64,000 nucleotides of DNA from Nodosilinea sp. E11. Its GTDB lineage: Bacteria > Cyanobacteriota > Cyanobacteriia > Phormidesmidales > Phormidesmidaceae. The stretch lies in the NCBI RefSeq assembly GCF_032813545.1, contig NZ_CP136520.1, positions 4,396,001 through 4,460,000 of the forward strand, in the 5' to 3' direction. A model generated the notes under the pieces. It was not told where the DNA came from, did not search any database, and saw nothing but the letters and a program-made list of their open reading frames with translations. The position numbers and the translations under genes were made by a program. Of the stretch, positions 1 to 64,000 are shown piece after piece. The stretch's first letter is position 1. The number at the start of each line of letters is the position of its first letter.

Positions 1-1
1 C

Positions 2-133
2 AACTTTGAAGATGAGTACACCGAGGTGGGGGGCTACTACATTCTCTCTCGCCGCGCGATCGAAACCGCTACCGAGGGCGGTACAGACTCCCAGGAGTTT
101 GTCTTCTCTAATATTGCTCTGCTAGAAGCCTAG
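2..133 (+). CDS. C-terminal end of a conserved hypothetical protein (partial)
   Basis: The window opens inside a coding frame that gives 43 residues ending in FVFSNIALLEA and a TAG stop. The segment has alternating charged and hydrophobic residues typical of beta strands (YYILSRRAIET, EFVFSNIALL). It resembles the C-terminal strand pattern of cyanobacterial DUF3386-type proteins, but too little is visible to assign a family. A good hairpin terminator follows 31 bases downstream, so this is the last gene of its unit. The start and most of the protein lie outside the window. Confidence 0.6.
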   Translation, partial: NFEDEYTEVGGYYILSRRAIETATEGGTDSQEFVFSNIALLEA

Positions 134-163
134 GGGCTAGGCCCGCTGGTAACGGTTGGTGCT

Positions 164-194
164 AACCCGTCTTGCCTCGGCAGGGCGGGTTTTT
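164..194 (+). terminator. Rho-independent terminator
   Basis: The arm AACCCGTCTTGCC pairs with GGCAGGGCGGGTT with a few G-U pairs and a tiny loop, followed by a run of T. It closes the gene ending at 133. The next reading frame begins only 12 bases after the T-run, so that gene has almost no room for its own promoter. Confidence 0.75.
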
Positions 195-205
195 AATTAT
201 TTCGG

Positions 206-580
206 ATGCGTGGGCTTCGCCAGGGGGCGGTGTCAACCGACCAGTGGCAGCCCTTGCAAGCGTGCCCCGTGGAACAGTTACCCCAGTGGTTGGCCGACCG
301 GCGGCAGCAGGGCTACAGCCCGATCGCGCTCGATCGTCAGCCCCAGGCGATTCCCCTGCCCGAGTTTCGTTTTCCTCGCCAGACGGTGCTGGTGCTGGGG
401 CGCGAGTTGACGGGCATTCCCCCAGCGGTGGCCGCCGCCTGTGACCAGGCTGTGGCGATTCCGCAATATGGCCTGGTGCAGTCGCTCAATGTGCAAACGG
501 CGGCGGCTTTGGCCAGCTATGCCTACCTTGGCCAATGGGGCATGGTGGCTGTGCCTTTAGCCCTTACGCCTTTAGAATGA
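206..580 (+). CDS. SpoU/TrmH-family RNA 2'-O-methyltransferase, N-terminally truncated
   Basis: The 124 residues match the second half of a SPOUT methyltransferase. Motif 2 is seen as LVLGRELTGIP (about residues 62-72) and motif 3 as IPQYGLVQSLNVQTAAALASY (residues 86-106, with the SLNV loop of the AdoMet knot). The family normally has another 60-80 N-terminal residues carrying the first strand and the NxGS-type motif 1. Here an in-frame TAA lies four codons before the ATG (194-196), and upstream DNA is a terminator, so the front half is absent. Either this is a decayed gene or a short variant acting as a half-knot. It would be expected to methylate ribose in tRNA or rRNA if intact; activity is doubtful. 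Confidence 0.7.
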   Translation: MRGLRQGAVSTDQWQPLQACPVEQLPQWLADRRQQGYSPIALDRQPQAIPLPEFRFPRQTVLVLGRELTGIPPAVAAACDQAVAIPQYGLVQSLNVQTAAALASYAYLGQWGMVAVPLALTPLE

Positions 581-607
581 AGGGTGTAGCGTATAGATAT
601 TTGGCCT

Positions 608-892
608 ATGCCGCCCCGTTGGCCCCGTAAACCCACCCGTGAAGACCCTGCCTACCGCAAGTTAGAAGACCGGATCAACTTTGCGGTGCATGTGGCGGCC
701 TTTACCGCCGTTAATTCTGGGCTGTGGTTTTTTCATACCCTGAATCCGGCCTGGGTGCCCTGGGCGAGTAAGGTGACCTTGGTTTGGTTGCCCATTTTGG
801 TGGGCAACGCGGTCTATATCTTTGCGATCGCCAATTACTCGCCTACTTCCCTCTCTCCAGCCCCCGACCCTGACCTCAACGGCGAACCCTAG
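608..892 (+). CDS. 2TM domain membrane protein
   Basis: The 94-residue protein has a basic N-terminus, then two membrane helices at about 27-46 (VHVAAFTAVNSGLWFFHTL) and 55-76 (KVTLVWLPILVGNAVYIFAIA), and a short proline-rich tail. The layout and the YRKLEDRINF entry fit the small 2TM-domain family common in cyanobacteria; the function is unknown. The gene is followed 16 bases later by a DUF3181-type gene on the same strand and probably shares its transcript. No promoter was recognised. Confidence 0.7.
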   Translation: MPPRWPRKPTREDPAYRKLEDRINFAVHVAAFTAVNSGLWFFHTLNPAWVPWASKVTLVWLPILVGNAVYIFAIANYSPTSLSPAPDPDLNGEP

Positions 893-908
893 ATGGAGAA
901 CCTGAGCT

Positions 909-1217
909 ATGTCTGATGCCTCTACTGCCCGCGCGATTGAATCTCTAGCTGCGGCCATCGGCGACAAAGTATATCTCGATGTCGCCAAGTGGCACCTATA
1001 CCTGGGCGATGCCAAGCTGCACACCCCCTTAGCCGAAAAACTCTACCCTCTGGTGGTAGGCGACCAGGTGAGCGAAGCGGCGGTAGCCGATATTCTCGCT
1101 AGCACCTCTGTTTCCCTTGGTGGTGGGCAAAAAACGGTTCCTCTGGCCGATCTGATTCCGTCTGCGGGCAAGGCAGATTTGCTAGAGGCGATCGCCGACT
1201 ATCAGCGCGACCTCTAG
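909..1217 (+). CDS. DUF3181 family protein
   Basis: The protein is 102 residues, soluble, with the pattern VYLDVAKWHLYLGDAKLH near residues 22-39 followed by LAEKLYPLVV. It matches the small cyanobacterial DUF3181 family, which has no known role. Its middle resembles a helical region and the C-terminus keeps a conserved LADLIP segment. There is no signal peptide. It ends 15 bases before the convergent PRC-barrel gene, and no clear terminator was seen between them. Confidence 0.75.
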   Translation: MSDASTARAIESLAAAIGDKVYLDVAKWHLYLGDAKLHTPLAEKLYPLVVGDQVSEAAVADILASTSVSLGGGQKTVPLADLIPSAGKADLLEAIADYQRDL

Positions 1218-1231
1218 CTAGCGCCCCTTGT

Positions 1232-2158
1232 TTAACGACGTTCGGGGCGCTCCTGGGAGACATCGTCCTCCGGCCAGGGCTCCATGGCATCCACATCAAT
1301 GGTGGGAATTTTGTCGTCGCGCAGATTTGGCCCCGAGGGTAACCCGGCGGTGGCGTCGGTGACCGCTTCACGCAGCTGGTGGCGCAGATGCCGGGTGCGC
1401 TTTTTGACGTTGCCCAGCAGCCCGCCCAGTTTGTCTTGGGCCTCAGCCTGAAGCCTTTGACGGCGATCCTGGGCTTCGGCTCCCAGTTTTTGGCGACCTT
1501 CCTGAAACTGCCCCTGGAACTGATCGCGCATGGTTTGGGTGCCCTTGACGGCGGCCTCCCAGCCCTGGCGAGGGTCAGGCATTTTGTCTAAGGGAATGCG
1601 ATCAAAGGGCGATGATGGCGGCGGCGCGGCTGGGGGTTGCATGCCCGCCCGTACCATGGGTGCCGCCTTGAGGGCGGCAGCTTCGGCCATCATGCGGCGG
1701 CGACCAGTGCTAATCACCGCTACCGGATCGAGGCCGTAGAGGCCAGGGGCCAGGTCGCTGGCCTCTACTGGTACAAAGAGGTATTGAAGAATGTTGCCGG
1801 TGGTGGGGTCAAAACGATAGTCGACCAGCTGACCCATGCGATCGCCGTGGTCTGACCACAACTCTACTTCCCCCAGGGGCAGGCAATTTTGCAGGTGCTC
1901 ATCAATGGCCTCGACTTTAGCTCCGGCTTTTACGACCACCCCATCACGCCCAATCGAGCCAATTTGAGGCCACAAAAACCGTCGGTGCTGGCGGGTTAGC
2001 AGCCCACCTACGCTACAGCCAACGCCCTGGACCTGGTGGGTGCGGCCATTTACCCAAATTTCGGCAATCGGGCCAAATTCTTCGGCGGTATCGAGGTTGA
2101 TGGCTAGGCGGTTGAGCAGTTCGCTCTTGAGTATGCCCTGGGGAAAAGACCCTTCCAT
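1232..2158 (-). CDS. PRC-barrel domain protein with a coiled-coil tail
   Basis: The 308 residues begin with two PRC-barrel-like beta segments (about 8-80 and 85-160). The motifs GILKSELLNRLAINLDT, IAEIWVNGRTHQVQGV and MGQLVDYRFDPTTGNILQYLFVP are typical of photosynthetic reaction-centre-like barrels. A proline-rich linker (about 180-205) leads to a charged helical repeat rich in Q, E and R (about 215-265). PRC barrels bind partners or ligands in photosynthesis and RNA metabolism; here the role is unknown. There is no signal peptide or membrane segment. ATG at 2158 is the natural start. Confidence 0.75.
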   Translation of the reverse strand: MEGSFPQGILKSELLNRLAINLDTAEEFGPIAEIWVNGRTHQVQGVGCSVGGLLTRQHRRFLWPQIGSIGRDGVVVKAGAKVEAIDEHLQNCLPLGEVELWSDHGDRMGQLVDYRFDPTTGNILQYLFVPVEASDLAPGLYGLDPVAVISTGRRRMMAEAAALKAAPMVRAGMQPPAAPPPSSPFDRIPLDKMPDPRQGWEAAVKGTQTMRDQFQGQFQEGRQKLGAEAQDRRQRLQAEAQDKLGGLLGNVKKRTRHLRHQLREAVTDATAGLPSGPNLRDDKIPTIDVDAMEPWPEDDVSQERPERR

Positions 2159-2435
2159 ATCAGCACTCCTATGATCGCGAGCCCCAGGCCAAGCGACGAT
2201 TGGCCTGAGATGGGGGCTGTCTTTAATGGTAGTCGATCAAAAAATGGGAATTAACCTGATTGGGGTGACTAGGCTCTTTAGCCGCCGATCCTGTCCACGG
2301 GTAAAACTGGGGTGGCGCACCGGTAGATTAGACCTGTCGAAAGTTAGAGTCGACGCGATAAACCGGTTGAACTGCTTCCGCCCTGACAATTCCAGGTTAA
2401 AGTGAGCATTGATATAGGTGATCTGGGGCGGTGTT

Positions 2436-3134
2436 ATGTCTGAGCAAGCTGGCAATATCTTACTGGTAGACGATGAGCCAGGTCTGCGCGAGGCAGTGCA
2501 AGCCTACCTGGAAGACAGTGGCTTTGCGGTGCGATCGGCCAGCAACGCCAAAGAAGGCTGGGATCTCTTGCAGCAGGAGACCCCTGACGTGCTGATCTCC
2601 GACATTATGATGCCCCAGGTCGACGGCTATGCCTTCTTGGCCCAGGTGCGCGAAGACATTCGCTTTAAGGGGCTGCCGGTGCTATTTTTGACCGCGCGGG
2701 GGATGACCAGCGATCGCATCCAAGGCTACAACGCGGGTTGCGATGCCTACCTATCTAAGCCCTTTGACCCCGAAGAACTGGTGGCAGTGGTCACCAACCT
2801 GATGGGTCGCCGGGCGGCTCAAACGGTAGATGCAGGCGACATTCCCGACATTGCCGTCATGGCCCGCCAAATCGAAGAGATTAAGGCCATGCTGAGCCAA
2901 AAAGGCGGTATGGCCAAAGTGACTTCAGATATTCGCATCGACCTTACCCCCCGCGAGCAGAGCGTGCTCGACTTAGTGGCCGAAGGCTTGATGAACAAAG
3001 AAATTGCCAGTCGTCTAGAGACCAGCGTGCGCAACGTCGAGAAGTACGTCAGCCGTCTGTTTAGTAAAACTGGCACCAACAGCCGCACAGAGCTAGTGCG
3101 CTTTGCCTTAGAGCACGGCATGGTCACAACTTAG
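2436..3134 (+). CDS. NarL/FixJ-type response regulator
   Basis: The receiver domain (about residues 8-125) shows acidic residues in LLVDDEPG, the phospho-acceptor aspartate in LISDIMMP, FLTARG and the YLSKPF lysine. A linker leads to a LuxR-type helix-turn-helix at about 170-228 (LTPREQSVLDLVAEGLMNKEIA). This is a two-component transcription factor of the Ycf29-like cyanobacterial type; its kinase is not adjacent. An upstream in-frame GTG at 2418 exists, but ATG at 2436 starts directly before the receiver domain and is preferred. The gene stands alone between divergent and unrelated units. Confidence 0.85.
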   Translation: MSEQAGNILLVDDEPGLREAVQAYLEDSGFAVRSASNAKEGWDLLQQETPDVLISDIMMPQVDGYAFLAQVREDIRFKGLPVLFLTARGMTSDRIQGYNAGCDAYLSKPFDPEELVAVVTNLMGRRAAQTVDAGDIPDIAVMARQIEEIKAMLSQKGGMAKVTSDIRIDLTPREQSVLDLVAEGLMNKEIASRLETSVRNVEKYVSRLFSKTGTNSRTELVRFALEHGMVTT

Positions 3135-3450
3135 ATAGCGCACCCGACCAAAGTCATCACCCTCAACCCATTAGGGGTGCTTCCGCTCAGTGGCCAGAAT
3201 CATTCGCCAACAGCCAAATTGGTGAAATTTTAGTAGATTTCACTCGAATAACGTACATCGTTAAGGTTTCCTTCGCTCCTGGTTATGGGGGCGGAGGGAT
3301 ATTTAATTGGCCAGCATCTGGGAGGTTTAGAACTTTGTCAGTAGGTGCTTTATCGAAGGGGTAACCGCAGTACTAGCCAACTAAATGGGCGGCATCTATG
3401 GCTGCACAAACGCCAGTCTTGACCATTGGTTATAGATTTAAGCTGCTATC
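3135..3450 (+). other. Intergenic stretch before riboswitch 1
   Basis: No coding frame with family features, tRNA or strong terminator was recognised here. It separates the response regulator from the promoter of the first riboswitch unit. Confidence 0.5.
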
Positions 3451-3480
3451 TTGACAGGCTCAGTTCCTGACGTTTACGCT
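3451..3480 (+). promoter_or_regulatory. Sigma-70-type promoter of riboswitch unit 1
   Basis: A perfect -35 TTGACA (3451-3456) is followed after 18 bases by TACGCT (3475-3480), a weak -10. The assignment is supported by position: the duplicated leader at 7577-7606 has TTGACA and TACAAT with the same 18-base spacer and the same 10 bases to the shared AATCGAAC block. Confidence 0.6.
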
Positions 3481-3486
3481 CTATCT

Positions 3487-3660
3487 AATCGAACAAGTCA
3501 GCCTAGTCTATCGGTACTCAGTACCCATAGAGCGGGGGAACCAGTAAAGGGGCTAATCTCCGAGTTCTTATACCCACTAGAGGGTAATCGGAGAAGGACA
3601 TCTCTCAGTCCTAGCCCGTCAGCTAACCTCGTCGGCATTGAGAGGAGATTGAATCGTCAG
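3487..3660 (+). promoter_or_regulatory. c-di-AMP riboswitch (ydaO/yuaA leader), copy 1
   Basis: The segment carries hallmarks of the ydaO/yuaA class: GAGCGGGGGAACCAG at 3530-3544, a hairpin CTCCGA...TCGGAG, AGTCCTAGCCCGTCAGCTA around 3607-3625, then ACCTCGTCGGCAT and GAGAGGA at the 3' end. A small hairpin GGTAC-TCA-GTACC opens the core. The class binds c-di-AMP and usually lowers expression of ion, osmolyte or wall genes when ligand is high. It lies upstream of the ABC permease gene. A near-identical copy lies at 7613-7787; differences concentrate in the loop between TACCC and GGGTA. Confidence 0.9.
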
Positions 3661-3693
3661 CATTTTTAATGCTCGGCTGTTTCAGTGTCCTGA

Positions 3694-3741
3694 GTCGTGT
3701 CACCACGACTTGTTCGCTGTCCATGACCAACCTCTAGGAGG
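3694..3741 (+). promoter_or_regulatory. Putative expression platform of riboswitch 1 with a sequestered ribosome site
   Basis: Two small structures separate the aptamer from the start codon: GTCGTG-TCAC-CACGAC (3694-3709) and CCTC-TAG-GAGG (3731-3741). The second contains the full Shine-Dalgarno AGGAGG (3736-3741), five bases before ATG at 3747. Both structures are kept in the second leader. No T-run terminator was seen, so translational control is a plausible mode; this is inferred. Confidence 0.55.
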
Positions 3742-3746
3742 CTATC

Positions 3747-4595
3747 ATGCAGCCCAAGTCACGCACCCGTGCGGCGACCCGTTTGGGACAGCCCAATTCT
3801 GCTACAAAATTATTCCATTTTCCTTGGGAAAGGATTGTATTGCCTGCGATCGCATTCCTTGCTGTCGTTGTTCTTTGGTGGGTGATTGCCACCTTCTTTA
3901 CTACCTTGATGCCGACCCCCTGGCAGGCATTGCAGGATAATCTCGACTATATTGCCAATCCCTTCTTTCGTCGCGGGCCGGGCAATTTGGGCATTGGCTG
4001 GCTACTTTTAGCCAGTCTGCGCCGGGTCTTATTAGGGTTTTTGCTGGGCACTGTGGTGGCCATTCCCATCGGCTTTTGGATTGGTCTCTCGCCCAAGGCC
4101 ATGATGGCAATCAACCCCCTGGTGCAGCTGTTTCGTCCGGTGTCTCCGGTAGCTTGGTTGCCCATTGCCCTGGCGATATTTAACCTGGCCAACCCGTCAG
4201 CTATTTTTGTGATTTTTATCACCTCACTGTGGCCCACGGTAATCAATACCGCCCTGGGGGTTGCCAGCGTACCCAAAGATTATTTAGATGTGGCCCAGGT
4301 GCTAGAAATGCCCCGCTGGCGACAAATGTACAAAATTATCTGGCCCGCTAGTTTGCCCTACATTTTTACCGGATTACGACTGAGTTTAGGCATTGCCTGG
4401 CTGGTGATTGTTGCTGTCGAAATGCTCACGGGCGGTATTGGCATTGGCTTCTTTATCTGGGACGAATGGAACCGACTCAGCCTTAGCTCGGTATTTTTAG
4501 CGGTGATTGTGATCGGGCTGACCGGCCTGGTGCTCGACTACGCCATCACCCTGCTACAGCGCTGGGCTACCCACCGCCCCGTCAAAGCGATCTAG
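3747..4595 (+). CDS. ABC transporter permease, nitrate/bicarbonate/taurine family (NrtB/CmpB-like)
   Basis: The 282-residue protein has about six membrane helices and the BPD_transp_1 core. The cytoplasmic loop is seen at about 178-208 (ALGVASVPKDYLDVAQVLEMPRWRQMYKIIWPASLPYIF), the EAA motif that docks the ATPase. It is of the NrtB/CmpB/SsuC class that imports small anions. Unlike nrtABCD or cmpABCD operons the permease comes first, before the binding protein, and no NrtC-type fused ATPase is present. The first five codons (MQPKS) are shared with the USP gene at 7875 because the duplicated riboswitch leader runs into the coding region. The substrate cannot be fixed from sequence. Confidence 0.85.
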   Translation: MQPKSRTRAATRLGQPNSATKLFHFPWERIVLPAIAFLAVVVLWWVIATFFTTLMPTPWQALQDNLDYIANPFFRRGPGNLGIGWLLLASLRRVLLGFLLGTVVAIPIGFWIGLSPKAMMAINPLVQLFRPVSPVAWLPIALAIFNLANPSAIFVIFITSLWPTVINTALGVASVPKDYLDVAQVLEMPRWRQMYKIIWPASLPYIFTGLRLSLGIAWLVIVAVEMLTGGIGIGFFIWDEWNRLSLSSVFLAVIVIGLTGLVLDYAITLLQRWATHRPVKAI

Positions 4596-4622
4596 TGCTG
4601 GCTGACTGACACAATCAATCCC

Positions 4623-4766
4623 GTAGGGTGGGCACTGCCCACCAACATCTTTAATACTCACAAGCCTGTTTGCGCCGGCTCTTTCGAGTTAGTAAATTCT
4701 GCCAAATAGCCCAACCAAGGATTTTTTGGCAGCCCCATGGTGGGTGGTGGGCAGTGCCCACCCTAC
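4623..4766. repeat. Inverted-repeat element with GTAGGGTGGGCACTGCCC ends
   Basis: A 22-bp arm starting GTAGGGTGGGCACTGCCC at 4623-4644 recurs as its reverse complement at 4745-4766, giving a 144-bp element between the permease and binding-protein genes. A single arm also lies at 15402-15423. Such elements are widespread non-coding repeats in cyanobacteria and may be small non-autonomous transposons. Each arm is itself partly palindromic. Confidence 0.8.
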
Positions 4767-4865
4767 ACGATTGATGGGTTAACGCCAGGGTCTTTTTGCC
4801 CGGAAATCTCCCCCTCGTTCTGGCCTTCCCAACACAAACTGCCTCACGTCACAAGGATTAGAGCC

Positions 4866-6272
4866 ATGACTACGATCAATCGGCGATCGCTCCTCCAGGG
4901 GGCGGTCGGGTTTACAGCAGGGCTGGCGGCCTCGGCCTGCGGTCAAGCTCTGCGCCAGGGCAGTTCCTTGCCCAGCGGAGCCGCCGCCCAGGCCGCCAAC
5001 ATTGAGCAGGTAGTGAACCCCGCCAGCTTAGAGCGATCGCACATTCGCGTGGGCTACGTGCCGGTGAATGACTGCGCTCCCTTTGCGGTGGCTCAGGCCA
5101 AGGGCTTCTTCTACAAGTACGGGCTCAATGTCACCCTCAACCGCGAAGCCAGTTGGGGCACCTCCCGCGATGGCGTGATTTTTGGGCGGCTCGATGCCTC
5201 TCCAGTGGTGTCTGGGGCAGTTACCAACGCCCGCATTGGCGCAGAGGGTGCCCGCAGTGCCCCCATGTGCGCGGCCATGACTATTCACCGTCACGGCAAT
5301 GCCATGACTATGAACTCCGCCATGTGGGAAGCTGGTCTGCGCCCCTGGCGCGAATATGGTGGTGACCTAGAGGCCTTTGGCCGCGACTTTCGCGGCTACT
5401 TCGCCGGGCTGTCTCCCGATCGCCGGGTCTGGGCCACGGTGCTGAGTTCGGCCATTTACGAATACTTCATTCGTTACCTGTCGGCGGCGGCGGGGGTAGA
5501 TCCCCTCCAAGAATTCCGCGTCATCATCATTCCGCCGCCGCAGATGGTGACCAACGTGCGGATTGGGGCAATGCAGGCCTACATGGTGGCCGAGCCCTGG
5601 AACACCCGCGCCATCACCGGCAACGAGGGGGTGGGCTTTACCTTTGCCCACGGCAAAGAAGTGTGGCGCGGCCACCCCGACCGGGTGCTGGCGGTGATGG
5701 AAGACTTTATTAACGAGAACCCTAATACTTACCGATCGCTGGTTAAGGCCATGCTCGAAGCTTGCCAATACTGCGACGACCCCGCTAACCGTCCCGAAGT
5801 AGCGGCAATTATTTCCGATCGCGCCTTTACCGGGGCACCGCCCAAGTTCACCGAGCCAGCCCTAGTCGGCAACTACGATTACGGCGGCTTCGACGGCCAG
5901 AGTCGAAAGGTGCAAATGCCCGACAGCACCATTTTCTTTGACCTGCCCGACGATCTGCCCCAGCCCGCTGGCGACCATTCCACCTTTTTGTGGCAGTCGC
6001 AGTCGATCTGGTTGATGACCCAGGCTGCTCGCTGGGGGCAAATTCCTGAATTTCCGGCTGATGCCGAGGCCAAGGCCCGCCAGGGGTGGCGTACCGATCT
6101 CTACCGCGAAATTGCTGCTGAGTTGGGCATTGCCTGCCCAGCAGACGACCACAAGGTGGAGCCAGGGGAGGTGTTTATCGATGGCGTGGCCTACGACCCC
6201 AGCGACCCGGTGGGCTATTTGAATGGGTTTGAGATTCGGGCGAAGAAGCCGCAGAAGATCTTTTTGGGGTGA
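4866..6272 (+). CDS. NrtA/CmpA-like substrate-binding protein, Tat lipoprotein
   Basis: The 468-residue protein begins with a twin-arginine signal (NRRSLLQGAVGFTAGLAASAC) whose lipobox cysteine is about residue 24, so it should be exported folded and anchored. The mature part has the NMT1/NrtA fold: HIRVGYVPVNDCAPFAVAQAKGFF, GVIFGRLDASPV, and GAMQAYMVAEPWNTRA. Relatives bind nitrate, nitrite or bicarbonate. A longer frame starts upstream, but its first residues lie in the repeat, so ATG at 4866 is chosen. It sits between the permease and ATPase genes of the same transporter. Confidence 0.85.
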   Translation: MTTINRRSLLQGAVGFTAGLAASACGQALRQGSSLPSGAAAQAANIEQVVNPASLERSHIRVGYVPVNDCAPFAVAQAKGFFYKYGLNVTLNREASWGTSRDGVIFGRLDASPVVSGAVTNARIGAEGARSAPMCAAMTIHRHGNAMTMNSAMWEAGLRPWREYGGDLEAFGRDFRGYFAGLSPDRRVWATVLSSAIYEYFIRYLSAAAGVDPLQEFRVIIIPPPQMVTNVRIGAMQAYMVAEPWNTRAITGNEGVGFTFAHGKEVWRGHPDRVLAVMEDFINENPNTYRSLVKAMLEACQYCDDPANRPEVAAIISDRAFTGAPPKFTEPALVGNYDYGGFDGQSRKVQMPDSTIFFDLPDDLPQPAGDHSTFLWQSQSIWLMTQAARWGQIPEFPADAEAKARQGWRTDLYREIAAELGIACPADDHKVEPGEVFIDGVAYDPSDPVGYLNGFEIRAKKPQKIFLG

Positions 6273-6432
6273 GTCGGAAACATTAGGACGTTAACACGTT
6301 GGCACGTTGAACCGTTGACAAGTTGAAATGTTCTGGCCTTCCAACCTTCCAACCCTCAAACCTTTCAACGTTCAAACGTTCACACCTTCCAACATTCTTC
6401 CCTTGCCTAAATACACTACTCAGGAGAAAGTC

Positions 6433-7278
6433 ATGGTTAAGTCAAATCAACACTCCCAATATGCGGATCAACGGCAGGTTGAGTTTGAAACCGATTTTCT
6501 AGTCATTCAAGACTTGATAAAAGCTTACCCCAGCGGCAGCAGTAACCAGACTGTCGTGCTGGATGAGATCAACCTTACGGTAGGGGCCAACGAGTTTATT
6601 GCCATCATTGGCCATTCGGGCTGCGGCAAATCAACGCTGCTGAAGATCGTGGGGGGGCTAGAGCAGGCTACTTCAGGGGAGGTATTTTTAGAAGGAAAAC
6701 CGATCAAAAAGCCGGGGGCCGATCGCATGATGGTGTTTCAGCAGTATTCACTGCTGCCCTGGCTGACAGTACGCGAAAACGTGCGACTGGCGGTGGATGA
6801 GGTGTGCGATCGCCTCTCTCCCCGCGATCGCAGCGATCTGGTAGACGAACATCTGGCTATGGTCAACCTCACCGCCGCTGCCGCCAAATACCCCGATGAA
6901 CTCTCGGGCGGTATGAAACAGCGGGTGGGCATTGCCCGCGCCCTGGCCATTCGCCCCAAAATGCTGCTGATGGACGAGCCCTTTGGAGCCCTTGACGCCC
7001 TCACCCGCAGTCGCCTACAGCGCCAGGTGCTCGACATCTGGGAGCGCAATCCCCAGGCGGTGATGATGATCACCCACGACGTGGACGAAGCTATCTATAT
7101 GGCCGATCGTATTGTGATGATGACCAACGGCCCCAACGCTCATATTGGCGAAATTTTAACGGTGCCCTTTGCTCACCCGCGCGATCGGGCCGCCCTGCGC
7201 GAGTCGCGGGAGTACTATGACCTGCGCAACCACGCCCTGGGGTTCCTCGACAGCTACTTTGAGCAAATGGCGGGTTAG
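6433..7278 (+). CDS. ABC transporter ATPase, NrtD/SsuB-like
   Basis: The 281-residue ATPase has Walker A GHSGCGKST (about 67-75), Q-loop VFQQYSLLPW, the signature LSGGMKQR, Walker B MLLMDEPFGALD and switch ITHD. It should energise the permease encoded at 3747. ATG at 6433 is preceded by AGGAGA, while an upstream frame extension crosses a low-complexity CAAC/CGTT-rich spacer and is rejected. It is the last gene of the first riboswitch unit. Confidence 0.9.
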   Translation: MVKSNQHSQYADQRQVEFETDFLVIQDLIKAYPSGSSNQTVVLDEINLTVGANEFIAIIGHSGCGKSTLLKIVGGLEQATSGEVFLEGKPIKKPGADRMMVFQQYSLLPWLTVRENVRLAVDEVCDRLSPRDRSDLVDEHLAMVNLTAAAAKYPDELSGGMKQRVGIARALAIRPKMLLMDEPFGALDALTRSRLQRQVLDIWERNPQAVMMITHDVDEAIYMADRIVMMTNGPNAHIGEILTVPFAHPRDRAALRESREYYDLRNHALGFLDSYFEQMAG

Positions 7279-7576
7279 TTTTGAGCTTAGCCCCTCGGTC
7301 TGTAGGGAAAGGCCCAAAATTCTAGGGGCTGAGTTGCTAAACAGTCTGCGGGATGAGGGCGATCGCGATGCGATCGCCTTGGGCGGCTATAAGTATTTCT
7401 AAATATGGACGTTGCTCACTACAAAAAGAGACTTCCAATATACTTTTCTAGACTGTGCTAGACCCATAAACTAGCCTATAGATTGGCTCAGTCTTGTAAC
7501 TATTAATACCTTCAAGTCACCCTAAACTGAGGGTGGATCTAGCTCAATCAGTTGGTCGTTAAATGTAACCTTTGGT
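7279..7576 (+). other. Intergenic stretch before riboswitch 2
   Basis: No gene recognised. It contains a doubled HIP1-type site near 7360-7378 (GCGATCGCGATGCGATCGC) just downstream of the ATPase gene, and an AT-richer part before the promoter. Confidence 0.5.
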
Positions 7577-7606
7577 TTGACACTTTTTGGCCTTAGCGCT
7601 TACAAT
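7577..7606 (+). promoter_or_regulatory. Sigma-70 promoter of riboswitch unit 2
   Basis: TTGACA at 7577-7582 and TACAAT at 7601-7606 are separated by 18 bases. Transcription should start near 7613, right at the beginning of the conserved leader. Confidence 0.8.
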
Positions 7607-7612
7607 GAAAAG

Positions 7613-7787
7613 AATCGAACAAGTCAGCCTAGTCTATCGGTACTTAGTACCCATAGAGCGGGGGAACCAGTAAAGGGGCTAATCTCCGAGTTCTAAATAC
7701 CCAAATGAGGGTAATCGGAGAAGGACATCTCTCAGTCCTAGCCCGTCAGCTAACCTCGTCGGCATTGAGAGGAGATTGAATCGTCAG
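7613..7787 (+). promoter_or_regulatory. c-di-AMP riboswitch (ydaO/yuaA leader), copy 2
   Basis: This is nearly identical to the leader at 3487-3660, with the same GAGCGGGGGAACCAG, CCCGTCAGCTAACCTCG and GAGAGGA blocks. The first hairpin changes only in its loop (GGTAC-TTA-GTACC), and the second long hairpin changes in the loop (AAATGA instead of ACTAGA). The pattern fits a functional RNA under selection. It precedes the USP/antiporter genes. Confidence 0.9.
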
Positions 7788-7820
7788 CATTTTTAATGCT
7801 CGGCTGTTTCAGTGTCCTAA

Positions 7821-7868
7821 GTCGTGTCACCACGGCTTGTTCGCTGTCCATGAATAGCCTCTAGGAGG
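7821..7868 (+). promoter_or_regulatory. Putative expression platform of riboswitch 2 with a sequestered ribosome site
   Basis: GTCGTG-TCAC-CACGGC (7821-7836, one G-U pair replacing a G-C of copy 1) and CCTC-TAG-GAGG (7858-7868) recur as in copy 1. AGGAGG at 7863-7868 is inside the second hairpin, six bases before ATG at 7875. Confidence 0.55.
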
Positions 7869-7874
7869 GGTCTC

Positions 7875-8474
7875 ATGCAGCCTAAGTCACTGTCAAATGC
7901 TCCTGCCCTCAGGCTAGGAGCGCACCTTATGCGATCGCCATCCGGTGATGGCAGATCGACCCTTAAACCCATGCTCATGCGCTTAGAAACCGCTCTGGGC
8001 TGCGAGGGGTCGACGCAAAAAATGCTGCTGCTGTCTAAGCCAAAGCCCACCACGGCAAAGCCTAACGCTGAGGTCTGTGAATTAGAGGCTCAAACCATCA
8101 ACTTTGTGGTGGGCTACAGCGGTTCTACCAACAGCCAGGGGGCACTGGATATTGCCCTGTGGATGGCTCACCAAACTCGATTGGTTAGGCCCCAGAGGGT
8201 GGTAGTACATGTAGTGTATGTGGTCGATAAAACCCGACCTAAAACCATTGCCAATGCCGATCGCGTTCTCTGGCAGGCCCGCTGTTTGGCCAGCGAATGG
8301 CGTGGGTCGCTCAATGCTCACCTGCGCGTTGGTGAAGTCGCAACCGAACTCAGCCAGGTAGCCGAAGAACTGCAAGCCGAGGTGCTGCTAGTGGGCTGTC
8401 AAACGACCAATCATAGGCTGGTGAAACAGTTGGCCCATCAAACACCCTGCTCAGTCTTGGGATTACCCCAATAG
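7875..8474 (+). CDS. Universal stress protein family, degenerate ATP site
   Basis: The 199 residues have about 70 extra N-terminal residues and then a USP-like alpha/beta fold (INFVVGYSGSTNSQGALDIALWMA, LSQVAEELQAEVLLVGCQTTN, TPCSVLGLP). The G-x2-G-x9-G(S/T) nucleotide loop of ATP-binding USPs is missing: VGCQTTNHRLVKQLAH stands in its place. It is therefore probably a non-ATP-binding, regulatory USP. It is the first gene after riboswitch 2 and shares the MQPKS start with the ABC permease gene. The extra N-terminus has no recognised domain. Confidence 0.75.
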   Translation: MQPKSLSNAPALRLGAHLMRSPSGDGRSTLKPMLMRLETALGCEGSTQKMLLLSKPKPTTAKPNAEVCELEAQTINFVVGYSGSTNSQGALDIALWMAHQTRLVRPQRVVVHVVYVVDKTRPKTIANADRVLWQARCLASEWRGSLNAHLRVGEVATELSQVAEELQAEVLLVGCQTTNHRLVKQLAHQTPCSVLGLPQ

Positions 8475-8624
8475 GGTAAAGCCATAGCATTAAACTCACC
8501 CAACCCTCGATTCACTTAAGGGGTAGCTGTTGTAAGCCTAGATAGAGTTTCACAGTTCCGTATCGGTGAAAATCTATCCTCGGCTTGAGAAAAGTCCTAA
8601 ACCTGTCTATCAAGGAGCTTTCCC

Positions 8625-9140
8625 ATGGCTGATCAAAAAATTCTCGTTGCTCTCGATCAAACGTCGGCGTCTAATCTCGCCTTTGACTACGCTCTAAAGC
8701 TAGCTCAATCTAATCAGAGCCAAATCCGGTTGGTTTACTGTCTGACAGTAAACCCCTATGAAAATCTAGGAGCAATGATTGATGCTGGGGTTGGATTGCA
8801 CAGTTCTACTGAGGTGCAGCAGAAGGAAGAGGCCGCTCACCTACAGCGTGCTCAGGAGGCTCACATGTGGTTAGAACAACTGCGAATTGCGGCTTTAGAT
8901 TGCGGTATTGAAGCTGATTTTATCTGTGAAACTGCTGACCCCAGTAGGTTTATTTGCCAGGTGGCTGACGACTGGAATGCCGATCTAGTTGTGGTTGGCA
9001 ATAGCGGTAAAGAGGGGTTGAAGAAACTGATTTTGGGTAGTGTTAGTCAGTATGTGGCCAATCACGCCCCCTGCAAAGTTGTAGTGGTGCCCAGTGACCA
9101 CAGTTCAGAAGTTGAGTTTTCTACACACCTCATTTCTTGA
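8625..9140 (+). CDS. Universal stress protein (ATP-binding type)
   Basis: The 171-residue USP starts MADQKILVALDQTSASNLAFDYALKLA, the normal beta1-alpha1 entry, and ends with VVGNSGKEGLKKLILGSVSQYVANHAPCKVVVVP. The loop fits G-x2-G-x9-G-S exactly, so ATP binding is expected. It is preceded by AGGAG before ATG 8625 and lies 150 bases after the first USP gene and 76 before the antiporter gene, so co-transcription is likely. USPs often report ATP or c-di-AMP status to transporters; the partner here is probably the downstream antiporter. Confidence 0.85.
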   Translation: MADQKILVALDQTSASNLAFDYALKLAQSNQSQIRLVYCLTVNPYENLGAMIDAGVGLHSSTEVQQKEEAAHLQRAQEAHMWLEQLRIAALDCGIEADFICETADPSRFICQVADDWNADLVVVGNSGKEGLKKLILGSVSQYVANHAPCKVVVVPSDHSSEVEFSTHLIS

Positions 9141-9216
9141 CAGGTGATCACGGCAAGTCTGTAGAGCTATATCCATCACTGCTCGATATCAGTCCCAGCG
9201 ACGAAGGAGTCTCTCA

Positions 9217-11700
9217 ATGGAATCGATTCTAGGAATGCCTCTGCCAGTTGAAGATCCGATTTTGATCTTTGGCATTTGTATGGTGGTAATTTTGGCCACG
9301 CCGCTAATGTTTGAGCGGTTCAAACTACCGGGTCTGATTGGCCCAATTGTGGCTGGGGTAGTGCTAGGTAGCAGTGTGCTCAATGTCCTAGAGCGCGGCC
9401 AAGCCATTGAGCTATTGGGCAATGTAGGATTGCTCTACATCATGTTTTTGTCGGGGCTAGAGATCAACATGTCTCAGTTTCGTAAAAACCGCGATCGCAG
9501 CTTTGTTTTTGGCGTCATTACCTTCACCATTCCCCAGTTTGCCGGGATGTTGATCTTTCACTACCTGCTGGGTTTTGATTGGATTGCGGCAATTTTGATT
9601 GCCAGTATGTTTGCCTCCCATACCCTGGTGCCCTACCCGATCATCAGCCGCCTGGGGATTATGAAAAACGACGCGGTGGTGACCACCGTGGGCGGTACCA
9701 TTCTCACCGACACGGTAGCCCTGCTGGTGCTAGTGGTGGTAGCCCGTGCCTTTGAGGGCGAGCTGACCACCATGTTTTGGGTCTCGTTGGCGTTGGCCAT
9801 GGCGATCTATGTCGCTGCGGTACTCTATCTGCTGCCGCCCTTGGCCCGCTGGTTTTTTCGCAATGTGGAGGATGGTGGCAAGAGCGAGTTTGTGTTTGTG
9901 CTGGCGGTGGTGTTTATTGGCGCTTACCTGGCCCGTGCGGTGGGCACCGAAGCAATTTTAGGGGCGTTCTTGGTGGGGCTTACCCTTAACCGGTTGATTC
10001 CTGAACGCAGTCGGTTAATGACCCGCATTCAGTTCTTTGGCGAAGCGTTTATCATTCCGTTCTTTTTGATTTTCATTGGCCTGCTGGTGGATGTGTCGGT
10101 ACTGTTTAGCAGTCTCACCGCCTGGATTGTCATGATCTCAATGCTGTCCACCAACGTGATCACCAAGTTTATCGCCGCCGGGGTGACGCGGCGGATTTAC
10201 AACTACACTCCCGCCGAGGGCTGGGTGATGTTTGGGCTCTCCACCTGTGAGGCCGCCGCCACCCTGGCTGCCACCCTGGTGGGCTACGAGCTGGGCATCA
10301 TCGGCGACGATGTGCTCAATGGCGTGGTGCTGATGATCTTTGCCACCTGCATTCTCGGCCCCTCGGTGGTCGATCGCTTTGGTCGCCAGGTGGCCCGCCA
10401 GCAAGACGATCAGCAGTACGAACCGCGCCAGGCCCCCCAGCGCATTCTGGTGCCCCTGGCCAACCCCTCCACCAGCGAGGCTCTGGTGAATATTGCCGCT
10501 CTGCTGCGCGACAACAAATCTGAAGAGACCATCTACCCTCTGACGGTAATTGCTGAGGAAACCGAGGCGGAAGACACCGAGAGCAGCGTCGCCGCCGCCG
10601 AGCGTCTGCTGGCCCACGCGGTGGTGCATGCTGTCGAGCTAGATTTGCCTGTGAACCCGGTAACTCGGGTGGCCCGCAACCCCGCCTCGGGCGTGGTGGA
10701 AGCCGCCATGGAGCGTCGCATTAGCGACATTGTGATCGGCTGGAACGGTACCCGATCGGCCCAGCAGCGGATTTTTGGCTCAGTGATTGACCAGACGCTA
10801 GAGCAGGCCCCTCAGCAGGTGTGGGTGTGCAGGCTCAACCACCCGGTCAACACCTTTCAGCGAATGGTGGTGGTGCTGCCGCCGGTGATTGACCACAATC
10901 CGGGGTTTTACGAGGGGGTGCGATCGCTCAAGCACCTGGCCTACCAACTGGGGGCCTCGCTACAAATACTGGTGGTTCAGGACGGGGCCGAACCCTACCG
11001 CCAGCACTTTAACGATGTGCCCATTGACGTCACTGCCGGGTTTATGGAGGTGGCCAACTGGGATGATGTCCGCTCTACCCTAAAAGAGGCTGCCAAGGAT
11101 CAAGATTTGATCGTGCTGATGAGCGCCCGCGAGGGTACTGTGGCCTACGAGCGCGCCCTAGAGCACCTGCCCCAGATGTTAGCCGACTTGCAGCTCAGCT
11201 TTTTGGTGCTCTACCCCTCCGAAAAAGATGCCCAGTACTTTGGCGCAGCTCAGCCGTTAACCCTGGGTAATCTGCTCTCCCGGGAGCGGGTGTTGCTCGA
11301 TCTCACCACTACCTCCTACGAAGAAACCGTCGATGCCCTGCTCAGTACCGTGATTGATCGCGATGACCCGCGCCACCGCAACGTACTCAAGGCCTTGGCC
11401 TTTGATGATGTGGGCTACGCCAGCGAGGTGCTGCCGGGGGTAATTATCTCCCACGCTCGGGTGCCCAAGCTGAAGGGCACACGCCTGTGCCTGGGGGTGC
11501 ATCGTCGGGGCATGCAGCGGGCTGACCAGCCGATTCATGTGGTGGTGCTGTTGCTGACCCCGGCCCAGGGCACTACCCAAGACCACCTGGCCCAGCTGGC
11601 TTCTGTGGCCCAGTACTTTAGCCAGGGCGATGTGCGAGAAAAGCTGATGGCCTGCTCCACGGTTGATCAGCTTCAGGGTTGGTTAGAGCCCGTGATCTAG
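9217..11700 (+). CDS. CPA2 cation:proton antiporter fused to USP-like and PTS-EIIA-like domains
   Basis: The 827-residue protein has 11-12 membrane helices in the first ~390 residues with the Na+/H+ exchanger fold (LIGPIVAGVVLG, GTILTDTVALLVL, GTEAILGAFLVGLTLNR). Two cytosolic USP-like segments follow. The first ends VIGWNGTRSAQQRIFGSVIDQ (about 506-526), which matches the ATP loop G-x2-G-x9-G-S. Residues about 680-825 look like a PTS EIIA type-2 domain with a candidate active histidine in VIISHARVPKLKG. It should exchange Na+ or K+ for H+, gated by cytosolic ligands. Its position behind a c-di-AMP riboswitch and two USP genes supports an ion or osmotic role. Confidence 0.85.
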   Translation: MESILGMPLPVEDPILIFGICMVVILATPLMFERFKLPGLIGPIVAGVVLGSSVLNVLERGQAIELLGNVGLLYIMFLSGLEINMSQFRKNRDRSFVFGVITFTIPQFAGMLIFHYLLGFDWIAAILIASMFASHTLVPYPIISRLGIMKNDAVVTTVGGTILTDTVALLVLVVVARAFEGELTTMFWVSLALAMAIYVAAVLYLLPPLARWFFRNVEDGGKSEFVFVLAVVFIGAYLARAVGTEAILGAFLVGLTLNRLIPERSRLMTRIQFFGEAFIIPFFLIFIGLLVDVSVLFSSLTAWIVMISMLSTNVITKFIAAGVTRRIYNYTPAEGWVMFGLSTCEAAATLAATLVGYELGIIGDDVLNGVVLMIFATCILGPSVVDRFGRQVARQQDDQQYEPRQAPQRILVPLANPSTSEALVNIAALLRDNKSEETIYPLTVIAEETEAEDTESSVAAAERLLAHAVVHAVELDLPVNPVTRVARNPASGVVEAAMERRISDIVIGWNGTRSAQQRIFGSVIDQTLEQAPQQVWVCRLNHPVNTFQRMVVVLPPVIDHNPGFYEGVRSLKHLAYQLGASLQILVVQDGAEPYRQHFNDVPIDVTAGFMEVANWDDVRSTLKEAAKDQDLIVLMSAREGTVAYERALEHLPQMLADLQLSFLVLYPSEKDAQYFGAAQPLTLGNLLSRERVLLDLTTTSYEETVDALLSTVIDRDDPRHRNVLKALAFDDVGYASEVLPGVIISHARVPKLKGTRLCLGVHRRGMQRADQPIHVVVLLLTPAQGTTQDHLAQLASVAQYFSQGDVREKLMACSTVDQLQGWLEPVI

Positions 11701-11719
11701 GGGCTGGGGTGACCGGTTT

Positions 11720-12115
11720 CTAAAGAGACTCCACGACTAGCTCTAGATAGCCGGTTTGGGGATCGCTCTGGCGGTCGAGGCGCAGGTGGGGTAGATCGGC
11801 GATCGCAATCTCCGCCGTTGTGCGAATCAGGCACCCTGGCATAATATGACCGCCGTAAACCCGCCCCTGGGCATCGGCTACGGCCCCATGCAGGTGCATG
11901 CCGTGGCGCGACAGCGTACCGCTGAGGGCAATCAACTCCAGCGGTCTGTCGATTACTGTGGCTTCGCTCACCGCCGCAAAGCGGAGGGAGGCCTGGGTAA
12001 AGCTGCCTAGGCCTGTTAGCACGATCCCCGCTTCAAGCGCCTGAGCTTGGGCAAAGGTTTGCAGGGCTTGCTTGAGGTCTTCACCAGGGGTGAGGCGGAG
12101 GCAGTAGGTTTGCAT
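11720..12115 (-). CDS. PPC/DUF296 domain protein
   Basis: The 131 residues form a single PPC domain: YCLRLTPGEDLKQALQTFA, AGIVLTGLGSFTQASLRFA, LSGTLSRHGMHLHGAVADAQGRVYGGHI. Free-standing PPC proteins in bacteria are trimeric; their substrate is unknown, although the fold resembles DNA-binding AT-hook partners in plants. A longer frame begins at 12238, but that extension is made of an intergenic repeat, so ATG at 12115 is used. The gene faces the antiporter gene with a 19-base gap. Confidence 0.8.
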   Translation of the reverse strand: MQTYCLRLTPGEDLKQALQTFAQAQALEAGIVLTGLGSFTQASLRFAAVSEATVIDRPLELIALSGTLSRHGMHLHGAVADAQGRVYGGHIMPGCLIRTTAEIAIADLPHLRLDRQSDPQTGYLELVVESL

Positions 12116-12148
12116 GGGGGAGGGGATGACTAAAGGGATGAATGAGTG

Positions 12149-12252
12149 ATACCAAATCCGAATGGTATAACCCCGATTCCCAAAGGGCCAAACCGTAGGG
12201 GCGCATGCCATGCGCCCTGCTAAACCGGGGATACCCAAACAGGATTCAGTAT
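12149..12252. repeat. Palindromic intergenic repeat with ATACCAAATCC-type ends
   Basis: The left end ATACCAAATCCGAAT pairs imperfectly with the right end (reverse complement ATACTGAATCC). The centre has GTAGGGGCGCATGCCATGC, a palindrome typical of cyanobacterial repeats. Related elements lie at 39121-39223 and 44611-44742. Confidence 0.65.
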
Positions 12253-12284
12253 GAGAGTAACGCCATCAACACACTAAACCCGAG

Positions 12285-14009
12285 CTAGGCCGACGCTTCA
12301 TCCCCAGGGGCTGGCTGAGCTTGAAAGGCTGGGCACATGCCTTCGGGGCTGACCTGAAGCCCGTAGAGGGGGGAATCGGTGCTACGGCAGCGCCCCTCTC
12401 GCTGATAGCGGCAGGTTTGACAGCTGGGAGTTTGCCAAGGGGTATCGCTGTTGGCAACCGTACGCAGCAGGTCGCGTTGGGTGAGACCTTTGATCACGAG
12501 ATCATTGCCTTGCCAGCGGGCTTGGATCAGGCCGGTATCGGCTAAGGCCGTCCAGCGAGGGTCGGTAGTGAGATCTTCGGGCAACAGCAGCAGTACGCTG
12601 TCGTCAACCTGGGTAATTTCGCCCTCAAAGACAGGGTCAGGGGCAGCAGGCTGAATGAAGCGATCGCCGATCGGAAACTCCACCTCGTTACCGACAGAGG
12701 GCAGGTGCAGCTGGTAACGGGTTTGCAATTCTTCTAACCCGGCCAGGTCGGCCAGGTGGGCGGGCTTTCCGTGGATAAAGGCCACGTGCTGGGGTCTGAG
12801 GTTGTGAATTAGCTGGGTGGTGCCGACGCGATCGCTGTGGGTCGTGAGCTGGTAGGTGTCAAGCTGTACTCGCTCGGTCTCTAGCTCAGGGCCGAGGCTT
12901 TGTAACCAGCCCAGAGTTGGGTCCGCGTTCGTACTGGGGGTGCCCAATACGGTATCGGCCAGGTTGCCTGCAAAAGAATCGGGGAGTAGCACCGTCCAGG
13001 GTAGAGAGGAGGTGCGGCAGTGCTCGCTGAGATCGGCTTCGCGATGGGCAATCAGAATGCAGGGGCGTTCACGATGGGTCTCTGCCGAAGACTCGTCCTC
13101 GGCAGAGACACCGTCCCCCAGTCGCCGCACCCGAGGCAGAATGCGTTCGTCCCAGAAGAGGGGTTGATGCCGGGCAAAGTTTTGGACGCTGCTCGGAAAC
13201 TCAGTCATGAGTTCGAGATACAAATCGCAGCCCGCCGCTACGGTTTCATCTACCCGAACGGTCAGATCTTGGCCGGTAAACTGGTAGTGACTGCGCAACA
13301 ACATCACTAGTTCTTGACCAATGCCCAGGGTGGGAGTAGGCAACAGCACCGATCGCCCCTGCTGCACCAGATGGTGGAGGGTGCTGGCAAGCAAATTTTC
13401 CTGCTGCCGCCGATGGGGATGGCGGGCAGTGCCAGCGCTGCCTTCAATGATCAATACGTCGGGTTTCAAGCCCCGTAGTGCCTCTAGGGGGAGACCGTCT
13501 ACCAGGCGCGAGTTCGACATGAAAAAATCACCCGTGAAAAACACGGTATAGGGCCGTTGGGGGCCGTGGTAGGTAAAGAGCGCACAGGCGGCCCCCGGCA
13601 AGTGCCCAGCGGGCCAAATCTGCACCGTTAGATCGTCAGCCAGGCTAATTGGGGTCTGCCAGGGTAAGGCTTGGCACAGGTGGGGGGGCACCTCTGCCCC
13701 TGGCCAGTTGAGGGGCAAAAGCTGGGCTGTGACTTCGCTGCCGTAGATCGGCACCTGGGGAAAGGCTTGGCTAAAGGACCACACTCCCCGGGCGTGGTCG
13801 CTATGGGCATGGCTGCAAAACAGCAGGTCGGCGGTAGCAATGCGATCGCGGGCGCGTTCTAAGGCCGCCAGATCGCGCAGGCCGCAGTCGAGCACAATGC
13901 GCCGTGGCCCCATGCGCAACTCAAGGCACAGACCTTCTTGGCCATGACCGGCACCAAACGGAAAGCAGACCAGATTACTCACGGGATGGCGAACTAGCGG
14001 CAGCGGCAA
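12285..14009 (-). CDS. MBL-fold metallo-hydrolase with beta-CASP-like region and a C-terminal four-Cys cluster
   Basis: The 574-residue protein has the metallo-beta-lactamase motif SHAHSDHARG (about 66-75), a second metal ligand in WPAGHLPGAACAL, FFTGDF, and a C-terminal TTHSDR plus VAFIHGKPAHL block like RNA-processing MBL/beta-CASP enzymes. The tail has Cys at about 530, 533, 541 and 559 (CxxC-x7-C-x17-C), a possible zinc or iron-sulfur site not usual in this family. It may act on RNA or nucleotides; the substrate is inferred only from fold. Confidence 0.8.
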   Translation of the reverse strand: MPLPLVRHPVSNLVCFPFGAGHGQEGLCLELRMGPRRIVLDCGLRDLAALERARDRIATADLLFCSHAHSDHARGVWSFSQAFPQVPIYGSEVTAQLLPLNWPGAEVPPHLCQALPWQTPISLADDLTVQIWPAGHLPGAACALFTYHGPQRPYTVFFTGDFFMSNSRLVDGLPLEALRGLKPDVLIIEGSAGTARHPHRRQQENLLASTLHHLVQQGRSVLLPTPTLGIGQELVMLLRSHYQFTGQDLTVRVDETVAAGCDLYLELMTEFPSSVQNFARHQPLFWDERILPRVRRLGDGVSAEDESSAETHRERPCILIAHREADLSEHCRTSSLPWTVLLPDSFAGNLADTVLGTPSTNADPTLGWLQSLGPELETERVQLDTYQLTTHSDRVGTTQLIHNLRPQHVAFIHGKPAHLADLAGLEELQTRYQLHLPSVGNEVEFPIGDRFIQPAAPDPVFEGEITQVDDSVLLLLPEDLTTDPRWTALADTGLIQARWQGNDLVIKGLTQRDLLRTVANSDTPWQTPSCQTCRYQREGRCRSTDSPLYGLQVSPEGMCPAFQAQPAPGDEASA

Positions 14010-14050
14010 TGTCTAAGGCCGATCAACAGGGCCAACAGGCTGAGCTAACC

Positions 14051-14173
14051 TCAGTGAGCCGAACCGTTGCCGTGGTAGTCGTCGCTGTCGTAAAAGCCGT
14101 TCTTGGTGCCAAAGAATAGGGTGGCTACCACAAACAATCCGGTGAGCACAGCCAGTACGAGTTTGATATCCAT
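14051..14173 (-). CDS. Small single-span membrane protein, 40 residues
   Basis: On the minus strand ATG at 14173 opens a 40-residue frame ending at TGA 14051. Residues 3-22 (IKLVLAVLTGLFVVATLFFG) are one membrane helix, and the tail NGFYDSDDYHGNGSAH is acidic and Gly/His-rich. Size, codon use and the helix-plus-acidic-tail layout resemble small thylakoid subunits, but I do not recognise a known Psb, Pet or Ndh subunit. It lies between the MBL gene (same strand) and the divergent glycosylase gene. No good Shine-Dalgarno precedes it. Confidence 0.65.
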   Translation of the reverse strand: MDIKLVLAVLTGLFVVATLFFGTKNGFYDSDDYHGNGSAH

Positions 14174-14217
14174 AGGAGCAATCGGAATAATAAAAGAATG
14201 TTAACGGAGCGTTAGCT

Positions 14218-14871
14218 GTGAGTCATCTTAGCAAGCCTGCCCCGGAGGACACTATAAAGCTTTGTAATCAGCCAACACCTATTGGCCCGGCCTGGCTGGG
14301 GCGATCGTCTTTAGAAGTTGCCCCGGATTTGCTGGGCTGTCGTCTAGTGCGGCGCTGGGCCGATGGCCGTCAGCTCAGCGCCACCATTGTCGAAATCGAA
14401 GCCTATACCGAGGGCGACCCGGCCTGCCATGCCTACCGGCGCGAAACCCCGCGCAATCGGGTAATGTTTGGCCCCCCCGGCTATAGCTACGTGTATCTGA
14501 TCTACGGCATTTACCACTGTTTTAACGTGGTGACCGATCGCGATCGCACCCCCAGCGCCGTCCTCATCCGTGCTGTAGAACTCGATACCGTTCCCCCCTG
14601 GCTGGTGGGCTACCGAGCGGAGAAAACCACTCGCTGGGGCGCTGGCCCCGGCAAACTCTGTTTACTGATGGGCATTGATCGCACCCTTACCGACCAACCC
14701 CTCAACCCCGACGCTGGCCTCTGGCTAGAGCCTCGAGATTCTACCTGGCAACAGCGGGTGACCGCCGGGGAAGTCGCCTTCACCCAAACCACTCGCATTG
14801 GCCTCACCCAGGGGGCTGATCTGCCCTGGCGCTGGTATGTCACTGGGTCAAAGGCGGTATCAAAGCGTTAG
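14218..14871 (+). CDS. DNA-3-methyladenine glycosylase (AAG/MPG family)
   Basis: The 217 residues match the AAG fold: LAPDLLGCRL-type entry (EVAPDLLGCRLVRRW), TIVEIEAYTEGDPACHAYR with the catalytic glutamate, FGPPGYSYVYLIYGIYHCFNVVT, and AVLIRAVEL. The enzyme removes alkylated purines in base excision repair. The start is GTG at 14218; no in-frame ATG occurs before the conserved region. Length is normal. It is monocistronic by appearance. Confidence 0.9.
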   Translation: MSHLSKPAPEDTIKLCNQPTPIGPAWLGRSSLEVAPDLLGCRLVRRWADGRQLSATIVEIEAYTEGDPACHAYRRETPRNRVMFGPPGYSYVYLIYGIYHCFNVVTDRDRTPSAVLIRAVELDTVPPWLVGYRAEKTTRWGAGPGKLCLLMGIDRTLTDQPLNPDAGLWLEPRDSTWQQRVTAGEVAFTQTTRIGLTQGADLPWRWYVTGSKAVSKR

Positions 14872-14897
14872 ACGCTGGCCTGGGAGACACCGTCAAG

Positions 14898-15128
14898 CTA
14901 GGGCGATATGGGAATCGTGATCACCCCGCCACCCGCGCTACCCGCGCTACCCGCGCGATCGACTAGGCGCTCTAGGGCGTCAGCCTGGCGCTCTAACTGC
15001 TGGGTTTGCTTATGCATCTCTTCTATCTGCCGAGTTTGCGACAGGGCTCTACTGGTGTCGGGAGTAAAAAACTCGCAGCCTGACAGTAACAGGCTGCACA
15101 ACAACGCCAAAGTTAGCAAAATACGCAT
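14898..15128 (-). CDS. Small putative lipoprotein with coiled coil
   Basis: The 76 residues start with a lipoprotein signal MRILLTLALLCSLLLSGC with the lipobox Cys at residue 18. A helical segment follows (about 30-60, SQTRQIEEMHKQTQQLERQADALERLV) with heptad spacing, then a Gly/Ser/Ala linker and IPISP. No family recognised; likely a periplasmic or thylakoid-lumen anchored helix. The gene converges with the glycosylase gene. The GSAGSAGGG linker is encoded by a small in-frame repeat of CGCTACCCG units on the plus strand. Confidence 0.65.
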   Translation of the reverse strand: MRILLTLALLCSLLLSGCEFFTPDTSRALSQTRQIEEMHKQTQQLERQADALERLVDRAGSAGSAGGGVITIPISP

Positions 15129-15450
15129 CGGTTTAAATCCCCTTAAATCACTTGGCTAAGGCACCTAGTCAAGCCCATGGGAGAGCCAGAAACCACTGCA
15201 TTTGGCGCTGAGTCGAGAGTTACAGGCAGTGTGCTAGACAATCTGGGCGCTAGAGACTCTGGGCCAATGGGGCGAGTCCCCTCTTTAGGTTGGGGTTGCC
15301 AAAGCCGAACTGAAATCTATCCTGGGGGCAGTCCTGACCTGGGGCCTAGCCTAGGGTCAGCTTAGGCGGTGGGGTTAAGGGCAGGAGGGGCTTCAGCCAC
15401 CGTAGGGTGGGCACTGCCCACCATTAAGAAGAACGTTTTCCAGCAGTCGC
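15129..15450 (+). other. Intergenic stretch with one GTAGGGTGGGCACTGCCC repeat arm
   Basis: No gene recognised. The repeat arm at 15402-15423 is the same sequence that forms the ends of the element at 4623-4766, here as a single hairpin-like unit close to the end of the GNAT gene, where it may act as a bidirectional terminator. Confidence 0.55.
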
Positions 15451-16461
15451 CTACGGTTGAGGACCTGTGGCCTCAGCGAGGATCTTTTGGTAGGTCAGAT
15501 GGGTTTTTTTGACGCTAAATCCTGCGGATTCGTACAGCCCCATGGCCTGGTTGGGGTTTTGGCTATCGACTCCCAGCAGCGCTGTCTCCATCCCCGCCCG
15601 ATGCAGCTGGTGCAGTCCTTGCAGCAGCATGGCCCGTGCCAGGCCCTGACGGCGATAGCCCCGCCGGGTACCCAGAATGTTAATCCACCCTTCTTTGCGG
15701 TTTGTTAGGGTGTTTTCTTCATGGTCAATGGCACCGCCGCAGAACCCGGCCAGGGTGCAGTCGGGGGCCACAACCACCCAGTCAAATTCGGGCTGGTAGG
15801 TGGGATAGGTGAGGCGAAACTGGCGACGGTCCAGAGTCATCGGCGTAAAGTGCCAATGATCGACAAAGCTTTCGTTGAACATTTCTACCCAGGCGGCGGC
15901 CTCATTGGCATGGGTAGGGCGCGAGGTGAACCCGCTTGGTAACCGTGGTTGAGGGATAGGGTCGGCCAGCGATCGCGCCATCGTGTGAAATTGGCGAATC
16001 ATTTCGTAGCCCGCTGTCTCGTAGATGGCCCGGTAGTAGGGCGCGTCGGCTCTGGCTCCGGCGCAGAGTTGGGCGGGGCGCTGGGCAGCTTGGGCCTGCT
16101 CTCGCACCTGCTGCTCGGCCCAGCTCAACAGTTCGGCTTCTAGATGAGCGCCGCGCCAGTCGGGGTGAACCAAGATCCCCACCCGGCTTTCTAAAACATC
16201 GGTGGGTGCATCAGTGAGGTTGTCTAGCCACAGGGCTACCAGGCCCACTAGCTCACCCTTGGGGGTTTCCCAGAGCTGGCGCTGGTGGGTGCCGCCGGGG
16301 GGCGGGTGGTCAAGGCGGCGCTGCAAGTTAGCCAGGGTGGTGGTGTGGCCGAACTGGTCAACCTGCTCGCAGATGTCGTAAAAGGCGGCGATCGCGGGTA
16401 AATCAGCGTGGCCAATGCTGGGGCGCGACTGCGTTGAGGTCAACAGTTGGTCGGTCATCAC
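15451..16461 (-). CDS. Tandem GNAT N-acetyltransferase
   Basis: The 336 residues contain two GNAT-like halves. The C-terminal half shows the acetyl-CoA loop in GTRRGYRRQGLARAMLLQGL (about 264-283) and LLGVDSQNPNQAMGLYESAGF; the N-terminal half has a weaker V-I-L-V-H-P-D-W-R-G-A-H-L-E version, so the first domain may have lost catalysis. The arrangement resembles mycothiol-synthase-like double GNATs. The substrate is unknown. ATG at 16461 or the second Met gives an equivalent protein. Confidence 0.8.
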   Translation of the reverse strand: MMTDQLLTSTQSRPSIGHADLPAIAAFYDICEQVDQFGHTTTLANLQRRLDHPPPGGTHQRQLWETPKGELVGLVALWLDNLTDAPTDVLESRVGILVHPDWRGAHLEAELLSWAEQQVREQAQAAQRPAQLCAGARADAPYYRAIYETAGYEMIRQFHTMARSLADPIPQPRLPSGFTSRPTHANEAAAWVEMFNESFVDHWHFTPMTLDRRQFRLTYPTYQPEFDWVVVAPDCTLAGFCGGAIDHEENTLTNRKEGWINILGTRRGYRRQGLARAMLLQGLHQLHRAGMETALLGVDSQNPNQAMGLYESAGFSVKKTHLTYQKILAEATGPQP

Positions 16462-16637
16462 TGCAAGAAAAGTGGGGGCTGAGAACGGCTACATCTGGGG
16501 AACGGTCAATTCCGGATATCGGCTCTCCTTAACCAAGTCTTACGATTTACCCCCTAAGTTATAGGGAGATTTATCCTGCTGTGTTAGCTAGAGATTTATC
16601 CTGGGGTTGCGCCTGGTTGACCTTGAAGCAGATTTGA

Positions 16638-18290
<1,653 letters not shown>

Positions 18291-18296
18291 GCATTC

Positions 18297-18329
18297 AGAC
18301 CTCGGAGGTTTTCAAAACCTCCGAGGTCT
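18297..18329. repeat. 33-bp REP palindrome, copy 1
   Basis: Left arm AGACCTCGGAGGTTTT, one central base and the exact reverse complement: 16-1-16. It lies seven bases after the pgm stop. Compared with the copies beside the RAYT gene it has one arm change (G for C) that is matched in the other arm. Confidence 0.9.
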
Positions 18330-18339
18330 AAGCTTCTGA

Positions 18340-18627
18340 TTAGTCTACTGGCCGATCGCGCCGGAGCAGGCTAAACACCTCCCCCTGCTCTGGGGTAATC
18401 AAAATCCCCGGTTCTGGAATGGTGATCAACTGGCTCCAGGTGGCCTGGTCGGCGTAGCGCAGCACATGCAGCAGGTTGATGGTGGCCCGCACCCCTTCGG
18501 GTGAGCCAATTACCAGATGGCGCAATCGCTCGCGCCCCGGCTGGGGGCTGGGATTTGCTAGGCGCAGGGGATTCAGATCCCCGAGTTCTTCAAGAACTCG
18601 GGGATCTTGGCGGGTAAAACACAACAT
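18340..18627 (-). CDS. Conserved-looking hypothetical protein with a REP inside its start region
   Basis: The 95 residues have no membrane segment or signal. The core RERLRHLVIGSPEGVRATINLLHVLRYADQATWSQLI has regular helix and strand patterns and looks selected. Residues about 7-18 (DPRVLEELGDLN) are encoded by the REP-like palindrome at 18575-18607, so the mobile repeat has become coding, or the true start lies after it. Function unknown. The gene faces pgm and is tail to tail with it. Confidence 0.55.
   Translation of the reverse strand: MLCFTRQDPRVLEELGDLNPLRLANPSPQPGRERLRHLVIGSPEGVRATINLLHVLRYADQATWSQLITIPEPGILITPEQGEVFSLLRRDRPVD
18575..18607. repeat. 33-bp REP-like palindrome, variant
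   Basis: Left arm AGATCCCCGAGTTCTT, central C, then a perfect complement. It has the same 16-1-16 geometry as the REP copies at 18297, 22074 and 22752, and differs from the 22074 arm at four positions, each compensated in the opposite arm. Confidence 0.8.
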
Positions 18628-19257
18628 GGTTGAGGGATTCCTTTTTTTGAGGGTGGGTAAGGAATCCCAAAAACTTAGCCGCCCCAGACTGGTGCAGTTC
18701 GGGGCGGCCTGGGCAATAATAGCCCTAGCCTCCGAGACAGCTCGTACCTGTCGAAGGGGTTAGCCGCTGGTTGGTGTTGGACGCACCTTCCAGTGGCGTT
18801 TGACTAAATTTTTGGGAAGCACAGCTGCACGCACACAGCCATCCAGCAAAAATACCCCATCCTTTAGCCGAGCGCAAGTTAAAAATGCTACAGGTTTGAG
18901 GGCATTTGATCGGGTGATGACATCACTCAGTGAATGGGTATCACTCACGAATGGCGCGCCGACAGGAGCACCGTAGGCAGCATTCCCACGCAGAGCGTAG
19001 GGACGATGGGAAGGGCGCTGGGTGCCTCGACGGCGAACCTAGCCTCACGGCTGGCGAAGCTGGGTTCACTGTTCACGAACTTAGCTTCGCTCGTCAGGGA
19101 GCTGGTCTCGCTCCTACCAAGTTGGCTTCGCCGCTGACGAGGCTGGGTTCGCTATTCACGAACCTGGGTTCGCGAATAGGGTGGCTGACTTCGTACCTGG
19201 CGGAATCATTTGCAAGCTGGCCCAAACGTCCCTGGTTGGTGGGGTGCTGCGTATGTT
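18628..19257 (+). other. Intergenic stretch with degenerate TTCGC-rich tandem repeats
   Basis: No gene is supported. Between about 19030 and 19190 the sequence repeats variants of GCTGGGTTCGCTATTCACGAAC, mixing direct and inverted units. All frames over it are open on the plus strand and give low-complexity L-x-S-L peptides, which explains long spurious frames here. Confidence 0.55.
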
Positions 19258-19275
19258 CTCTGGCCCGTGCCAGAG
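19258..19275 (+). promoter_or_regulatory. Hairpin/operator-like palindrome before the NACHT pair
   Basis: CTCTGGC-CCGT-GCCAGAG is a perfect 7-bp stem, 41 bases before the ATG of the small gene at 19317. It could be an operator for the accessory unit or an RNA hairpin; the role is inferred only from position. Confidence 0.4.
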
Positions 19276-19316
19276 TGGTCGAATATGATGGACGAAATAA
19301 AGTCGCCATCAACATC

Positions 19317-19781
19317 ATGTTTAGAAAGCAGCCCCCGCCCGAGCCGTCTAAATCTGGCCAACCCGACCAGTCGCAAAGCCTCAGCAACGTGACCCTAACT
19401 GGGGGCATGGTGCAGATGGGGCAGGCGGGGCGCGACCAACAGCAAAACCAAACAGGCGACCTGCAAACCCAGCAGCAGGGTATTACTGGCACAGAAGTGG
19501 TGACGTTGCTAGAGCAGCTAGAAACAGCGGTTAAAGGGGCAGCCATTAGCCCAGCCCTACAAGAAGAATTGCTCGACTATTTGCGCCCGGCAAAGCGGGA
19601 AGCCGCAAAAGAAAAACCTAGTAAAGAGCTGGTGGGGCAAAACCTGAAACAGGTGAGCGAAACCATCAAAACCTTGGAAGAAACTACCGAAGCTGGGAAA
19701 AGCCTGTGGCAAACAAGCGCAGAAATCTTTAGAACGGTTGCGCCTTGGGTTGGGGTGGCGGCGGCATTTTTTGGTGCTTGA
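19317..19781 (+). CDS. Small companion protein of the NACHT NTPase
   Basis: ATG at 19317 gives 154 residues. The frame is open further upstream but crosses a degenerate repeat, so the later start is preferred. The N-terminal 50 residues are Q/G-rich with a short beta-repeat-like motif (NVTLTGGMVQMGQAGRDQQQNQ). Residues about 60-85 form a helix (TEVVTLLEQLETAVKGA), and the C-terminus WVGVAAAFFGA is hydrophobic after a helical charged stretch. The same kind of short beta motif occurs at the N-terminus of the downstream NTPase. I do not recognise a named family; a sensor or adaptor for the NTPase is the working idea. Confidence 0.6.
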   Translation: MFRKQPPPEPSKSGQPDQSQSLSNVTLTGGMVQMGQAGRDQQQNQTGDLQTQQQGITGTEVVTLLEQLETAVKGAAISPALQEELLDYLRPAKREAAKEKPSKELVGQNLKQVSETIKTLEETTEAGKSLWQTSAEIFRTVAPWVGVAAAFFGA

Positions 19782-19832
19782 CCCAAAGATTTGGGTTAAA
19801 TGCAGGGATGGCGTGCCGGATAAACCTTAATA

Positions 19833-22028
19833 ATGACATTGCAAGAGCAGAGCATCGGCGACAGCCAAATTGAAGATAGCCAAGTTCAGCTCACTCAGGC
19901 TGAGGGGGATGCGGTTAGCTTTCAAAATAGCCACGATAATCGGGTCACGATCAACAACACAATCTTGCGGTTGTTTGGTCAGCCTGTTGCCCCTGAGGTG
20001 GATTGGGATTGGGCAACGCGGCTGTTGGAGCAAAAACAGCTCCCAGACATTCGCAAACGGTTGACCGATACTCTGGGCAGAGAGCGCCAGCTGATGGCAG
20101 TGGCGCTGCAAGAGCAGTTGGGCTGGGTGGGGCGATCGCCGTTAGAAAGTGAACGAACTTTACAGGTACAAGGAAAAGACCAGGGCAGTCTCGACCCCGG
20201 CCAGCTGCTGATTGAAACTTTTGGGCGAGACGACATTGCTGGCAAGCTGCTGATTTTGGGCACCCCAGGGGCAGGCAAAACCACGGCCCTGCTGAGCTTG
20301 GCTGAGCAGCTGGTCTGTGGCGCACTGGCCAAACCAAAAACGGTGATCCCCGTTCTGTTTGAACTCTCTACCTGGCGCAAAGACAATCAGAGCATTCGCG
20401 ATTGGCTGATTGAGCAGCTGTATGAACAGCACAACGGCAACCGCAGAGCCAAACTCTACGAGCAGTGGCTCGATCAGCAGGTGTTGCTGCCCCTGCTGGA
20501 TGGTTTAGATGAGCTAGGGTTTGAGCGCCAGCAAAAATGCACTCAAAAGCTAAACGAGTTTGCGCGGCAGTACCCGAAGCTGGTGGTCTGTTGTCGGGTG
20601 AAGGAATTTGCCCAGGCCAGTATTAAGCTCAAAGAACTAAGGGGGGCCGTCTGTTTGAAACCCTTATCGGATGAGCAAATTCAGGCCTATCTGGAGACAC
20701 GACGGTCGCCGCTGTGGTCGGTGATTAAGTCTAGTCCTACGCTGCAAACCTTCTTGAAGCCTACAGCTGAGGGTGATCCGGGGCTGCTGCGAATTCCGCT
20801 GTTTGTCACCCTGGCGGCCAGCGCCTACAATCCCCAGCATCCGTTTCGCACCAAAGCAGACTTGCTGAATCAATACGTTGATCGCCAGTTATCACCAGAA
20901 GTGCGAGAGAGCGATCGCCGCAGCAACCTCAAAAAACGCGATTGGGCCTACACAACGCCAGAGCTAGAGCCAAACTGGCGACAAATCGAGCGCACGCTGA
21001 GTTGGCTGGCAGGGCAGCTTCAACAAACCAATACGGTAGATATTCTGATTGAGCAGATTCAGCCAAGTTGGTTAGAGTCAAAGGAAGCCCGACGGCAATA
21101 TCGGCTGGTTGTCTGGCTGATTGTTGGGCTAATTAACGGGCTGCTTAGTGGATTAATTATTGGGCCAATTGGCAAGTTAATTAGCGGGCCAATGATTGGG
21201 TTAATTGCAGGGCTAATTGGTGGGCTAGTTATTGGGTTATTTAGTAACCTGATTGGTGGAATGGTTTTAGGACTAATTACCGGGCTGAGTGATATTAAAC
21301 CTGTTGAAGCCTTTAAAGTTTCGATGACGTACGAAGTACAACAAAAAGTCTTTAAATTTTTGAGGTGGTCGTTGATATTTGGAATAGTTGGTGGGTTGAT
21401 GTTTGGGCTTATCGTTGGGCTAATTAGTGGGCTTGTATTCGAACTAATGTTTGGACTGATTGGCGGGTTGATGTTTGGACTGATTGGCGGACTAATTGTT
21501 GGACTGATTGATGGGCTGCTTTTTGGGCTGATTGGCGGACTAATTGTTGGACTGATTTACGGGCTGAAGCAAGATTTGCAACTACAATTGCGTTCAAACC
21601 AAGGCATTTGGAATTCGCTTCAAAGCTTTTTGTGGACAACTCTTTTAAGTTACCCGTTGGTAGTTGTCCTAGTCTTTGGCATCCTGGGACCGTTTGTCAT
21701 AGTGTCCCAGAGCATTACTGAGGGAGAGATCATCGGAGCGATCGTGAACTCTGCTTGGGAGGTGTTTCCCAAGTTTTTAGTGCCAAGTATCTTTGGCGCA
21801 CTACTGTTTGGATTTGTATCGGGTGGTGGGAAAGCCTGTGTTCAGCATGTGTGCCTGCGGTTTGTGTTCTGGCAGAGCGGTGTTGCCCCCTGGCACCTGG
21901 CCCAGTTCCTCAACTACTGTGTCGAGCGTCGGCTGCTGCAACGGGTCGGCGGTCGCCATCGCTTCTTGCACCGCGAGATCCTAGACCACTTCGCCCAACT
22001 CCAACCACCCAACTCTCCCCCCGCGTAG
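19833..22028 (+). CDS. NACHT NTPase with glycine-rich multi-pass membrane domain
   Basis: The 731-residue protein starts with a repeat-like N-terminus (IGDSQIEDSQVQLTQAEGD). The NACHT core has Walker A GTPGAGKTT (about 143-151), Walker B LPLLDGLDE (about 219-227) and a CCRVKEF sensor-like segment. After a helical region (about 300-420) comes a membrane domain (about 425-580) built of repeated GLIGGLIVGLI-type units, further helices to about 668, and a short C-terminal helix domain ending with FLHREILDHFAQL. NACHT proteins are STAND-type signal ATPases, and several bacterial ones act in phage defence. A pore-like membrane effector placed inside a NACHT protein is unusual. It follows the small gene by 51 bases. 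Confidence 0.85.
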   Translation: MTLQEQSIGDSQIEDSQVQLTQAEGDAVSFQNSHDNRVTINNTILRLFGQPVAPEVDWDWATRLLEQKQLPDIRKRLTDTLGRERQLMAVALQEQLGWVGRSPLESERTLQVQGKDQGSLDPGQLLIETFGRDDIAGKLLILGTPGAGKTTALLSLAEQLVCGALAKPKTVIPVLFELSTWRKDNQSIRDWLIEQLYEQHNGNRRAKLYEQWLDQQVLLPLLDGLDELGFERQQKCTQKLNEFARQYPKLVVCCRVKEFAQASIKLKELRGAVCLKPLSDEQIQAYLETRRSPLWSVIKSSPTLQTFLKPTAEGDPGLLRIPLFVTLAASAYNPQHPFRTKADLLNQYVDRQLSPEVRESDRRSNLKKRDWAYTTPELEPNWRQIERTLSWLAGQLQQTNTVDILIEQIQPSWLESKEARRQYRLVVWLIVGLINGLLSGLIIGPIGKLISGPMIGLIAGLIGGLVIGLFSNLIGGMVLGLITGLSDIKPVEAFKVSMTYEVQQKVFKFLRWSLIFGIVGGLMFGLIVGLISGLVFELMFGLIGGLMFGLIGGLIVGLIDGLLFGLIGGLIVGLIYGLKQDLQLQLRSNQGIWNSLQSFLWTTLLSYPLVVVLVFGILGPFVIVSQSITEGEIIGAIVNSAWEVFPKFLVPSIFGALLFGFVSGGGKACVQHVCLRFVFWQSGVAPWHLAQFLNYCVERRLLQRVGGRHRFLHREILDHFAQLQPPNSPPA

Positions 22029-22073
22029 GCAGGGTAAAGGCACTCCGTAGGGGTAAACAGCGTTTGCAAAAAC

Positions 22074-22106
22074 AGACCTCCGAGGTTTTGAAAACCTCGG
22101 AGGTCT
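22074..22106. repeat. 33-bp REP palindrome, copy 2
   Basis: Left arm AGACCTCCGAGGTTTT (22074-22089), central G, perfect right arm. It lies just beyond the stop of the RAYT transposase gene and between it and the NACHT gene. Confidence 0.9.
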
Positions 22107-22116
22107 AGGCTAGAGG

Positions 22117-22710
22117 CTACTCATCCAACATGAGGGCTTTCAGGTTCGTGGCAAAATCTTGGGTCATGGCCGGAAGATGCCGATCATCGGGCTTCAGAAA
22201 CGCTTGATATGCGGCTTCAGATGTCAACTGCTGCCGGACAACCTCCCGCTTCGGTAAGGTGCCCGATCGCAGCCCCGCATAGTCCAGATAGCTAGAAAAC
22301 TCCCAATCCTGGGGATAGGCTACCAGCCCAGCTTTCACCGGATTCAGGTGAATATATCGGGTCAGATGATACAGATACTCGTCACTATCCACCGCAATCG
22401 CCTGAAACTGGCCCTGAAACACAACCCCCACCCGGTTGTAGCGTCGGTTCATCGCTTTGGTGTAGGCCACCGATAACCGCATCATCGCCCCAGACACGGC
22501 ATTGGTTTTACACTGCACCAGCAAATGATAGTGATTCGGCATCAGGCAATAGGCCACCACATCCAGCGCCTGCTCAATTAAATAGCGGCGGATCAACCGC
22601 AAAAAGTGCAGATAGTTTTCTCGCTCAAAGAAGATGAGGTTGCGATCGTTGCCGCGATTGTAAAGATGGTAGTAATGCCCTGGCTGGAACGGGAGATCTC
22701 GACGCGGCAT
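22117..22710 (-). CDS. REP-associated tyrosine transposase (RAYT, Y1_Tnp/IS200-like)
   Basis: The 197 residues match RAYTs: GHYYHLYNRGNDRNLIFF near residue 11-28, VVAYCLMPNHYHLLVQ with the HxH-type motif (about 70-85), and the downstream YTKAMNRRYNRVGVVFQGQF and YLYHLTRYIHLNPVKAGL, where the catalytic tyrosine and helix lie. ATG at 22710 is chosen because the longer frame starts inside the REP at 22752. RAYTs excise and move REP palindromes as single strands. Both sides of this gene carry REPs with the same arm, as expected of a REPtron. Confidence 0.9.
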   Translation of the reverse strand: MPRRDLPFQPGHYYHLYNRGNDRNLIFFERENYLHFLRLIRRYLIEQALDVVAYCLMPNHYHLLVQCKTNAVSGAMMRLSVAYTKAMNRRYNRVGVVFQGQFQAIAVDSDEYLYHLTRYIHLNPVKAGLVAYPQDWEFSSYLDYAGLRSGTLPKREVVRQQLTSEAAYQAFLKPDDRHLPAMTQDFATNLKALMLDE

Positions 22711-22743
22711 AGAGCATGACCGGATGCACCATTCCCTTAGCGT

Positions 22744-22792
22744 TCCCAGCCAGACCTCCGAGGTTTTCAAAACCTCGGAGGTCTGGCTGGGA
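22744..22792. repeat. 49-bp extended REP palindrome, copy 3
   Basis: The 33-bp core (22752-22784) has the same arm as copy 2 and is extended by eight further paired bases on each side (TCCCAGCC and GGCTGGGA), giving a perfect 24-1-24 palindrome at the 5' side of the RAYT gene. Confidence 0.9.
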
Positions 22793-23048
22793 GAACCTTA
22801 AACCTTTCCTAGCCTAAACTGCTTCATAACCTTGCACCATTACAGTGGTGGAAACTAGAAACCGCAGATGTAGGACATCGACCCCTTCTGCCCCTGTTCA
22901 GGAAATCCCTATGTGCAGTCCCAGGCAGGGCTAGTAAATGAGTCGGTGGGTAAGGGCGTCAGCAAGACAGCCATCCTACCGACCCTACCGACCGCACCCA
23001 CCTCACCCCCCACCCACCTATCCAACCTGTCTACCCCTCTACTCCCCC

Positions 23049-23687
23049 ATGCCCCTCCACCTTTACCTGCTGCGCCACGGCGAAACTGAATCGAGCCAGA
23101 CCGGCACCTACTGCGGCTTTTCGGATGTAAACCTGACTGCTGAAGGTCAGGCCATGGCCCAAGCCTTTGCCGACAAGTATCAACATCTCCCCTGGCAAGC
23201 GGTCTATGCCAGCCCCCTGAAGCGCACCATGGCCACCGCCACCCCCTTTTGTGAGGCCACGGGCCACACCATGCAGCTGCGGGACGGCCTTAAGGAAATG
23301 TACTTCGGTGAGTGGGAGGGTAAAACCCACGACGAGGTGTATCAACAGTACGGCGATGACTACCTGAGATGGCTAGCTGAGCCGGCCTGGAATCCGCCCA
23401 CGGGTGGCGAGACGGGAGTGCAGGTGGCCAGCCGCGCTGCACTGGTGGTGGCTGAGATCGAGGCCAACCATACCGAGGGCAATGTGCTGATTGTGTCCCA
23501 CAAGACGACGACTCGGCTGATTCTCTGCAATCTTTTGGGCATTGACGGTGGTCGGTACCGCGATCGCATCGATCTGCCCGTAGCCTCGGTCAGCATCGTG
23601 CGCTTCGACAAGTATGGCCCCATGCTGGTCAAACACGGCGATCGCTCCCACCTGCCGGAGGAGTTAGACGCGAGGCCAGGAACCTAG
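23049..23687 (+). CDS. Histidine phosphatase family protein (phosphoglycerate-mutase-like)
   Basis: The 212 residues start MPLHLYLLRHGETE with the catalytic RHG, have YASPLKRTMATA, a proton-donor Glu region LKEMYFGEWEG and the second histidine in VLIVSHKTTTRL. The enzyme removes phosphate from a small metabolite or sugar phosphate; the substrate is open. A longer frame runs through a C-rich leader but has no family similarity, so ATG at 23049 is used. It lies 19 bases before the acetate kinase gene, and the two are probably co-transcribed. Confidence 0.85.
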   Translation: MPLHLYLLRHGETESSQTGTYCGFSDVNLTAEGQAMAQAFADKYQHLPWQAVYASPLKRTMATATPFCEATGHTMQLRDGLKEMYFGEWEGKTHDEVYQQYGDDYLRWLAEPAWNPPTGGETGVQVASRAALVVAEIEANHTEGNVLIVSHKTTTRLILCNLLGIDGGRYRDRIDLPVASVSIVRFDKYGPMLVKHGDRSHLPEELDARPGT

Positions 23688-23706
23688 CAGAATTTTGAGG
23701 TAGCTA

Positions 23707-24918
23707 ATGAAGATCTTCGTGCTCAACGCTGGGTCGAGTAGCCACAAAAGCTGCCTGTTTGACCTTAGCCAGGGGAATGCCATAGGCCAGATCAACCGCC
23801 CCCTCTGGCAGGCGGCCTTAGACTGGACCCACGCTGAGGGCAGCGTAGAACTGACCGCCTCTAAATCTGGAGGAGAGGCGGTCACGCAGGTGCTGCCTCT
23901 GACTGACAAGGCTGAGGGGCTACAGGCGCTGGTGCAGACGCTGGTGCAAGGGCCAACCAAAGTTCTCGACGATCTTTCAGAGATTGTGGCGGTGGGGCAT
24001 CGAGTGGTGCACGGCGGTCGCGACTATCAACAGCCGGTGGTGATAGATGCTGGGGTAAAAGAGACGATTCGCCAGTTGATCTCCCTAGCACCGGCCCATA
24101 ACCTGGCCAATCTGCAAGGCATTGAGGCGATGGAGCACCTTTTGGGCGAGGTGCCCCAGGTGGCGGTGTTTGATACCGCTTTTCACGCGTCCATGCCCGA
24201 GGCGGCGGCCACCTACCCCGGCCCCTACGATTGGGTTGAGCAGGGTATTCGCCGCTATGGGTTCCACGGCATTAGCCATCAATACGTGGCCCAGCGAGCC
24301 GCACAGATGCTAGGCCAAAACCTAGAAGATCTAAAAATGCTTACCTGCCACCTGGGCAATGGCTGCTCGCTGGCGGCGGTCAAGGGTGGCATCAGCGTTG
24401 ATACGACGATGGGGTTTACGCCGCTGGATGGGCTGATGATGGGCAGTCGCTCGGGCAGCGTGGACCCCGGTATTTTGATCTATCTGATGCGCCAGGAGGG
24501 CTGTGGGGTTGACCACCTCGACCACCTGTTGAACAAAACCTCTGGTCTAAAGGGTCTGTCTGGGCTGTCTAACGATCTGCGGGTCGTGGTAGAGGCGATG
24601 GAGCAAGGCAATACCCAGGCGCAGCTAGCCGTGGATGTGTTTATTCACCGACTGCGCCGGGAAATGGGCAGTATGATCGCCAGTTTAGGTGGGCTGGATG
24701 CGGTGGTATTTACGGCGGGCATTGGTGAGAATAGCCCCCTGGTGTGGCAGCGGGCCTGTGAGGGGTTTGATTTTTTGGGGCTAAAACTTAAGGATGACCT
24801 GGAGAGAGCCAAGGACGATCAAGATATTGCGGCGGCAGATTCGCGGGTGCGGGTGCTGGTGATTCATACCCAGGAGGAGGGGGCGATCGCCCAGGCCTGC
24901 CATGCGCTTTTGCAATAG
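23707..24918 (+). CDS. ackA: Acetate kinase
   Basis: The 403-residue enzyme starts MKIFVLNAGSSSHK, with VAVGHRVVHGG, VAVFDTAFHASMPE, RRYGFHGISHQYV and LTCHLGNGCSLAAVKGG, and ends with VFTAGIGENSPLVWQRACEGFDFLG. It converts acetyl phosphate and ADP to acetate and ATP. In cyanobacteria this usually serves the phosphoketolase or fermentative route. A repeat of the MITE family begins at its stop codon. Confidence 0.95.
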   Translation: MKIFVLNAGSSSHKSCLFDLSQGNAIGQINRPLWQAALDWTHAEGSVELTASKSGGEAVTQVLPLTDKAEGLQALVQTLVQGPTKVLDDLSEIVAVGHRVVHGGRDYQQPVVIDAGVKETIRQLISLAPAHNLANLQGIEAMEHLLGEVPQVAVFDTAFHASMPEAAATYPGPYDWVEQGIRRYGFHGISHQYVAQRAAQMLGQNLEDLKMLTCHLGNGCSLAAVKGGISVDTTMGFTPLDGLMMGSRSGSVDPGILIYLMRQEGCGVDHLDHLLNKTSGLKGLSGLSNDLRVVVEAMEQGNTQAQLAVDVFIHRLRREMGSMIASLGGLDAVVFTAGIGENSPLVWQRACEGFDFLGLKLKDDLERAKDDQDIAAADSRVRVLVIHTQEEGAIAQACHALLQ

Positions 24919-25015
24919 CTGTTATGGCCATATTCATCTGGGTTAGAACATTTAGGAACGTTCGAACGTTTGAACGTTTTTAGGAAAAATGTCTCAACCA
25001 GACCAGCGACAGCTA
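24914..25015 (-). repeat. MITE-like element, TATAGC family, reverse copy
   Basis: This segment is the reverse complement of the elements at 41998-42102 and 42685-42788. The centre GGAACGTTCGAACGTTTGAA and the flanks CTGGGTTAGAACAT and CAACCAGACCAGCGACAGC match. The left end is less well kept and overlaps the ackA stop codon. Confidence 0.7.
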
Positions 25016-25058
25016 CGCACAAGCCAGTGTCTAAGCCGTCTAAGGACAGGTGACGTGG

Positions 25059-25607
25059 TTAGGGGTTGGAGTTGTGGTTACGACTGTTGGCTAGCACCGA
25101 CTGATAGACCTGGTAAGCGCGATCGCTAAAGCAGACAAACCTGACCTGCTCAAGGGTCGAGGCCTGATCTAGAGTGGCTTTGACGGTTGCGATCGCAATC
25201 TGAGCCGCCCGCTCTAGCGGAAAGCCATAGACGCCAGTACTAATGGCCGGAAACGCCAGGGTGCGAAGGCCATACTCCTGGGCTAGGGCTAGGCTGTTGC
25301 GGTAACAGTCGGCCAATAGCTCATCTTCGTGGTGGTGCCCCCCGTGCCACACTGGCCCCACCGTGTGGATCACCCACTGGGCCGCTAGGTTATAACCACG
25401 AGTAATTTTGGCCTGCCCAGTCTGGCAGCCGCCCAACTGACGGCACTCGGCCAACAGTTCTGGCCCCGCAGCCTGATGGATGGCCCCATCGACCCCGCCA
25501 CCACCTAGCAACGACTCATTGGCCGCATTTGCGATCGCATCGACCCCCTGACTTGTAATATCGCCCTGCAGCACAAGCATCTGGCCCCACACATCAGGAA
25601 TAGACAT
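25059..25607 (-). CDS. Macrodomain protein (O-acetyl-ADP-ribose deacetylase-like)
   Basis: The 182 residues are a stand-alone macrodomain of the YmdB/MacroD type. Key blocks are [37 protein letters not shown], with the Asn and Gly-rich ligand loops, [10 protein letters not shown] and [19 protein letters not shown]. Such enzymes bind ADP-ribose and remove acetyl or ADP-ribosyl groups. It is monocistronic and transcribed towards the acetate kinase gene. Confidence 0.9.
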
Positions 25608-25851
25608 AGGCGAAGTCTCCTAACTGGCACAGGCTTAATCCTGAATTTAATAGTGATAAACCCAGGCTATCCTTTAAATTAGAACATTCTTCACCAGCTT
25701 GCTGCGCGACTCTGAAAGCAAGCTGATTTATCTCCTTTTCGAAGTAAAACTATAACCATTGATTGATAGCAACTCCTGAATTAGTTGCTTAATATCCTAC
25801 TGATGGCTAGCGCCAGATCTAGCTGTCAATACAGATATAAAAAAGCAGTTT

Positions 25852-26799
25852 ATGTTTATTCCACCCGGTTTTGCCAGTCGCTCCATTACAACCCAATATG
25901 GCCGTATGGTTTACTACACCCCCCACAGCGAACCCTGGGAAAATCTAAGTGAACCAAAAGAGAAAGAAACGTTGGTATTTCTCCACGGTTTCGGGGGTGG
26001 TTCTTCGGCCTATGAATGGTCTAAGGTTTATCCTGCCTTTGCCGCAGACTATCGAGTTTTAGCCCCCGATCTAATTGGCTGGGGTCGCTCCGATCACCCA
26101 GTGCGAGACTATCGGGTAGACGACTACATTGCCATCATCACCGAATTTATGGAGCAGACCTGTAGCGGGCCGACTACGGTCATTGCCTCGGCGCTGACCG
26201 CTGCCTTTACGGTGCGTGCAGCCATTAACCGACCTGAGTTATTCAAATCATTGATCGTCACGACCCTGGCTGGGTTAGCAGAGTTTGGCCAAGACTATCG
26301 CCGCAGTGGGTTCGCCCAATTTGCTCAGTTTGTCAGTTTGCCGATTCTGAGTCAGCTGCTCTACAACACTGGCGTGGCCAATAACGTTGGCATTCGCAGC
26401 TTTTTAGAACAGCGGCAGTTTGCTCAGCCAGAGCGAATTTATCCAGAAATTGTTGAAGCGTACTTGCAGTCGGCCCAGCAAGACAATGCTGAGTATGCGG
26501 CCCTGGCCTTTGTGCGAGGCGACCTGTGTTTTGATCTGTCGCAGTATATCAGTCACCTTACGGTGCCGACGGCGATAATTTGGGGCAAGGGCTCTGAGTT
26601 TACTGGCCCAGAAATTGGCCGTCAATTAATGGCGATCAATCCCCAGGCAATTCGAATTTTCTATCAGTTCGACGATGTGGGCTTTACCCCTCAGTTAGAG
26701 CTGCCTGGAGTCACTATTGGTTTGATTCGCAAGTTTTTGCCCCAGCTTGATACCAGTGCTACAGCCCCAGATTCAGCGGTAACCGCCTTGCCTGCTTGA
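25852..26799 (+). CDS. Alpha/beta-hydrolase
   Basis: The 315-residue protein has the oxyanion segment FLHGFGGGSSAYEWSKVYPAFAADYRVLAPDLIGWGRSD, where the HGFGGG and DLIGWGRSD blocks are typical. The nucleophile position is TVIASALTAAFTVRAAI, in which the usual G-x-S-x-G is changed to A-S-A-L-T, as in a subset of cyanobacterial hydrolases. The substrate is unknown. Upstream 244 bases are AT-rich. The C-terminal Pro/Ala tail is not conserved in the family. Confidence 0.75.
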   Translation: MFIPPGFASRSITTQYGRMVYYTPHSEPWENLSEPKEKETLVFLHGFGGGSSAYEWSKVYPAFAADYRVLAPDLIGWGRSDHPVRDYRVDDYIAIITEFMEQTCSGPTTVIASALTAAFTVRAAINRPELFKSLIVTTLAGLAEFGQDYRRSGFAQFAQFVSLPILSQLLYNTGVANNVGIRSFLEQRQFAQPERIYPEIVEAYLQSAQQDNAEYAALAFVRGDLCFDLSQYISHLTVPTAIIWGKGSEFTGPEIGRQLMAINPQAIRIFYQFDDVGFTPQLELPGVTIGLIRKFLPQLDTSATAPDSAVTALPA

Positions 26800-26925
26800 T
26801 AGACGAGGCCCAATAGTCTGTCGGTGTTAGCTTTGGTACGTTAAGCGGAGCGATGACACATCCTATAGATCATCCAGAACGCCTACTCAGCCTTGCACAG
26901 TTGACCAGCGCCTAAAACTCTGGAT

Positions 26926-27222
26926 CTATTGCTCCTGCATCAGGCGTAGGTAATTTTGCTTGAGTTGAATGTGGCTTTCGCTCATGCGATCCGACAAATT
27001 CTTCTCAACCTCAGAGAGCTGCTCCCAAAATAAAGAAGATCGCTGGGAGGCAATGTACGCCTTCCAGAGCTGCGCCATTAGGTCAGCGGCCACAGGGCTT
27101 TCGGTTTCGAGTTCCCCCAGCATTGCTTGAAACTCTTGGTGGGCGGCAGGATGCTGCTGCACCTCTTTGGCTAGAGTTAGGGCAGTCTGCAAGCGGTTTG
27201 ACAGGTCGGGGGAAAGGCTCAT
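26926..27222 (-). CDS. Small hypothetical helical protein
   Basis: The 98 residues are predicted all-helical (MSLSPDLSNRLQTALTLAKEVQQHPAAHQEFQAMLGEL, FWEQLSEVEKNLSDRMSESHIQLKQNYLRLMQ), without signal peptide or metal motif. It looks like a genuine cyanobacterial orphan because of the clean start and acidic surface pattern, but no family is recognised. It is transcribed divergently from trpS. Confidence 0.6.
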   Translation of the reverse strand: MSLSPDLSNRLQTALTLAKEVQQHPAAHQEFQAMLGELETESPVAADLMAQLWKAYIASQRSSLFWEQLSEVEKNLSDRMSESHIQLKQNYLRLMQEQ

Positions 27223-27408
27223 GACGATAATTTTGCGATTTCTATGTTACAAACCTAAACAATTTAATGGCTGTCGGCAAGGAAAGCCTCACCATTGGCC
27301 CATTTCTGGCTACTGCGACGGGCAGAGATTAGGGTAGATTCGTAAAGGGCTGTGCCTTGTTGGCTCTGCGCCACCCCCATTCCATTAGCCGCATATTCCC
27401 TTCGACCT

Positions 27409-28419
27409 ATGGCCAAACAGCGCATTCTTTCAGGCATTCAGCCAACGGGCAACCTGCACCTAGGCAACTATCTGGGGGCGATTCGCAACTGGGTTGACCT
27501 ACAAGAAGAATATGACGCCTTTCTCTTTATGGCCGACCTGCACGCGATTACTGTGCCCCATGATCCCACTCGGCTAGCTGAAGACACCTATAAGGTGGCG
27601 GCCACCTACATTGCCTGTGGCATTGACCCTGAGAAGGCGACGATCTTTGTGCAGTCCCATGTGTCGGCCCATGCTGAGTTGGCCTGGCTGTTTAACTGCA
27701 TCACGCCGCTCAACTGGTTAGAGCGGATGATTCAGTTCAAAGAAAAGGCGATTAAGCAGGGAGAAAACGTCAGCATTGGCCTGCTCGATTACCCGGTGCT
27801 GCAATCGGCAGATATTTTGCTCTACGAACCCGATCTGGTGCCCGTGGGCGAAGACCAAAAGCAGCACCTGGAGCTAACTCGCGACATTGCTGCCCGACTC
27901 AACTTTCAGTTTGGCAGCGAAGAGCACCCGGTGCTAAAAGTTCCCGAGCCGATGATCCGCGCCGAAGGGGCCAGGGTGATGAGTCTGACCGACGGCACTA
28001 AAAAAATGTCGAAGTCAGACCCCTCTGACCAAAGCCGCATCGACCTCACCGATCCGCCGGAGGTGATTCTCAAAAAGGTTAAGCGGGCTAAGACTGACCC
28101 CGAGCGGGGGCTGTGGTTTGACGACCCGGCCCGCCCCGAGTGCAATAACCTGCTGACCCTCTATACCGTGCTGTCGGGGCAGACTAAAGCGGCAGTGGCG
28201 GCAGAGTGTAAGGAGATGGGCTGGGGTCAGTTTAAGCCCCTGCTGGCCGAGACGGCGGTGGCGGCTCTGGCTCCGATTCAGGCTCGTTATGCCGAGCTGA
28301 TGGGCGATCGCGGCTACCTAGAGAGCATTCTTAAAGCCGGTGGTGAAAAGGCTCGCGCTAGGGCCAATCAAACCCTAGATCGGGTGAAAACAGCCCTGGG
28401 CTACTCTAAGCCGCTGTAG
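27409..28419 (+). CDS. trpS: Tryptophanyl-tRNA synthetase
   Basis: The 336-residue class I synthetase has the ATP-binding signature SGIQPTGNLHLGNYLGAIRNW (HIGH-type HLGN), VGEDQKQHLELTRDIA and the KMSKS loop KKMSKSDPSDQSRIDL (about 198-213). It charges tRNA-Trp, whose gene lies at 35067. The first ATG at 27409 opens the conserved MAKQRILSGIQPTG segment; an upstream in-frame extension is rejected. It is followed by metF at 78 bases. Confidence 0.97.
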   Translation: MAKQRILSGIQPTGNLHLGNYLGAIRNWVDLQEEYDAFLFMADLHAITVPHDPTRLAEDTYKVAATYIACGIDPEKATIFVQSHVSAHAELAWLFNCITPLNWLERMIQFKEKAIKQGENVSIGLLDYPVLQSADILLYEPDLVPVGEDQKQHLELTRDIAARLNFQFGSEEHPVLKVPEPMIRAEGARVMSLTDGTKKMSKSDPSDQSRIDLTDPPEVILKKVKRAKTDPERGLWFDDPARPECNNLLTLYTVLSGQTKAAVAAECKEMGWGQFKPLLAETAVAALAPIQARYAELMGDRGYLESILKAGGEKARARANQTLDRVKTALGYSKPL

Positions 28420-28496
28420 CCAGCGAGATATACTGAGCAACTACCCCTGTCTTTGACGCATGAATCCTGAAGGTCAGGGTTCCTAAGGAGGATTTT

Positions 28497-29420
28497 TTGA
28501 CTTTTGCACCGTTGGGTTATCGGCTGCGCACGGCGGCCAGTGCGGGCCAGTTTTTGGTCACCGCCGAGGTGATGCCACCGAAGGGGGGCAACCCCGAGCA
28601 CATGCTGGCCATGGGGCAGAGGCTGAAGGGCCGGGTGCACGCCGTCAACATTACCGACGGCAGCCGTGCGGTGATGCGGATGTCGTCGTGGGCGGCGGCG
28701 GTGCTGCTGCAACAGCAGGGCATTGAGGCGGTGTGTCAGGTGGCCTGCCGCGATCGCAACCGCATTGCCCTCCAGGCCGATCTGATGGGGGCCTATGCCC
28801 TAGGTCTGCGCAATATTCTTGCCCTTACTGGCGACCCGGTCAAAGCGGGCGACCACCCCGAGGCGCGGGCGGTGTTTGATCTAGAGTCGGTGCGGCTGCT
28901 CAAGCTGTTGGGCCAGCTCAACGGTGGGGTCGATAGCCACGATAAGCCCCTCAACGACGGTGCCCTCGATCTGTTCGCCGGAGCGGCTATTGACCCGCAG
29001 TCGCCCAGCTGGTCGGGGTTACAGCGGCGGTTTGAAGCCAAGGTCAAGGCCGGGGCACAGTTTTTCCAGAGCCAGCTGATCACCGACTTTGACCGTCTGG
29101 CCAAATTTATGGATCAAGTCGCCGCAGACTATAACCGCCCCGTCCTGGCCGGCATTTTCTTGCTCAAGTCGGCCAAAAACGCCAATTTCATCAACCGCAA
29201 CGTGCCCGGTGCCCACATTCCCCAGGCCATTGTCGATCGTCTGGCCGCCGCCAGTGACCCACTGCAAGAGGGCGTGCAGATTGCCGCTGAGCAGGTGCAG
29301 GCGGCCCGCCAGATCTGCCAGGGCGTACACCTGATGGCGGTGCGCCGCGAAGATCTAATTCCCCAGATTCTCGACCAGGGGGGCGTGGCCCCAGTGGATG
29401 TGGCCCTAACCCAGCAATAG
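28497..29420 (+). CDS. metF: Methylenetetrahydrofolate reductase-family protein, TTG start
   Basis: The 307-residue protein fits the MTHFR fold: FLVTAEVMPPKGGNPEHMLAMG, VHAVNITDGSR, ILALTGDPVKAGDHPEA, and FFQSQLITDFDRLAKFM. It makes 5-methyl-THF, the methyl donor for methionine, or in this long cyanobacterial form a related folate reaction. No ATG exists at the start; TTG at 28497 follows AGGAGG at 28485-28490 with suitable spacing, so TTG is preferred. It ends with a 15-base convergent overlap with the P450 gene. Confidence 0.85.
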   Translation: MTFAPLGYRLRTAASAGQFLVTAEVMPPKGGNPEHMLAMGQRLKGRVHAVNITDGSRAVMRMSSWAAAVLLQQQGIEAVCQVACRDRNRIALQADLMGAYALGLRNILALTGDPVKAGDHPEARAVFDLESVRLLKLLGQLNGGVDSHDKPLNDGALDLFAGAAIDPQSPSWSGLQRRFEAKVKAGAQFFQSQLITDFDRLAKFMDQVAADYNRPVLAGIFLLKSAKNANFINRNVPGAHIPQAIVDRLAAASDPLQEGVQIAAEQVQAARQICQGVHLMAVRREDLIPQILDQGGVAPVDVALTQQ

Positions 29421-30809
29421 CGCCTCGGGCTGTGGCACTCGCTGGGCCAGGGGCACCAAGCGAAGGTGACCCGGCGGGGCCAGGGTCAGCCCGCGCCGCA
29501 CCGGGCGCAGCGGTTTTTGGTGGCTCGCAGGCAGCTCCAACCTCCACTGGCGCAGCACCGTGGCCAACACCAGCTTCATTTCCATCAGGGCAAAGGCCGA
29601 GCCAATGCAGCTGCGGTGCCCGCCGCCGAAGGGAAAATACTCGTAGGGCGAGTACTGCCGCTCTAAAAACCGCTCGGGGCGAAAGCGATCGGGATCAGGG
29701 TATAGATCCTCCCGGTGGTGCACTAGGTAAATATTCAGAAACAGCGCTGCCCCGGCGGGGAACTCGTAGCCCGCCACCGTCAGCGGCTGACTCAGAATGC
29801 GAATGCCGGTGGTGGGTGCCACCGGATATATTCGCAGGGTCTCCTGGCAGAGGGCATTGAGGTAGGGCTGGCTGGCAACGGCCAGCGGGTCGGGGTCGGG
29901 ACCCAGGTGATCGAGCGCTTGACGGATTTGATTGCCCACCTCAGGCAGCCAGTGCACCCAGTACAGTGCCCAGGTCAGAGCCGAGGCGGTGGTTTCGTGG
30001 CCGGCAATCAGCAGGGTCATCAGCTCATCGTGGAGTTCGCCGTCGCTGAGGGGCTGACCCTGGTCGTCGCGGGCGGCCATCATCAGCGAGAGAATGTCGG
30101 TGCGACCCGCCTGGGGCTGCGATTCGCGTAGCGCTCCCGCCGGGACACGCCGCTCTTCTATCTCGGCATAGATCAGCGCGTCAATTTCAGCCTTGATCCG
30201 CACAAACCGACCCCAGGGGCTGAGCGGCCCCCAGTCTTTTTGCAGCCCCGGAAAGAAGATAAAAAAGGCGCTCAGGGGTGTGCCCAAGCCCTCTAGCAGG
30301 GTGCTGAGCAGCTGTCGCAGGCGCTCGTAGCGATCGCCCTCTCCCAGCCCAAACACCGCCTTGAGAATCACCCGCAGGGTAATCTCCTGCATCGCCGCTC
30401 GCAGGTCAAAAGCGCTACCCGGCTGCCAGTCGGCCATCACCTGCTGGCTTAGAGTGCAGATGGTGTCGCCGTAGGCCCGCATGCGATCGCCGTGAAACGG
30501 CGGCATTAGCAGCTTTCGGTGGCGACGGTGGCGCACCCCATCGATCAGCAGCAGCGAATTGTCGCCCAGCATAAAGGTCAACCCGCTGCCCATGCCTTGG
30601 GGAGGAATGTGAAAATAGCTGCTGTCAGCCTGAAAAATGCCTTGAATTACCGCTGGGTCGGCCACATAGATGGACGGCGGTGGTCCTTCGCCCACCTTAA
30701 ACACCGAGCCGTAGCGGCGGTAGTTGTCTTCAAAATACTCCAGCGGGCGCAAAATCAGCTTGGGGGCGCGCCGCCAAAAGGGCGTCTTAGAACCGGGAAG
30801 AGCAGGCAT
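29406..30809 (-). CDS. Cytochrome P450
   Basis: The 467 residues contain the P450 oxygen-binding helix LLIAGHETTASAL (about 261-273), the ExxR helix ETLRIYPVAP (about 327-336), RFRPERFLE and the heme loop FPFGGGHRSCIGSAF, whose Cys is the heme ligand. The overall form is close to the cyanobacterial CYP110 group, which often oxidises alkanes, fatty acids or terpenes; the substrate here is not known. The redox partner is not adjacent. It overlaps the end of metF tail to tail. Confidence 0.92.
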   Translation of the reverse strand: MPALPGSKTPFWRRAPKLILRPLEYFEDNYRRYGSVFKVGEGPPPSIYVADPAVIQGIFQADSSYFHIPPQGMGSGLTFMLGDNSLLLIDGVRHRRHRKLLMPPFHGDRMRAYGDTICTLSQQVMADWQPGSAFDLRAAMQEITLRVILKAVFGLGEGDRYERLRQLLSTLLEGLGTPLSAFFIFFPGLQKDWGPLSPWGRFVRIKAEIDALIYAEIEERRVPAGALRESQPQAGRTDILSLMMAARDDQGQPLSDGELHDELMTLLIAGHETTASALTWALYWVHWLPEVGNQIRQALDHLGPDPDPLAVASQPYLNALCQETLRIYPVAPTTGIRILSQPLTVAGYEFPAGAALFLNIYLVHHREDLYPDPDRFRPERFLERQYSPYEYFPFGGGHRSCIGSAFALMEMKLVLATVLRQWRLELPASHQKPLRPVRRGLTLAPPGHLRLVPLAQRVPQPEALLLG

Positions 30810-30887
30810 TGGAGAAAGCCACGCAGAACGGAGAAAACCAGACGGCGAAATCTGTCTTGATGCTAGACCATCTCACCGCCTGCTGGC

Positions 30888-31328
30888 CTACAGAAACTCC
30901 CGCAAAAACTCGTAGGGTTCTACCTCCCAGGCGGGTTCGGGCATCAGATAGCTGAGGCGGTGGAGAATATCGGCCTCAATGGTGACCATCTGATCGTGGG
31001 CAAAGAAGTCTTGCAGAGCGGCGCGATCGCGATCGCGTAACGGCTCCATGGGGTTTGCCAACTGCGGGGCTGCGTCTGCGAACGAGTAGGCGACAGGTGC
31101 AGTCTCAGAGATCGGCGATGGGTTGGTATCGTGGGCACTTGGCGGGCGCTGAGGACGACAGGGGTGCGGTGTGGTCTCAATCTGGTGGCCAAAGGCAAAT
31201 AATGCTTTGGCCCACGGGTCGGCGCTCAAACCCTCAGCGACTGCCGCCTGACTACCAGCAGCAGGGAGAACCCGGTCTGTCAGCGGCCCGGGGGCATTGC
31301 TCATGGTGCTCTGTTGGGTCGTAGTCAT
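30888..31328 (-). CDS. Hypothetical proline-rich protein with conserved-looking C-terminus
   Basis: The 146 residues have a low-complexity Ala/Pro/Ser N-terminus and a more regular C-terminal 55 residues (LRDRDRAALQDFFAHDQMVTIEADILHRLSYLMPEPAWEVEPYEFLREFL). No signal peptide or motif is seen and I do not recognise a family. The frame is long and the C-terminus has normal codon use, but it could be smaller in reality. Confidence 0.45.
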   Translation of the reverse strand: MTTTQQSTMSNAPGPLTDRVLPAAGSQAAVAEGLSADPWAKALFAFGHQIETTPHPCRPQRPPSAHDTNPSPISETAPVAYSFADAAPQLANPMEPLRDRDRAALQDFFAHDQMVTIEADILHRLSYLMPEPAWEVEPYEFLREFL

Positions 31329-31489
31329 TCAATGTTGCGCGGTGATCTGAGAGACATCGTGCCGCGACAGCTACCAAGGGCTGATCTTATGTGCGGACCA
31401 AGATTTTCTCAGTATAAATGCGTAGGGTTCAAGAGTTCCCTTACACCTCCAACAAAGTCGCCATGAACCTAAGTCTGAACCCCGGTTCT

Positions 31490-32149
31490 CTAGCCCTGGG
31501 CAGTACGTTGCTGTTTTAGGTACTCAAACACCGACTTATCACCAATATCGGGCACGATTGGCTGCACCGCTTTGCGTAGGGCAAACACCAGAAACAACAG
31601 TGCCCAAGCCCCCAGCAGCCCTTGTTTGATAGCTAGGGGGAGCCAGCCAAACAGATGCCCTAGCAGCAGTAACGGCACTAGCGGGGTCAGCAATTTAGTC
31701 TCCAGGCGATCGAAGCAAAAGGCTTCTTTGAAAAAAATGCCGGTTAGGGCAACGAAGGTCAAGCCAATGCCCCACAGCACCTGGGGTTGTGCTATTACCG
31801 TCTGCGCTAATGGCCCATCGATACCGTGGGAGAGAACTAGGGTAGCCACACCTCCCCCCAGCCAAAACACCTGCAACAGCCGGTGCAGGGGCACCAGATA
31901 GATGTGAATAGTAGCCAGGCTTAGCCCCAGCCCTAACCAAAACACTGTATAGAGCGGGCTGATAGCCTGCACCAGAGTGGGGTTTTGGCTGAAGAACAGC
32001 GCGATCGCACTGCCTATACCAAAAGCAACCGCCGCTACCCCGAGGCCAGCCCGGTAGAGCACCACCCCTCGGCGATCGCCTTTGGTGATGGTGTAATCGC
32101 CAAACTGTCCGGCGTAAACTGCTGGAGCTTGGTTCGCCGCACTGTCCAT
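31490..32149 (-). CDS. DUF2301 membrane protein
   Basis: The 219 residues have about six membrane helices and the DUF2301 mark GIFFKEAFCFDRLETKLLTPLVPLLLLGHLFGW (about 133-165). The family occurs in cyanobacteria and plastid-bearing lineages; the role is unknown. The ATG at 32149 is used. It lies 36 bases after the end of the histidine kinase gene on the same strand and may share its transcript. Confidence 0.85.
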   Translation of the reverse strand: MDSAANQAPAVYAGQFGDYTITKGDRRGVVLYRAGLGVAAVAFGIGSAIALFFSQNPTLVQAISPLYTVFWLGLGLSLATIHIYLVPLHRLLQVFWLGGGVATLVLSHGIDGPLAQTVIAQPQVLWGIGLTFVALTGIFFKEAFCFDRLETKLLTPLVPLLLLGHLFGWLPLAIKQGLLGAWALLFLVFALRKAVQPIVPDIGDKSVFEYLKQQRTAQG

Positions 32150-32185
32150 AGCCTCACCCTCGGATTTAGAAGACCTACTCTTATC

Positions 32186-34444
32186 CTATCGGGTCAGGGT
32201 CGGCAGGGTCGGCTGGGTCGGCTGGGTTGGCAGGGTAACGGCAAAACAGGTTTGGTTCCTGTCGCTGGTCACTTCAACATCGCCACCCAGGTGCAGCACT
32301 AGCTTTTTCACCAGAGCTAGGCCTAGGCCTGTGCCCCCCTGCTTCCAGGGATCAGCGCTGGGCACCCGGTAAAACTTATCAAAAATGCGGGTTCTCTCCT
32401 CTGGAGGAATCGTCACCCCGGTGTTGGTGATGGCTAGGCACACTTGCTCCCCGGCTGTGGTGGCGGTGGCCGACACGGCGAGGGTGATTGATTCTCCCGG
32501 CGGGGTGTACTTACAAGCGTTGTTGAGCAATTCTGCCAGCACCCGCTCTAGGCTAGCTAGGTCGCTGTATACCACGGGCAGGGCCGGTGCCGCCTCTAGG
32601 CTCAGGGTTTGATCACGGCTTTTGGCGCGGGTGACAAAGCTGTCGATCCACCCGGTTAGCCAGGTATCGAGCCAGATCGGTTCGGGCTGCATGGGGTGGT
32701 TGCCCACATCGAGCCGCTGCAAGTCGAGCAGATCGTTGATCAGGCTAATTTCGCGCTCGCACTCCTCCTGCAAAATGCTGTAGTAACGGCCAATGCGCGT
32801 CCGTTCGGCCTTGGGTTTGCCCAGGTCAGCGGTGAGGTCAAACTCTTGGTTGAGTGTCACTCCCAGCAATTGCAGCGCCACTCGCATGCTGGTGACGGGC
32901 GTGCGTAGCTCGTGGGAGACAGTGCTGAGAAAGTCGTCTTTGAGCGTGTTGAGCCGTTCTAACTCAGCCACTTGAGACTGGGCTGCCTGGTAGAGACGGG
33001 CTTGGCGAATGGCGATCGCACACTGATTTGCCACCTGCTGTACTAAGCGAATTTCAATGTCGTTAAAGCCGTAGTCGCGATCGTTAATCAGCCACAGATC
33101 GCCCAGCACCCCCCGGTCATCGACCACCGGACAGGCCAGCATGGCCACATAGCCCCGCACCGGGTTCGGCTCCACCGAACAGAACTGAAAATACTGCCCG
33201 TCCAGCAGCTGGTGGTACACCTCCGGGAAGGCCTCCATCTGGGCCACGCGCCCCTGGTATGACGGGCTTGAGCTGTTGTACTCGTAATAAATTGTCGAGG
33301 TGCCCTGCTCCAGATCGTATAGGGAGGTGTTTGAGCCCTTTACATCCAGGGCTTCGGTCAGCTCTTTCACTGCCGTCAGCATAATCTGGTTCACATCCAG
33401 GCTGTCACGCACCCGGTCAGTAATCCGCTTTAGGGTGGCCTCAAACTCCAGGGCCGTTTGCAACTGTTCGGTCCGTTGAGCGACTTGCTGCTCTAGGTCA
33501 GTGTTGAGCTGTTGCACCTGGTTGTAGAGGCGTGCCTGCTTAATCGCGCTGCCCACCTGAAGCGACACCTCGCGCAGGGTTTCAATTTCCCAAGATGCCC
33601 AGGGCCGTGGGCCGCTGCAATTGAGGGCACACACTAGGCCATAAAAAGCCTCTCCCTGGACAATGGGCATAATCAGACAGGCATTGACCTGAGCCTGGGC
33701 AAACTTTTCTCGGCAGTCCGGGGGTAGATTGGCTGTCGCAACGTTGTCAATTACATCCATGTCGCCCTGGCGATAACGCGTGAGGTCAGACGGGGTAAAG
33801 CTCAAATCGCTTTCGACTAACTTCCTCCCTGCCATTAGGGTGCTACTAGCCGACTCGGCCACGACGCCGTTGTCGTCGGAGTCAAAGCTGTAAAACAAAA
33901 CCCAATCAATCCGCAGGAAGCGTCGCACCTCGTTGACCGTGGTTTGCAGCAGGTCCTCAGAGTTAAGCGACTGTAACAGGTGCTGGGCGATCGCCCCTAG
34001 CAGCCGCTCCCGCTCTGACTGGCGCTGTAGCGTTTGTTCGACCTGTTGCAGGGGCAGCAAGTCTTGCAAGGTCACAAGCAGCAACGGTTCGCTACTAGCT
34101 GATAAAAAAATATGAGTAGTGGTGACTAGACTGCGCAGTTGCCCAGTCTGGTCAGCCATCGCGATCGCCTGGGTCTGGTCTTGGCCGCTGGCGATCGCCC
34201 GCTGCCCCGCCTCTGTTAACTCTTGGGCTGTGGTTGGGGGCAACACATCGGTGCTCCGCTGACCGACTAGAGCCGCCAAATTACGTCCTAGCAAGGGGCT
34301 ACAGGCTCGATTGAGAAAGCACCAACGCTGGTGCTGATCGACAATCCACAGGGGAATCGCGATCGCCTCTAGCGCCACAGTGGCTTCCTTCGCAAGGGGG
34401 GGCGACCCTTCCCCAAACGAGGGGGTAATAGGTAGATTAGACAT
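32186..34444 (-). CDS. PAS-GAF-GAF sensor histidine kinase
   Basis: The 752-residue kinase has a PAS-like domain (about 20-130), two GAF domains (about 145-300 and 340-490), a coiled coil between them, the HisKA H-box FLSTVSHELRTPV (about 514-526), N-box ELLNNACKYTPPGE and the G-box GGTGLGLALVKKL. No receiver domain or membrane helix is present, so it is a soluble sensor. GAF cysteines for a bilin are not obvious. The last dozen residues (TQPTQPTLPTLTR) are encoded by GGGTCGGCA/T repeats (32186-32236). Confidence 0.9.
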   Translation of the reverse strand: MSNLPITPSFGEGSPPLAKEATVALEAIAIPLWIVDQHQRWCFLNRACSPLLGRNLAALVGQRSTDVLPPTTAQELTEAGQRAIASGQDQTQAIAMADQTGQLRSLVTTTHIFLSASSEPLLLVTLQDLLPLQQVEQTLQRQSERERLLGAIAQHLLQSLNSEDLLQTTVNEVRRFLRIDWVLFYSFDSDDNGVVAESASSTLMAGRKLVESDLSFTPSDLTRYRQGDMDVIDNVATANLPPDCREKFAQAQVNACLIMPIVQGEAFYGLVCALNCSGPRPWASWEIETLREVSLQVGSAIKQARLYNQVQQLNTDLEQQVAQRTEQLQTALEFEATLKRITDRVRDSLDVNQIMLTAVKELTEALDVKGSNTSLYDLEQGTSTIYYEYNSSSPSYQGRVAQMEAFPEVYHQLLDGQYFQFCSVEPNPVRGYVAMLACPVVDDRGVLGDLWLINDRDYGFNDIEIRLVQQVANQCAIAIRQARLYQAAQSQVAELERLNTLKDDFLSTVSHELRTPVTSMRVALQLLGVTLNQEFDLTADLGKPKAERTRIGRYYSILQEECEREISLINDLLDLQRLDVGNHPMQPEPIWLDTWLTGWIDSFVTRAKSRDQTLSLEAAPALPVVYSDLASLERVLAELLNNACKYTPPGESITLAVSATATTAGEQVCLAITNTGVTIPPEERTRIFDKFYRVPSADPWKQGGTGLGLALVKKLVLHLGGDVEVTSDRNQTCFAVTLPTQPTQPTLPTLTR

Positions 34445-34603
34445 AACCGGGGGCTGCTAGGGCTACTATGGAGGGAATTTGGGAGCAGGTAGGCTGTGGG
34501 GCGCATGCTTAATACCACTATGCCCAGGGAGGCCGCATTATGCCCAGCTAGGCCTTGCAAAAGATCAACCGCAATCCCAAAACAAAAAACATTATTTTGG
34601 GCT

Positions 34604-34631
34604 TTGACTAAAGCACTTGATAGTCTATAAT
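34604..34631 (+). promoter_or_regulatory. Promoter of rplS
   Basis: TTGACT at 34604-34609 and a perfect TATAAT at 34626-34631, spaced by 16 bases, lie 27 bases before the rplS ATG. Confidence 0.7.
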
Positions 34632-34658
34632 CGTAGACCGTGCACATTTGCAGGCCCT

Positions 34659-35024
34659 ATGAACGCAGAGGAAATCATCCGCTCGATTGAAGCGGAGCAG
34701 TTAAAGACTGACCTCCCTACCATTTACGTCGGCGACACCATCCGTGTTGGCGTGCGCATTCAGGAGGGCGGTAAAGAGCGGATCCAGCCTTACGAGGGCA
34801 CCGTCATTGCCATGCGCAACGGCGGTATCAATCGTTCCATCACGGTACGAAAGATTTTCCAAGGGGTTGGGGTAGAGCGGGTGTTCCTGCTCCACGCGCC
34901 TAAAGTGGCCAGCATTACTGTGCTGCGTCGGGGTAAGGCTCGCCGGGCCAAGCTCTACTATCTTCGCGATCGCGTGGGCAAAGCAACTCGCTTAAAGCAG
35001 CGTTTCGATCGCCCGATCAACTAG
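34659..35024 (+). CDS. rplS: 50S ribosomal protein L19
   Basis: The 121-residue protein has the full L19 pattern: [62 protein letters not shown] and the basic C-terminus [27 protein letters not shown]. It sits at the 30S-50S interface. ATG at 34659 follows the promoter described above. The tRNA-Trp gene and secE follow on the same strand. Confidence 0.97.
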
Positions 35025-35066
35025 AATTGATCAAGCTGGGTTCTGGTGTTAAGCACCTGGCTGCAT

Positions 35067-35139
35067 GCGTCCTTAGTTCAGTTGGTAGAACGCGGGTCTC
35101 CAAAACCCGATGTCGGGGGTTCGAGTCCTCCAGGGCGCG
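35067..35139 (+). tRNA. trnW: tRNA-Trp (CCA anticodon)
   Basis: The 73 bases fold into a full cloverleaf: acceptor GCGTCCT pairs with AGGGCGC, the D arm has AGTTCAGTTGGTAGA, the anticodon loop is CTCCAAA with anticodon CCA, and the T arm is CGGGGGTTCGAGTCCTCC-like. The 3' CCA is not encoded. The position between rplS and secE is common in cyanobacteria. Confidence 0.97.
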
Positions 35140-35362
35140 CTGAGTTGTGGCAGCGGCAGTATCCAAATCTCTTAGTTCCTGTCTATCAGGACGATATGAG
35201 GCGTAGATATTGTCACTGCCTTTTACTCGAGAATAAGCCAGGGCACCGAGTTGCCAAGTCTAGTTCTTCTAAGCAGAAGCGATTAGGTCAGGGCAAGCGG
35301 GTTTGCTCATTCATTGTTCCCAGTTAGTTCAGTTCGGACCAGCGCCAACAGGAGCCAAACCA

Positions 35363-35611
35363 GTGGTTAAAAAAGACGCCGCAGTAGAGTCCAAAGGTAA
35401 GTCAGCAGCAGCTCAGTCTACCGCTGAGGAAGGCTTTAGCGTCGTTGCCTTTCTCCAGGGCACCAAAGAGGAGCTAGGCAAAGTGGTTTGGCCGAGTCGG
35501 CAGCAGCTCATCAGTGAGTCTGCCGCCGTCATTCTTATGGTTAGCCTTTCCGCAACGCTGATCTATCTTGTTGACCGTCTGTTTGGGTGGGTTTCGGGGC
35601 AAGTATTCTAA
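35363..35611 (+). CDS. secE: Protein translocase subunit SecE
   Basis: The 82-residue protein has a hydrophilic N-terminal tail and the SecE core EELGKVVWPSRQQLISESAAVILMVSLSATLIYLVDRLFGW, with one membrane helix. It clamps the SecY channel. GTG at 35363 preceded by AGGAG at 35350-35354 is the preferred start; the longer frame from 35303 has no ribosome site. Its stop TAA shares one base with the nusG ATG (TAATG), which implies coupling. Confidence 0.93.
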   Translation: MVKKDAAVESKGKSAAAQSTAEEGFSVVAFLQGTKEELGKVVWPSRQQLISESAAVILMVSLSATLIYLVDRLFGWVSGQVF

Positions 35612-36321
35612 TGGCGCTTACATCAGAAGACTTTAATTATGACGACGATGCTTCCCTTGATGATGCTTTAGACGCCGAGCTAGAGACCGAGTCATCGGAA
35701 TCATCGGCGACCTCTGAAGCCGATGGGGCTGACGCGGAGGCGGCCAAATTTTATCAACGTAAAGCTCGTTGGTATGCTGTTCAGGTAGCCTCTGGCTGTG
35801 AAAAGCGCGTCAAACTCAATCTTGAACAGCGCATTGGCACACTCGATGTAGTCAATCGTATTTTTCAGGTCGAGATTCCCCAAACTCCAGCGGTTAAGCT
35901 TCGCAAAGATGGCAGTCGACAAAATATTGACGAAAAAGTTTTCCCTGGCTATGTGCTGGTGCGCATGTTCATGGATGATGAGGCCTGGTCGGTAGTCAAA
36001 AATACTCCCCACGTAATCAACTTCGTTGGGGCCGAGCAGCGTCGCGCCTACGGTCGTGGTCGCGGCCACGTCAAGCCAATGCCGCTCGGGATGAGTGAAG
36101 TCAAGCGCATCTTTAAGCGCACCGAAGAGCAAAAGCCCATCGTCAAAGTCGATATGTCTCCTGGAGATAAAATCACCGTGCTCTCAGGTCCTTTTAAAGA
36201 CTTTGAGGGCGAAGTGGTAGAAGTCAGCCCTGAACGCAGTAAGCTCAAGGCTTTGCTGTCTATTTTTGGGCGTGACACCCCAGTAGAACTGGAATTTAAC
36301 CAAGTGGAAAAAGAGAGTTAA
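35611..36321 (+). CDS. nusG: Transcription termination/antitermination protein NusG
   Basis: The 236 residues consist of an acidic 45-residue extension, the NGN domain (RWYAVQVASGCEKRVKLNL, FPGYVLVRMFMDDEAWSVVKNTPHVINFVG) and a C-terminal KOW motif (PGDKITVLSGPFKDFEGEVVEV). It binds RNA polymerase and links it to Rho or the ribosome. The acidic N-terminal extension is usual in cyanobacteria. Confidence 0.96.
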   Translation: MALTSEDFNYDDDASLDDALDAELETESSESSATSEADGADAEAAKFYQRKARWYAVQVASGCEKRVKLNLEQRIGTLDVVNRIFQVEIPQTPAVKLRKDGSRQNIDEKVFPGYVLVRMFMDDEAWSVVKNTPHVINFVGAEQRRAYGRGRGHVKPMPLGMSEVKRIFKRTEEQKPIVKVDMSPGDKITVLSGPFKDFEGEVVEVSPERSKLKALLSIFGRDTPVELEFNQVEKES

Positions 36322-36324
36322 TTA

Positions 36325-36750
36325 ATGGCCAAGAAAGTCGTAGCGTTAATTAAGCTGGCAATTCCTGCTGGAAAGGCAAACCCAGCTCCCCCAATTGGTC
36401 CCGCTCTGGGTCAGCATGGGGTCAACATCATGGCGTTTTGCAAAGAATACAACGCCCGCACCCAAGACAAGGTTGGCCTAGTAGTACCGGTTGAAATTTC
36501 GGTCTTTGAAGATCGTAGTTTTACCTTTATCCTCAAGACCCCGCCGGCTTCGGTGTTGATTAAGAAAGCGGCTGGTATTGAACGTGGTTCTGGTGAACCT
36601 CGTACTAAGAAGGTTGGCTCTATTACCCGAGCTCAGCTCAAAGAGATTGCCGAAACCAAAATGCCTGACCTCAACGCCAACGATATTGATGCTGCCATGA
36701 ATATCGTTGAAGGTACTGCCCGCAACATGGGTGTTACCGTTGCTGACTAG
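36325..36750 (+). CDS. rplK: 50S ribosomal protein L11
   Basis: The 141-residue protein begins [44 protein letters not shown], the signature N-terminal domain, and ends with the RNA-binding domain [58 protein letters not shown]. It binds the GTPase centre of 23S rRNA. Only three bases separate it from nusG. Confidence 0.98.
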
Positions 36751-36854
36751 GTGCTAGTACCTAGTCACAGACCAGAAACGTTTCGATTGCTCACATCTCA
36801 ATTGTTCATACTACGGGGAAGAAGCCTAGCTTCGTTTGACCCCAAGGAGACACT

Positions 36855-37568
36855 ATGGCTAAAGTATCCAAGCGCCTGCGCGAAGCCCAGGCCAAGATAG
36901 AAGATCGGCTCTACGAACCGATGGAAGCTTTAGAGCTGCTCAAAGAAACGGCCACGGCTAAGTTTATTGAGTCAGCCGAAGCACACATTCGCCTCGGCAT
37001 TGATCCCAAGTATACCGACCAGCAATTGCGTACCACGGTGATCTTGCCCAAAGGTACCGGGCAGACAATTCGAGTCGCGGTCATTGCCAAAGGTGAAAAA
37101 GTGGCTGAGGCTACAGCAGCGGGTGCCGACCTAGCTGGCTCTGAAGAGCTGATTGACGAAATCCAAAAAGGCATGATGGATTTTGACGTGCTGATTGCCA
37201 CCCCTGACGTTATGCCGCAGGTGGCTAAGCTGGGTCGTCAATTAGGCCCCCGTGGTCTAATGCCTTCTCCCAAGGGCGGCACCGTTACATTCGATCTGCC
37301 TCAGGCCATTAGCGAATTCAAAGCAGGTAAGCTTGAGTTTCGCGCCGACAAAACAGGCATCGTCCATGTTATGTTTGGCAAGACAAGTTTTACTGCCGAA
37401 GACTTACTGGTCAATCTCAAGGCTCTCCAAGAGACCATTGATCGTAATCGTCCTTCCGGTGCCAAAGGCCGTTATTGGCGCACGGTGGCTCTTGCCTCTA
37501 CCATGGGCCCATCCATCCGCCTTGACGTTAACTCTCTGCGTGACCTAAAACTGGGCGATATCGCCTAG
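36855..37568 (+). CDS. rplA: 50S ribosomal protein L1
   Basis: The 237-residue protein shows [72 protein letters not shown] and the C-terminal [31 protein letters not shown]1 shapes the L1 stalk and often represses its own operon. A 104-base gap to rplK contains AAGGAG before the ATG. Confidence 0.98.
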
Positions 37569-37639
37569 ATTGGTCACCAGGTGGCCTCAGTTTTACCCAA
37601 ACCAACCAGGAGACTGACAAGCTGAACTAATCCCCAACA

Positions 37640-37787
37640 ATCGCATAGACGACCGTAGACAGCAGGTGCCAGCTAGGCGCTGCATAAACCCTGCCGAGGT
37701 TGACGTAATGACTGAAGTGCTTTTGCCTTGGGCTGAGCATAGTCGGTTGTTGGTCTGCCCCGGCATGGTTGTCGGGGTTTGTTTTTA
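37640..37787 (+). promoter_or_regulatory. L10 (rplJ) leader with attenuator-like hairpin
   Basis: The 306-base gap before rplJ contains a leader of the L10 type: GGTGCC-x-GGCGCTGCA, CCTGCCGAGGTTGACGTAAT and, at its end, CCCCG (37758-37762) pairing with CGGGG (37773-37777) before a T-rich run. Such leaders bind L10-L12 and regulate rplJL. The terminator-like hairpin suggests attenuation. Boundaries are approximate. Confidence 0.65.
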
Positions 37788-37874
37788 GTTGCCATAGCTG
37801 GCAACAGCTTGGCCCAGACCTGGATTGGGTAATTAAGTTTCCCTATCCCCAACTTTAAAGGAGGTGAGATCAAC

Positions 37875-38435
37875 ATGGGGAGAACCCTAGCAAATAAGAA
37901 AGAGCTGGTAACCGAAATTCAGGCTCTGTTAGAAGAAGCTCAGCTAGCCTTTGTGATTGACTACAAAGGGCTAACCGTGGCTGAAATTAGCAACCTGCGA
38001 AATCGGCTGCGTCCCAAGGGCGCTGTGTGCAAGATTGCCAAAAACACGCTGATGCGGATCGCTGTCGATGGCAACGACGACTGGCAGCCTATCACCGAGT
38101 TCCTCAAGGATTCTTCAGCCTTTGTGCTGGTTAAAGAAGACTTTGGCGGGGCAATTAAGGAGTACCAGGCGTTCCAAAAAGACACCAAAAAAACCGTTTT
38201 ACGGGGCGGTGTCATGGAAGGTCAGGCCCTTAATGAAGACCAGATCAAGGCCATCACCGAACTACCTACCAAAGAAGAGCTTATGGCTCGTCTGGCCGGG
38301 GCGATGAAGGCGATGCCGACTCGGGTGGCTGTGGGCGTCAATGCGGTGCCAACCAAGCTGGCCGTCGGTATCAAAGAGGTACCTGCCTCGCTCAACCGCG
38401 CCATCAAGGCAGTGTCCGAAAAAGATGCGGCTTAG
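37875..38435 (+). CDS. rplJ: 50S ribosomal protein L10
   Basis: The 186-residue protein has the L10 N-terminal RNA-binding domain (LANKKELVTEIQALLEEAQLAFVIDYKGLTVAEISNLRNRLRP) and C-terminal helix for L12 binding. The ATG at 37875 follows AAAGGAGGTGAG. It carries L12 dimers on the ribosome stalk. It forms a pair with rplL after 62 bases. Confidence 0.97.
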   Translation: MGRTLANKKELVTEIQALLEEAQLAFVIDYKGLTVAEISNLRNRLRPKGAVCKIAKNTLMRIAVDGNDDWQPITEFLKDSSAFVLVKEDFGGAIKEYQAFQKDTKKTVLRGGVMEGQALNEDQIKAITELPTKEELMARLAGAMKAMPTRVAVGVNAVPTKLAVGIKEVPASLNRAIKAVSEKDAA

Positions 38436-38497
38436 GCACGTCTTTACTCAGTTTGTTCACGTTTAATTGTTTTTCTACCAGGAGTTAACCGGTAACT

Positions 38498-38905
38498 ATG
38501 TCTGCTAAAACTGATGAAATTCTCGAACAGTTAAAATCTCTGTCCCTGCTAGAAGCTTCTGAGCTAGTCAAGCAAATTGAAGAGGCCTTTGGCGTCGATG
38601 CTTCTGCCTCTGCTGGCGGCGGTATGATGATGATGGCCCCCGGTATGATGGGTGGCGGTGCTGCCGCTGCTGCTGAGCCCGAAGAAGAAAAGACCGAATT
38701 TGACGTCGTGCTCGAAGATGTGCCCGCCGACAAGAAGATCGCCATTCTGAAAGTGGTGCGTGGTTTGACCGGCTTGGGTCTGAAAGAAGCCAAGGAAATG
38801 GTTGAAGCTGCTCCCAAGGCGATCAAAGAAGCGGTCACCAAAGACGATGCTGAAGACGCTAAAAAACAGCTTGAAGAAGCTGGGGCTAAAGTTACTGTCA
38901 AGTAA
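38498..38905 (+). CDS. rplL: 50S ribosomal protein L7/L12
   Basis: The 135-residue protein has an N-terminal helical dimer domain ([21 protein letters not shown]), a flexible Ala/Gly/Met linker ([20 protein letters not shown]) and the C-terminal factor-binding domain [50 protein letters not shown] strong terminator follows, closing the operon. Confidence 0.98.
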
Positions 38906-38938
38906 CTTAACGCTTGCCCGTTAGGGCACAGTAAACTG

Positions 38939-38971
38939 TAGCTCCCCGTAATTTACGGGGAGCTACTTTTT
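38939..38971 (+). terminator. Rho-independent terminator of the rplKAJL operon
   Basis: TAGCTCCCCGT pairs perfectly with ACGGGGAGCTA around a five-base loop, followed by a CTTTTTT run. Confidence 0.9.
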
Positions 38972-38994
38972 TAGGGCTGCTTTTCCCTGCCTTA

Positions 38995-39121
38995 TATAGC
39001 GATAGCCATTGCGCTTAGGACATCGGCCTCTGCTCCGGTTAAAAACTGGGATGGCGCAATGGCGTATAGCCATCGCTTTAGGGGTATCGGTCATGTCCTA
39101 ACGGTTCTGGCGATGGCTATA
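38995..39121. repeat. MITE-like repeat with TATAGC ends
   Basis: The 127-bp element begins TATAGCGATAGCCATTGCGC and ends with the imperfect complement (reverse complement TATAGCCATCGCCAGAACC); TTAGGACAT also recurs inverted inside. A third TATAGCCATCGC unit lies in the middle. The ends match those of the elements at 41998 and 42685. Confidence 0.7.
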
Positions 39122-39223
39122 CTGAACCCCGAATGAGCACCCCGATTTGTAGAGGTATAGCATGCTATGCCCTACGGGTTTCCTGATTATGGACCGGGGT
39201 TAACCAAATCGGATTTGGTATTA
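39121..39223. repeat. Palindromic repeat with ATACCAAATCC-type end
   Basis: Its right end ATCGGATTTGGTAT is the complement of the left end of the element at 12149. The centre GGTATAGCATGCTATGCC is an 18-bp near-perfect palindrome. It abuts the preceding element. Confidence 0.65.
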
Positions 39224-39349
39224 GGTACTAACTCTCGGGTACCCCGTCGCTGCTTTAATAGCCTCATAGCGACGACGAGCCTTCTCCGGCAACGACTGAT
39301 AGTTCCGTTGTAGTTGACCTTCAACCAAGGCCGAGCAAGAGGCGATCAT
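39221..39349 (-). pseudogene. Possible remnant of a transposase, 42 residues
   Basis: The minus-strand frame from ATG 39349 gives NYQSLPEKARRRYEAIKAATGYPRVST near its end. The Y-x-L-x-E-K-x-R-R-R-Y pattern recalls the start of ISAzo13-type transposases (which open with a similar LSEKDRRRY segment). The stop comes from the edge of the neighbouring repeat, so the frame looks cut. The rest of such a gene is not visible. The match is short and uncertain. Confidence 0.3.
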
Positions 39350-39456
39350 CTATCGGCGCATCTTGCTACTTGTTCAGTACTTCACGGCGTAAACTTAGCC
39401 CTTGGCTCGCAAACTTTAATCTTTAGAACTAGGACTCAATCCATAAGGGATGCACC

Positions 39457-40563
39457 TTAAGCATAGACCGTTTTGTAGTAATCCTGATAAGCAGGGGAGA
39501 GTAGTGGCTGCCACCATTCAGGGTGAGTAAGATACCACTGAACAGTATGACGTAAGCCCTCATCAACTGTCACGGAAGGCGTCCATCCTAATTCTGTACG
39601 GATTTTAGTCGCATCAATTGCATAGCGATGATCATGCCCAGGTCGATCTTTAACAAATGTAATGAGTTGGCGAGCTGGGTGAACCGGCAAATCTATCGCC
39701 AATTCATCCATAAGATCGCAGAGCATAGCGACTAAATCAATATTTTTAACTTCGTTATTTCCTCCAATATTATAAGTTTCTCCCGGCGGGGCGCAGTGTA
39801 TAACGCAATCAATAGCCTTGCAGTGGTCACCAACATAGAGCCAGTCCCGGATATTTTGACCATCTCCATAAATGGGTAAAGGCTTACCCATCAAAATATT
39901 AATGCATGTGAGTGGAACTAGCTTTTCAGGAAAATGATAAGGTCCGTAATTATTGGAGCAGTTTGTGATCAGTGTAGGCATTCCATAGGTATGAAAATAT
40001 GAGCGCACCAAATGGTCACTTCCCGCTTTTGATGCAGAATATGGGCTGTTAGGAGCATAGGGAGTTGTCTCACTAAAAGCCAAATCATTCTCGCTTAAAC
40101 TGCCGTAAACTTCATCAGTCGATACATGTAGAAAACGATCATCCTTAGGCTTTCCTCGGCCTAGCCAGTGTTGCCGAAAGCTCTCTAGCAACGTAAACGT
40201 ACCCACAACATTAGTGCGTACAAAAGCATCTGGGCCTAAGATTGAGCGATCGACATGAGACTCTGCTGCGAAGTGGGCAATAGTATCAATTGATTCTTCT
40301 GCCAGAATCTGATCAAGTAAAGGGCGATCGCAAATATCTCCCTGTACAAACCGAAATTGTGAAGAACCGTTTAAATCCTTGAGGTTGTTAAGATTTCCTG
40401 CATAGGTTAAAGCATCGAGTACGACGATACGATCGCTCAGATACGTCTCATGCCAATGGTGAACGAAATTAGAACCTATAAACCCAGCACCCCCTGTAAT
40501 CAATATTTTTCTAGGGGATCTAGGTTCTTGAGATCGGTTTGATTTCTGCCCTGAGGTAATCAT
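39457..40563 (-). CDS. rfbB: dTDP-glucose 4,6-dehydratase
   Basis: The 368-residue short-chain dehydrogenase has the NAD loop [43 protein letters not shown] and the catalytic [10 protein letters not shown] (YxxxK). It converts dTDP-glucose to the 4-keto-6-deoxy sugar, the step after RfbA in dTDP-rhamnose synthesis. rfbC and rfbD are not in the window. The gene is AT-richer than the ribosomal block beside it, and it is transcribed after rfbA with a 52-base gap. Confidence 0.95.
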
Positions 40564-40615
40564 ACGGTTATTTATTCGGTATAGGTCAAAAAAAGTTTAA
40601 ACACCTTAAGGTAAT

Positions 40616-41689
40616 TCAAGCCAGCTCCACCTGACTATCATCACCAATCATGAGCCTGACTGCCCTTGGTCGCTGGGGTGCTTCTTTAATTTGTGCGCGT
40701 TGACCAATTAGGCTATCTACGATTCGTTGCTGAATATTGAGAACTTTAGCACCTTGAAGTAAGACACTGTGTTCTAAGTCAGCGTTTAATATCACAACCT
40801 GGTCTGCAATACTGCTATAGGGGCCAATAAAGCAGTTCTCAATATCGCAATCCTCGCCAATAACGACCGGGCCTCGAATCGTGCAGTTCTTAATTTTAGA
40901 ACGTTCCCCAATCCGAACTCGCCCAATGATCTGACTTTGGTTATCAACCTCGCCATGGTTTGCAGCGACAAGACAAGTATCAAGGATCACGCGGTTAGCT
41001 TCTAGAAGGTCATCTTTTTTCCCCGTGTCAAGCCACCAGCCTTGGATCTGTCGAGCCTCGACTTGGTTTCCATGGTTGATTAAGTACTGAATAGCATCAG
41101 TGATTTCTAGCTCTCCCCGTGCAGAGGGTTGAATATTGGCGATCGCCTCATGAATGCTATTGTTAAATAAATAGATGCCGACAAGCGCTAAATTTGATCG
41201 TGGAATTTTTGGCTTTTCGACAAGTCTCAACACTCGTCCACTCTGATCAACCTCAGCCACCCCAAAGGCGGTAGGATTTGGTACATTGCATAGCAAAGTA
41301 AGCGCGTCTAACTGTTTGGTTTTGAATTCATCCAGAAATATATTTAAATCACTCTGAACTAAATTGTCTCCAAGATACATGACAAATGGAGCATCTCCCA
41401 AGAATGGTTGAGCTACCTTAACAGCGTGAGCTAGGCCAGCCGGCTTCTCCTGGAGAATGTAGGAAATGTGAGCTCCAAAGCGTTCCCCATCACCTGTTTT
41501 GGCCTGAACCTCAGCCCCAGTTTCAGGACTGATAATAATACCAATGTCTGTGATGCCGGCTTTCACTAAATCTTCAATTCCGTACCATAGAATTGGCTTG
41601 TTGGCTACAGGGACAAGTTGCTTTGCTCCTGTATAAGTCAATGGGCGGAGGCGCGTTCCTTTGCCACCTGAGAGAATAATCGCTTTCAT
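40616..41689 (-). CDS. rfbA: Glucose-1-phosphate thymidylyltransferase, long form
   Basis: The 357 residues begin MKAIILSGGKGTRLRPLTYTGAKQLVPVANKPILWYGIEDLV, the nucleotidyltransferase motif, with FVMYLGDN in the active site. A C-terminal left-handed beta-helix (about 245-345: IIGRVRIGERSKIKNCTIRGPVVIGEDCDIENCFIGPYSSIAD) makes this the longer Graphium-type form found in cyanobacteria and archaea. It makes dTDP-glucose for rfbB downstream. Its promoter should lie in the AT-rich gap upstream. Confidence 0.93.
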   Translation of the reverse strand: MKAIILSGGKGTRLRPLTYTGAKQLVPVANKPILWYGIEDLVKAGITDIGIIISPETGAEVQAKTGDGERFGAHISYILQEKPAGLAHAVKVAQPFLGDAPFVMYLGDNLVQSDLNIFLDEFKTKQLDALTLLCNVPNPTAFGVAEVDQSGRVLRLVEKPKIPRSNLALVGIYLFNNSIHEAIANIQPSARGELEITDAIQYLINHGNQVEARQIQGWWLDTGKKDDLLEANRVILDTCLVAANHGEVDNQSQIIGRVRIGERSKIKNCTIRGPVVIGEDCDIENCFIGPYSSIADQVVILNADLEHSVLLQGAKVLNIQQRIVDSLIGQRAQIKEAPQRPRAVRLMIGDDSQVELA

Positions 41690-41997
41690 AGAAATTAAAT
41701 AAGTTTAGAGGACTGTAACTATTTGAGCATTTGGCAGAGTCCCTGTCGCCAGTTAGGAGGCAACCTGGTCAATAACAGCCCGCAGTCATTGTCGATCGCC
41801 GGCTAGCCGGGGAATAGTTTTCATAGGGTTTCCCTGCCTCCCATAAGTTGTCAGGTATATGAACTAAATGGCAACTTGTCCAGTAAAGCTCTGAGTCAAG
41901 GTTGCAAAAAGACGACCCTGAAAACTAAAAGCATAACAACCTGTAAACGCGCATTATCTAACTAGTATTTATGGTAATTCTCAATCAAAAAGCGTAG

Positions 41998-42102
41998 TAT
42001 AGCTGTAGCCAGTCCGGTTAATTCATTTTTCCCTAGGAACGTTTGAGTGTTCAAACGTTTCTAAGATTTCTGGATGTCCTAATCTAGGTGACTATGGCTA
42101 TA
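41998..42102 (+). repeat. MITE-like element, TATAGC family, copy 1
   Basis: The 105-bp element starts TATAGCTGTAGCCAGTC and ends ACTATGGCTATA (inverted ends). The centre has AACGTTTGAGTGTTCAAACG. The internal sequence TCTGGATGTCCTAATCTAGG matches copy 2 with small differences. Confidence 0.8.
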
Positions 42103-42684
42103 AAAACCTTTTTCAAAAATATCTATAGACGTTTTAATGTACCTCAATAAAATAAAAATGTTATCTAATTGCTAGAAATGTAGTCATTTTTGAAATACTT
42201 TAAAACTATATGCACTAAAGGCTTTAGTTTGTTTGGGATCCTCTCATTTAGAACGACTACTCAGTGATACCATACTAAAATGGGTTGGTCCGCGAACAGG
42301 GCAGAGCGGTTCACACACTCTTCGCAATGATTCCGACATTCATGTGAAGTATATAAATTTATTTGGAGAAATGCTTCTCTAAGCATGACAAGTTGGCAAT
42401 ATGGATGCTGATTGAATTAGGCCTTTTTAATGCGATTTTCCTTGCTAATTGGCTTTTTTGATGCTGCATAGACTTGTGCGGATAAAGGTGAATGTTAAAT
42501 GTAGGAGTAGATTCCTCTAGCGACACTCGGCAAAAGATGCTGCTCTTACTAAAAACATTGCTGGTTCTAGGATGTTTTTCCTTGCATGTTTTTAGTCTGG
42601 AAAATATTATCTAATAAGTTTGCAACTCGTTAAGGCGAATAAGAGTGTTGACTTCATTGATCCAAGACTTGTGAATACAATTAA
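42103..42684 (+). other. AT-rich intergenic stretch
   Basis: No coding region, RNA gene or known repeat is recognised between the two MITE-like copies. Base composition is clearly AT-richer than most of the window and short frames show no family features. Confidence 0.5.
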
Positions 42685-42788
42685 TATAGCTGTAGCCAGT
42701 CTGGTTAAGGCATTTTCCCTGAAAACGTTTGAACGTTCGAACGTTTCTGAGGTATCTGGATGTTCTAACCCAAGTGACTATGGCTATA
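42685..42788 (+). repeat. MITE-like element, TATAGC family, copy 2
   Basis: The 104-bp element has the same TATAGCTGTAGCCAGTC start and ACTATGGCTATA end as copy 1 at 41998. The centre AACGTTTGAACGTTCGAACG is a perfect chain of AACGTT palindromes. Confidence 0.8.
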
Positions 42789-42902
42789 ATTGCCAAAATT
42801 CTTCTATTTGCAAATAGGTGAATGCAAGAAGGCTGGCGAGGGATTGTGCTATTCTCGAGGCCTGTGAGCTGAGAGCAAAGCAGAGGCAACCAAACCGTTA
42901 AA

Positions 42903-43066
42903 CACCCTATTCAGACCTATCAGTCCAAGTATTACGAAGCCACTCAGTGTTTGGCCAAAGACCGGGATGCCTTGCGGACCTTTTTCCGACTTCCCTGCTT
43001 TGGGAACATATTCGCACCACAAATCCTACTGAATCGACCTTGGCTATATCTCACCGCCCTGATTGG
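42903..43066 (+). pseudogene. IS256-family transposase fragment, frameshifted
   Basis: Frame one gives YYEATQCLAKDRDALRTFFRLP (42933-42998), and after a shift near 42998 another frame gives LWEHIRTTNPTESTLA to about 43045. Together they match the IS256 C-terminal region, where a lysine/arginine-rich helix precedes the W-x-H-I-R-T-T-N-x-x-E-S motif that contains the last catalytic Glu. The rest of the element is gone. It is a decayed insertion between rfbA and chrA. Confidence 0.75.
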
Positions 43067-43083
43067 CTGACAAAAGTTTTAAG

Positions 43084-43161
43084 GTAGGTTGGCGTTGATC
43101 GAAGTGAAACCTAACACCAGTAACGGTTTTGTTGGGTTACGCTAGCGCTAACCTAACCTAC
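43084..43161. repeat. Palindromic repeat with GTAGGTT ends
   Basis: The 78-bp segment starts GTAGGTTGG and ends AACCTAC. Inner GTTGGGTTACGCTAGCGCTAAC-type sequence is a frequent cyanobacterial intergenic palindrome. It lies between the IS256 remnant and chrA. Confidence 0.6.
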
Positions 43162-43254
43162 GGCAGGACAAGGGTTTCATGAGTTTTGTCAGTCAACCAG
43201 CTCACCGCCTCCCCAAGCTAGTGTGGCTTACGAGTATTCTTTTTTCACCGGAGT

Positions 43255-44529
43255 CTAGGTTACAGCTCCGGCAACTAGCCCCGCGATCGCGCCAATCGGT
43301 ACCAGTTGCCAGGTGGGGCGGCGAAAGTGCACTAGGGCCACCAGGGCCACGATGCCTACGGTGATGGCAAAAACCGTGCGGGGCACAGTGTCTTGCACCA
43401 GAGCCGCAGCGGCGAGGGGAATGGCGGCAGCTGCGATCGCCCCCAACACCGCAGGCAGCACCCCCTTGAGAAAGCTTTTGGCCCAGGGGTTTTGCCTTAG
43501 CTTCAGCAAAAAGGGTGAGGCAAACATGATGAAGAGAAATGATGGGGTGAAAATTGCTACAGTCGCTACCAAGGCACCTAAGGCACCTGCCACCTTATAG
43601 CCCACAAAGGCCGCCGTAATCACCACTGGGCCAGGGGTGAGTTCACCTAGGGCGACGCCGTCGATAAACTGGCTGCGGGTCATCCAGCCAAAGTCATCGA
43701 CTACGGCGGTTTCGAGCAGGGGAATGATCACCAGGCCGCCGCCGAAGATAAAGGCCCCGGTCTGCAAAAAAAACGTTGTCAGGGGCAGAACGTAGGTTTG
43801 GATGCGGTCTAGCCCCCAGAAGCTGGCTACGGCCAGGGGGTCGGCGGTAACGGTGGCCAGTAGATTGGGCAGGCTCTGGGTGATGGGTAGCAACGGCGCA
43901 AGCCAGGCGCTGGCGCGGGGAGACGGCCCGGCAGGAGGGGGGGCGGCGGGGGGATAGATAACTAGTCCGGCCAGACCCGCTAGCAGAAAGAGCAGCAGAA
44001 TGTTGACGCGGAAGATGAGGGAGAGCAGGAGGACGGTGAGGGCGATCGCTATTCCCTGCCAATCTTTAATGGCCTTTTTGCTCAACCTGTAGCAAAAGCC
44101 AAAGATAATGGCGATCACCACAGGCGAAATGCCCAAAAACAGGTGTTCAATCTGGGGCACCCCCTGAAACTTAAAGTAGGCCCACGACAGCACCAGCACA
44201 ATTAAAAACGCCGGGGCAATAAAACACAGCCCCGACACCAGCGCTCCGAGCTGTCCGGCCCGCAAGTAGCCGGTGTAGATGCCTGCTTGAGTCGAGGCAG
44301 GGCCAGGCAGCATTTCGCAGATTGCCACCCCTTCGAGAAACTGCTCTTCGGTAAACCAGCCCCGCCGCTCCACCGCCTCCTCGTGGATCATGGCAATGTG
44401 AGCTTGAGGGCCACCAAAACCAATCGCACCGAGCTTGAGAAATAGCTGGGCCAACTCTTTGAGGCGAGCCGTCAATTCAATCGAGGAGGAGTCTGCGGCA
44501 ATAGGCTCTAGATCGGGCGGCTGACTCAT
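43255..44529 (-). CDS. chrA: Chromate transporter (ChrA/CHR family, bidomain)
   Basis: The 424-residue membrane protein has two homologous halves, each with an F-G-G motif: GAIGFGGPQAHIAMIHEEAVERRGW (about 33-57) and GAFIFGGGLVIIPLLETAVVDDFGWMTRSQFIDGVALGELTPGPVVI (about 248-295). The paired P-G-P motifs (MLPGPAST, LTPGPVVI) are typical. It expels chromate, probably as an oxyanion antiporter, and may respond to sulfate. A Pro-rich linker joins the halves. Confidence 0.92.
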   Translation of the reverse strand: MSQPPDLEPIAADSSSIELTARLKELAQLFLKLGAIGFGGPQAHIAMIHEEAVERRGWFTEEQFLEGVAICEMLPGPASTQAGIYTGYLRAGQLGALVSGLCFIAPAFLIVLVLSWAYFKFQGVPQIEHLFLGISPVVIAIIFGFCYRLSKKAIKDWQGIAIALTVLLLSLIFRVNILLLFLLAGLAGLVIYPPAAPPPAGPSPRASAWLAPLLPITQSLPNLLATVTADPLAVASFWGLDRIQTYVLPLTTFFLQTGAFIFGGGLVIIPLLETAVVDDFGWMTRSQFIDGVALGELTPGPVVITAAFVGYKVAGALGALVATVAIFTPSFLFIMFASPFLLKLRQNPWAKSFLKGVLPAVLGAIAAAAIPLAAAALVQDTVPRTVFAITVGIVALVALVHFRRPTWQLVPIGAIAGLVAGAVT

Positions 44530-44610
44530 AGATCACACAATTGGGTTGAAGCCAATATATTGAGATTTGTGCTCACTGTCCTATATCGAGCACTACATTT
44601 TCAGCGGTCA

Positions 44611-44742
44611 TCAGACCAAATTCTACTTGGCTACTCCCGATTCCGCTGGGCGAACGGCGGTAAGGCCTCCGGCTAGGCTATGCCAATGCCCCTACAGCTT
44701 GACCGGTGGGGGATCGGGGATATGGAACTCGGATTCGGTATA
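44611..44742. repeat. Palindromic intergenic repeat, ATACC family
   Basis: The right end GGATTCGGTATA is the complement of TATACCGAATCC, as in the elements at 12149 and 39121. The left end (ACCAAATTC) and the centre AGGCCTCCGGCTAGGC are less well kept. Confidence 0.5.
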
Positions 44743-44761
44743 AGAAGGATTGGGCCAATGC

Positions 44762-45223
44762 TCACTTGCCAAAGCCTCGAAAGTGGCCGGGCAGTAGGTT
44801 AATGCCTAGGGCCGATTTGATTAAGTAGGCCAGCATTAGCAGGCTGACACTCAAGGCCAGGTTAAACCCTAGCAACAGTGCTACTGCTGCGACCCAGTTA
44901 CCAAATTGGGTTAACCGGGAGGTGGGAAGATTGCGGTGGGCACGGCGACGATCTTTACCCACCATCAGGACGATAAAGTAGCGGCTGATGAGCAGATCAA
45001 CAGTGAACCTTAGATCTACTAGTTTAGGAGCCGGTTTAGGAATGGCCAAGTCAATCACCCTAGCCACCTCTGCCCGTTGCTGAGCGGTGAAGCTCGCCTG
45101 CACTACCGGGTCCAGTTGATCAAGGTAGATGGCGGGGGTAGGCAAAGGTCGTCCGTTGGCCGAAGACAATTTCGCTAAAATTCCTGACCAGCGAATTTTT
45201 TGTAAGTACGTTTTTATATCCAT
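44762..45223 (-). CDS. Hypothetical membrane-anchored protein
   Basis: ATG at 45223 gives 153 residues. The first 85 are soluble (DIKTYLQKIRWSGILAKLSSANGRPLPTPAIYLDQLDP), then a helix at about 77-92 (VDLLISRYFIVLMVGK), a basic loop KDRRRAHRNL and a second long hydrophobic stretch (FGNWVAAVALLLGFNLALSVSLLMLAYLI) before a short tail. No family is recognised. It may be paired with the upstream membrane gene on the same strand after 50 bases. Confidence 0.55.
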   Translation of the reverse strand: MDIKTYLQKIRWSGILAKLSSANGRPLPTPAIYLDQLDPVVQASFTAQQRAEVARVIDLAIPKPAPKLVDLRFTVDLLISRYFIVLMVGKDRRRAHRNLPTSRLTQFGNWVAAVALLLGFNLALSVSLLMLAYLIKSALGINLLPGHFRGFGK

Positions 45224-45273
45224 CGGGAAGTCATCAATCAGGTCTTGGCCTGAACGGGGCAATGTTAAGGTTT

Positions 45274-45729
45274 TTACCAAGGTACCCAGATGGGCCACTG
45301 AGATTGATAGAGCATAGCCCCGCCCCAAAGGCTCAACAGCAGACTGCCTAGCAGCGCCAAACGCCCACCCCAGCGATAGGCGCGTTTAGCCCGTTGCAGC
45401 CGATGACCCACTAAGGCCAGCAGACAGATTACACCTAAGCTCAGTGCCCACAAACACAGCACAGTGTAGGCCCAATATTTATAGGGGCTATTGTCTGGCC
45501 AGAACGCTGGGAAGAGATCGAGGGCAATAATGATCGTGATCGCGATCGAAATCACAGCACTGGCGGGTACGACACTGCCCCAGCCAACCGCCAGTCCATA
45601 GATGACCAGCAAGGCAGCGACTCCGGCGATCGGTGCTGGGGCAGAGAAAGCCGCCAACCACCACCCCCAAAGCGCCATTCCCAAGCCTAGAACTACCAGT
45701 CGCCAAGTCAGCGATAGTGCTGCACCCAT
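45274..45729 (-). CDS. Hypothetical four-helix membrane protein
   Basis: The 151 residues from ATG 45729 contain about five hydrophobic segments (LVVLGLGMALWGWWLAAFSA, AGVAALLVIYGLAVGWG, VISIAITIIIALDLFPAF, VLCLWALSLGVICLLALVG, LALLGSLLLSLWGGAML). A slightly longer start at 45756 is possible. No family or motif recognised. It lies upstream of the preceding hypothetical gene in the same direction. Confidence 0.55.
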   Translation of the reverse strand: MGAALSLTWRLVVLGLGMALWGWWLAAFSAPAPIAGVAALLVIYGLAVGWGSVVPASAVISIAITIIIALDLFPAFWPDNSPYKYWAYTVLCLWALSLGVICLLALVGHRLQRAKRAYRWGGRLALLGSLLLSLWGGAMLYQSQWPIWVPW

Positions 45730-45925
45730 AGTCTCTCGGTAAACTGCTAACAACAAAACCCAGATCAGAGGTTAGCCGTGGCTGGGAATTCAACGTTCCT
45801 TGAGTCATCAATTTTTCCCTGACTATCAACTTTTCTACCGTTGACCACTAGACGGTTGATCCAACAGCACAGACTATTTACCAACCTTTAAAGTTTACAA
45901 ATGCTCCAGGCTAAACACATTGGCG

Positions 45926-46651
45926 ATGAAACCCTATCAAGCGATTCCCATTTGCGACTGTGGCGAACCCCTAGTGGCCATTCCAGGCGATCGCTTTGCT
46001 CTAATGCAGCCCCATCCTTACCAAGCCTTAGGGGCACCCTACGGCGACCGATCGCCCTACTTTTTGCGAGTGGGGGTGCTGACTGCGTTAGTCGAAGCTC
46101 AAGCCCAGCTTCAACGGCAGCGCCCCGGCTGGCGTATTCAAATTTTTGACGCCTTTCGCCCTCTGGCAGTGCAGCAGTTCATGGTAGAACAGGCCTTTCT
46201 AGAGCAGGTGCAGGCCCGCGGCTGGACAACGGCAGCATTGACCCCCGAGCAGCGCCAGGAAGTCATGGCGGCGGTGGTGCAGTTTTGGGCGGTGCCCAGC
46301 GCCGATGCCACCACCCCACCCCCCCACAGCACCGGAGCGGCCCTAGACGTTACCCTGATGACCGAAACCGGAGCAGTGGTCGATATGGGGTCGCCCATTG
46401 ATGAGATATCACCGCGATCGCACCCCAACCACTTTGTCGCCAGCTCTAACCTGGCTGAGCAAGGCTGCCATGCCCACCGCACCCTGCTCAACCAAGTGAT
46501 GGAATCAGCTGAATTTCGCCGTCACCCCAACGAATGGTGGCATTTTTCCCTGGGCGATCAGCTCTGGGCTTGGCAACGGCGGCAGGAAACCGGTAGCGAC
46601 AAGTTTTTGGCCCACTATGGGCGCGCCTCGGTAGACTTGTGGGTACAGTGA
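45926..46651 (+). CDS. D-alanyl-D-alanine dipeptidase (VanX-like, M15 family)
   Basis: The protein of about 241 residues has the zinc peptidase motifs of VanX/DdpX: FDAFRPLAVQQFMV, the SxHxxGxAxD-like block HSTGAALDVTL (about 137-147) and EWWHFSLGD (about 200-208). It cleaves D-Ala-D-Ala dipeptide released from wall turnover, or similar. There is no signal peptide. Two start codons (TTG 45920 and ATG 45926) are close; ATG is chosen. Confidence 0.88.
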   Translation: MKPYQAIPICDCGEPLVAIPGDRFALMQPHPYQALGAPYGDRSPYFLRVGVLTALVEAQAQLQRQRPGWRIQIFDAFRPLAVQQFMVEQAFLEQVQARGWTTAALTPEQRQEVMAAVVQFWAVPSADATTPPPHSTGAALDVTLMTETGAVVDMGSPIDEISPRSHPNHFVASSNLAEQGCHAHRTLLNQVMESAEFRRHPNEWWHFSLGDQLWAWQRRQETGSDKFLAHYGRASVDLWVQ

Positions 46652-46703
46652 TACCAGCAGTTCTGGCGGCAGTTCTGGCAAGACGTAAGGGGAGGCAGGG
46701 GTG

Positions 46704-47642
46704 ATGGCAGGGGAAAAGAAATCGGCGATGCAGTGGATGCAAGTTAGGTCGTGGTTACGCCTCTCGGCCATGGCCCTGCTGACCACCCTGGCTGCTGCCA
46801 CCCCAGCCCGATCGCAATCTACCGCTATTCTGCAAGAGTCGCTGCAGCTGGCGGTTTGTCTAAACGACTGGCCAACGGCGATCGCCCGCGCTAGCCAAAT
46901 CGAACAGGTGCCTGGTCTGCCCGTCAAAACCCGCGCCGAGCTCGTCGGCTGGCGTCGCCAAATGCAGCGGTTTCACCTCAACCAAACCGCGGTTCCAAAC
47001 ATTGCCGGTTGTGAGCCAGTGCTCGCGGGGTTTGGCATCCCCGGCTATACGGGGCGGCCCATCCAGATCGATCGCGCGCTGGCCTCCAGGCTGGGTTTAG
47101 GTAGCCCCAGGGTTGACCAAGCCATTCGCCAAGAAGAAGCTCTGTGGCAAGCTGGGTTAGGCGTTACCACCGATACCCCCCTAAGCCCCCTGGCGGCGGC
47201 CCGGCGCATTAACACCCGCAGCGGCAGTGGTGTCTCCACCGGAGCCGTTGGTCGTTGGATCGACGTTTACGCTTTTCTCGGGGCTCAGGGGGATGTGGCC
47301 GCTCTCGCCCTCGATGTGATCGAGCAACGCCAAGGCCTTCTCTACGCTGACGACAACTCCCTTCTCTTTTTGTTTGATGCTGAAGGTCGCCTGATCACCG
47401 AGGCTGGTACTACCTCAGACCGACAACCCCGGCTTGATAACATCACTCTGCCCGCCACTGGCATGTACTACGCTGCCGTTACCACCCCCCAGCACCGCCC
47501 CGTCCTCGACGAGGCTGGTTTGATTACGGGTTGGCAAGGCATCGGCACCAGCGCCGTCACCTATACTCTGACCATCCATGGGCTCACACCGTCGCCGCAG
47601 CTAGGCCTAAGCAGCCGAGCGCTCACCCATCCACAGCCCTAG
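46704..47642 (+). CDS. Exported hypothetical protein with peptidase-C-terminal-like (PPC) beta domain
   Basis: The 312 residues have a signal peptide (LRLSAMALLTTLAAATPARSQS), a helical N-terminal part (about 40-90), and a C-terminal domain at about 185-295. The latter has WIDVYAFLGAQGDVAALALD, LLFLFDAEGRLITEAG and the G-M-Y-Y-A-A-V-T turn, the pattern of bacterial pre-peptidase C-terminal domains. No peptidase domain is present. Function unknown; periplasmic or secreted. It ends four bases inside the convergent FIST gene. Confidence 0.65.
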   Translation: MAGEKKSAMQWMQVRSWLRLSAMALLTTLAAATPARSQSTAILQESLQLAVCLNDWPTAIARASQIEQVPGLPVKTRAELVGWRRQMQRFHLNQTAVPNIAGCEPVLAGFGIPGYTGRPIQIDRALASRLGLGSPRVDQAIRQEEALWQAGLGVTTDTPLSPLAAARRINTRSGSGVSTGAVGRWIDVYAFLGAQGDVAALALDVIEQRQGLLYADDNSLLFLFDAEGRLITEAGTTSDRQPRLDNITLPATGMYYAAVTTPQHRPVLDEAGLITGWQGIGTSAVTYTLTIHGLTPSPQLGLSSRALTHPQP

Positions 47643-48889
47643 GGCTGTCGGCAAATGCCAAACACCGAGGTAAACCCGTGCAGAAACGTGGTCTGTCCTA
47701 AAGGGCCAATCTCCCCTCCGCAGAAAAAGCCGCCCAAGGGCACCCCCGGCAGGTATTGGGCAAATAGACCCGAGTCAAAGTTGGCCCGGTCATAAAGGCC
47801 AGCGCCGCGCCCCATACAAGAAAACATCAGCGCCCCCACCGGCGAGGTGTCCACCGGGGTTTGCTGCTGGTAGCGTTGCAGCAAGTTTTCGAGGTCAAGG
47901 GCCGAGGTTTGAGCGTCGCGCAAGTGAAACTGCACCCGTTGCCCTGGGCGCAGGCGATCGCCCACGGCGATCGCCCCCATTTTGGGGTCTACTCCCAGCA
48001 GCGTGCGAATCAAAAAGTCGCCAGGGTCGAGGCTAAGCTTGAAGCTGTCCTGGGCTATGCCAATAAAGAGAGAACTCTGGGCCAGCTTGCGCTCGGCCTC
48101 AGACAGGGTTTCGAATAGATCCTGCAATAGCTCCAGAGGGGGACGCACCGCCTCTCCCTCCTCAGGACGACCCAGGGATAGCAAAATGTTGCGCTCAGCT
48201 TTCTCAACCTGGTAGACCGGACCAATCGGGCGGCACCCCTGAGCCACAATGGCATCTAAGACCACCGGCCCCGAGAGAGCAACCCCCACAATCCCTTCGG
48301 TGTGCAACGTGCGATCGCAAAATAGACCGCTGTGGCGATTGAACCCGTCGACACTCGCCAGACCACCAATCTTTACCCCACTGGGATAGGCGAAATCTAG
48401 CCCCTGCAGCAGATCCGTCACGCTCGACGAAAAGGGGTCGGCCATCAAAATAAACTGCGGGTTGTCCTCTGGGGCCACCCCGATCAACTCCGCCCAGGCC
48501 ATTGGGGGGCTATCTAGGTCGGGCAAATTGTCTGCCGACAGATGGAAGCTCCGCACCGCCACCCCCGGCAGCACCGCTAGGGTCAGACTCAGTGCCGGTG
48601 TGTCTTCCAGTTCCTGGGGCTGACTGTGGGCGTCCATCCCCACAATGCCGCCGCCACTACACCCCACCAAAACCGGCAAAGGCAGCAAGTCCTGTAGCAG
48701 AGGCAGCAGACGGGCAAACTCACTCGTAAACGACGATGAAATAAACACCAAACCCAGGGTAGGGGGTGCCGTCAAACGACCCTTAAGTTGGGCTACTACG
48801 TCTTTCACTGCCCCTTCCAACGACGGGCAGGTAGACACAGCGTTGGCCCACTCCATGGTGGGGTTGGGTTTTTGGGGAATGTCGCTCAT
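47639..48889 (-). CDS. FIST domain signal protein
   Basis: The 416 residues carry FIST_N (about 40-210: LGLVFISSSFTSEFARLLPLLQDLLPLPVLVGCSGGGIVG) and FIST_C (about 225-390: AVGDRLRPGQRVQFHLRDA, GALMFSCMGRGAGLY, VPLGGFFCGGEIGPLG). FIST domains bind small ligands such as amino acids and pair with signal kinases or transport systems. No fused output domain is present, so it could act with a kinase encoded elsewhere. It overlaps the exported-protein gene by four bases tail to tail. Confidence 0.85.
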   Translation of the reverse strand: MSDIPQKPNPTMEWANAVSTCPSLEGAVKDVVAQLKGRLTAPPTLGLVFISSSFTSEFARLLPLLQDLLPLPVLVGCSGGGIVGMDAHSQPQELEDTPALSLTLAVLPGVAVRSFHLSADNLPDLDSPPMAWAELIGVAPEDNPQFILMADPFSSSVTDLLQGLDFAYPSGVKIGGLASVDGFNRHSGLFCDRTLHTEGIVGVALSGPVVLDAIVAQGCRPIGPVYQVEKAERNILLSLGRPEEGEAVRPPLELLQDLFETLSEAERKLAQSSLFIGIAQDSFKLSLDPGDFLIRTLLGVDPKMGAIAVGDRLRPGQRVQFHLRDAQTSALDLENLLQRYQQQTPVDTSPVGALMFSCMGRGAGLYDRANFDSGLFAQYLPGVPLGGFFCGGEIGPLGQTTFLHGFTSVFGICRQP

Positions 48890-49243
48890 CGGGTATGCCC
48901 CCTCTTCTCGTGGTTCCAGTCTAGATCGGATTGCTCATTCCCCCAGTAAATCGGCTCCGGTGCACAATGTTCAGCAGTTACCCCCACCATTGTGAAGCCA
49001 TGTAAAATAATTGATAGGTACTTATACTGAAGTTAGTGCAGGCGATAGCCGAGGTCTTAGCCTCGACCGTCAAGGACGATACCCTCCCTCAAGGGGTGCG
49101 GTTTTCATCGCCAGGCCATCTAAACGGGTGAAGTATACTAGGCCTGAAGTCGAAATAGTCTTATCCAAATCAACGGATGGGCTGAGATTATTCTCTAGGC
49201 CGCAGTCCCCACGGTAGTTGTTTACACACGAGAAAGGACGGAT
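48890..49243 (+). other. Intergenic stretch and probable CP12 leader
   Basis: No gene recognised. The last 200 bases before cp12 hold a small hairpin-rich segment (CCGAGGTC-TTAGCCTCGACC near 49050, CCCTCAAGGGG near 49090) that could be an untranslated leader. GAAAGGA at 49231-49237 is the ribosome site. Confidence 0.5.
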
Positions 49244-49471
49244 ATGAGCGAGAACATCAAAGAGCGCATTGAGAAAGAAATCGAAGATGCCCGTGCGGCC
49301 TGTGATACTTCCGGCAGCAGCTCCCAAGAGTGTGCCGCCGCTTGGGATGCTGTAGAAGAGCTTCAAGCTGAGGCTTCACACCAGCGCGAGAAAGGCACCG
49401 ACAAAACTTCATTAGAAGCCTACTGTGACAGCAATCCCGAGGCCGACGAGTGCCGGGTGTACGACACCTAA
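49244..49471 (+). CDS. cp12: CP12, Calvin-cycle switch protein
   Basis: The 75 residues match canonical CP12. The N-terminal Cys pair is ARAACDTSGSSSQECAAAWDAVEELQAEASH with the AWDxVEEL core, and the C-terminal pair is YCDSNPEADECRVYDT. When oxidised it binds GAPDH and phosphoribulokinase and stops carbon fixation in the dark. It is monocistronic. Both disulfide pairs are kept, so it should be fully functional. Confidence 0.95.
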   Translation: MSENIKERIEKEIEDARAACDTSGSSSQECAAAWDAVEELQAEASHQREKGTDKTSLEAYCDSNPEADECRVYDT

Positions 49472-49597
49472 ACCCCGTCAAATATCTGCTCAGATATTAA
49501 GACTCCCTTAAGAAGCGTCCTGGCCTACCAGGGCGTTTCTAGCGTTAATCACCCTCTTTGGCGCTTACTCCTTAAATCATCGCTGATTTACTTTTCC

Positions 49598-49663
49598 ATG
49601 GCCTTGACCGTTTACGGTATCCCCACCTGTAGCACCTGTAAGAAGGCCTTGCAATGGCTTTGA
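49598..49663 (+). CDS. 21-residue leader peptide created by the duplication
   Basis: ATG 49598 opens a frame that reads the same N-terminus (MALTVYGIPTCSTCKKALQW) and ends at TGA 49661-49663, a few bases into the second copy. Its stop overlaps the real start region (ATG 49654), so ribosomes finishing it may restart at the full gene. It is probably an accidental product of the recent duplication, but it retains the redox motif CSTC. Confidence 0.5.
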   Translation: MALTVYGIPTCSTCKKALQWL

Positions 49664-49709
49664 CCGTTTACGGTATCCCCACCTGTAGCACCTGTAAGAA
49701 GGCCTTGCA
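49598..49709 (+). repeat. 56-bp tandem duplication at the start of the Spx/ArsC-like gene
   Basis: Positions 49598-49653 and 49654-49709 are identical except one base (GCC versus GCT at the second codon). Both begin with ATG. The unit codes for the first 18.7 codons of the gene, so the duplication shifts frame. Confidence 0.95.
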
Positions 49710-50010
49710 ATGGCTAGATAGCCATGCGATCGCCTACGACTTCGTCAATACCAAAGAGCATCCGCCCAGCCAGGCTACCATTGCTGCCTGGGTAGCGGCC
49801 CTGGGCAGCAAACCCATGCGTAACACGTCAGGGCAGTCGTACCGAGCCCTCGGAGACGAAAAACAAACTTGGAGCGATCTTGACTGGATTGAGGCCTTCA
49901 GCCAAGACGCCATGCTGCTGAAACGGCCTCTATTTGAGAAAGATGGTCAAGCTGTTTTGGTTGGCTTTCGAGCCTCTGAGGCTCTCTTGCAAACTACCCT
50001 AGGCAGTTAG
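49654..50010 (+). CDS. Spx/ArsC-like thioredoxin-fold protein
   Basis: The 118 residues have the ArsC/Spx fold with the CxxC motif GIPTCSTCKKALQWLDSHAIAYDF (about residues 7-30) and the later LIDWIEAF-type helix and LLKRPLFEKDGQAVLVGF, which contains the K-R-P-L-F segment of ArsC/YffB enzymes. It may reduce a thiol target or act as a glutathione-dependent reductase. The full-length start is ATG 49654; upstream is the duplicated fragment. Confidence 0.85.
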   Translation: MALTVYGIPTCSTCKKALQWLDSHAIAYDFVNTKEHPPSQATIAAWVAALGSKPMRNTSGQSYRALGDEKQTWSDLDWIEAFSQDAMLLKRPLFEKDGQAVLVGFRASEALLQTTLGS

Positions 50011-50179
50011 TTACTGACTGGGGAAATACGACAACCTCAACTGGGGGCAAGGTCTAGCAATCTATAACGCAAAGATGGCAGCTTTCGTCGCTCTAGGCGC
50101 TTTTTCCTCTAAGCTTGGGGTTAGACAACCTGGAAACATCAAGGACAAACCTCGGTGTAAGGGACTGCCATTTGGCCAA

Positions 50180-50216
50180 CCAAAAAAGGTTCCAACCCCC
50201 TGGGGATCGGAACCTT
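50180..50216 (-). terminator. Terminator of the CsbD gene
   Basis: AAGGTTCC...CCCC...GGGG...GGAACCTT forms an interrupted stem (50186-50216), and on the minus strand it is followed by TTTTTT. It lies 40 bases beyond the csbD-like stop. Confidence 0.75.
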
Positions 50217-50258
50217 AAGCGAGGTTATTTAACCTCAACAGCAGTAAGGCTTAATCAA

Positions 50259-50441
50259 TTAGTCAATGGCTCGCTTGACGTTGTCTTTTGCGTCTTCTAC
50301 ACCGTGGCGAACATCAGACTCAGCCTGCTTGGCTTTGCCTTTAGCCTGGGCTTCGCGATCGCCAGTTACCTTACCGGCACCTTCTTGAACTTTGCCTTCT
50401 ACATCTTTGGCAGTTGCTTTGGCTCTATCTTCAATAGACAT
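50259..50441 (-). CDS. CsbD family stress protein
   Basis: The 60 residues are highly charged and helical (EDRAKATAKDVEGKVQEGAGKVTGDREAQAKGKAKQAESDV), matching the CsbD family. Such proteins rise under general stress; their activity is unknown. A clear ribosome site CCTCAGGAGACG (minus strand) precedes the ATG at 50441. Confidence 0.92.
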   Translation of the reverse strand: MSIEDRAKATAKDVEGKVQEGAGKVTGDREAQAKGKAKQAESDVRHGVEDAKDNVKRAID

Positions 50442-50675
50442 AGCGTAATCGTCTCCTGAGGAGTTACTTCTACAGCTTAGAAAGAAGCTATACCATTACC
50501 CTCTATAGGGAGGCAGAAAGCTATCTCTGTCAAAATGTAGGCCTTGTTACCATTAGTTCCTGCAGGTTTGCCAGGTGAACAGTGCAGGTTTGCTTCTAGG
50601 GAGTATCCTGAAGCATCATGGGTGGCGGGTCTCTCAGTAGGCTTTCAACTCAGGACTTGAACTGGGGTTTGAACT

Positions 50676-52742
50676 ATGGAGTATTGGGAATTTCTGCTGC
50701 AAAAGGAGGGAGACCAAAGCTGGTTGCCCCTCGATACCGCTCAGGTAGAAATTTTAGAGGGTCGCTACCGGGTGATGGTCCATACCAGTCAGACCAATAC
50801 TCCGGTGCACATTCAAATTAGTCAGCTGTCTCCCGAAGGAGACAGACTAACCGCCAATGCCCCTAAGCCAACCCCTAAACGACGCACTTTGCGCCGCCAG
50901 GGAGAAATCAACAACAACGGGTTAATGGTAGTCATGCCCTTCACTCGCCTGGGCGAAGGCATCTGGGACCTTCAATGTGCTAGCGCAGCCGAGGCGGAGC
51001 AGAGCAGCACCGCCTCAGCCAAAGAAAGGACTAAAGAAACGCCTAAACCCTGGCGCTATGCCGTGCAGCTGCGGGTGGTTGCCCAAGACTCTGTCGATGA
51101 TGACGACTGGTTTGCCGACGACGGTAGTACTGGTCTAGGGGCCATGAGCGCCGACCAGCTACCTGGGGGTACTATAGCCGCCCATCCGCCGTCAAACGCT
51201 ACACCTGCCCTCGATCTCCGGGCTGTTGCCGCCGCTATGGATGCGTTTCAGATTCAGCTGGCGGCTGATGCTTCAGACCAGGTCTTGCCCTATGCTCTGA
51301 CCCTACCCCACACGGCCCTGCTGGGTAGCGAGGGGGAGCTGCTGGAGCTAACCGCCACGGTGACCGCTCAGGCCGCAGGCGCTCCCCGCGATCTGCTCAC
51401 GCTGATTATGCGCCTGTCAGACCCCCAAACAACCGCGACCCTAGCCTTAGAGTCAGCTCCCGTAGCCACCCCCGGTCTACCCGCTCGCCTGATGCTTACA
51501 GTGACGGTGCCCACTGGGTTGTCTACCCGATTACTGCTGGGCGAAGTGGGACTGTTAGCAGGTACTGAGGTAGTGGCGGTGCAGCGGTTTACGGTCACGG
51601 TAGATGTGGCGTTGCTGTTCGATGCGATCGCCAACCAAGCTGAGACCAAAGCCGACCTGAACGTTGTGTTTCCGGCTGACGATCTAGACCTAGATGCCGA
51701 TGAGACTGCACCACGCCCCCCTGCCCCCGACCTCAAAACCTGGGATATTGTGAGCCGGGGAGCGCCCCCTCGGAAAATGCCAATTCTCACCTTGCCCCGC
51801 AGCAGTCCAGGGCTACCTCCAAAGATTTACTATCCCTCTTCCTACGAAGCTGCGGCCCACCAGCCCTCTCTTCCCCTCGTGGGTCGCACCAAGCTTTCTC
51901 CTCGGCCAGTCCAGGCAGAGGAAGGCTCTACTGCTCCGATAACCGGTCACCTAACTAACCCAGCGCCCAAGCGGGGGCTAAGTTTGCCTCCCCTAGCCTC
52001 CCCTCAACAGACCGACGACCCTGCGGCTGTTTTAGCTGAGCAATCGCTTACCGTTCGCTCAAAAGCTCAAAACCAGGCACCTCAGCTCATCTCCCATGAG
52101 GCCATGGGCTTTAAAGACCTGAAGCTGCAAGACCGCTTCTGGAATCGACTCAATGAGCTAGCGGTCAATCTTCAGCAGGAGGCCGTAGACAACCGGGCCA
52201 CCGTCGATGTTGACCCTGGAGACACTCCCGCTTCTGAAGCGCCCCTGGAGGCCACCCCACAGTTTGTTCCCTTTGCGGGAGAAGTGGTGATTTACGAGGA
52301 CGAAGATCCTACTCTGATTGACTTAAAAACGGCCCTATCCCCTAATCTAGCTAAGGAATCAGGGGATGCAGCCGAGACAGTCACACCACCGATGCCAAGT
52401 CTGGACTTGCCAGAGGGCGATCTCATTGCCGGTGACCCGATAGTCGTGACCTTGCGGGTGCCCTTTCACCCAAACCGTTTGTACCTAAAAGTTTGGATCA
52501 CTGATCCCCAAACTCGCACCCTAGCTGACGAACCGCGCCAACTCATGAACCTGCTGCCCAACGGCCAGGGGCAGCTTGAAGGCAGCCTACAGCTCACAGT
52601 ACCTTTAGGCTGCCTAGAGGCCTGGTTTGAGGCCATTACCATTGACATGATGACTCAGCAAGAGAGCTACAAAACCTCAGTTAGCCGAGCTATTACCCCT
52701 GCTGGGCTATCTTCTCCGTCCTTAGACGATTTTCAGCTTTAG
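50676..52742 (+). CDS. Large hypothetical protein with beta-rich ends
   Basis: The 688 residues begin MEYWEFLLQKEGDQSWLPLDTAQVEILEGRYRVMVHT, a beta-strand pattern, followed by a long Ala/Pro-rich middle (about 340-470) that is likely disordered. The C-terminal 150 residues return to a strand pattern (VTLRVPFHPNRLYLKVWITDPQTRTLADEPRQLMNLLP) typical of immunoglobulin-like or filament-associated domains. It has no signal peptide. I recognise no named family, but homologues with this layout are common in filamentous cyanobacteria. It is monocistronic. Confidence 0.6.
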   Translation: MEYWEFLLQKEGDQSWLPLDTAQVEILEGRYRVMVHTSQTNTPVHIQISQLSPEGDRLTANAPKPTPKRRTLRRQGEINNNGLMVVMPFTRLGEGIWDLQCASAAEAEQSSTASAKERTKETPKPWRYAVQLRVVAQDSVDDDDWFADDGSTGLGAMSADQLPGGTIAAHPPSNATPALDLRAVAAAMDAFQIQLAADASDQVLPYALTLPHTALLGSEGELLELTATVTAQAAGAPRDLLTLIMRLSDPQTTATLALESAPVATPGLPARLMLTVTVPTGLSTRLLLGEVGLLAGTEVVAVQRFTVTVDVALLFDAIANQAETKADLNVVFPADDLDLDADETAPRPPAPDLKTWDIVSRGAPPRKMPILTLPRSSPGLPPKIYYPSSYEAAAHQPSLPLVGRTKLSPRPVQAEEGSTAPITGHLTNPAPKRGLSLPPLASPQQTDDPAAVLAEQSLTVRSKAQNQAPQLISHEAMGFKDLKLQDRFWNRLNELAVNLQQEAVDNRATVDVDPGDTPASEAPLEATPQFVPFAGEVVIYEDEDPTLIDLKTALSPNLAKESGDAAETVTPPMPSLDLPEGDLIAGDPIVVTLRVPFHPNRLYLKVWITDPQTRTLADEPRQLMNLLPNGQGQLEGSLQLTVPLGCLEAWFEAITIDMMTQQESYKTSVSRAITPAGLSSPSLDDFQL

Positions 52743-53151
52743 CTAGCAGCCAGCAAAAATCATAACTACTCTGGGCAAGGGTTCCAGGTTCTAGGGTGGA
52801 GGTGACGGAGCTCGTTGACCAATCCCTGAAACCTGAAACCTAAGGATTATCCCTCCTGCCCTTAGTCTAGGGGCACTGATCATACCCGGATCAATCGAGA
52901 AAAACTTGAGGTTTTGCAACGAATCCTAAGTAAATACTGCAAAAAGTAGGGTTCCATACCAAGGATACCCCTACAATAATGGCGGCTTTTCTAGGCTGAG
53001 CAGCCCCATAAGCCTCTGGTTACGGGGTCTGCTCAGGTTATGAAAGGGCTAGTCGTTGCCTTGGAGCAAGGGTTGTTTAAACCCTGGTAAATCTTGGTTT
53101 TTAGGTTTGGACAAATCAGGCTTAGCACCAGAGGTCAGGCCGCCATCCTGA
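52743..53151 (+). other. Intergenic stretch before the SLH gene
   Basis: No gene was recognised. It contains a short direct repeat of CCAGGTTCTAGGGT-like sequence near 52788 and a hairpin-rich segment near 53000-53040 (GCTGAGCAGCCCC and GGGGTCTGCTCAG). Confidence 0.5.
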
Positions 53152-53170
53152 TTATCAGACGGTCTGATAA
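53152..53170 (+). promoter_or_regulatory. Perfect 19-bp palindrome, putative operator
   Basis: TTATCAGAC-G-GTCTGATAA is perfect with 9-bp arms and lies 86 bases before the first possible SLH-protein start codon. There is no T-run, so it is more likely an operator or small hairpin in the leader than a terminator. No family of regulator is assigned. Confidence 0.5.
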
Positions 53171-53261
53171 GTGGTTGAAGTTCCAAGTTTGCCCTCAATT
53201 GCCAGCGTTAAGGTAAAGACTCTATCCCCCCATCACACATCGCTATCTAGGACGGGTGACA

Positions 53262-54623
53262 ATGTATTTTATGTCAATGTTGAAAGCGGCTGCTTTGACT
53301 GCAGCCACCCTTGGGGTACTAGGTGGGGCAGGGCAGGCCGTTGCCCACAACCATACCCCCATCCAGTCTGCAGTTGGTCAAACCGGCACGTTGCTAGCCC
53401 AGACCTTCGATGCGATCGCTATTAACGAAGCAAATTTTTTAGTGGTTTCTGTACCGGGTAGTGCAGCTCAGCCCCACCGGCTTTATATCGTTGAGCAAGT
53501 TCAACCGAATCCCCCCTGCTGGAGTGTGGCCAACACCGTCGGTGGGCGTACCGAAATCAATGCCCTCTGGAATACCTTTGATTTCTCAGGTGTTTGTCGC
53601 CTCCAACGCGATAGTAATGGCTATGCCATTCGCCTAAATGGTCAAGATGTTGCCGGGGCTCGCTTTGAGGTTAACCAGCGGGATGGCGACTTGCTGCTAC
53701 AGTTTGCGCCGAGCACTGTTTCGCGCAACCGCATCACGATTGGCCGCACCAACGGTATTAGCTCGACTGGCTTTGCCCGCATTACCCTCAACCCTGGCTG
53801 GTCGTTGGCTAAGCGTACCTTCGGTGGGCAAATCGTAAGCTCTCACCTTGTTTACTTCACCAACGATGCCACCCTAGCTCAGCTACAGGCTAACGAGGGT
53901 ATTGCTATCAGCCCTGGGCCTGGGCCTGGCACTGGTCAGCCTCCCGTCACCCCGCCTCCAGCACCGGCCTTCCGAGATATTCAGGGGAATCGCTACGCTG
54001 CTGATATCACCCGTGCTGCTGGTCTCGGTGTGATCTCTGGCTTCGCTGAAGACAATACTTTCAGGCCCACTACGCCACTGACTCGGGAGCAAGCGGTTTC
54101 GGTGATCATTGAAACCGCAGCCAGAATCTTGCCCACCTCGGTAATTGCCCAAGCCGATCAACAGGTGTCTAGAGCGCCCTTCCCCGATGTGGCAGCCAAC
54201 CGATGGAGTGCCCTCAAGATCCGTCAGGCACAGCAGTTAGGGTTTGTCAGTGGCGATGCTGGCACCGGCAACTTCCGCCCCACCGACAATGTCTCTCGGG
54301 CCGAGCTCATGGCCATGATGTACCGGGTGGCGCTAGTGCGCGCCAATGCTGGTGCAGGAGACACCACTAGCACCGCGCCAGTGCCCGGTCTCGATCCTGC
54401 CACTGGCGGTCTGGTGCCCAATATCGCTAATCCCCCTAACTTTACCGACATCAGTGGCCACTGGGGGGCCAACGCCATTCGGCAAATGGCGGCGGTATGT
54501 GCGATCGCCACTCCCCTCAACGAGACAGGCACTAACTTTGCACCCAACACCAACGCCCTGCGCGACTATACCGCTGCCGCTGCTGTGCGGGCCATCGACT
54601 GCCCCGCTGCCCGGCCTCAGTAG
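53262..54623 (+). CDS. DUF3747-SLH surface or porin-associated protein
   Basis: The protein has about 453 residues. A signal peptide (AAALTAATLGVLGGAGQAVA) is followed by a DUF3747 domain (about 45-215: FDAIAINEANFLVVSVPGSAAQPHRLYIVEQVQPNPPCWSV), a Pro/Gly hinge (GPGPGTGQPPVTPPPAPA) and SLH repeats (about 237-430: FRDIQGNRYAADITRAAGLGVISG, FPDVAANRWSALKIRQAQQLGFVSG, FTDISGHWGANAIRQMAAV). It is probably attached to peptidoglycan at the outer membrane. Three close start codons occur at 53256, 53262 and 53271; ATG 53262 is used. Confidence 0.85.
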   Translation: MYFMSMLKAAALTAATLGVLGGAGQAVAHNHTPIQSAVGQTGTLLAQTFDAIAINEANFLVVSVPGSAAQPHRLYIVEQVQPNPPCWSVANTVGGRTEINALWNTFDFSGVCRLQRDSNGYAIRLNGQDVAGARFEVNQRDGDLLLQFAPSTVSRNRITIGRTNGISSTGFARITLNPGWSLAKRTFGGQIVSSHLVYFTNDATLAQLQANEGIAISPGPGPGTGQPPVTPPPAPAFRDIQGNRYAADITRAAGLGVISGFAEDNTFRPTTPLTREQAVSVIIETAARILPTSVIAQADQQVSRAPFPDVAANRWSALKIRQAQQLGFVSGDAGTGNFRPTDNVSRAELMAMMYRVALVRANAGAGDTTSTAPVPGLDPATGGLVPNIANPPNFTDISGHWGANAIRQMAAVCAIATPLNETGTNFAPNTNALRDYTAAAAVRAIDCPAARPQ

Positions 54624-54676
54624 ACTACTGGCTAGAGGGCAAAATTGCCCCAAAGCTAATTAAACTCAAAGCTCAA

Positions 54677-54705
54677 AGGAGGGTTCAGCGAACCCTCCTT
54701 TTTTT
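54677..54705 (+). terminator. Rho-independent terminator
   Basis: AGGAGGGTT pairs with AACCCTCCT around a CAGCG loop, then TTTTTTT. It closes the SLH gene. Confidence 0.92.
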
Positions 54706-54744
54706 AAGCCTTGCCCCCATCGTTAGTGCGTTCCTGATGCGTTG

Positions 54745-55605
54745 CTATCGTACTGCACAGAGCAAACCATAGCGAATCAGACCGCTTTGTAATCCCTGGC
54801 GCATAGGCCCCAAAGCCAGGGCCCCCTGCAACGTACCGGGACCAGCCTTAAGTAAGCCTGCCACACCTTCCGGACTGAGAGCCGAGGCAATCACATCATC
54901 CCAAAAGGGGGCCACTGCCAGAGACCAATCGGCGCTGGTCAGGTTAGTAAAGCCACAATTGCGGGCGATCGCCTCATAGTCAGGCAGCGCAATCACATAA
55001 GGCAAACCATACACCTGATAGATCCAGCTAAGCTGCTGCTGCTCTAGCCAAGTCAACGGCCCCGCCAGCGAAGTCGTCGGACGATGACACCAGGTCGCCA
55101 TTAGCAACTTGCCCCCCGGCTTCAACACCCGATAGCACTCCTGCAAAAAAGCTACCTTGTCAGGCATGTGCTCTCCGCTCTCCATCGACCACACCAGATC
55201 AAAGCTCTGATCTGCAAAGGGAGTATCCAAAGCATCAGCCACCTGAAACCCAGCGCAAGGGGGCACTTCTTCCCCCAAATTAGCCGCCTGAGCCCGCTCC
55301 ATCGCTCGTTGAGCCTGCACCGGGCTCAAGGTAATCCCCGTAACCTTGGCCTGGTAGCGAGTGGCCAACTCCAGCGAGCTACCGCCAATACCACAGCCAC
55401 AGTCCAAAATATCCTTTGCCTCAGTTACTCCCGCCCAACTCAGACACTCATTGATCAGATCAATCTGAGCCTGACGACGGTTCTTACGCTGGCGACCGTC
55501 AGCACCATAGTAGCCGTGGTGCATGTGCTCCCCCCAGATCTGCTCCCACAGACCAGAGGCTTCATCGTAGAAGGTCTGAATTTTTCCGTACAGGGCATTA
55601 GCCAT
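54745..55605 (-). CDS. Tocopherol-type SAM methyltransferase
   Basis: The 286 residues match the gamma-tocopherol methyltransferase group: LYGKIQTFYDEASGLWEQIWGEHMHHGYYG at the N-terminus, SAM loop ILDCGCGIGGSSLELATRYQAKVTGITLSPVQ (about 66-97), FDLVWSMESGEHMPDK (about 135-150). It probably methylates tocopherol or plastoquinone-type rings. There is no membrane helix; the product is lipid-soluble. Assignment to vitamin E rather than another ring lipid is probable, not certain. Confidence 0.85.
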   Translation of the reverse strand: MANALYGKIQTFYDEASGLWEQIWGEHMHHGYYGADGRQRKNRRQAQIDLINECLSWAGVTEAKDILDCGCGIGGSSLELATRYQAKVTGITLSPVQAQRAMERAQAANLGEEVPPCAGFQVADALDTPFADQSFDLVWSMESGEHMPDKVAFLQECYRVLKPGGKLLMATWCHRPTTSLAGPLTWLEQQQLSWIYQVYGLPYVIALPDYEAIARNCGFTNLTSADWSLAVAPFWDDVIASALSPEGVAGLLKAGPGTLQGALALGPMRQGLQSGLIRYGLLCAVR

Positions 55606-55739
55606 AGCACCTCAACTACAAAAAACATTGCCCCACACCGGAGCTAGCCGGTTAAATCTTGCGTCATAGTGGCCGAGAGCGTCAACTCGTGGAAATATAG
55701 GGTTGCCCCGCTCCCCACCCTTGGCAGGATGCCCAGCCT

Positions 55740-57080
55740 ATGAAGATGACGGTTCCACGCACCATATGCCTCGGTTTTTTAGTGCTGATTGCCGTCGGTA
55801 CTGTGCTGCTGCTGCTGCCCTTTGCTACCACCAGTGGCCAGTGGAACGATCCCCTGGTGGCCTTGTTTACAGCAACCTCCGCCGTCTGCGTCACTGGCCT
55901 CATTGTCGTCGATACCGGTAGCTACTTCTCAGCCTTCGGCGAAGCCGTAATTCTCACTCTCATTCAAGTAGGTGGGTTGGGCTACATGACTGCTAACACG
56001 TTCTTAGTGCTGCTGCTGGGGCGACGGCTAGGCCTCAAGGAGCGCTTAGCCATTCAGCAGTCAATGGACAACACCGCCCTAGCTGGCGGCAAGTCCCTAA
56101 TTCTTTCCATCATTGGCATGACTCTGGTGTTTGAGCTCACCGGCCTGTTTTGCCTCTATCCCGTGTTTAGCCAAGACTACAACTCCGGCTATGGGCTGTG
56201 GCTATCGGTGTTCCACAGCATCAGCGCCTTTAACAATGCCGGCTTTAGCCTCTTTGAAGACAGCCTTGTCGGCTATGCCCTTAACCCGTGGGTAAACGCG
56301 GTGATCACCGCCCTAGTGATTCTTGGCGGCATTGGCTACCAGGTAATTATGGAGTTGCTCAACTGGGTAAGAAATCGCCTGGCGGGCAATCGCTGCCGGG
56401 GCCTATTTTCCCTCAATTTCAAAGTCGTTACCAGCACAACCGCTGTCCTGTTGGCACTTGGCACCATCGCCTTCTTTATCACTGAGTTCAACAACCCAGC
56501 CACCCTAGGCCCAACTACGGTCCCCTTCAAGCTCCTGCTAGCTTGGTTTCAGTCAGTTATTGCCCGCACAGCTGGGTTCAACACCACTGACATTGGAGCG
56601 ATGGGCAATGCCTCGCTATTTATCATGATTGCCTTGATGTTTATTGGAGCCAGCCCCGGCAGTACAGGTGGCGGTATTAAAACAACTACCATTCGAATTT
56701 TGATCGCCTGCACTCGTATGGCTCTGCAAGGCAAAGAACAAGTGCTCTGCTTTCGGCGGCAAATTCCCACTAGTCGCGTGCTTAAAGCTATTGCTGTGGT
56801 CGTTGGGTCGGGGTTAGCCGTGGTTAGTGCCACCGCACTGCTGGCCGTTAGCAACCCCAATCTAAGCTTTATCACCGTTCTGTTTGAGTCGGTATCAGCC
56901 TTTGCCACCGTCGGGCTTTCCACCGGCATTACCGGTGAACTATCCGACTTTGGCAAATACGTGATTATTGTCACCATGTACCTAGGCCGGGTAGGTATCT
57001 TGTTGTTTATGGGTGCTCTGTTGGGCGATCCCAAACCCTCAGCTATTCAATACCCAGAGGAGGAGCTGCTAATCGGGTAA
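55740..57080 (+). CDS. TrkH/KtrB-family potassium uptake protein
   Basis: The 446-residue protein has the four pore-loop architecture of the Trk/Ktr/HKT superfamily. Visible selectivity elements are SAVCVTGLIVVDTG (about 48-61), SISAFNNAGFSL (about 160-171), FNTTDIGAM (about 281) and SAFATVGLSTGITG (about 385-398). It conducts K+ (with Na+ or H+) when paired with a KtrA/TrkA gating subunit, which is not seen here. ATG 55740 gives a short basic start. No riboswitch lies upstream. Confidence 0.9.
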   Translation: MKMTVPRTICLGFLVLIAVGTVLLLLPFATTSGQWNDPLVALFTATSAVCVTGLIVVDTGSYFSAFGEAVILTLIQVGGLGYMTANTFLVLLLGRRLGLKERLAIQQSMDNTALAGGKSLILSIIGMTLVFELTGLFCLYPVFSQDYNSGYGLWLSVFHSISAFNNAGFSLFEDSLVGYALNPWVNAVITALVILGGIGYQVIMELLNWVRNRLAGNRCRGLFSLNFKVVTSTTAVLLALGTIAFFITEFNNPATLGPTTVPFKLLLAWFQSVIARTAGFNTTDIGAMGNASLFIMIALMFIGASPGSTGGGIKTTTIRILIACTRMALQGKEQVLCFRRQIPTSRVLKAIAVVVGSGLAVVSATALLAVSNPNLSFITVLFESVSAFATVGLSTGITGELSDFGKYVIIVTMYLGRVGILLFMGALLGDPKPSAIQYPEEELLIG

Positions 57081-57198
57081 TCGAGCTGGGTGTACCCGCA
57101 AGGCCAGTAGTGCCGTAAAGGCTTACGGTGCGCTCATTTTTGAATGAGGTCAGCCAATTGGTTGCATTTGGGCTATGGATACCCCTCTAACCATTAAC

Positions 57199-57418
57199 AT
57201 GGAAAGAGTTGACGATATTCCTCTGCTGCTGGCCCAGCTGAAGCGGATGAACGTGTAACCCCTGTTGGACGACGACTTCCCGATCTATGGGAACTGGCAA
57301 GGACTGAATTTTGGCCATCGGGTCATGGTCTGGCTGAGCCACATCCTACCGCAAGCGGATTACCGTCTGAACGCTATTCAAGCTTTGGTAGGCGACATCA
57401 GAAAACCTTGTGGCAGGG
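57199..57418 (+). pseudogene. Transposase remnant, IS1634-like N-terminus
   Basis: The frame from ATG 57199 gives MERVDDIPLLLAQLKRMNV, a stop TAA at 57256-57258, and then in the same frame PLLDDDFPIYGNWQGLNFGHRVMVWLSHILPQADYRLNAIQ. This is the N-terminal DUF4277-type domain of IS1634-family transposases, which starts with ERIDDIPLLI-like sequence. Beyond about 57420 the match stops. It is a decayed insertion between the TrkH gene and the polysaccharide cluster. Confidence 0.8.
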
Positions 57419-57567
57419 TTGACAGCAACCGGTTCGTTCCCGTAACCAGACACGCATCAGTTTGTCGATCAAGAAAGTTCACTAAAATATAATGCTTTGA
57501 TGGACTTCCTCAAGTGACTTCCTTGGCTAAGTGTTTTCTTCTGTAACATTGATAACTAGATGGAGTT

Positions 57568-58599
57568 GTGACTTCTAAAGATAGCTCAACAACTCAGTGT
57601 CTAGGAGTGATTATCGTGGATAGGGTAGGATTGATTGCAATCGGGCGAAACGAAGGCGAACGCCTGCGGCAGTGCTTAACTTCGGCGATCGCCCAAGCAT
57701 CTCATGTTTTATATGTTGATTCAGGGTCTACCGATCACAGTCTTGATATTGCTCGGTCCTTGGGTGTTAGCGTTGTTAGCCTTGACTTATCAATTCCATT
57801 TACTGCGGCTCGTGCACGGAACGCCGGATTTGAGCAGTTGCTAAAGTCAGTCCCTAACCTAGACTATATCCAGTTCATCGACGGAGACTGTGAGCTAGTG
57901 CAAGGTTGGATTGAGCAAGCGGTGAGAGTGCTAGACGAACAACCTTCTCTTGCAGTTGCCTGTGGTCGCCGTCGAGAGAGATATCCCGATGAATCCGTCT
58001 ATAACAAATTATGTGACTTGGAATGGGATACTCCGATTGGAGAGACGAATGCTTGCGGAGGTGATGCCCTTGTACGAGTAACAGCATTCAATCAAGTGAA
58101 TGGGTTTAATCCTACTTTAATTGCAGGTGAAGAGCCTGAGCTGTGTGTCCGACTTCGCCAAAAAGGTTGGAGGATTTTCCGCATTGATGCTGATATGACC
58201 CTTCACGATGCTCAGATGTATAATGTCGGTCAGTGGTGGAGACGTTTTCAGCGGGCAGGACATGCCTATGCAGAAGGGGCTTGGCTACATGGTCAACTAC
58301 CCGAACGGCACTGGGTAAAGGAAAGCTATAGTATTTGGATATGGGGCTTAGCTGTACCCATTGTTTCTCTATCTCTGATATTTTATACCCAAGGGCTAAG
58401 TTTGCTGTTGCTTAGTTTGTATCCGCTATGCATATATAAGATTTATCGATATGGACAGCAGCATGGATTTAAAAGAAGGGACGCTGTTTTATATGCAACA
58501 TCCTGTGTTTTAGGAAAGTTTCCAGGTGTGCAAGGGCAACTTATATTTCATTGGAATCGCTTAACGGGAAGAAGTAAGCAGATTATTGAATACAAGTAA
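57568..58599 (+). CDS. Family 2 glycosyltransferase, membrane-anchored
   Basis: The 343 residues have a GT-A fold: GLIAIGRNEGERLRQCLTSAI (about 20-40), VLYVDSGSTDHSLDIA, the DxD-type FIDGDCELV (about 109-117), and CGGDALVRV. Two membrane helices lie at about 250-290 (WIWGLAVPIVSLSLIFYTQGLSLLLLSLY). It should transfer a sugar to a lipid or glycan. The start is GTG at 57568; a second GTG at 57616 is possible. The gene is AT-richer than the window average and opens the polysaccharide cluster. Confidence 0.85.
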   Translation: MTSKDSSTTQCLGVIIVDRVGLIAIGRNEGERLRQCLTSAIAQASHVLYVDSGSTDHSLDIARSLGVSVVSLDLSIPFTAARARNAGFEQLLKSVPNLDYIQFIDGDCELVQGWIEQAVRVLDEQPSLAVACGRRRERYPDESVYNKLCDLEWDTPIGETNACGGDALVRVTAFNQVNGFNPTLIAGEEPELCVRLRQKGWRIFRIDADMTLHDAQMYNVGQWWRRFQRAGHAYAEGAWLHGQLPERHWVKESYSIWIWGLAVPIVSLSLIFYTQGLSLLLLSLYPLCIYKIYRYGQQHGFKRRDAVLYATSCVLGKFPGVQGQLIFHWNRLTGRSKQIIEYK

Positions 58600-58787
58600 T
58601 ACTATTTAAATTAAAGATGGCCTTATATAAGAGAAGCTTGAAATCTTGATAAAACCTAGTGCATAGAAGCTTTTCCTTAGATTGGTGCCGAAAATTTATA
58701 TTTTGAGGCCATTGGTCTTATTGGGCAATCACTAAAATTTTATCGCTTATTAGTTACCGTAATTTTTTGGAATCACAGTTAGTTTTT

Positions 58788-59822
58788 ATGCTTAGTAAGC
58801 AACTGCCTGGTCAAGCTGAATCTACTAAGACGGATTATTCTGATCCGGCCTCTCTTCCTGCTGTGCTTGTAGTCATTCTCAACTATCGAACTCCCAATTT
58901 GACGATTGAATGTCTGCACTCTTTGGTGAACGAGGTTAAAGATTTACCTAACCTCCGAGTTGCAGTAACAGATAACAACTCAGGCGACGATTCAAATGAG
59001 AGAATTGCGGGGGTAATCGCTAAAGAAGGCTGGGAATGGGCGACGTTTATGCCCTTAGAACGCAACGGAGGATTCGCCTACGGCAGTAATTTCCCGATCC
59101 GGCAAGCCTTAGCTGGGGGAAGTTTACCACCTTATGTGCTGCTACTAAATCCCGACACAGTAGTTCGACCTGGTGCAATTCGAGCTTTGGTAGAGTTTAT
59201 GGAGCAAAACTCCAAAGTTGGAATTGCCGGCAGTCGTCTGGAAGATCCGGATGGCACTCCTCAATGTTCAGCTTTTCGCTTTCACACAATCTGGAGCGAA
59301 TTTGATGGTGGGCTGCGTCTAGGCCTAATTTCTAAAGTTCTCTCTAAGTGGATTGTTGCCCCGCCTGTTTCAGAGGTTGCTTGTACCACTGATTGGGTTG
59401 CTGGAGCCAGCATGATGATTAGGCAGGAGGTCATTGAACAGGTAGGTTTAATGGACGAAGATTACTTTATGTATTACGAGGAGATGGATTTTTGTCTTCA
59501 AGCTAATCGTGCCGGATGGCCATGTTGGTATGTGCCCGAGAGTCATGTTGTACATTTGGTTGGTCAAAGTTCTGGTGTTACTAATACAAAAAAACCACCT
59601 AAACGCAGGCCTAAGTATGTTTTTGACTCTCGATATCGCTACTTCTTGAAAAATTACGGCTCACTCTATTTAGTAATTGCAGATATAGCATGGATCATAG
59701 GCTTTGCAAGCTGGCGATTGCGGCGGTTTATACAACGAAAGCCAGATGAAGATCCTCCCTACCTATTATGGGATTCTTTACGCAATAGTTTTTTATTCCG
59801 AGGTTTGAGGTTGAATTCTTAA
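58788..59822 (+). CDS. Family 2 glycosyltransferase (rhamnosyltransferase-like)
   Basis: The 344 residues include VVILNYRTPNLTIECLHSLV (about 29-48), TDNNSGDDSNERIA, the acidic motif LLLNPDTVV and GGFAYGSNFPIRQ, and later WVAGASMMIRQEVIEQVGLMDEDYFMYYEEMDFCLQANRAGW, the ED-x-D-active site pattern of rhamnosyl and galactofuranosyl transferases. The rfbA/rfbB pair may supply the dTDP sugar. ATG at 58788 is preferred over TTG upstream. The tail is basic and hydrophobic. Confidence 0.88.
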   Translation: MLSKQLPGQAESTKTDYSDPASLPAVLVVILNYRTPNLTIECLHSLVNEVKDLPNLRVAVTDNNSGDDSNERIAGVIAKEGWEWATFMPLERNGGFAYGSNFPIRQALAGGSLPPYVLLLNPDTVVRPGAIRALVEFMEQNSKVGIAGSRLEDPDGTPQCSAFRFHTIWSEFDGGLRLGLISKVLSKWIVAPPVSEVACTTDWVAGASMMIRQEVIEQVGLMDEDYFMYYEEMDFCLQANRAGWPCWYVPESHVVHLVGQSSGVTNTKKPPKRRPKYVFDSRYRYFLKNYGSLYLVIADIAWIIGFASWRLRRFIQRKPDEDPPYLLWDSLRNSFLFRGLRLNS

Positions 59823-59923
59823 CGAAATTTTATTGCCATGACTGAAGTTCATCGCTCTAAAAATTTTTCTCTTTGTTAACTCAATCTTACTTGGTTTTTC
59901 AGGCAAACTTACTTCAACAACGT

Positions 59924-60520
59924 ATGGCCCACTTACCTGATACTTCCTCCACCCTATCTAGGGCTCAGGTTAGTCCTAAGGTAGATTATCAGTACTTATC
60001 GTTAAGTACTTTATGGGAACAGATTAAGGAAGATTGGGTTGCACATGGTTGTGACTGGACAAAACCTGGGTTTCGTGCGGTTTTTGCTCATCGCTTTGGT
60101 GTTTGGCGAATGGGTATCAAAATAAAGCTCTTGAGAGCTCCTCTGAGTTTGCTATATCGGATGATGTATCGAAAGGTTCGAAACACCTACGGAATTGAAC
60201 TGCCTTACACTGTTGAACTGGGTCGCCGAGTAATTATTGAACATCAGGGATGTATTGTTATACATGGGAACAGTATTATTGGCGATGACAGCATTATTCG
60301 GCAGGGTGTGACTATAGGTTTAAGACATTTAGACAAACCTTTAGAAGCCCCTACATTAGGATGCCGTGTTAATGTCGGTGCGGGAGCCAAGCTTTTTGGG
60401 AACATTCATATTGGTGATGACGTCAATGTAGGCGCTAATGCAGTTGTCCTGGATAGCATTCCATCAGGATGCACAGTCGTAGGTATTCCGGGTAAAATAG
60501 TTAAGACTAGAAAATTCTAG
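59924..60520 (+). CDS. Hexapeptide-repeat acetyltransferase (serine-acetyltransferase-like)
   Basis: ATG 59924 gives about 198 residues. The N-terminal half is helical, and the C-terminal half has hexapeptide repeats (IELPYTVELGRRVIIEHQGCIVIHGNSIIGDDSIIRQGVTIG and GAGAKLFGNIHIGDDVNVGANAVVLDSIPSGCTVVGIPGKIV), a left-handed beta-helix like colanic acid or serine acetyltransferases. In this cluster it probably O-acetylates a polysaccharide. It has no cysteine synthase partner nearby, which makes a cysteine role less likely. Confidence 0.85.
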   Translation: MAHLPDTSSTLSRAQVSPKVDYQYLSLSTLWEQIKEDWVAHGCDWTKPGFRAVFAHRFGVWRMGIKIKLLRAPLSLLYRMMYRKVRNTYGIELPYTVELGRRVIIEHQGCIVIHGNSIIGDDSIIRQGVTIGLRHLDKPLEAPTLGCRVNVGAGAKLFGNIHIGDDVNVGANAVVLDSIPSGCTVVGIPGKIVKTRKF

Positions 60521-60575
60521 AGTTCATTAATTAAATCTTATTTGCTTTCTTGGGAAGGCTTAAAAGTTGAAGAAT

Positions 60576-61766
60576 ATGAAACACCGTGACTTAAATTCTA
60601 ATTTTCAGCGAATTCTGGGACTGCATAAGAATGGCTTGAAACTTCCCTTTAGGATAGTGCTCTTACTGGTTCTGTCGTCTATTTTTATTCCTGTGCCCAC
60701 GCAGGCTCAAGAGTCTATAAGACTAGACGCTCCAAGAGCTAACGAAGCCTCGGTGGGAGAACCCAGATTTCCTATTGAAGATGCTTATAGGCTAGGTAGA
60801 AGCGATGAAATTAGAATTAGGCTTTTTGGAGTCGATCCAGACTTTTTTGAACGGGAAAGGTATATCATTCCCGTGGATGGACGATTGAATTTGCCTTGGG
60901 TAGGTGAAGTACGTGTCGATGGCCTGACCATTAGGGAGGCTGAAACTCAAATTGAGTCTAGTTATGCTCCCTTTATCAAAAACCCTAATGTTACGGTTAC
61001 CTTAGTTAGCCCTCGCTCTTTACGAGTTGTTGTCGCAGGAGAGATCCAACGTCCTGGTTCCTATACGCTTACACCTCGTGAACAGGGGGTCGGGGGTGGT
61101 CTAGCTGAGGTGGGAGGTAATCCTAATGACTGGCCCACTGTCATTACAGCTATTCAAGCTGCGGGTGGATTACAGCAGCAGGCAGATCTTAGGAACGTTC
61201 AGCTGCGCCGCTTAGATCAGAATGGTTCCACACGAAATCTGAACGTAGATTTATGGGCGCTATTGCAAGGTGAAAATGCGCCTCAGGATTTTACTTTGCG
61301 TGATGGTGACACCATTTTGGTTCCAACAGCTACAGTTCTTGACCCCTCTGAAGCTCAAAGAATTGCGATCGCAAACTTTTCTCCAGACGGCATAGCTATA
61401 AATATTGCTGGCGAAGTTAAGACACCTGGGCTGGTCGATCTTAGACCTAATTCATCTCTTAATCAGGCTATTTTGGCCGCAGGTGGTTTTGACAACCCTA
61501 GAGCAAAGTCCGGATCAGCAAATCTGATTCGTCTAAATCCTGATGGCACAGTAGTAAACCGTATTATTCAGGTCGATTACTCAGAGCCTTTAAATGAAGA
61601 GACTAATCCAGCACTCCGCGAAGGTGATATTGTCTTAATCTCTACTAGTAATCTAGCACGAACCTCAGATTTCTTAAGTTTAGTTGGAGGGGCTATTAAC
61701 TCAGTTATCAATCCAATCTTTCAAGTCCTGGGAATCTTCAATATTCTCAACAATAACAATAACTAA
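60576..61766 (+). CDS. Polysaccharide export protein (OPX, Wza/GumB-like) with SLBB domains
   Basis: The 396-residue protein has a signal peptide (FRIVLLLVLSSIFIPVPTQAQES), the polysaccharide export domain YRLGRSDEIRIRLFGVDPDFFERERYIIPVDGRLNLPWVGEVRVDGLTI (about 75-120) and two SLBB domains (LRVVVAGEIQRPGSYTL and IAINIAGEVKTPGLVDLRPNSSLNQAILAAGGF). No lipobox Cys follows the signal. It forms the outer-membrane part of an export machine whose inner-membrane part may be the Wzz-like gene at 62490. Confidence 0.92.
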   Translation: MKHRDLNSNFQRILGLHKNGLKLPFRIVLLLVLSSIFIPVPTQAQESIRLDAPRANEASVGEPRFPIEDAYRLGRSDEIRIRLFGVDPDFFERERYIIPVDGRLNLPWVGEVRVDGLTIREAETQIESSYAPFIKNPNVTVTLVSPRSLRVVVAGEIQRPGSYTLTPREQGVGGGLAEVGGNPNDWPTVITAIQAAGGLQQQADLRNVQLRRLDQNGSTRNLNVDLWALLQGENAPQDFTLRDGDTILVPTATVLDPSEAQRIAIANFSPDGIAINIAGEVKTPGLVDLRPNSSLNQAILAAGGFDNPRAKSGSANLIRLNPDGTVVNRIIQVDYSEPLNEETNPALREGDIVLISTSNLARTSDFLSLVGGAINSVINPIFQVLGIFNILNNNNN

Positions 61767-62489
61767 GAAGCTCGCAAGCTTTCTTGGCTCGGTGTTTCCT
61801 TAACCCAAAGTTCTTTATCCTTAGGCACTGTATGTATATATCTCCTCTTTGAGCCAAGAAATCGCTATGACTCCTTGCTGATGCAACCCATCGCTTCCTT
61901 TTTTTAAGGAGGAAAAGACATCTTCTTGACAAAAACGATGAAATCCCTCTTTAACGGGCTTTAAAGGTAGACTTTTTAGTTGATTGTTTTTTTGGCCGAC
62001 TTGAGGTGCTTAAAGGACAGTTGCCATGGCCAACCTAGCCAAATAGATTTCTGCTCGAACCCCTGTCCTCCCCGTGATGTCATAATTTTTAACCTGACAA
62101 GACTGCTGACCAAACATTAGCTTCTCTTCTGACGCTTTGCTGATTGATATATCTTTTCAAGAAAAACATGTGCAGACGTAGATTGCCTGAAGTTATCTTG
62201 AGAATTTAAAATTTGGCGGGTGTGGCTGTAAAATGTACAAAGCATATAAGATTCTTCAACGAAATTTTCATGTAAATCAAACCGATGATATGGATGATCG
62301 AAACGCCTAGGTAGCTGTAATTGGTGAGGTGAGCCTATTCCTGTTTTTATGGCGAATCTTCAAGTAAGGTTGTCTAGTATTCATCAAAGAACTTTTTGCT
62401 GCTTGGAATGGGTGCTCTACTTGCTTTTTTAGGGCTTTAAGTAAATACGTATTTTTATTGTTTTTATTCATAATAGGTAAGAGGGCGGG
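61767..62489 (+). other. Long AT-rich gap before the chain-length gene
   Basis: In 723 bases I see no gene. Small hairpins (AAGCT-CGCA-AGCTT near 61769, CTTCC-rich T tract near 61887) could be terminators or leader structures. The length suggests a separate promoter for the next gene. Confidence 0.5.
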
Positions 62490-64000
62490 ATGGAAATAGT
62501 TCAAAGTTCTTATGAGTCGATGGCTAGCCACACGCCGGCTCAGTTGCAATCAACCCCATTAGAAAGTTCAAGTAGCGAAGCCAGCGAGCAGCAGGGTATC
62601 AATTTTCGTCCCTTGCTACGTATTGTTCGTCGCAATGCTTTGCTAATACTTGGCGCTACAGCCCTGACAACAGGTTTAGCCTACTGGCTTAGCCTTGCAG
62701 CAGCGCCACTCTATCAGGGTAACCTTAGGTTGCTAGTTGAACCTGTTACTCCTGAGAGAAGGCTTTCGGACCCTGGAGTTGTCGCTCGGGGAGATGATCG
62801 AGCAAGACAACAGTCTAGCCCTCTAGACTATGCAACTCAGTTGGTCATTCTCCAAAGCTCGGGTCTGCTGTCTGACGTCGTAGAGCAGGTTCAGGCAAGT
62901 TTTCCTGATTTTCGAGAGAGGGATCTCAGAAAAGGCCTAACTGTAGAAAGATGTTGCTCTGGGGATGGTGTTGGAGGAATAGGTGGGCAGGAAACGAGGA
63001 TTCTTGAAGTGACCTATGAAGACTCTGATCCTCAGCGAGCAGATCTGGTTTTGGAGCTGATTTCGAATCGGTTCCTTCGCTACAGCCTTGAAGAGCGCAA
63101 GAGCAGCATTAGTGAGGGGGTTAGGTTTATTGACGAACAACTGCCTGCCTTAGAGAATCGGGTTTCGTTGCTACAGTCCCAAATTCAATCGCTCCAGGAA
63201 CAGTATTTGCTGACTGATCCCCAAGCCCAGGGGGCACAACTTTCTACTCAGCTCGCGGATCTTTCAAATCAGAAAATGCAAACGGATTCGCTACTTCAAG
63301 AGCAAGTTACTCTCTACCGAAATTTGCAGACACAATTAGGCCTAAGCCCGAATCAAGCGCTCGCATCTTCTACTTTAAGCGAAGACCCTGGTTATCAAAA
63401 TCTTCTCAGGCAGCGAGAGGAAGTTGAAAGTCAAATTGCTGTTGAATCTGCTTTCTATAATGAAGCTAGCCCTGTGATACAGGCTTTGCGGGATCAGCAA
63501 AATGAGTTGTCTTCTTTACAAGAAAGACGAGCAAGAGAAGTTTTAGGATCTGCATTCGGTGAATTAAATGGGCCCCAGATGCTCGCCTATCAAAATTCTA
63601 TTCGCAGTGACCTAATTCAGCAAATGGTCAATTCAGCGAATGAGATTCAAGTGCTTCAGGCCCGTTCCAATGCCCTTGAGCAGGCTAACAGTTCGGCTGG
63701 CCAGAGGGTACAGCAGTTTCCGGCTATAGCACGGCGGTATGCTGAATTGCAGCGTGAGTTACTGCTGGCTACTCAGACTCTAGATCGCCTTTTAGCTCAA
63801 AGAGAAACACTTCAAGTTGAGGCTGCTCAGAATGAATTTCCTTGGGACTTAATTTCTAGTTCTCAGGTTCCTAGAGATGTAGATGGAAATCCAGTTCCTG
63901 AAGAGGGTAAGCTGCCTCGAAATATGGCTTTGGGTCTATTTGCAGGCCTGATGGCAGGAATTGGCGGGGCCGTTTTGACTGATAGGAGTAAAAATGCGTT
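62490..64000 (+). CDS. Polysaccharide chain-length/Wzc-like protein (partial, cut by window end)
   Basis: ATG 62490 opens a frame without stop to the end of the window (about 503 residues visible). A Q/S-rich tail leads to a first membrane helix (about 49-72: ALLILGATALTTGLAYWLSLAAAPLY), the Wzz domain (YQGNLRLLVEPVTPERR, DYATQLVILQSSGLL) and long periplasmic coiled coils with L-x-Q heptads (about 205-470). A hydrophobic helix GLFAGLMAGIGGAVLTD ends the visible part, the second anchor. A C-terminal tyrosine kinase domain may follow beyond the window. It would set chain length with the OPX protein. Confidence 0.85.
   Translation, partial: MEIVQSSYESMASHTPAQLQSTPLESSSSEASEQQGINFRPLLRIVRRNALLILGATALTTGLAYWLSLAAAPLYQGNLRLLVEPVTPERRLSDPGVVARGDDRARQQSSPLDYATQLVILQSSGLLSDVVEQVQASFPDFRERDLRKGLTVERCCSGDGVGGIGGQETRILEVTYEDSDPQRADLVLELISNRFLRYSLEERKSSISEGVRFIDEQLPALENRVSLLQSQIQSLQEQYLLTDPQAQGAQLSTQLADLSNQKMQTDSLLQEQVTLYRNLQTQLGLSPNQALASSTLSEDPGYQNLLRQREEVESQIAVESAFYNEASPVIQALRDQQNELSSLQERRAREVLGSAFGELNGPQMLAYQNSIRSDLIQQMVNSANEIQVLQARSNALEQANSSAGQRVQQFPAIARRYAELQRELLLATQTLDRLLAQRETLQVEAAQNEFPWDLISSSQVPRDVDGNPVPEEGKLPRNMALGLFAGLMAGIGGAVLTDRSKNA

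Follow-up and report, generated by a model that had tools for sequence, protein, structure and literature searches.

A probably recent 56-bp tandem duplication at the start codon of a cyanobacterial ArsC/Spx-like gene that leaves the protein unchanged

The 5' end of a single-copy gene for an ArsC/Spx-like protein in a Nodosilinea-type cyanobacterium, Nodosilinea sp. E11, carries two adjacent copies of a 56-bp block, and we consider it highly likely that they stem from a recent, probably near-neutral tandem duplication produced by slippage or template switching. The event looks like an accidental mutation of recent date rather than a designed leader peptide. The gene lies within a 64,000-nucleotide stretch of the genome that was analysed as a whole and is referred to here as the window; all coordinates are positions in the window unless another locus is named.

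The first copy (49598–49653, plus strand) opens with ATGGCC and the second (49654–49709, plus strand) with ATGGCT, which forms the junction. The copies lie head to tail with 55/56 identity and differ only at base 6, a C in copy 1 and a T in copy 2, which bears out the initial annotation on the length of the copies and their single difference. The period-56 match runs on rightward for six further bases (ATGGCT, 49710–49715, plus strand) and does not extend leftward at all. These six bases repeat the ATGGC that opens copy 1 and the full ATGGCT of the junction, and are presumed to represent the end-point microhomology. Tandem Repeats Finder reported the array at 49598–49715 with a period of 56, 2.1 copies, 98% matches and a score of 229, the highest among its 13 rows in the window. 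A 56-bp head-to-tail match of this kind is far beyond chance, and the duplicated pair occurs at one site in the 6.1-Mb genome. The junction had no match in viral contigs, as expected, and among the papers that literature searches on duplications and leaders listed, no title or opening lines of an abstract described a comparable duplication spanning a start codon.

The reading frames agree with the earlier proposal of a 21-codon first ORF followed by a full gene that is in frame only with the second start. From the first start codon (ATG1, 49598) the frame reads MALTVYGIPTCSTCKKALQWL and then meets a TGA at 49661–49663, giving an upstream ORF of 21 codons (49598–49663, plus strand) that is a stub of the gene's own N-terminus and whose translation is predicted only. 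From the second start codon (ATG2, 49654) an uninterrupted frame encodes the intact 118-aa protein (49654–50010, plus strand), identified by its ORF and by profile matches as an ArsC/Spx-like member of TIGR01617. The TGA of the stub begins four bases past the end of ATG2, and the two ORFs share 10 nt. Because the duplicated block starts at the start codon, copy 2 keeps an ATG of its own with the complete ORF behind it, and the protein is unchanged even though 56 bp is not a whole number of codons. Any block beginning at the start codon would leave a second start and the entire gene behind it, whatever its length; the frame change would fall on copy 1 only and reduce it to the 21-codon stub, with ribosomes presumably reaching ATG2 by direct or coupled initiation.

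The anatomy of the repeat suggests how it may have arisen. The presumed parent would have carried ATGGC at its start codon and again, out of frame, 56 bp onward, and the observed arrangement would have been produced by slippage or template switching, or else by unequal exchange, with the start ATGGCC and the distal ATGGCT as partners; the latter falls within the Gln-Trp-Leu codons CAA TGG CT. Adjacent direct copies with shared end-point bases (ATGGC, 5 bp; junction ATGGCT) are what microhomology-mediated tandem duplication leaves. The repeat resembles other short duplications formed in this way in its head-to-tail copies, few-base shared end-points and near-identity, and differs from them in nothing of kind, except that here the block begins exactly at a start codon and the ORF survives a frame-changing length.

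The C/T difference coincides with the junction, at the end of the shared ATGGC. A later mutation is therefore not required to explain it, and it is weak evidence for change after the event. Either the end-point lay just beyond the distal T and the copies have stayed unmutated, or the parent had GCT at codon 2 and copy 1 subsequently changed by one base. Four of 29 relatives use GCC as codon 2 and none uses GCT, and GCC is the commonest alanine codon (8802 of 16979 in sampled ORFs); together these counts mildly favour a GCC parent that acquired the T from the distal end-point. Against so tidy an account, a simple slip with 5-bp pairing would place copy 1's base 6 at the junction. A T there calls for a mismatched end that was extended, or for a GCT parent and one subsequent substitution in copy 1. 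Under either option the copies have hardly diverged. The two end-point sites match at five of six bases in five of the 29 relatives as well, so the opportunity for such a duplication is not peculiar to this strain.

The comparison with relatives places the single-copy state first. The gene is present in 53 of the 63 genomes of the family set, which is also the full order-level set and samples one genome per species, and a second N-terminal match occurs in the Nodosilinea sp. E11 genome only. All 52 other gene-bearing genomes have none, a distribution that agrees with the single-copy ancestor expected for microhomology-mediated tandem duplication, at a sampling of one genome per species. In the 29 of these 52 genomes whose start regions were read, the region is single-copy throughout. 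The claim that the duplication is young finds support in the 55/56 identity, its age, like any polymorphism, being our interpretation. As the nearest relative shares only 85% protein identity, it is the identity of the two 56-bp copies that speaks for recency, and gene conversion between the copies could likewise hold them alike.

The named relatives are Nodosilinea and Leptolyngbya-type cyanobacteria. Genes for a FIST protein, CP12, the ArsC-like protein and CsbD and an ORF of 688 aa were found together within 6.3-kb loci in all eight of the closest named loci (L003–L010; 18 loci searched). In the window, the corresponding group, in which the 688-aa ORF has no Pfam match, spans 47639–52742 and is kept together in related cyanobacteria. 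The CP12 gene (49244–49471, plus strand), as the conserved upstream neighbour, provides a reference for placing the native start. ATG1 lies 126 bp and ATG2 182 bp beyond the CP12 stop; in ten relatives this distance to the start codon ranges from 109 to 242 bp, with six at 109–137 bp. ATG1 lies at the usual distance and thus most likely occupies the native start position, although ATG2 also falls within the range of the relatives and the gap is therefore only mild evidence.

The duplication is known from one assembly only, and an assembly or sequencing artefact, in which the true genome would be single-copy, has to be weighed. We think this unlikely. The contig comprises 5,458,963 bases in an assembly of seven contigs, which suggests the use of long reads, and these would easily span 112 bp. 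Assemblers collapse short repeats more often than they add them, which also counts against an artefact, and the T at the junction is the base expected from a real end-point at the distal ATGGCT.

The gene product belongs to a known protein family. It scored 111 bits against the NCBIfam model TIGR01617 (Spx/MgsR/ArsC-related subfamily; cut-off 75.05; residues 3–109), which places it in that subfamily, and 47.9 bits against Pfam ArsC PF03960 (cut-off 24). It fell below the curated cut-offs for arsenate reductase (glutaredoxin) (TIGR00014; 45.6 against 106.05) and for the transcriptional regulator Spx (NF002459; 31.1 against 123). The product therefore resembles the subfamily in passing its curated cut-offs and carrying a CxxC, and differs in lying well under the thresholds for TIGR00014 and for Spx proper; its role in cyanobacteria is putative. 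The best solved relative by sequence is 3fz4, a 'putative arsenate reductase', and the only matches in a protein search of the genome were the gene itself and the N-terminal fragment that the duplication created.

The stub's CxxC is a property of this protein family. It was found at the same position in 29 of 29 relatives, as CGTC in 18, CSTC in nine and CTTC in two; the starts were located by a codon pattern that itself demanded a pair of Cys codons at a spacing of three and then two Lys codons. A relative lacking these would have gone uncounted, and the pattern recovered all 29 loci to which it was applied. The idea that the duplication creates a redox-motif leader peptide in its own right gains no support from this, as the peptide simply repeats the first 21 residues of the ArsC/Spx-like protein. 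A functional leader would require the 21-codon ORF to be translated and its termination by ATG2 to couple or tune translation of the redox protein, with the upstream ORF possibly redox-sensitive through its CxxC, and we judge this improbable. No leader copy was found in any of the 52 other matching genomes, so the upstream ORF shows no conservation, and the copies have diverged too little for selection on the stub to have left a trace.

The start signals are similarly unremarkable, with no Shine-Dalgarno match above random at either start. Pairing with what we take to be the anti-Shine-Dalgarno sequence gave +0.6 kcal/mol ahead of ATG1 and -4.2 kcal/mol ahead of ATG2; the latter value or lower occurred in 39% of 2000 random 22-nt stretches, and among 350 long ORFs, each read from its first ATG, 43% reached it. 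An AAGAAGG ahead of ATG2 was considered as a Shine-Dalgarno sequence supplied by the duplication and was dropped in view of the random stretches. The two start sites are alike in accessibility (mean unpaired 0.56 for ATG1 and 0.49 for ATG2), and the RNA fold of 49575–49740 is unremarkable (z -1.39). A scan of 49200–50300 revealed no promoter on the plus or the minus strand; the minus strand carried a single terminator-like site, a number about as in shuffled sequences. Rfam returned two sub-threshold lncRNA matches for 49000–50300 (TCL6_1 and ST7-OT4_3), which we take as chance.

What speaks for a functional leader is the 10-nt overlap of the ORFs, a geometry with known re-initiation. Coupling declines with intercistronic distance, and in E. 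coli starts that overlap the preceding stop are common and re-initiation at an overlapping start is established (PMC2268962); coupling between the stub and ATG2 is thus possible and, by this analogy, mechanistically plausible. For iraD, a natural short upstream ORF is reported to be coupled to its gene (PMC5574718). The stub resembles such coupled bacterial upstream ORFs in being short and in overlapping the main gene's start, and differs in having neither conservation nor a start signal and in being known from sequence alone. Still more remote, in our estimation, is a scenario in which the duplication made an unled gene devoid of a Shine-Dalgarno sequence into a two-cistron message, with a CxxC-bearing nascent peptide ending atop the real start (an upstream ORF at birth), and in which reversion of the 56-bp repeat toggles the population between coupled and uncoupled expression of the redox protein. 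On present evidence the duplication is an ordinary mutation. It provides a clean example of a frame-changing tandem duplication that leaves the protein intact and yields an upstream ORF in one step; should the stub prove to be translated and to alter expression, the locus would document the birth of an upstream ORF in nature.

Duplications of this kind form a normal background. Across 864 kb of the same genome, window included, a scan for copies at least 95% alike with periods of 20–400 yielded 20 rows, three of them with a period of at least 50 (56, 63 and 85 bp); the 63- and 85-bp repeats are thus the two near-perfect duplications of this size in the 800 kb outside the window. A related genome (G002) gave 11 rows in 400 kb, of which four were runs of N and were set aside, and one, a perfect 105-bp repeat, had a period of at least 50. 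By rough scaling, there are perhaps ten to twenty comparable duplications per genome.

The 105-bp tandem duplication of the related genome (L149, 2576–2803) has a length that is a multiple of three. The 85-bp repeat (L126, 7372–7617; contig C7 of the Nodosilinea sp. E11 genome, about 4,807,372-4,807,617) comprises two tandem units, each with a tRNA-Ala-like 5' half. These share a 25-mer at 7381 and 7466 and are followed directly by an intact tRNA-Ala (CGC) at 7545–7617; this last element alone was called as a tRNA, and the 85-bp units are possibly remnants of tRNA-site integration or of partial duplication. Elsewhere in the window, a long array built of 12-, 24- and 48-bp repeat units occupies 21125–21567.
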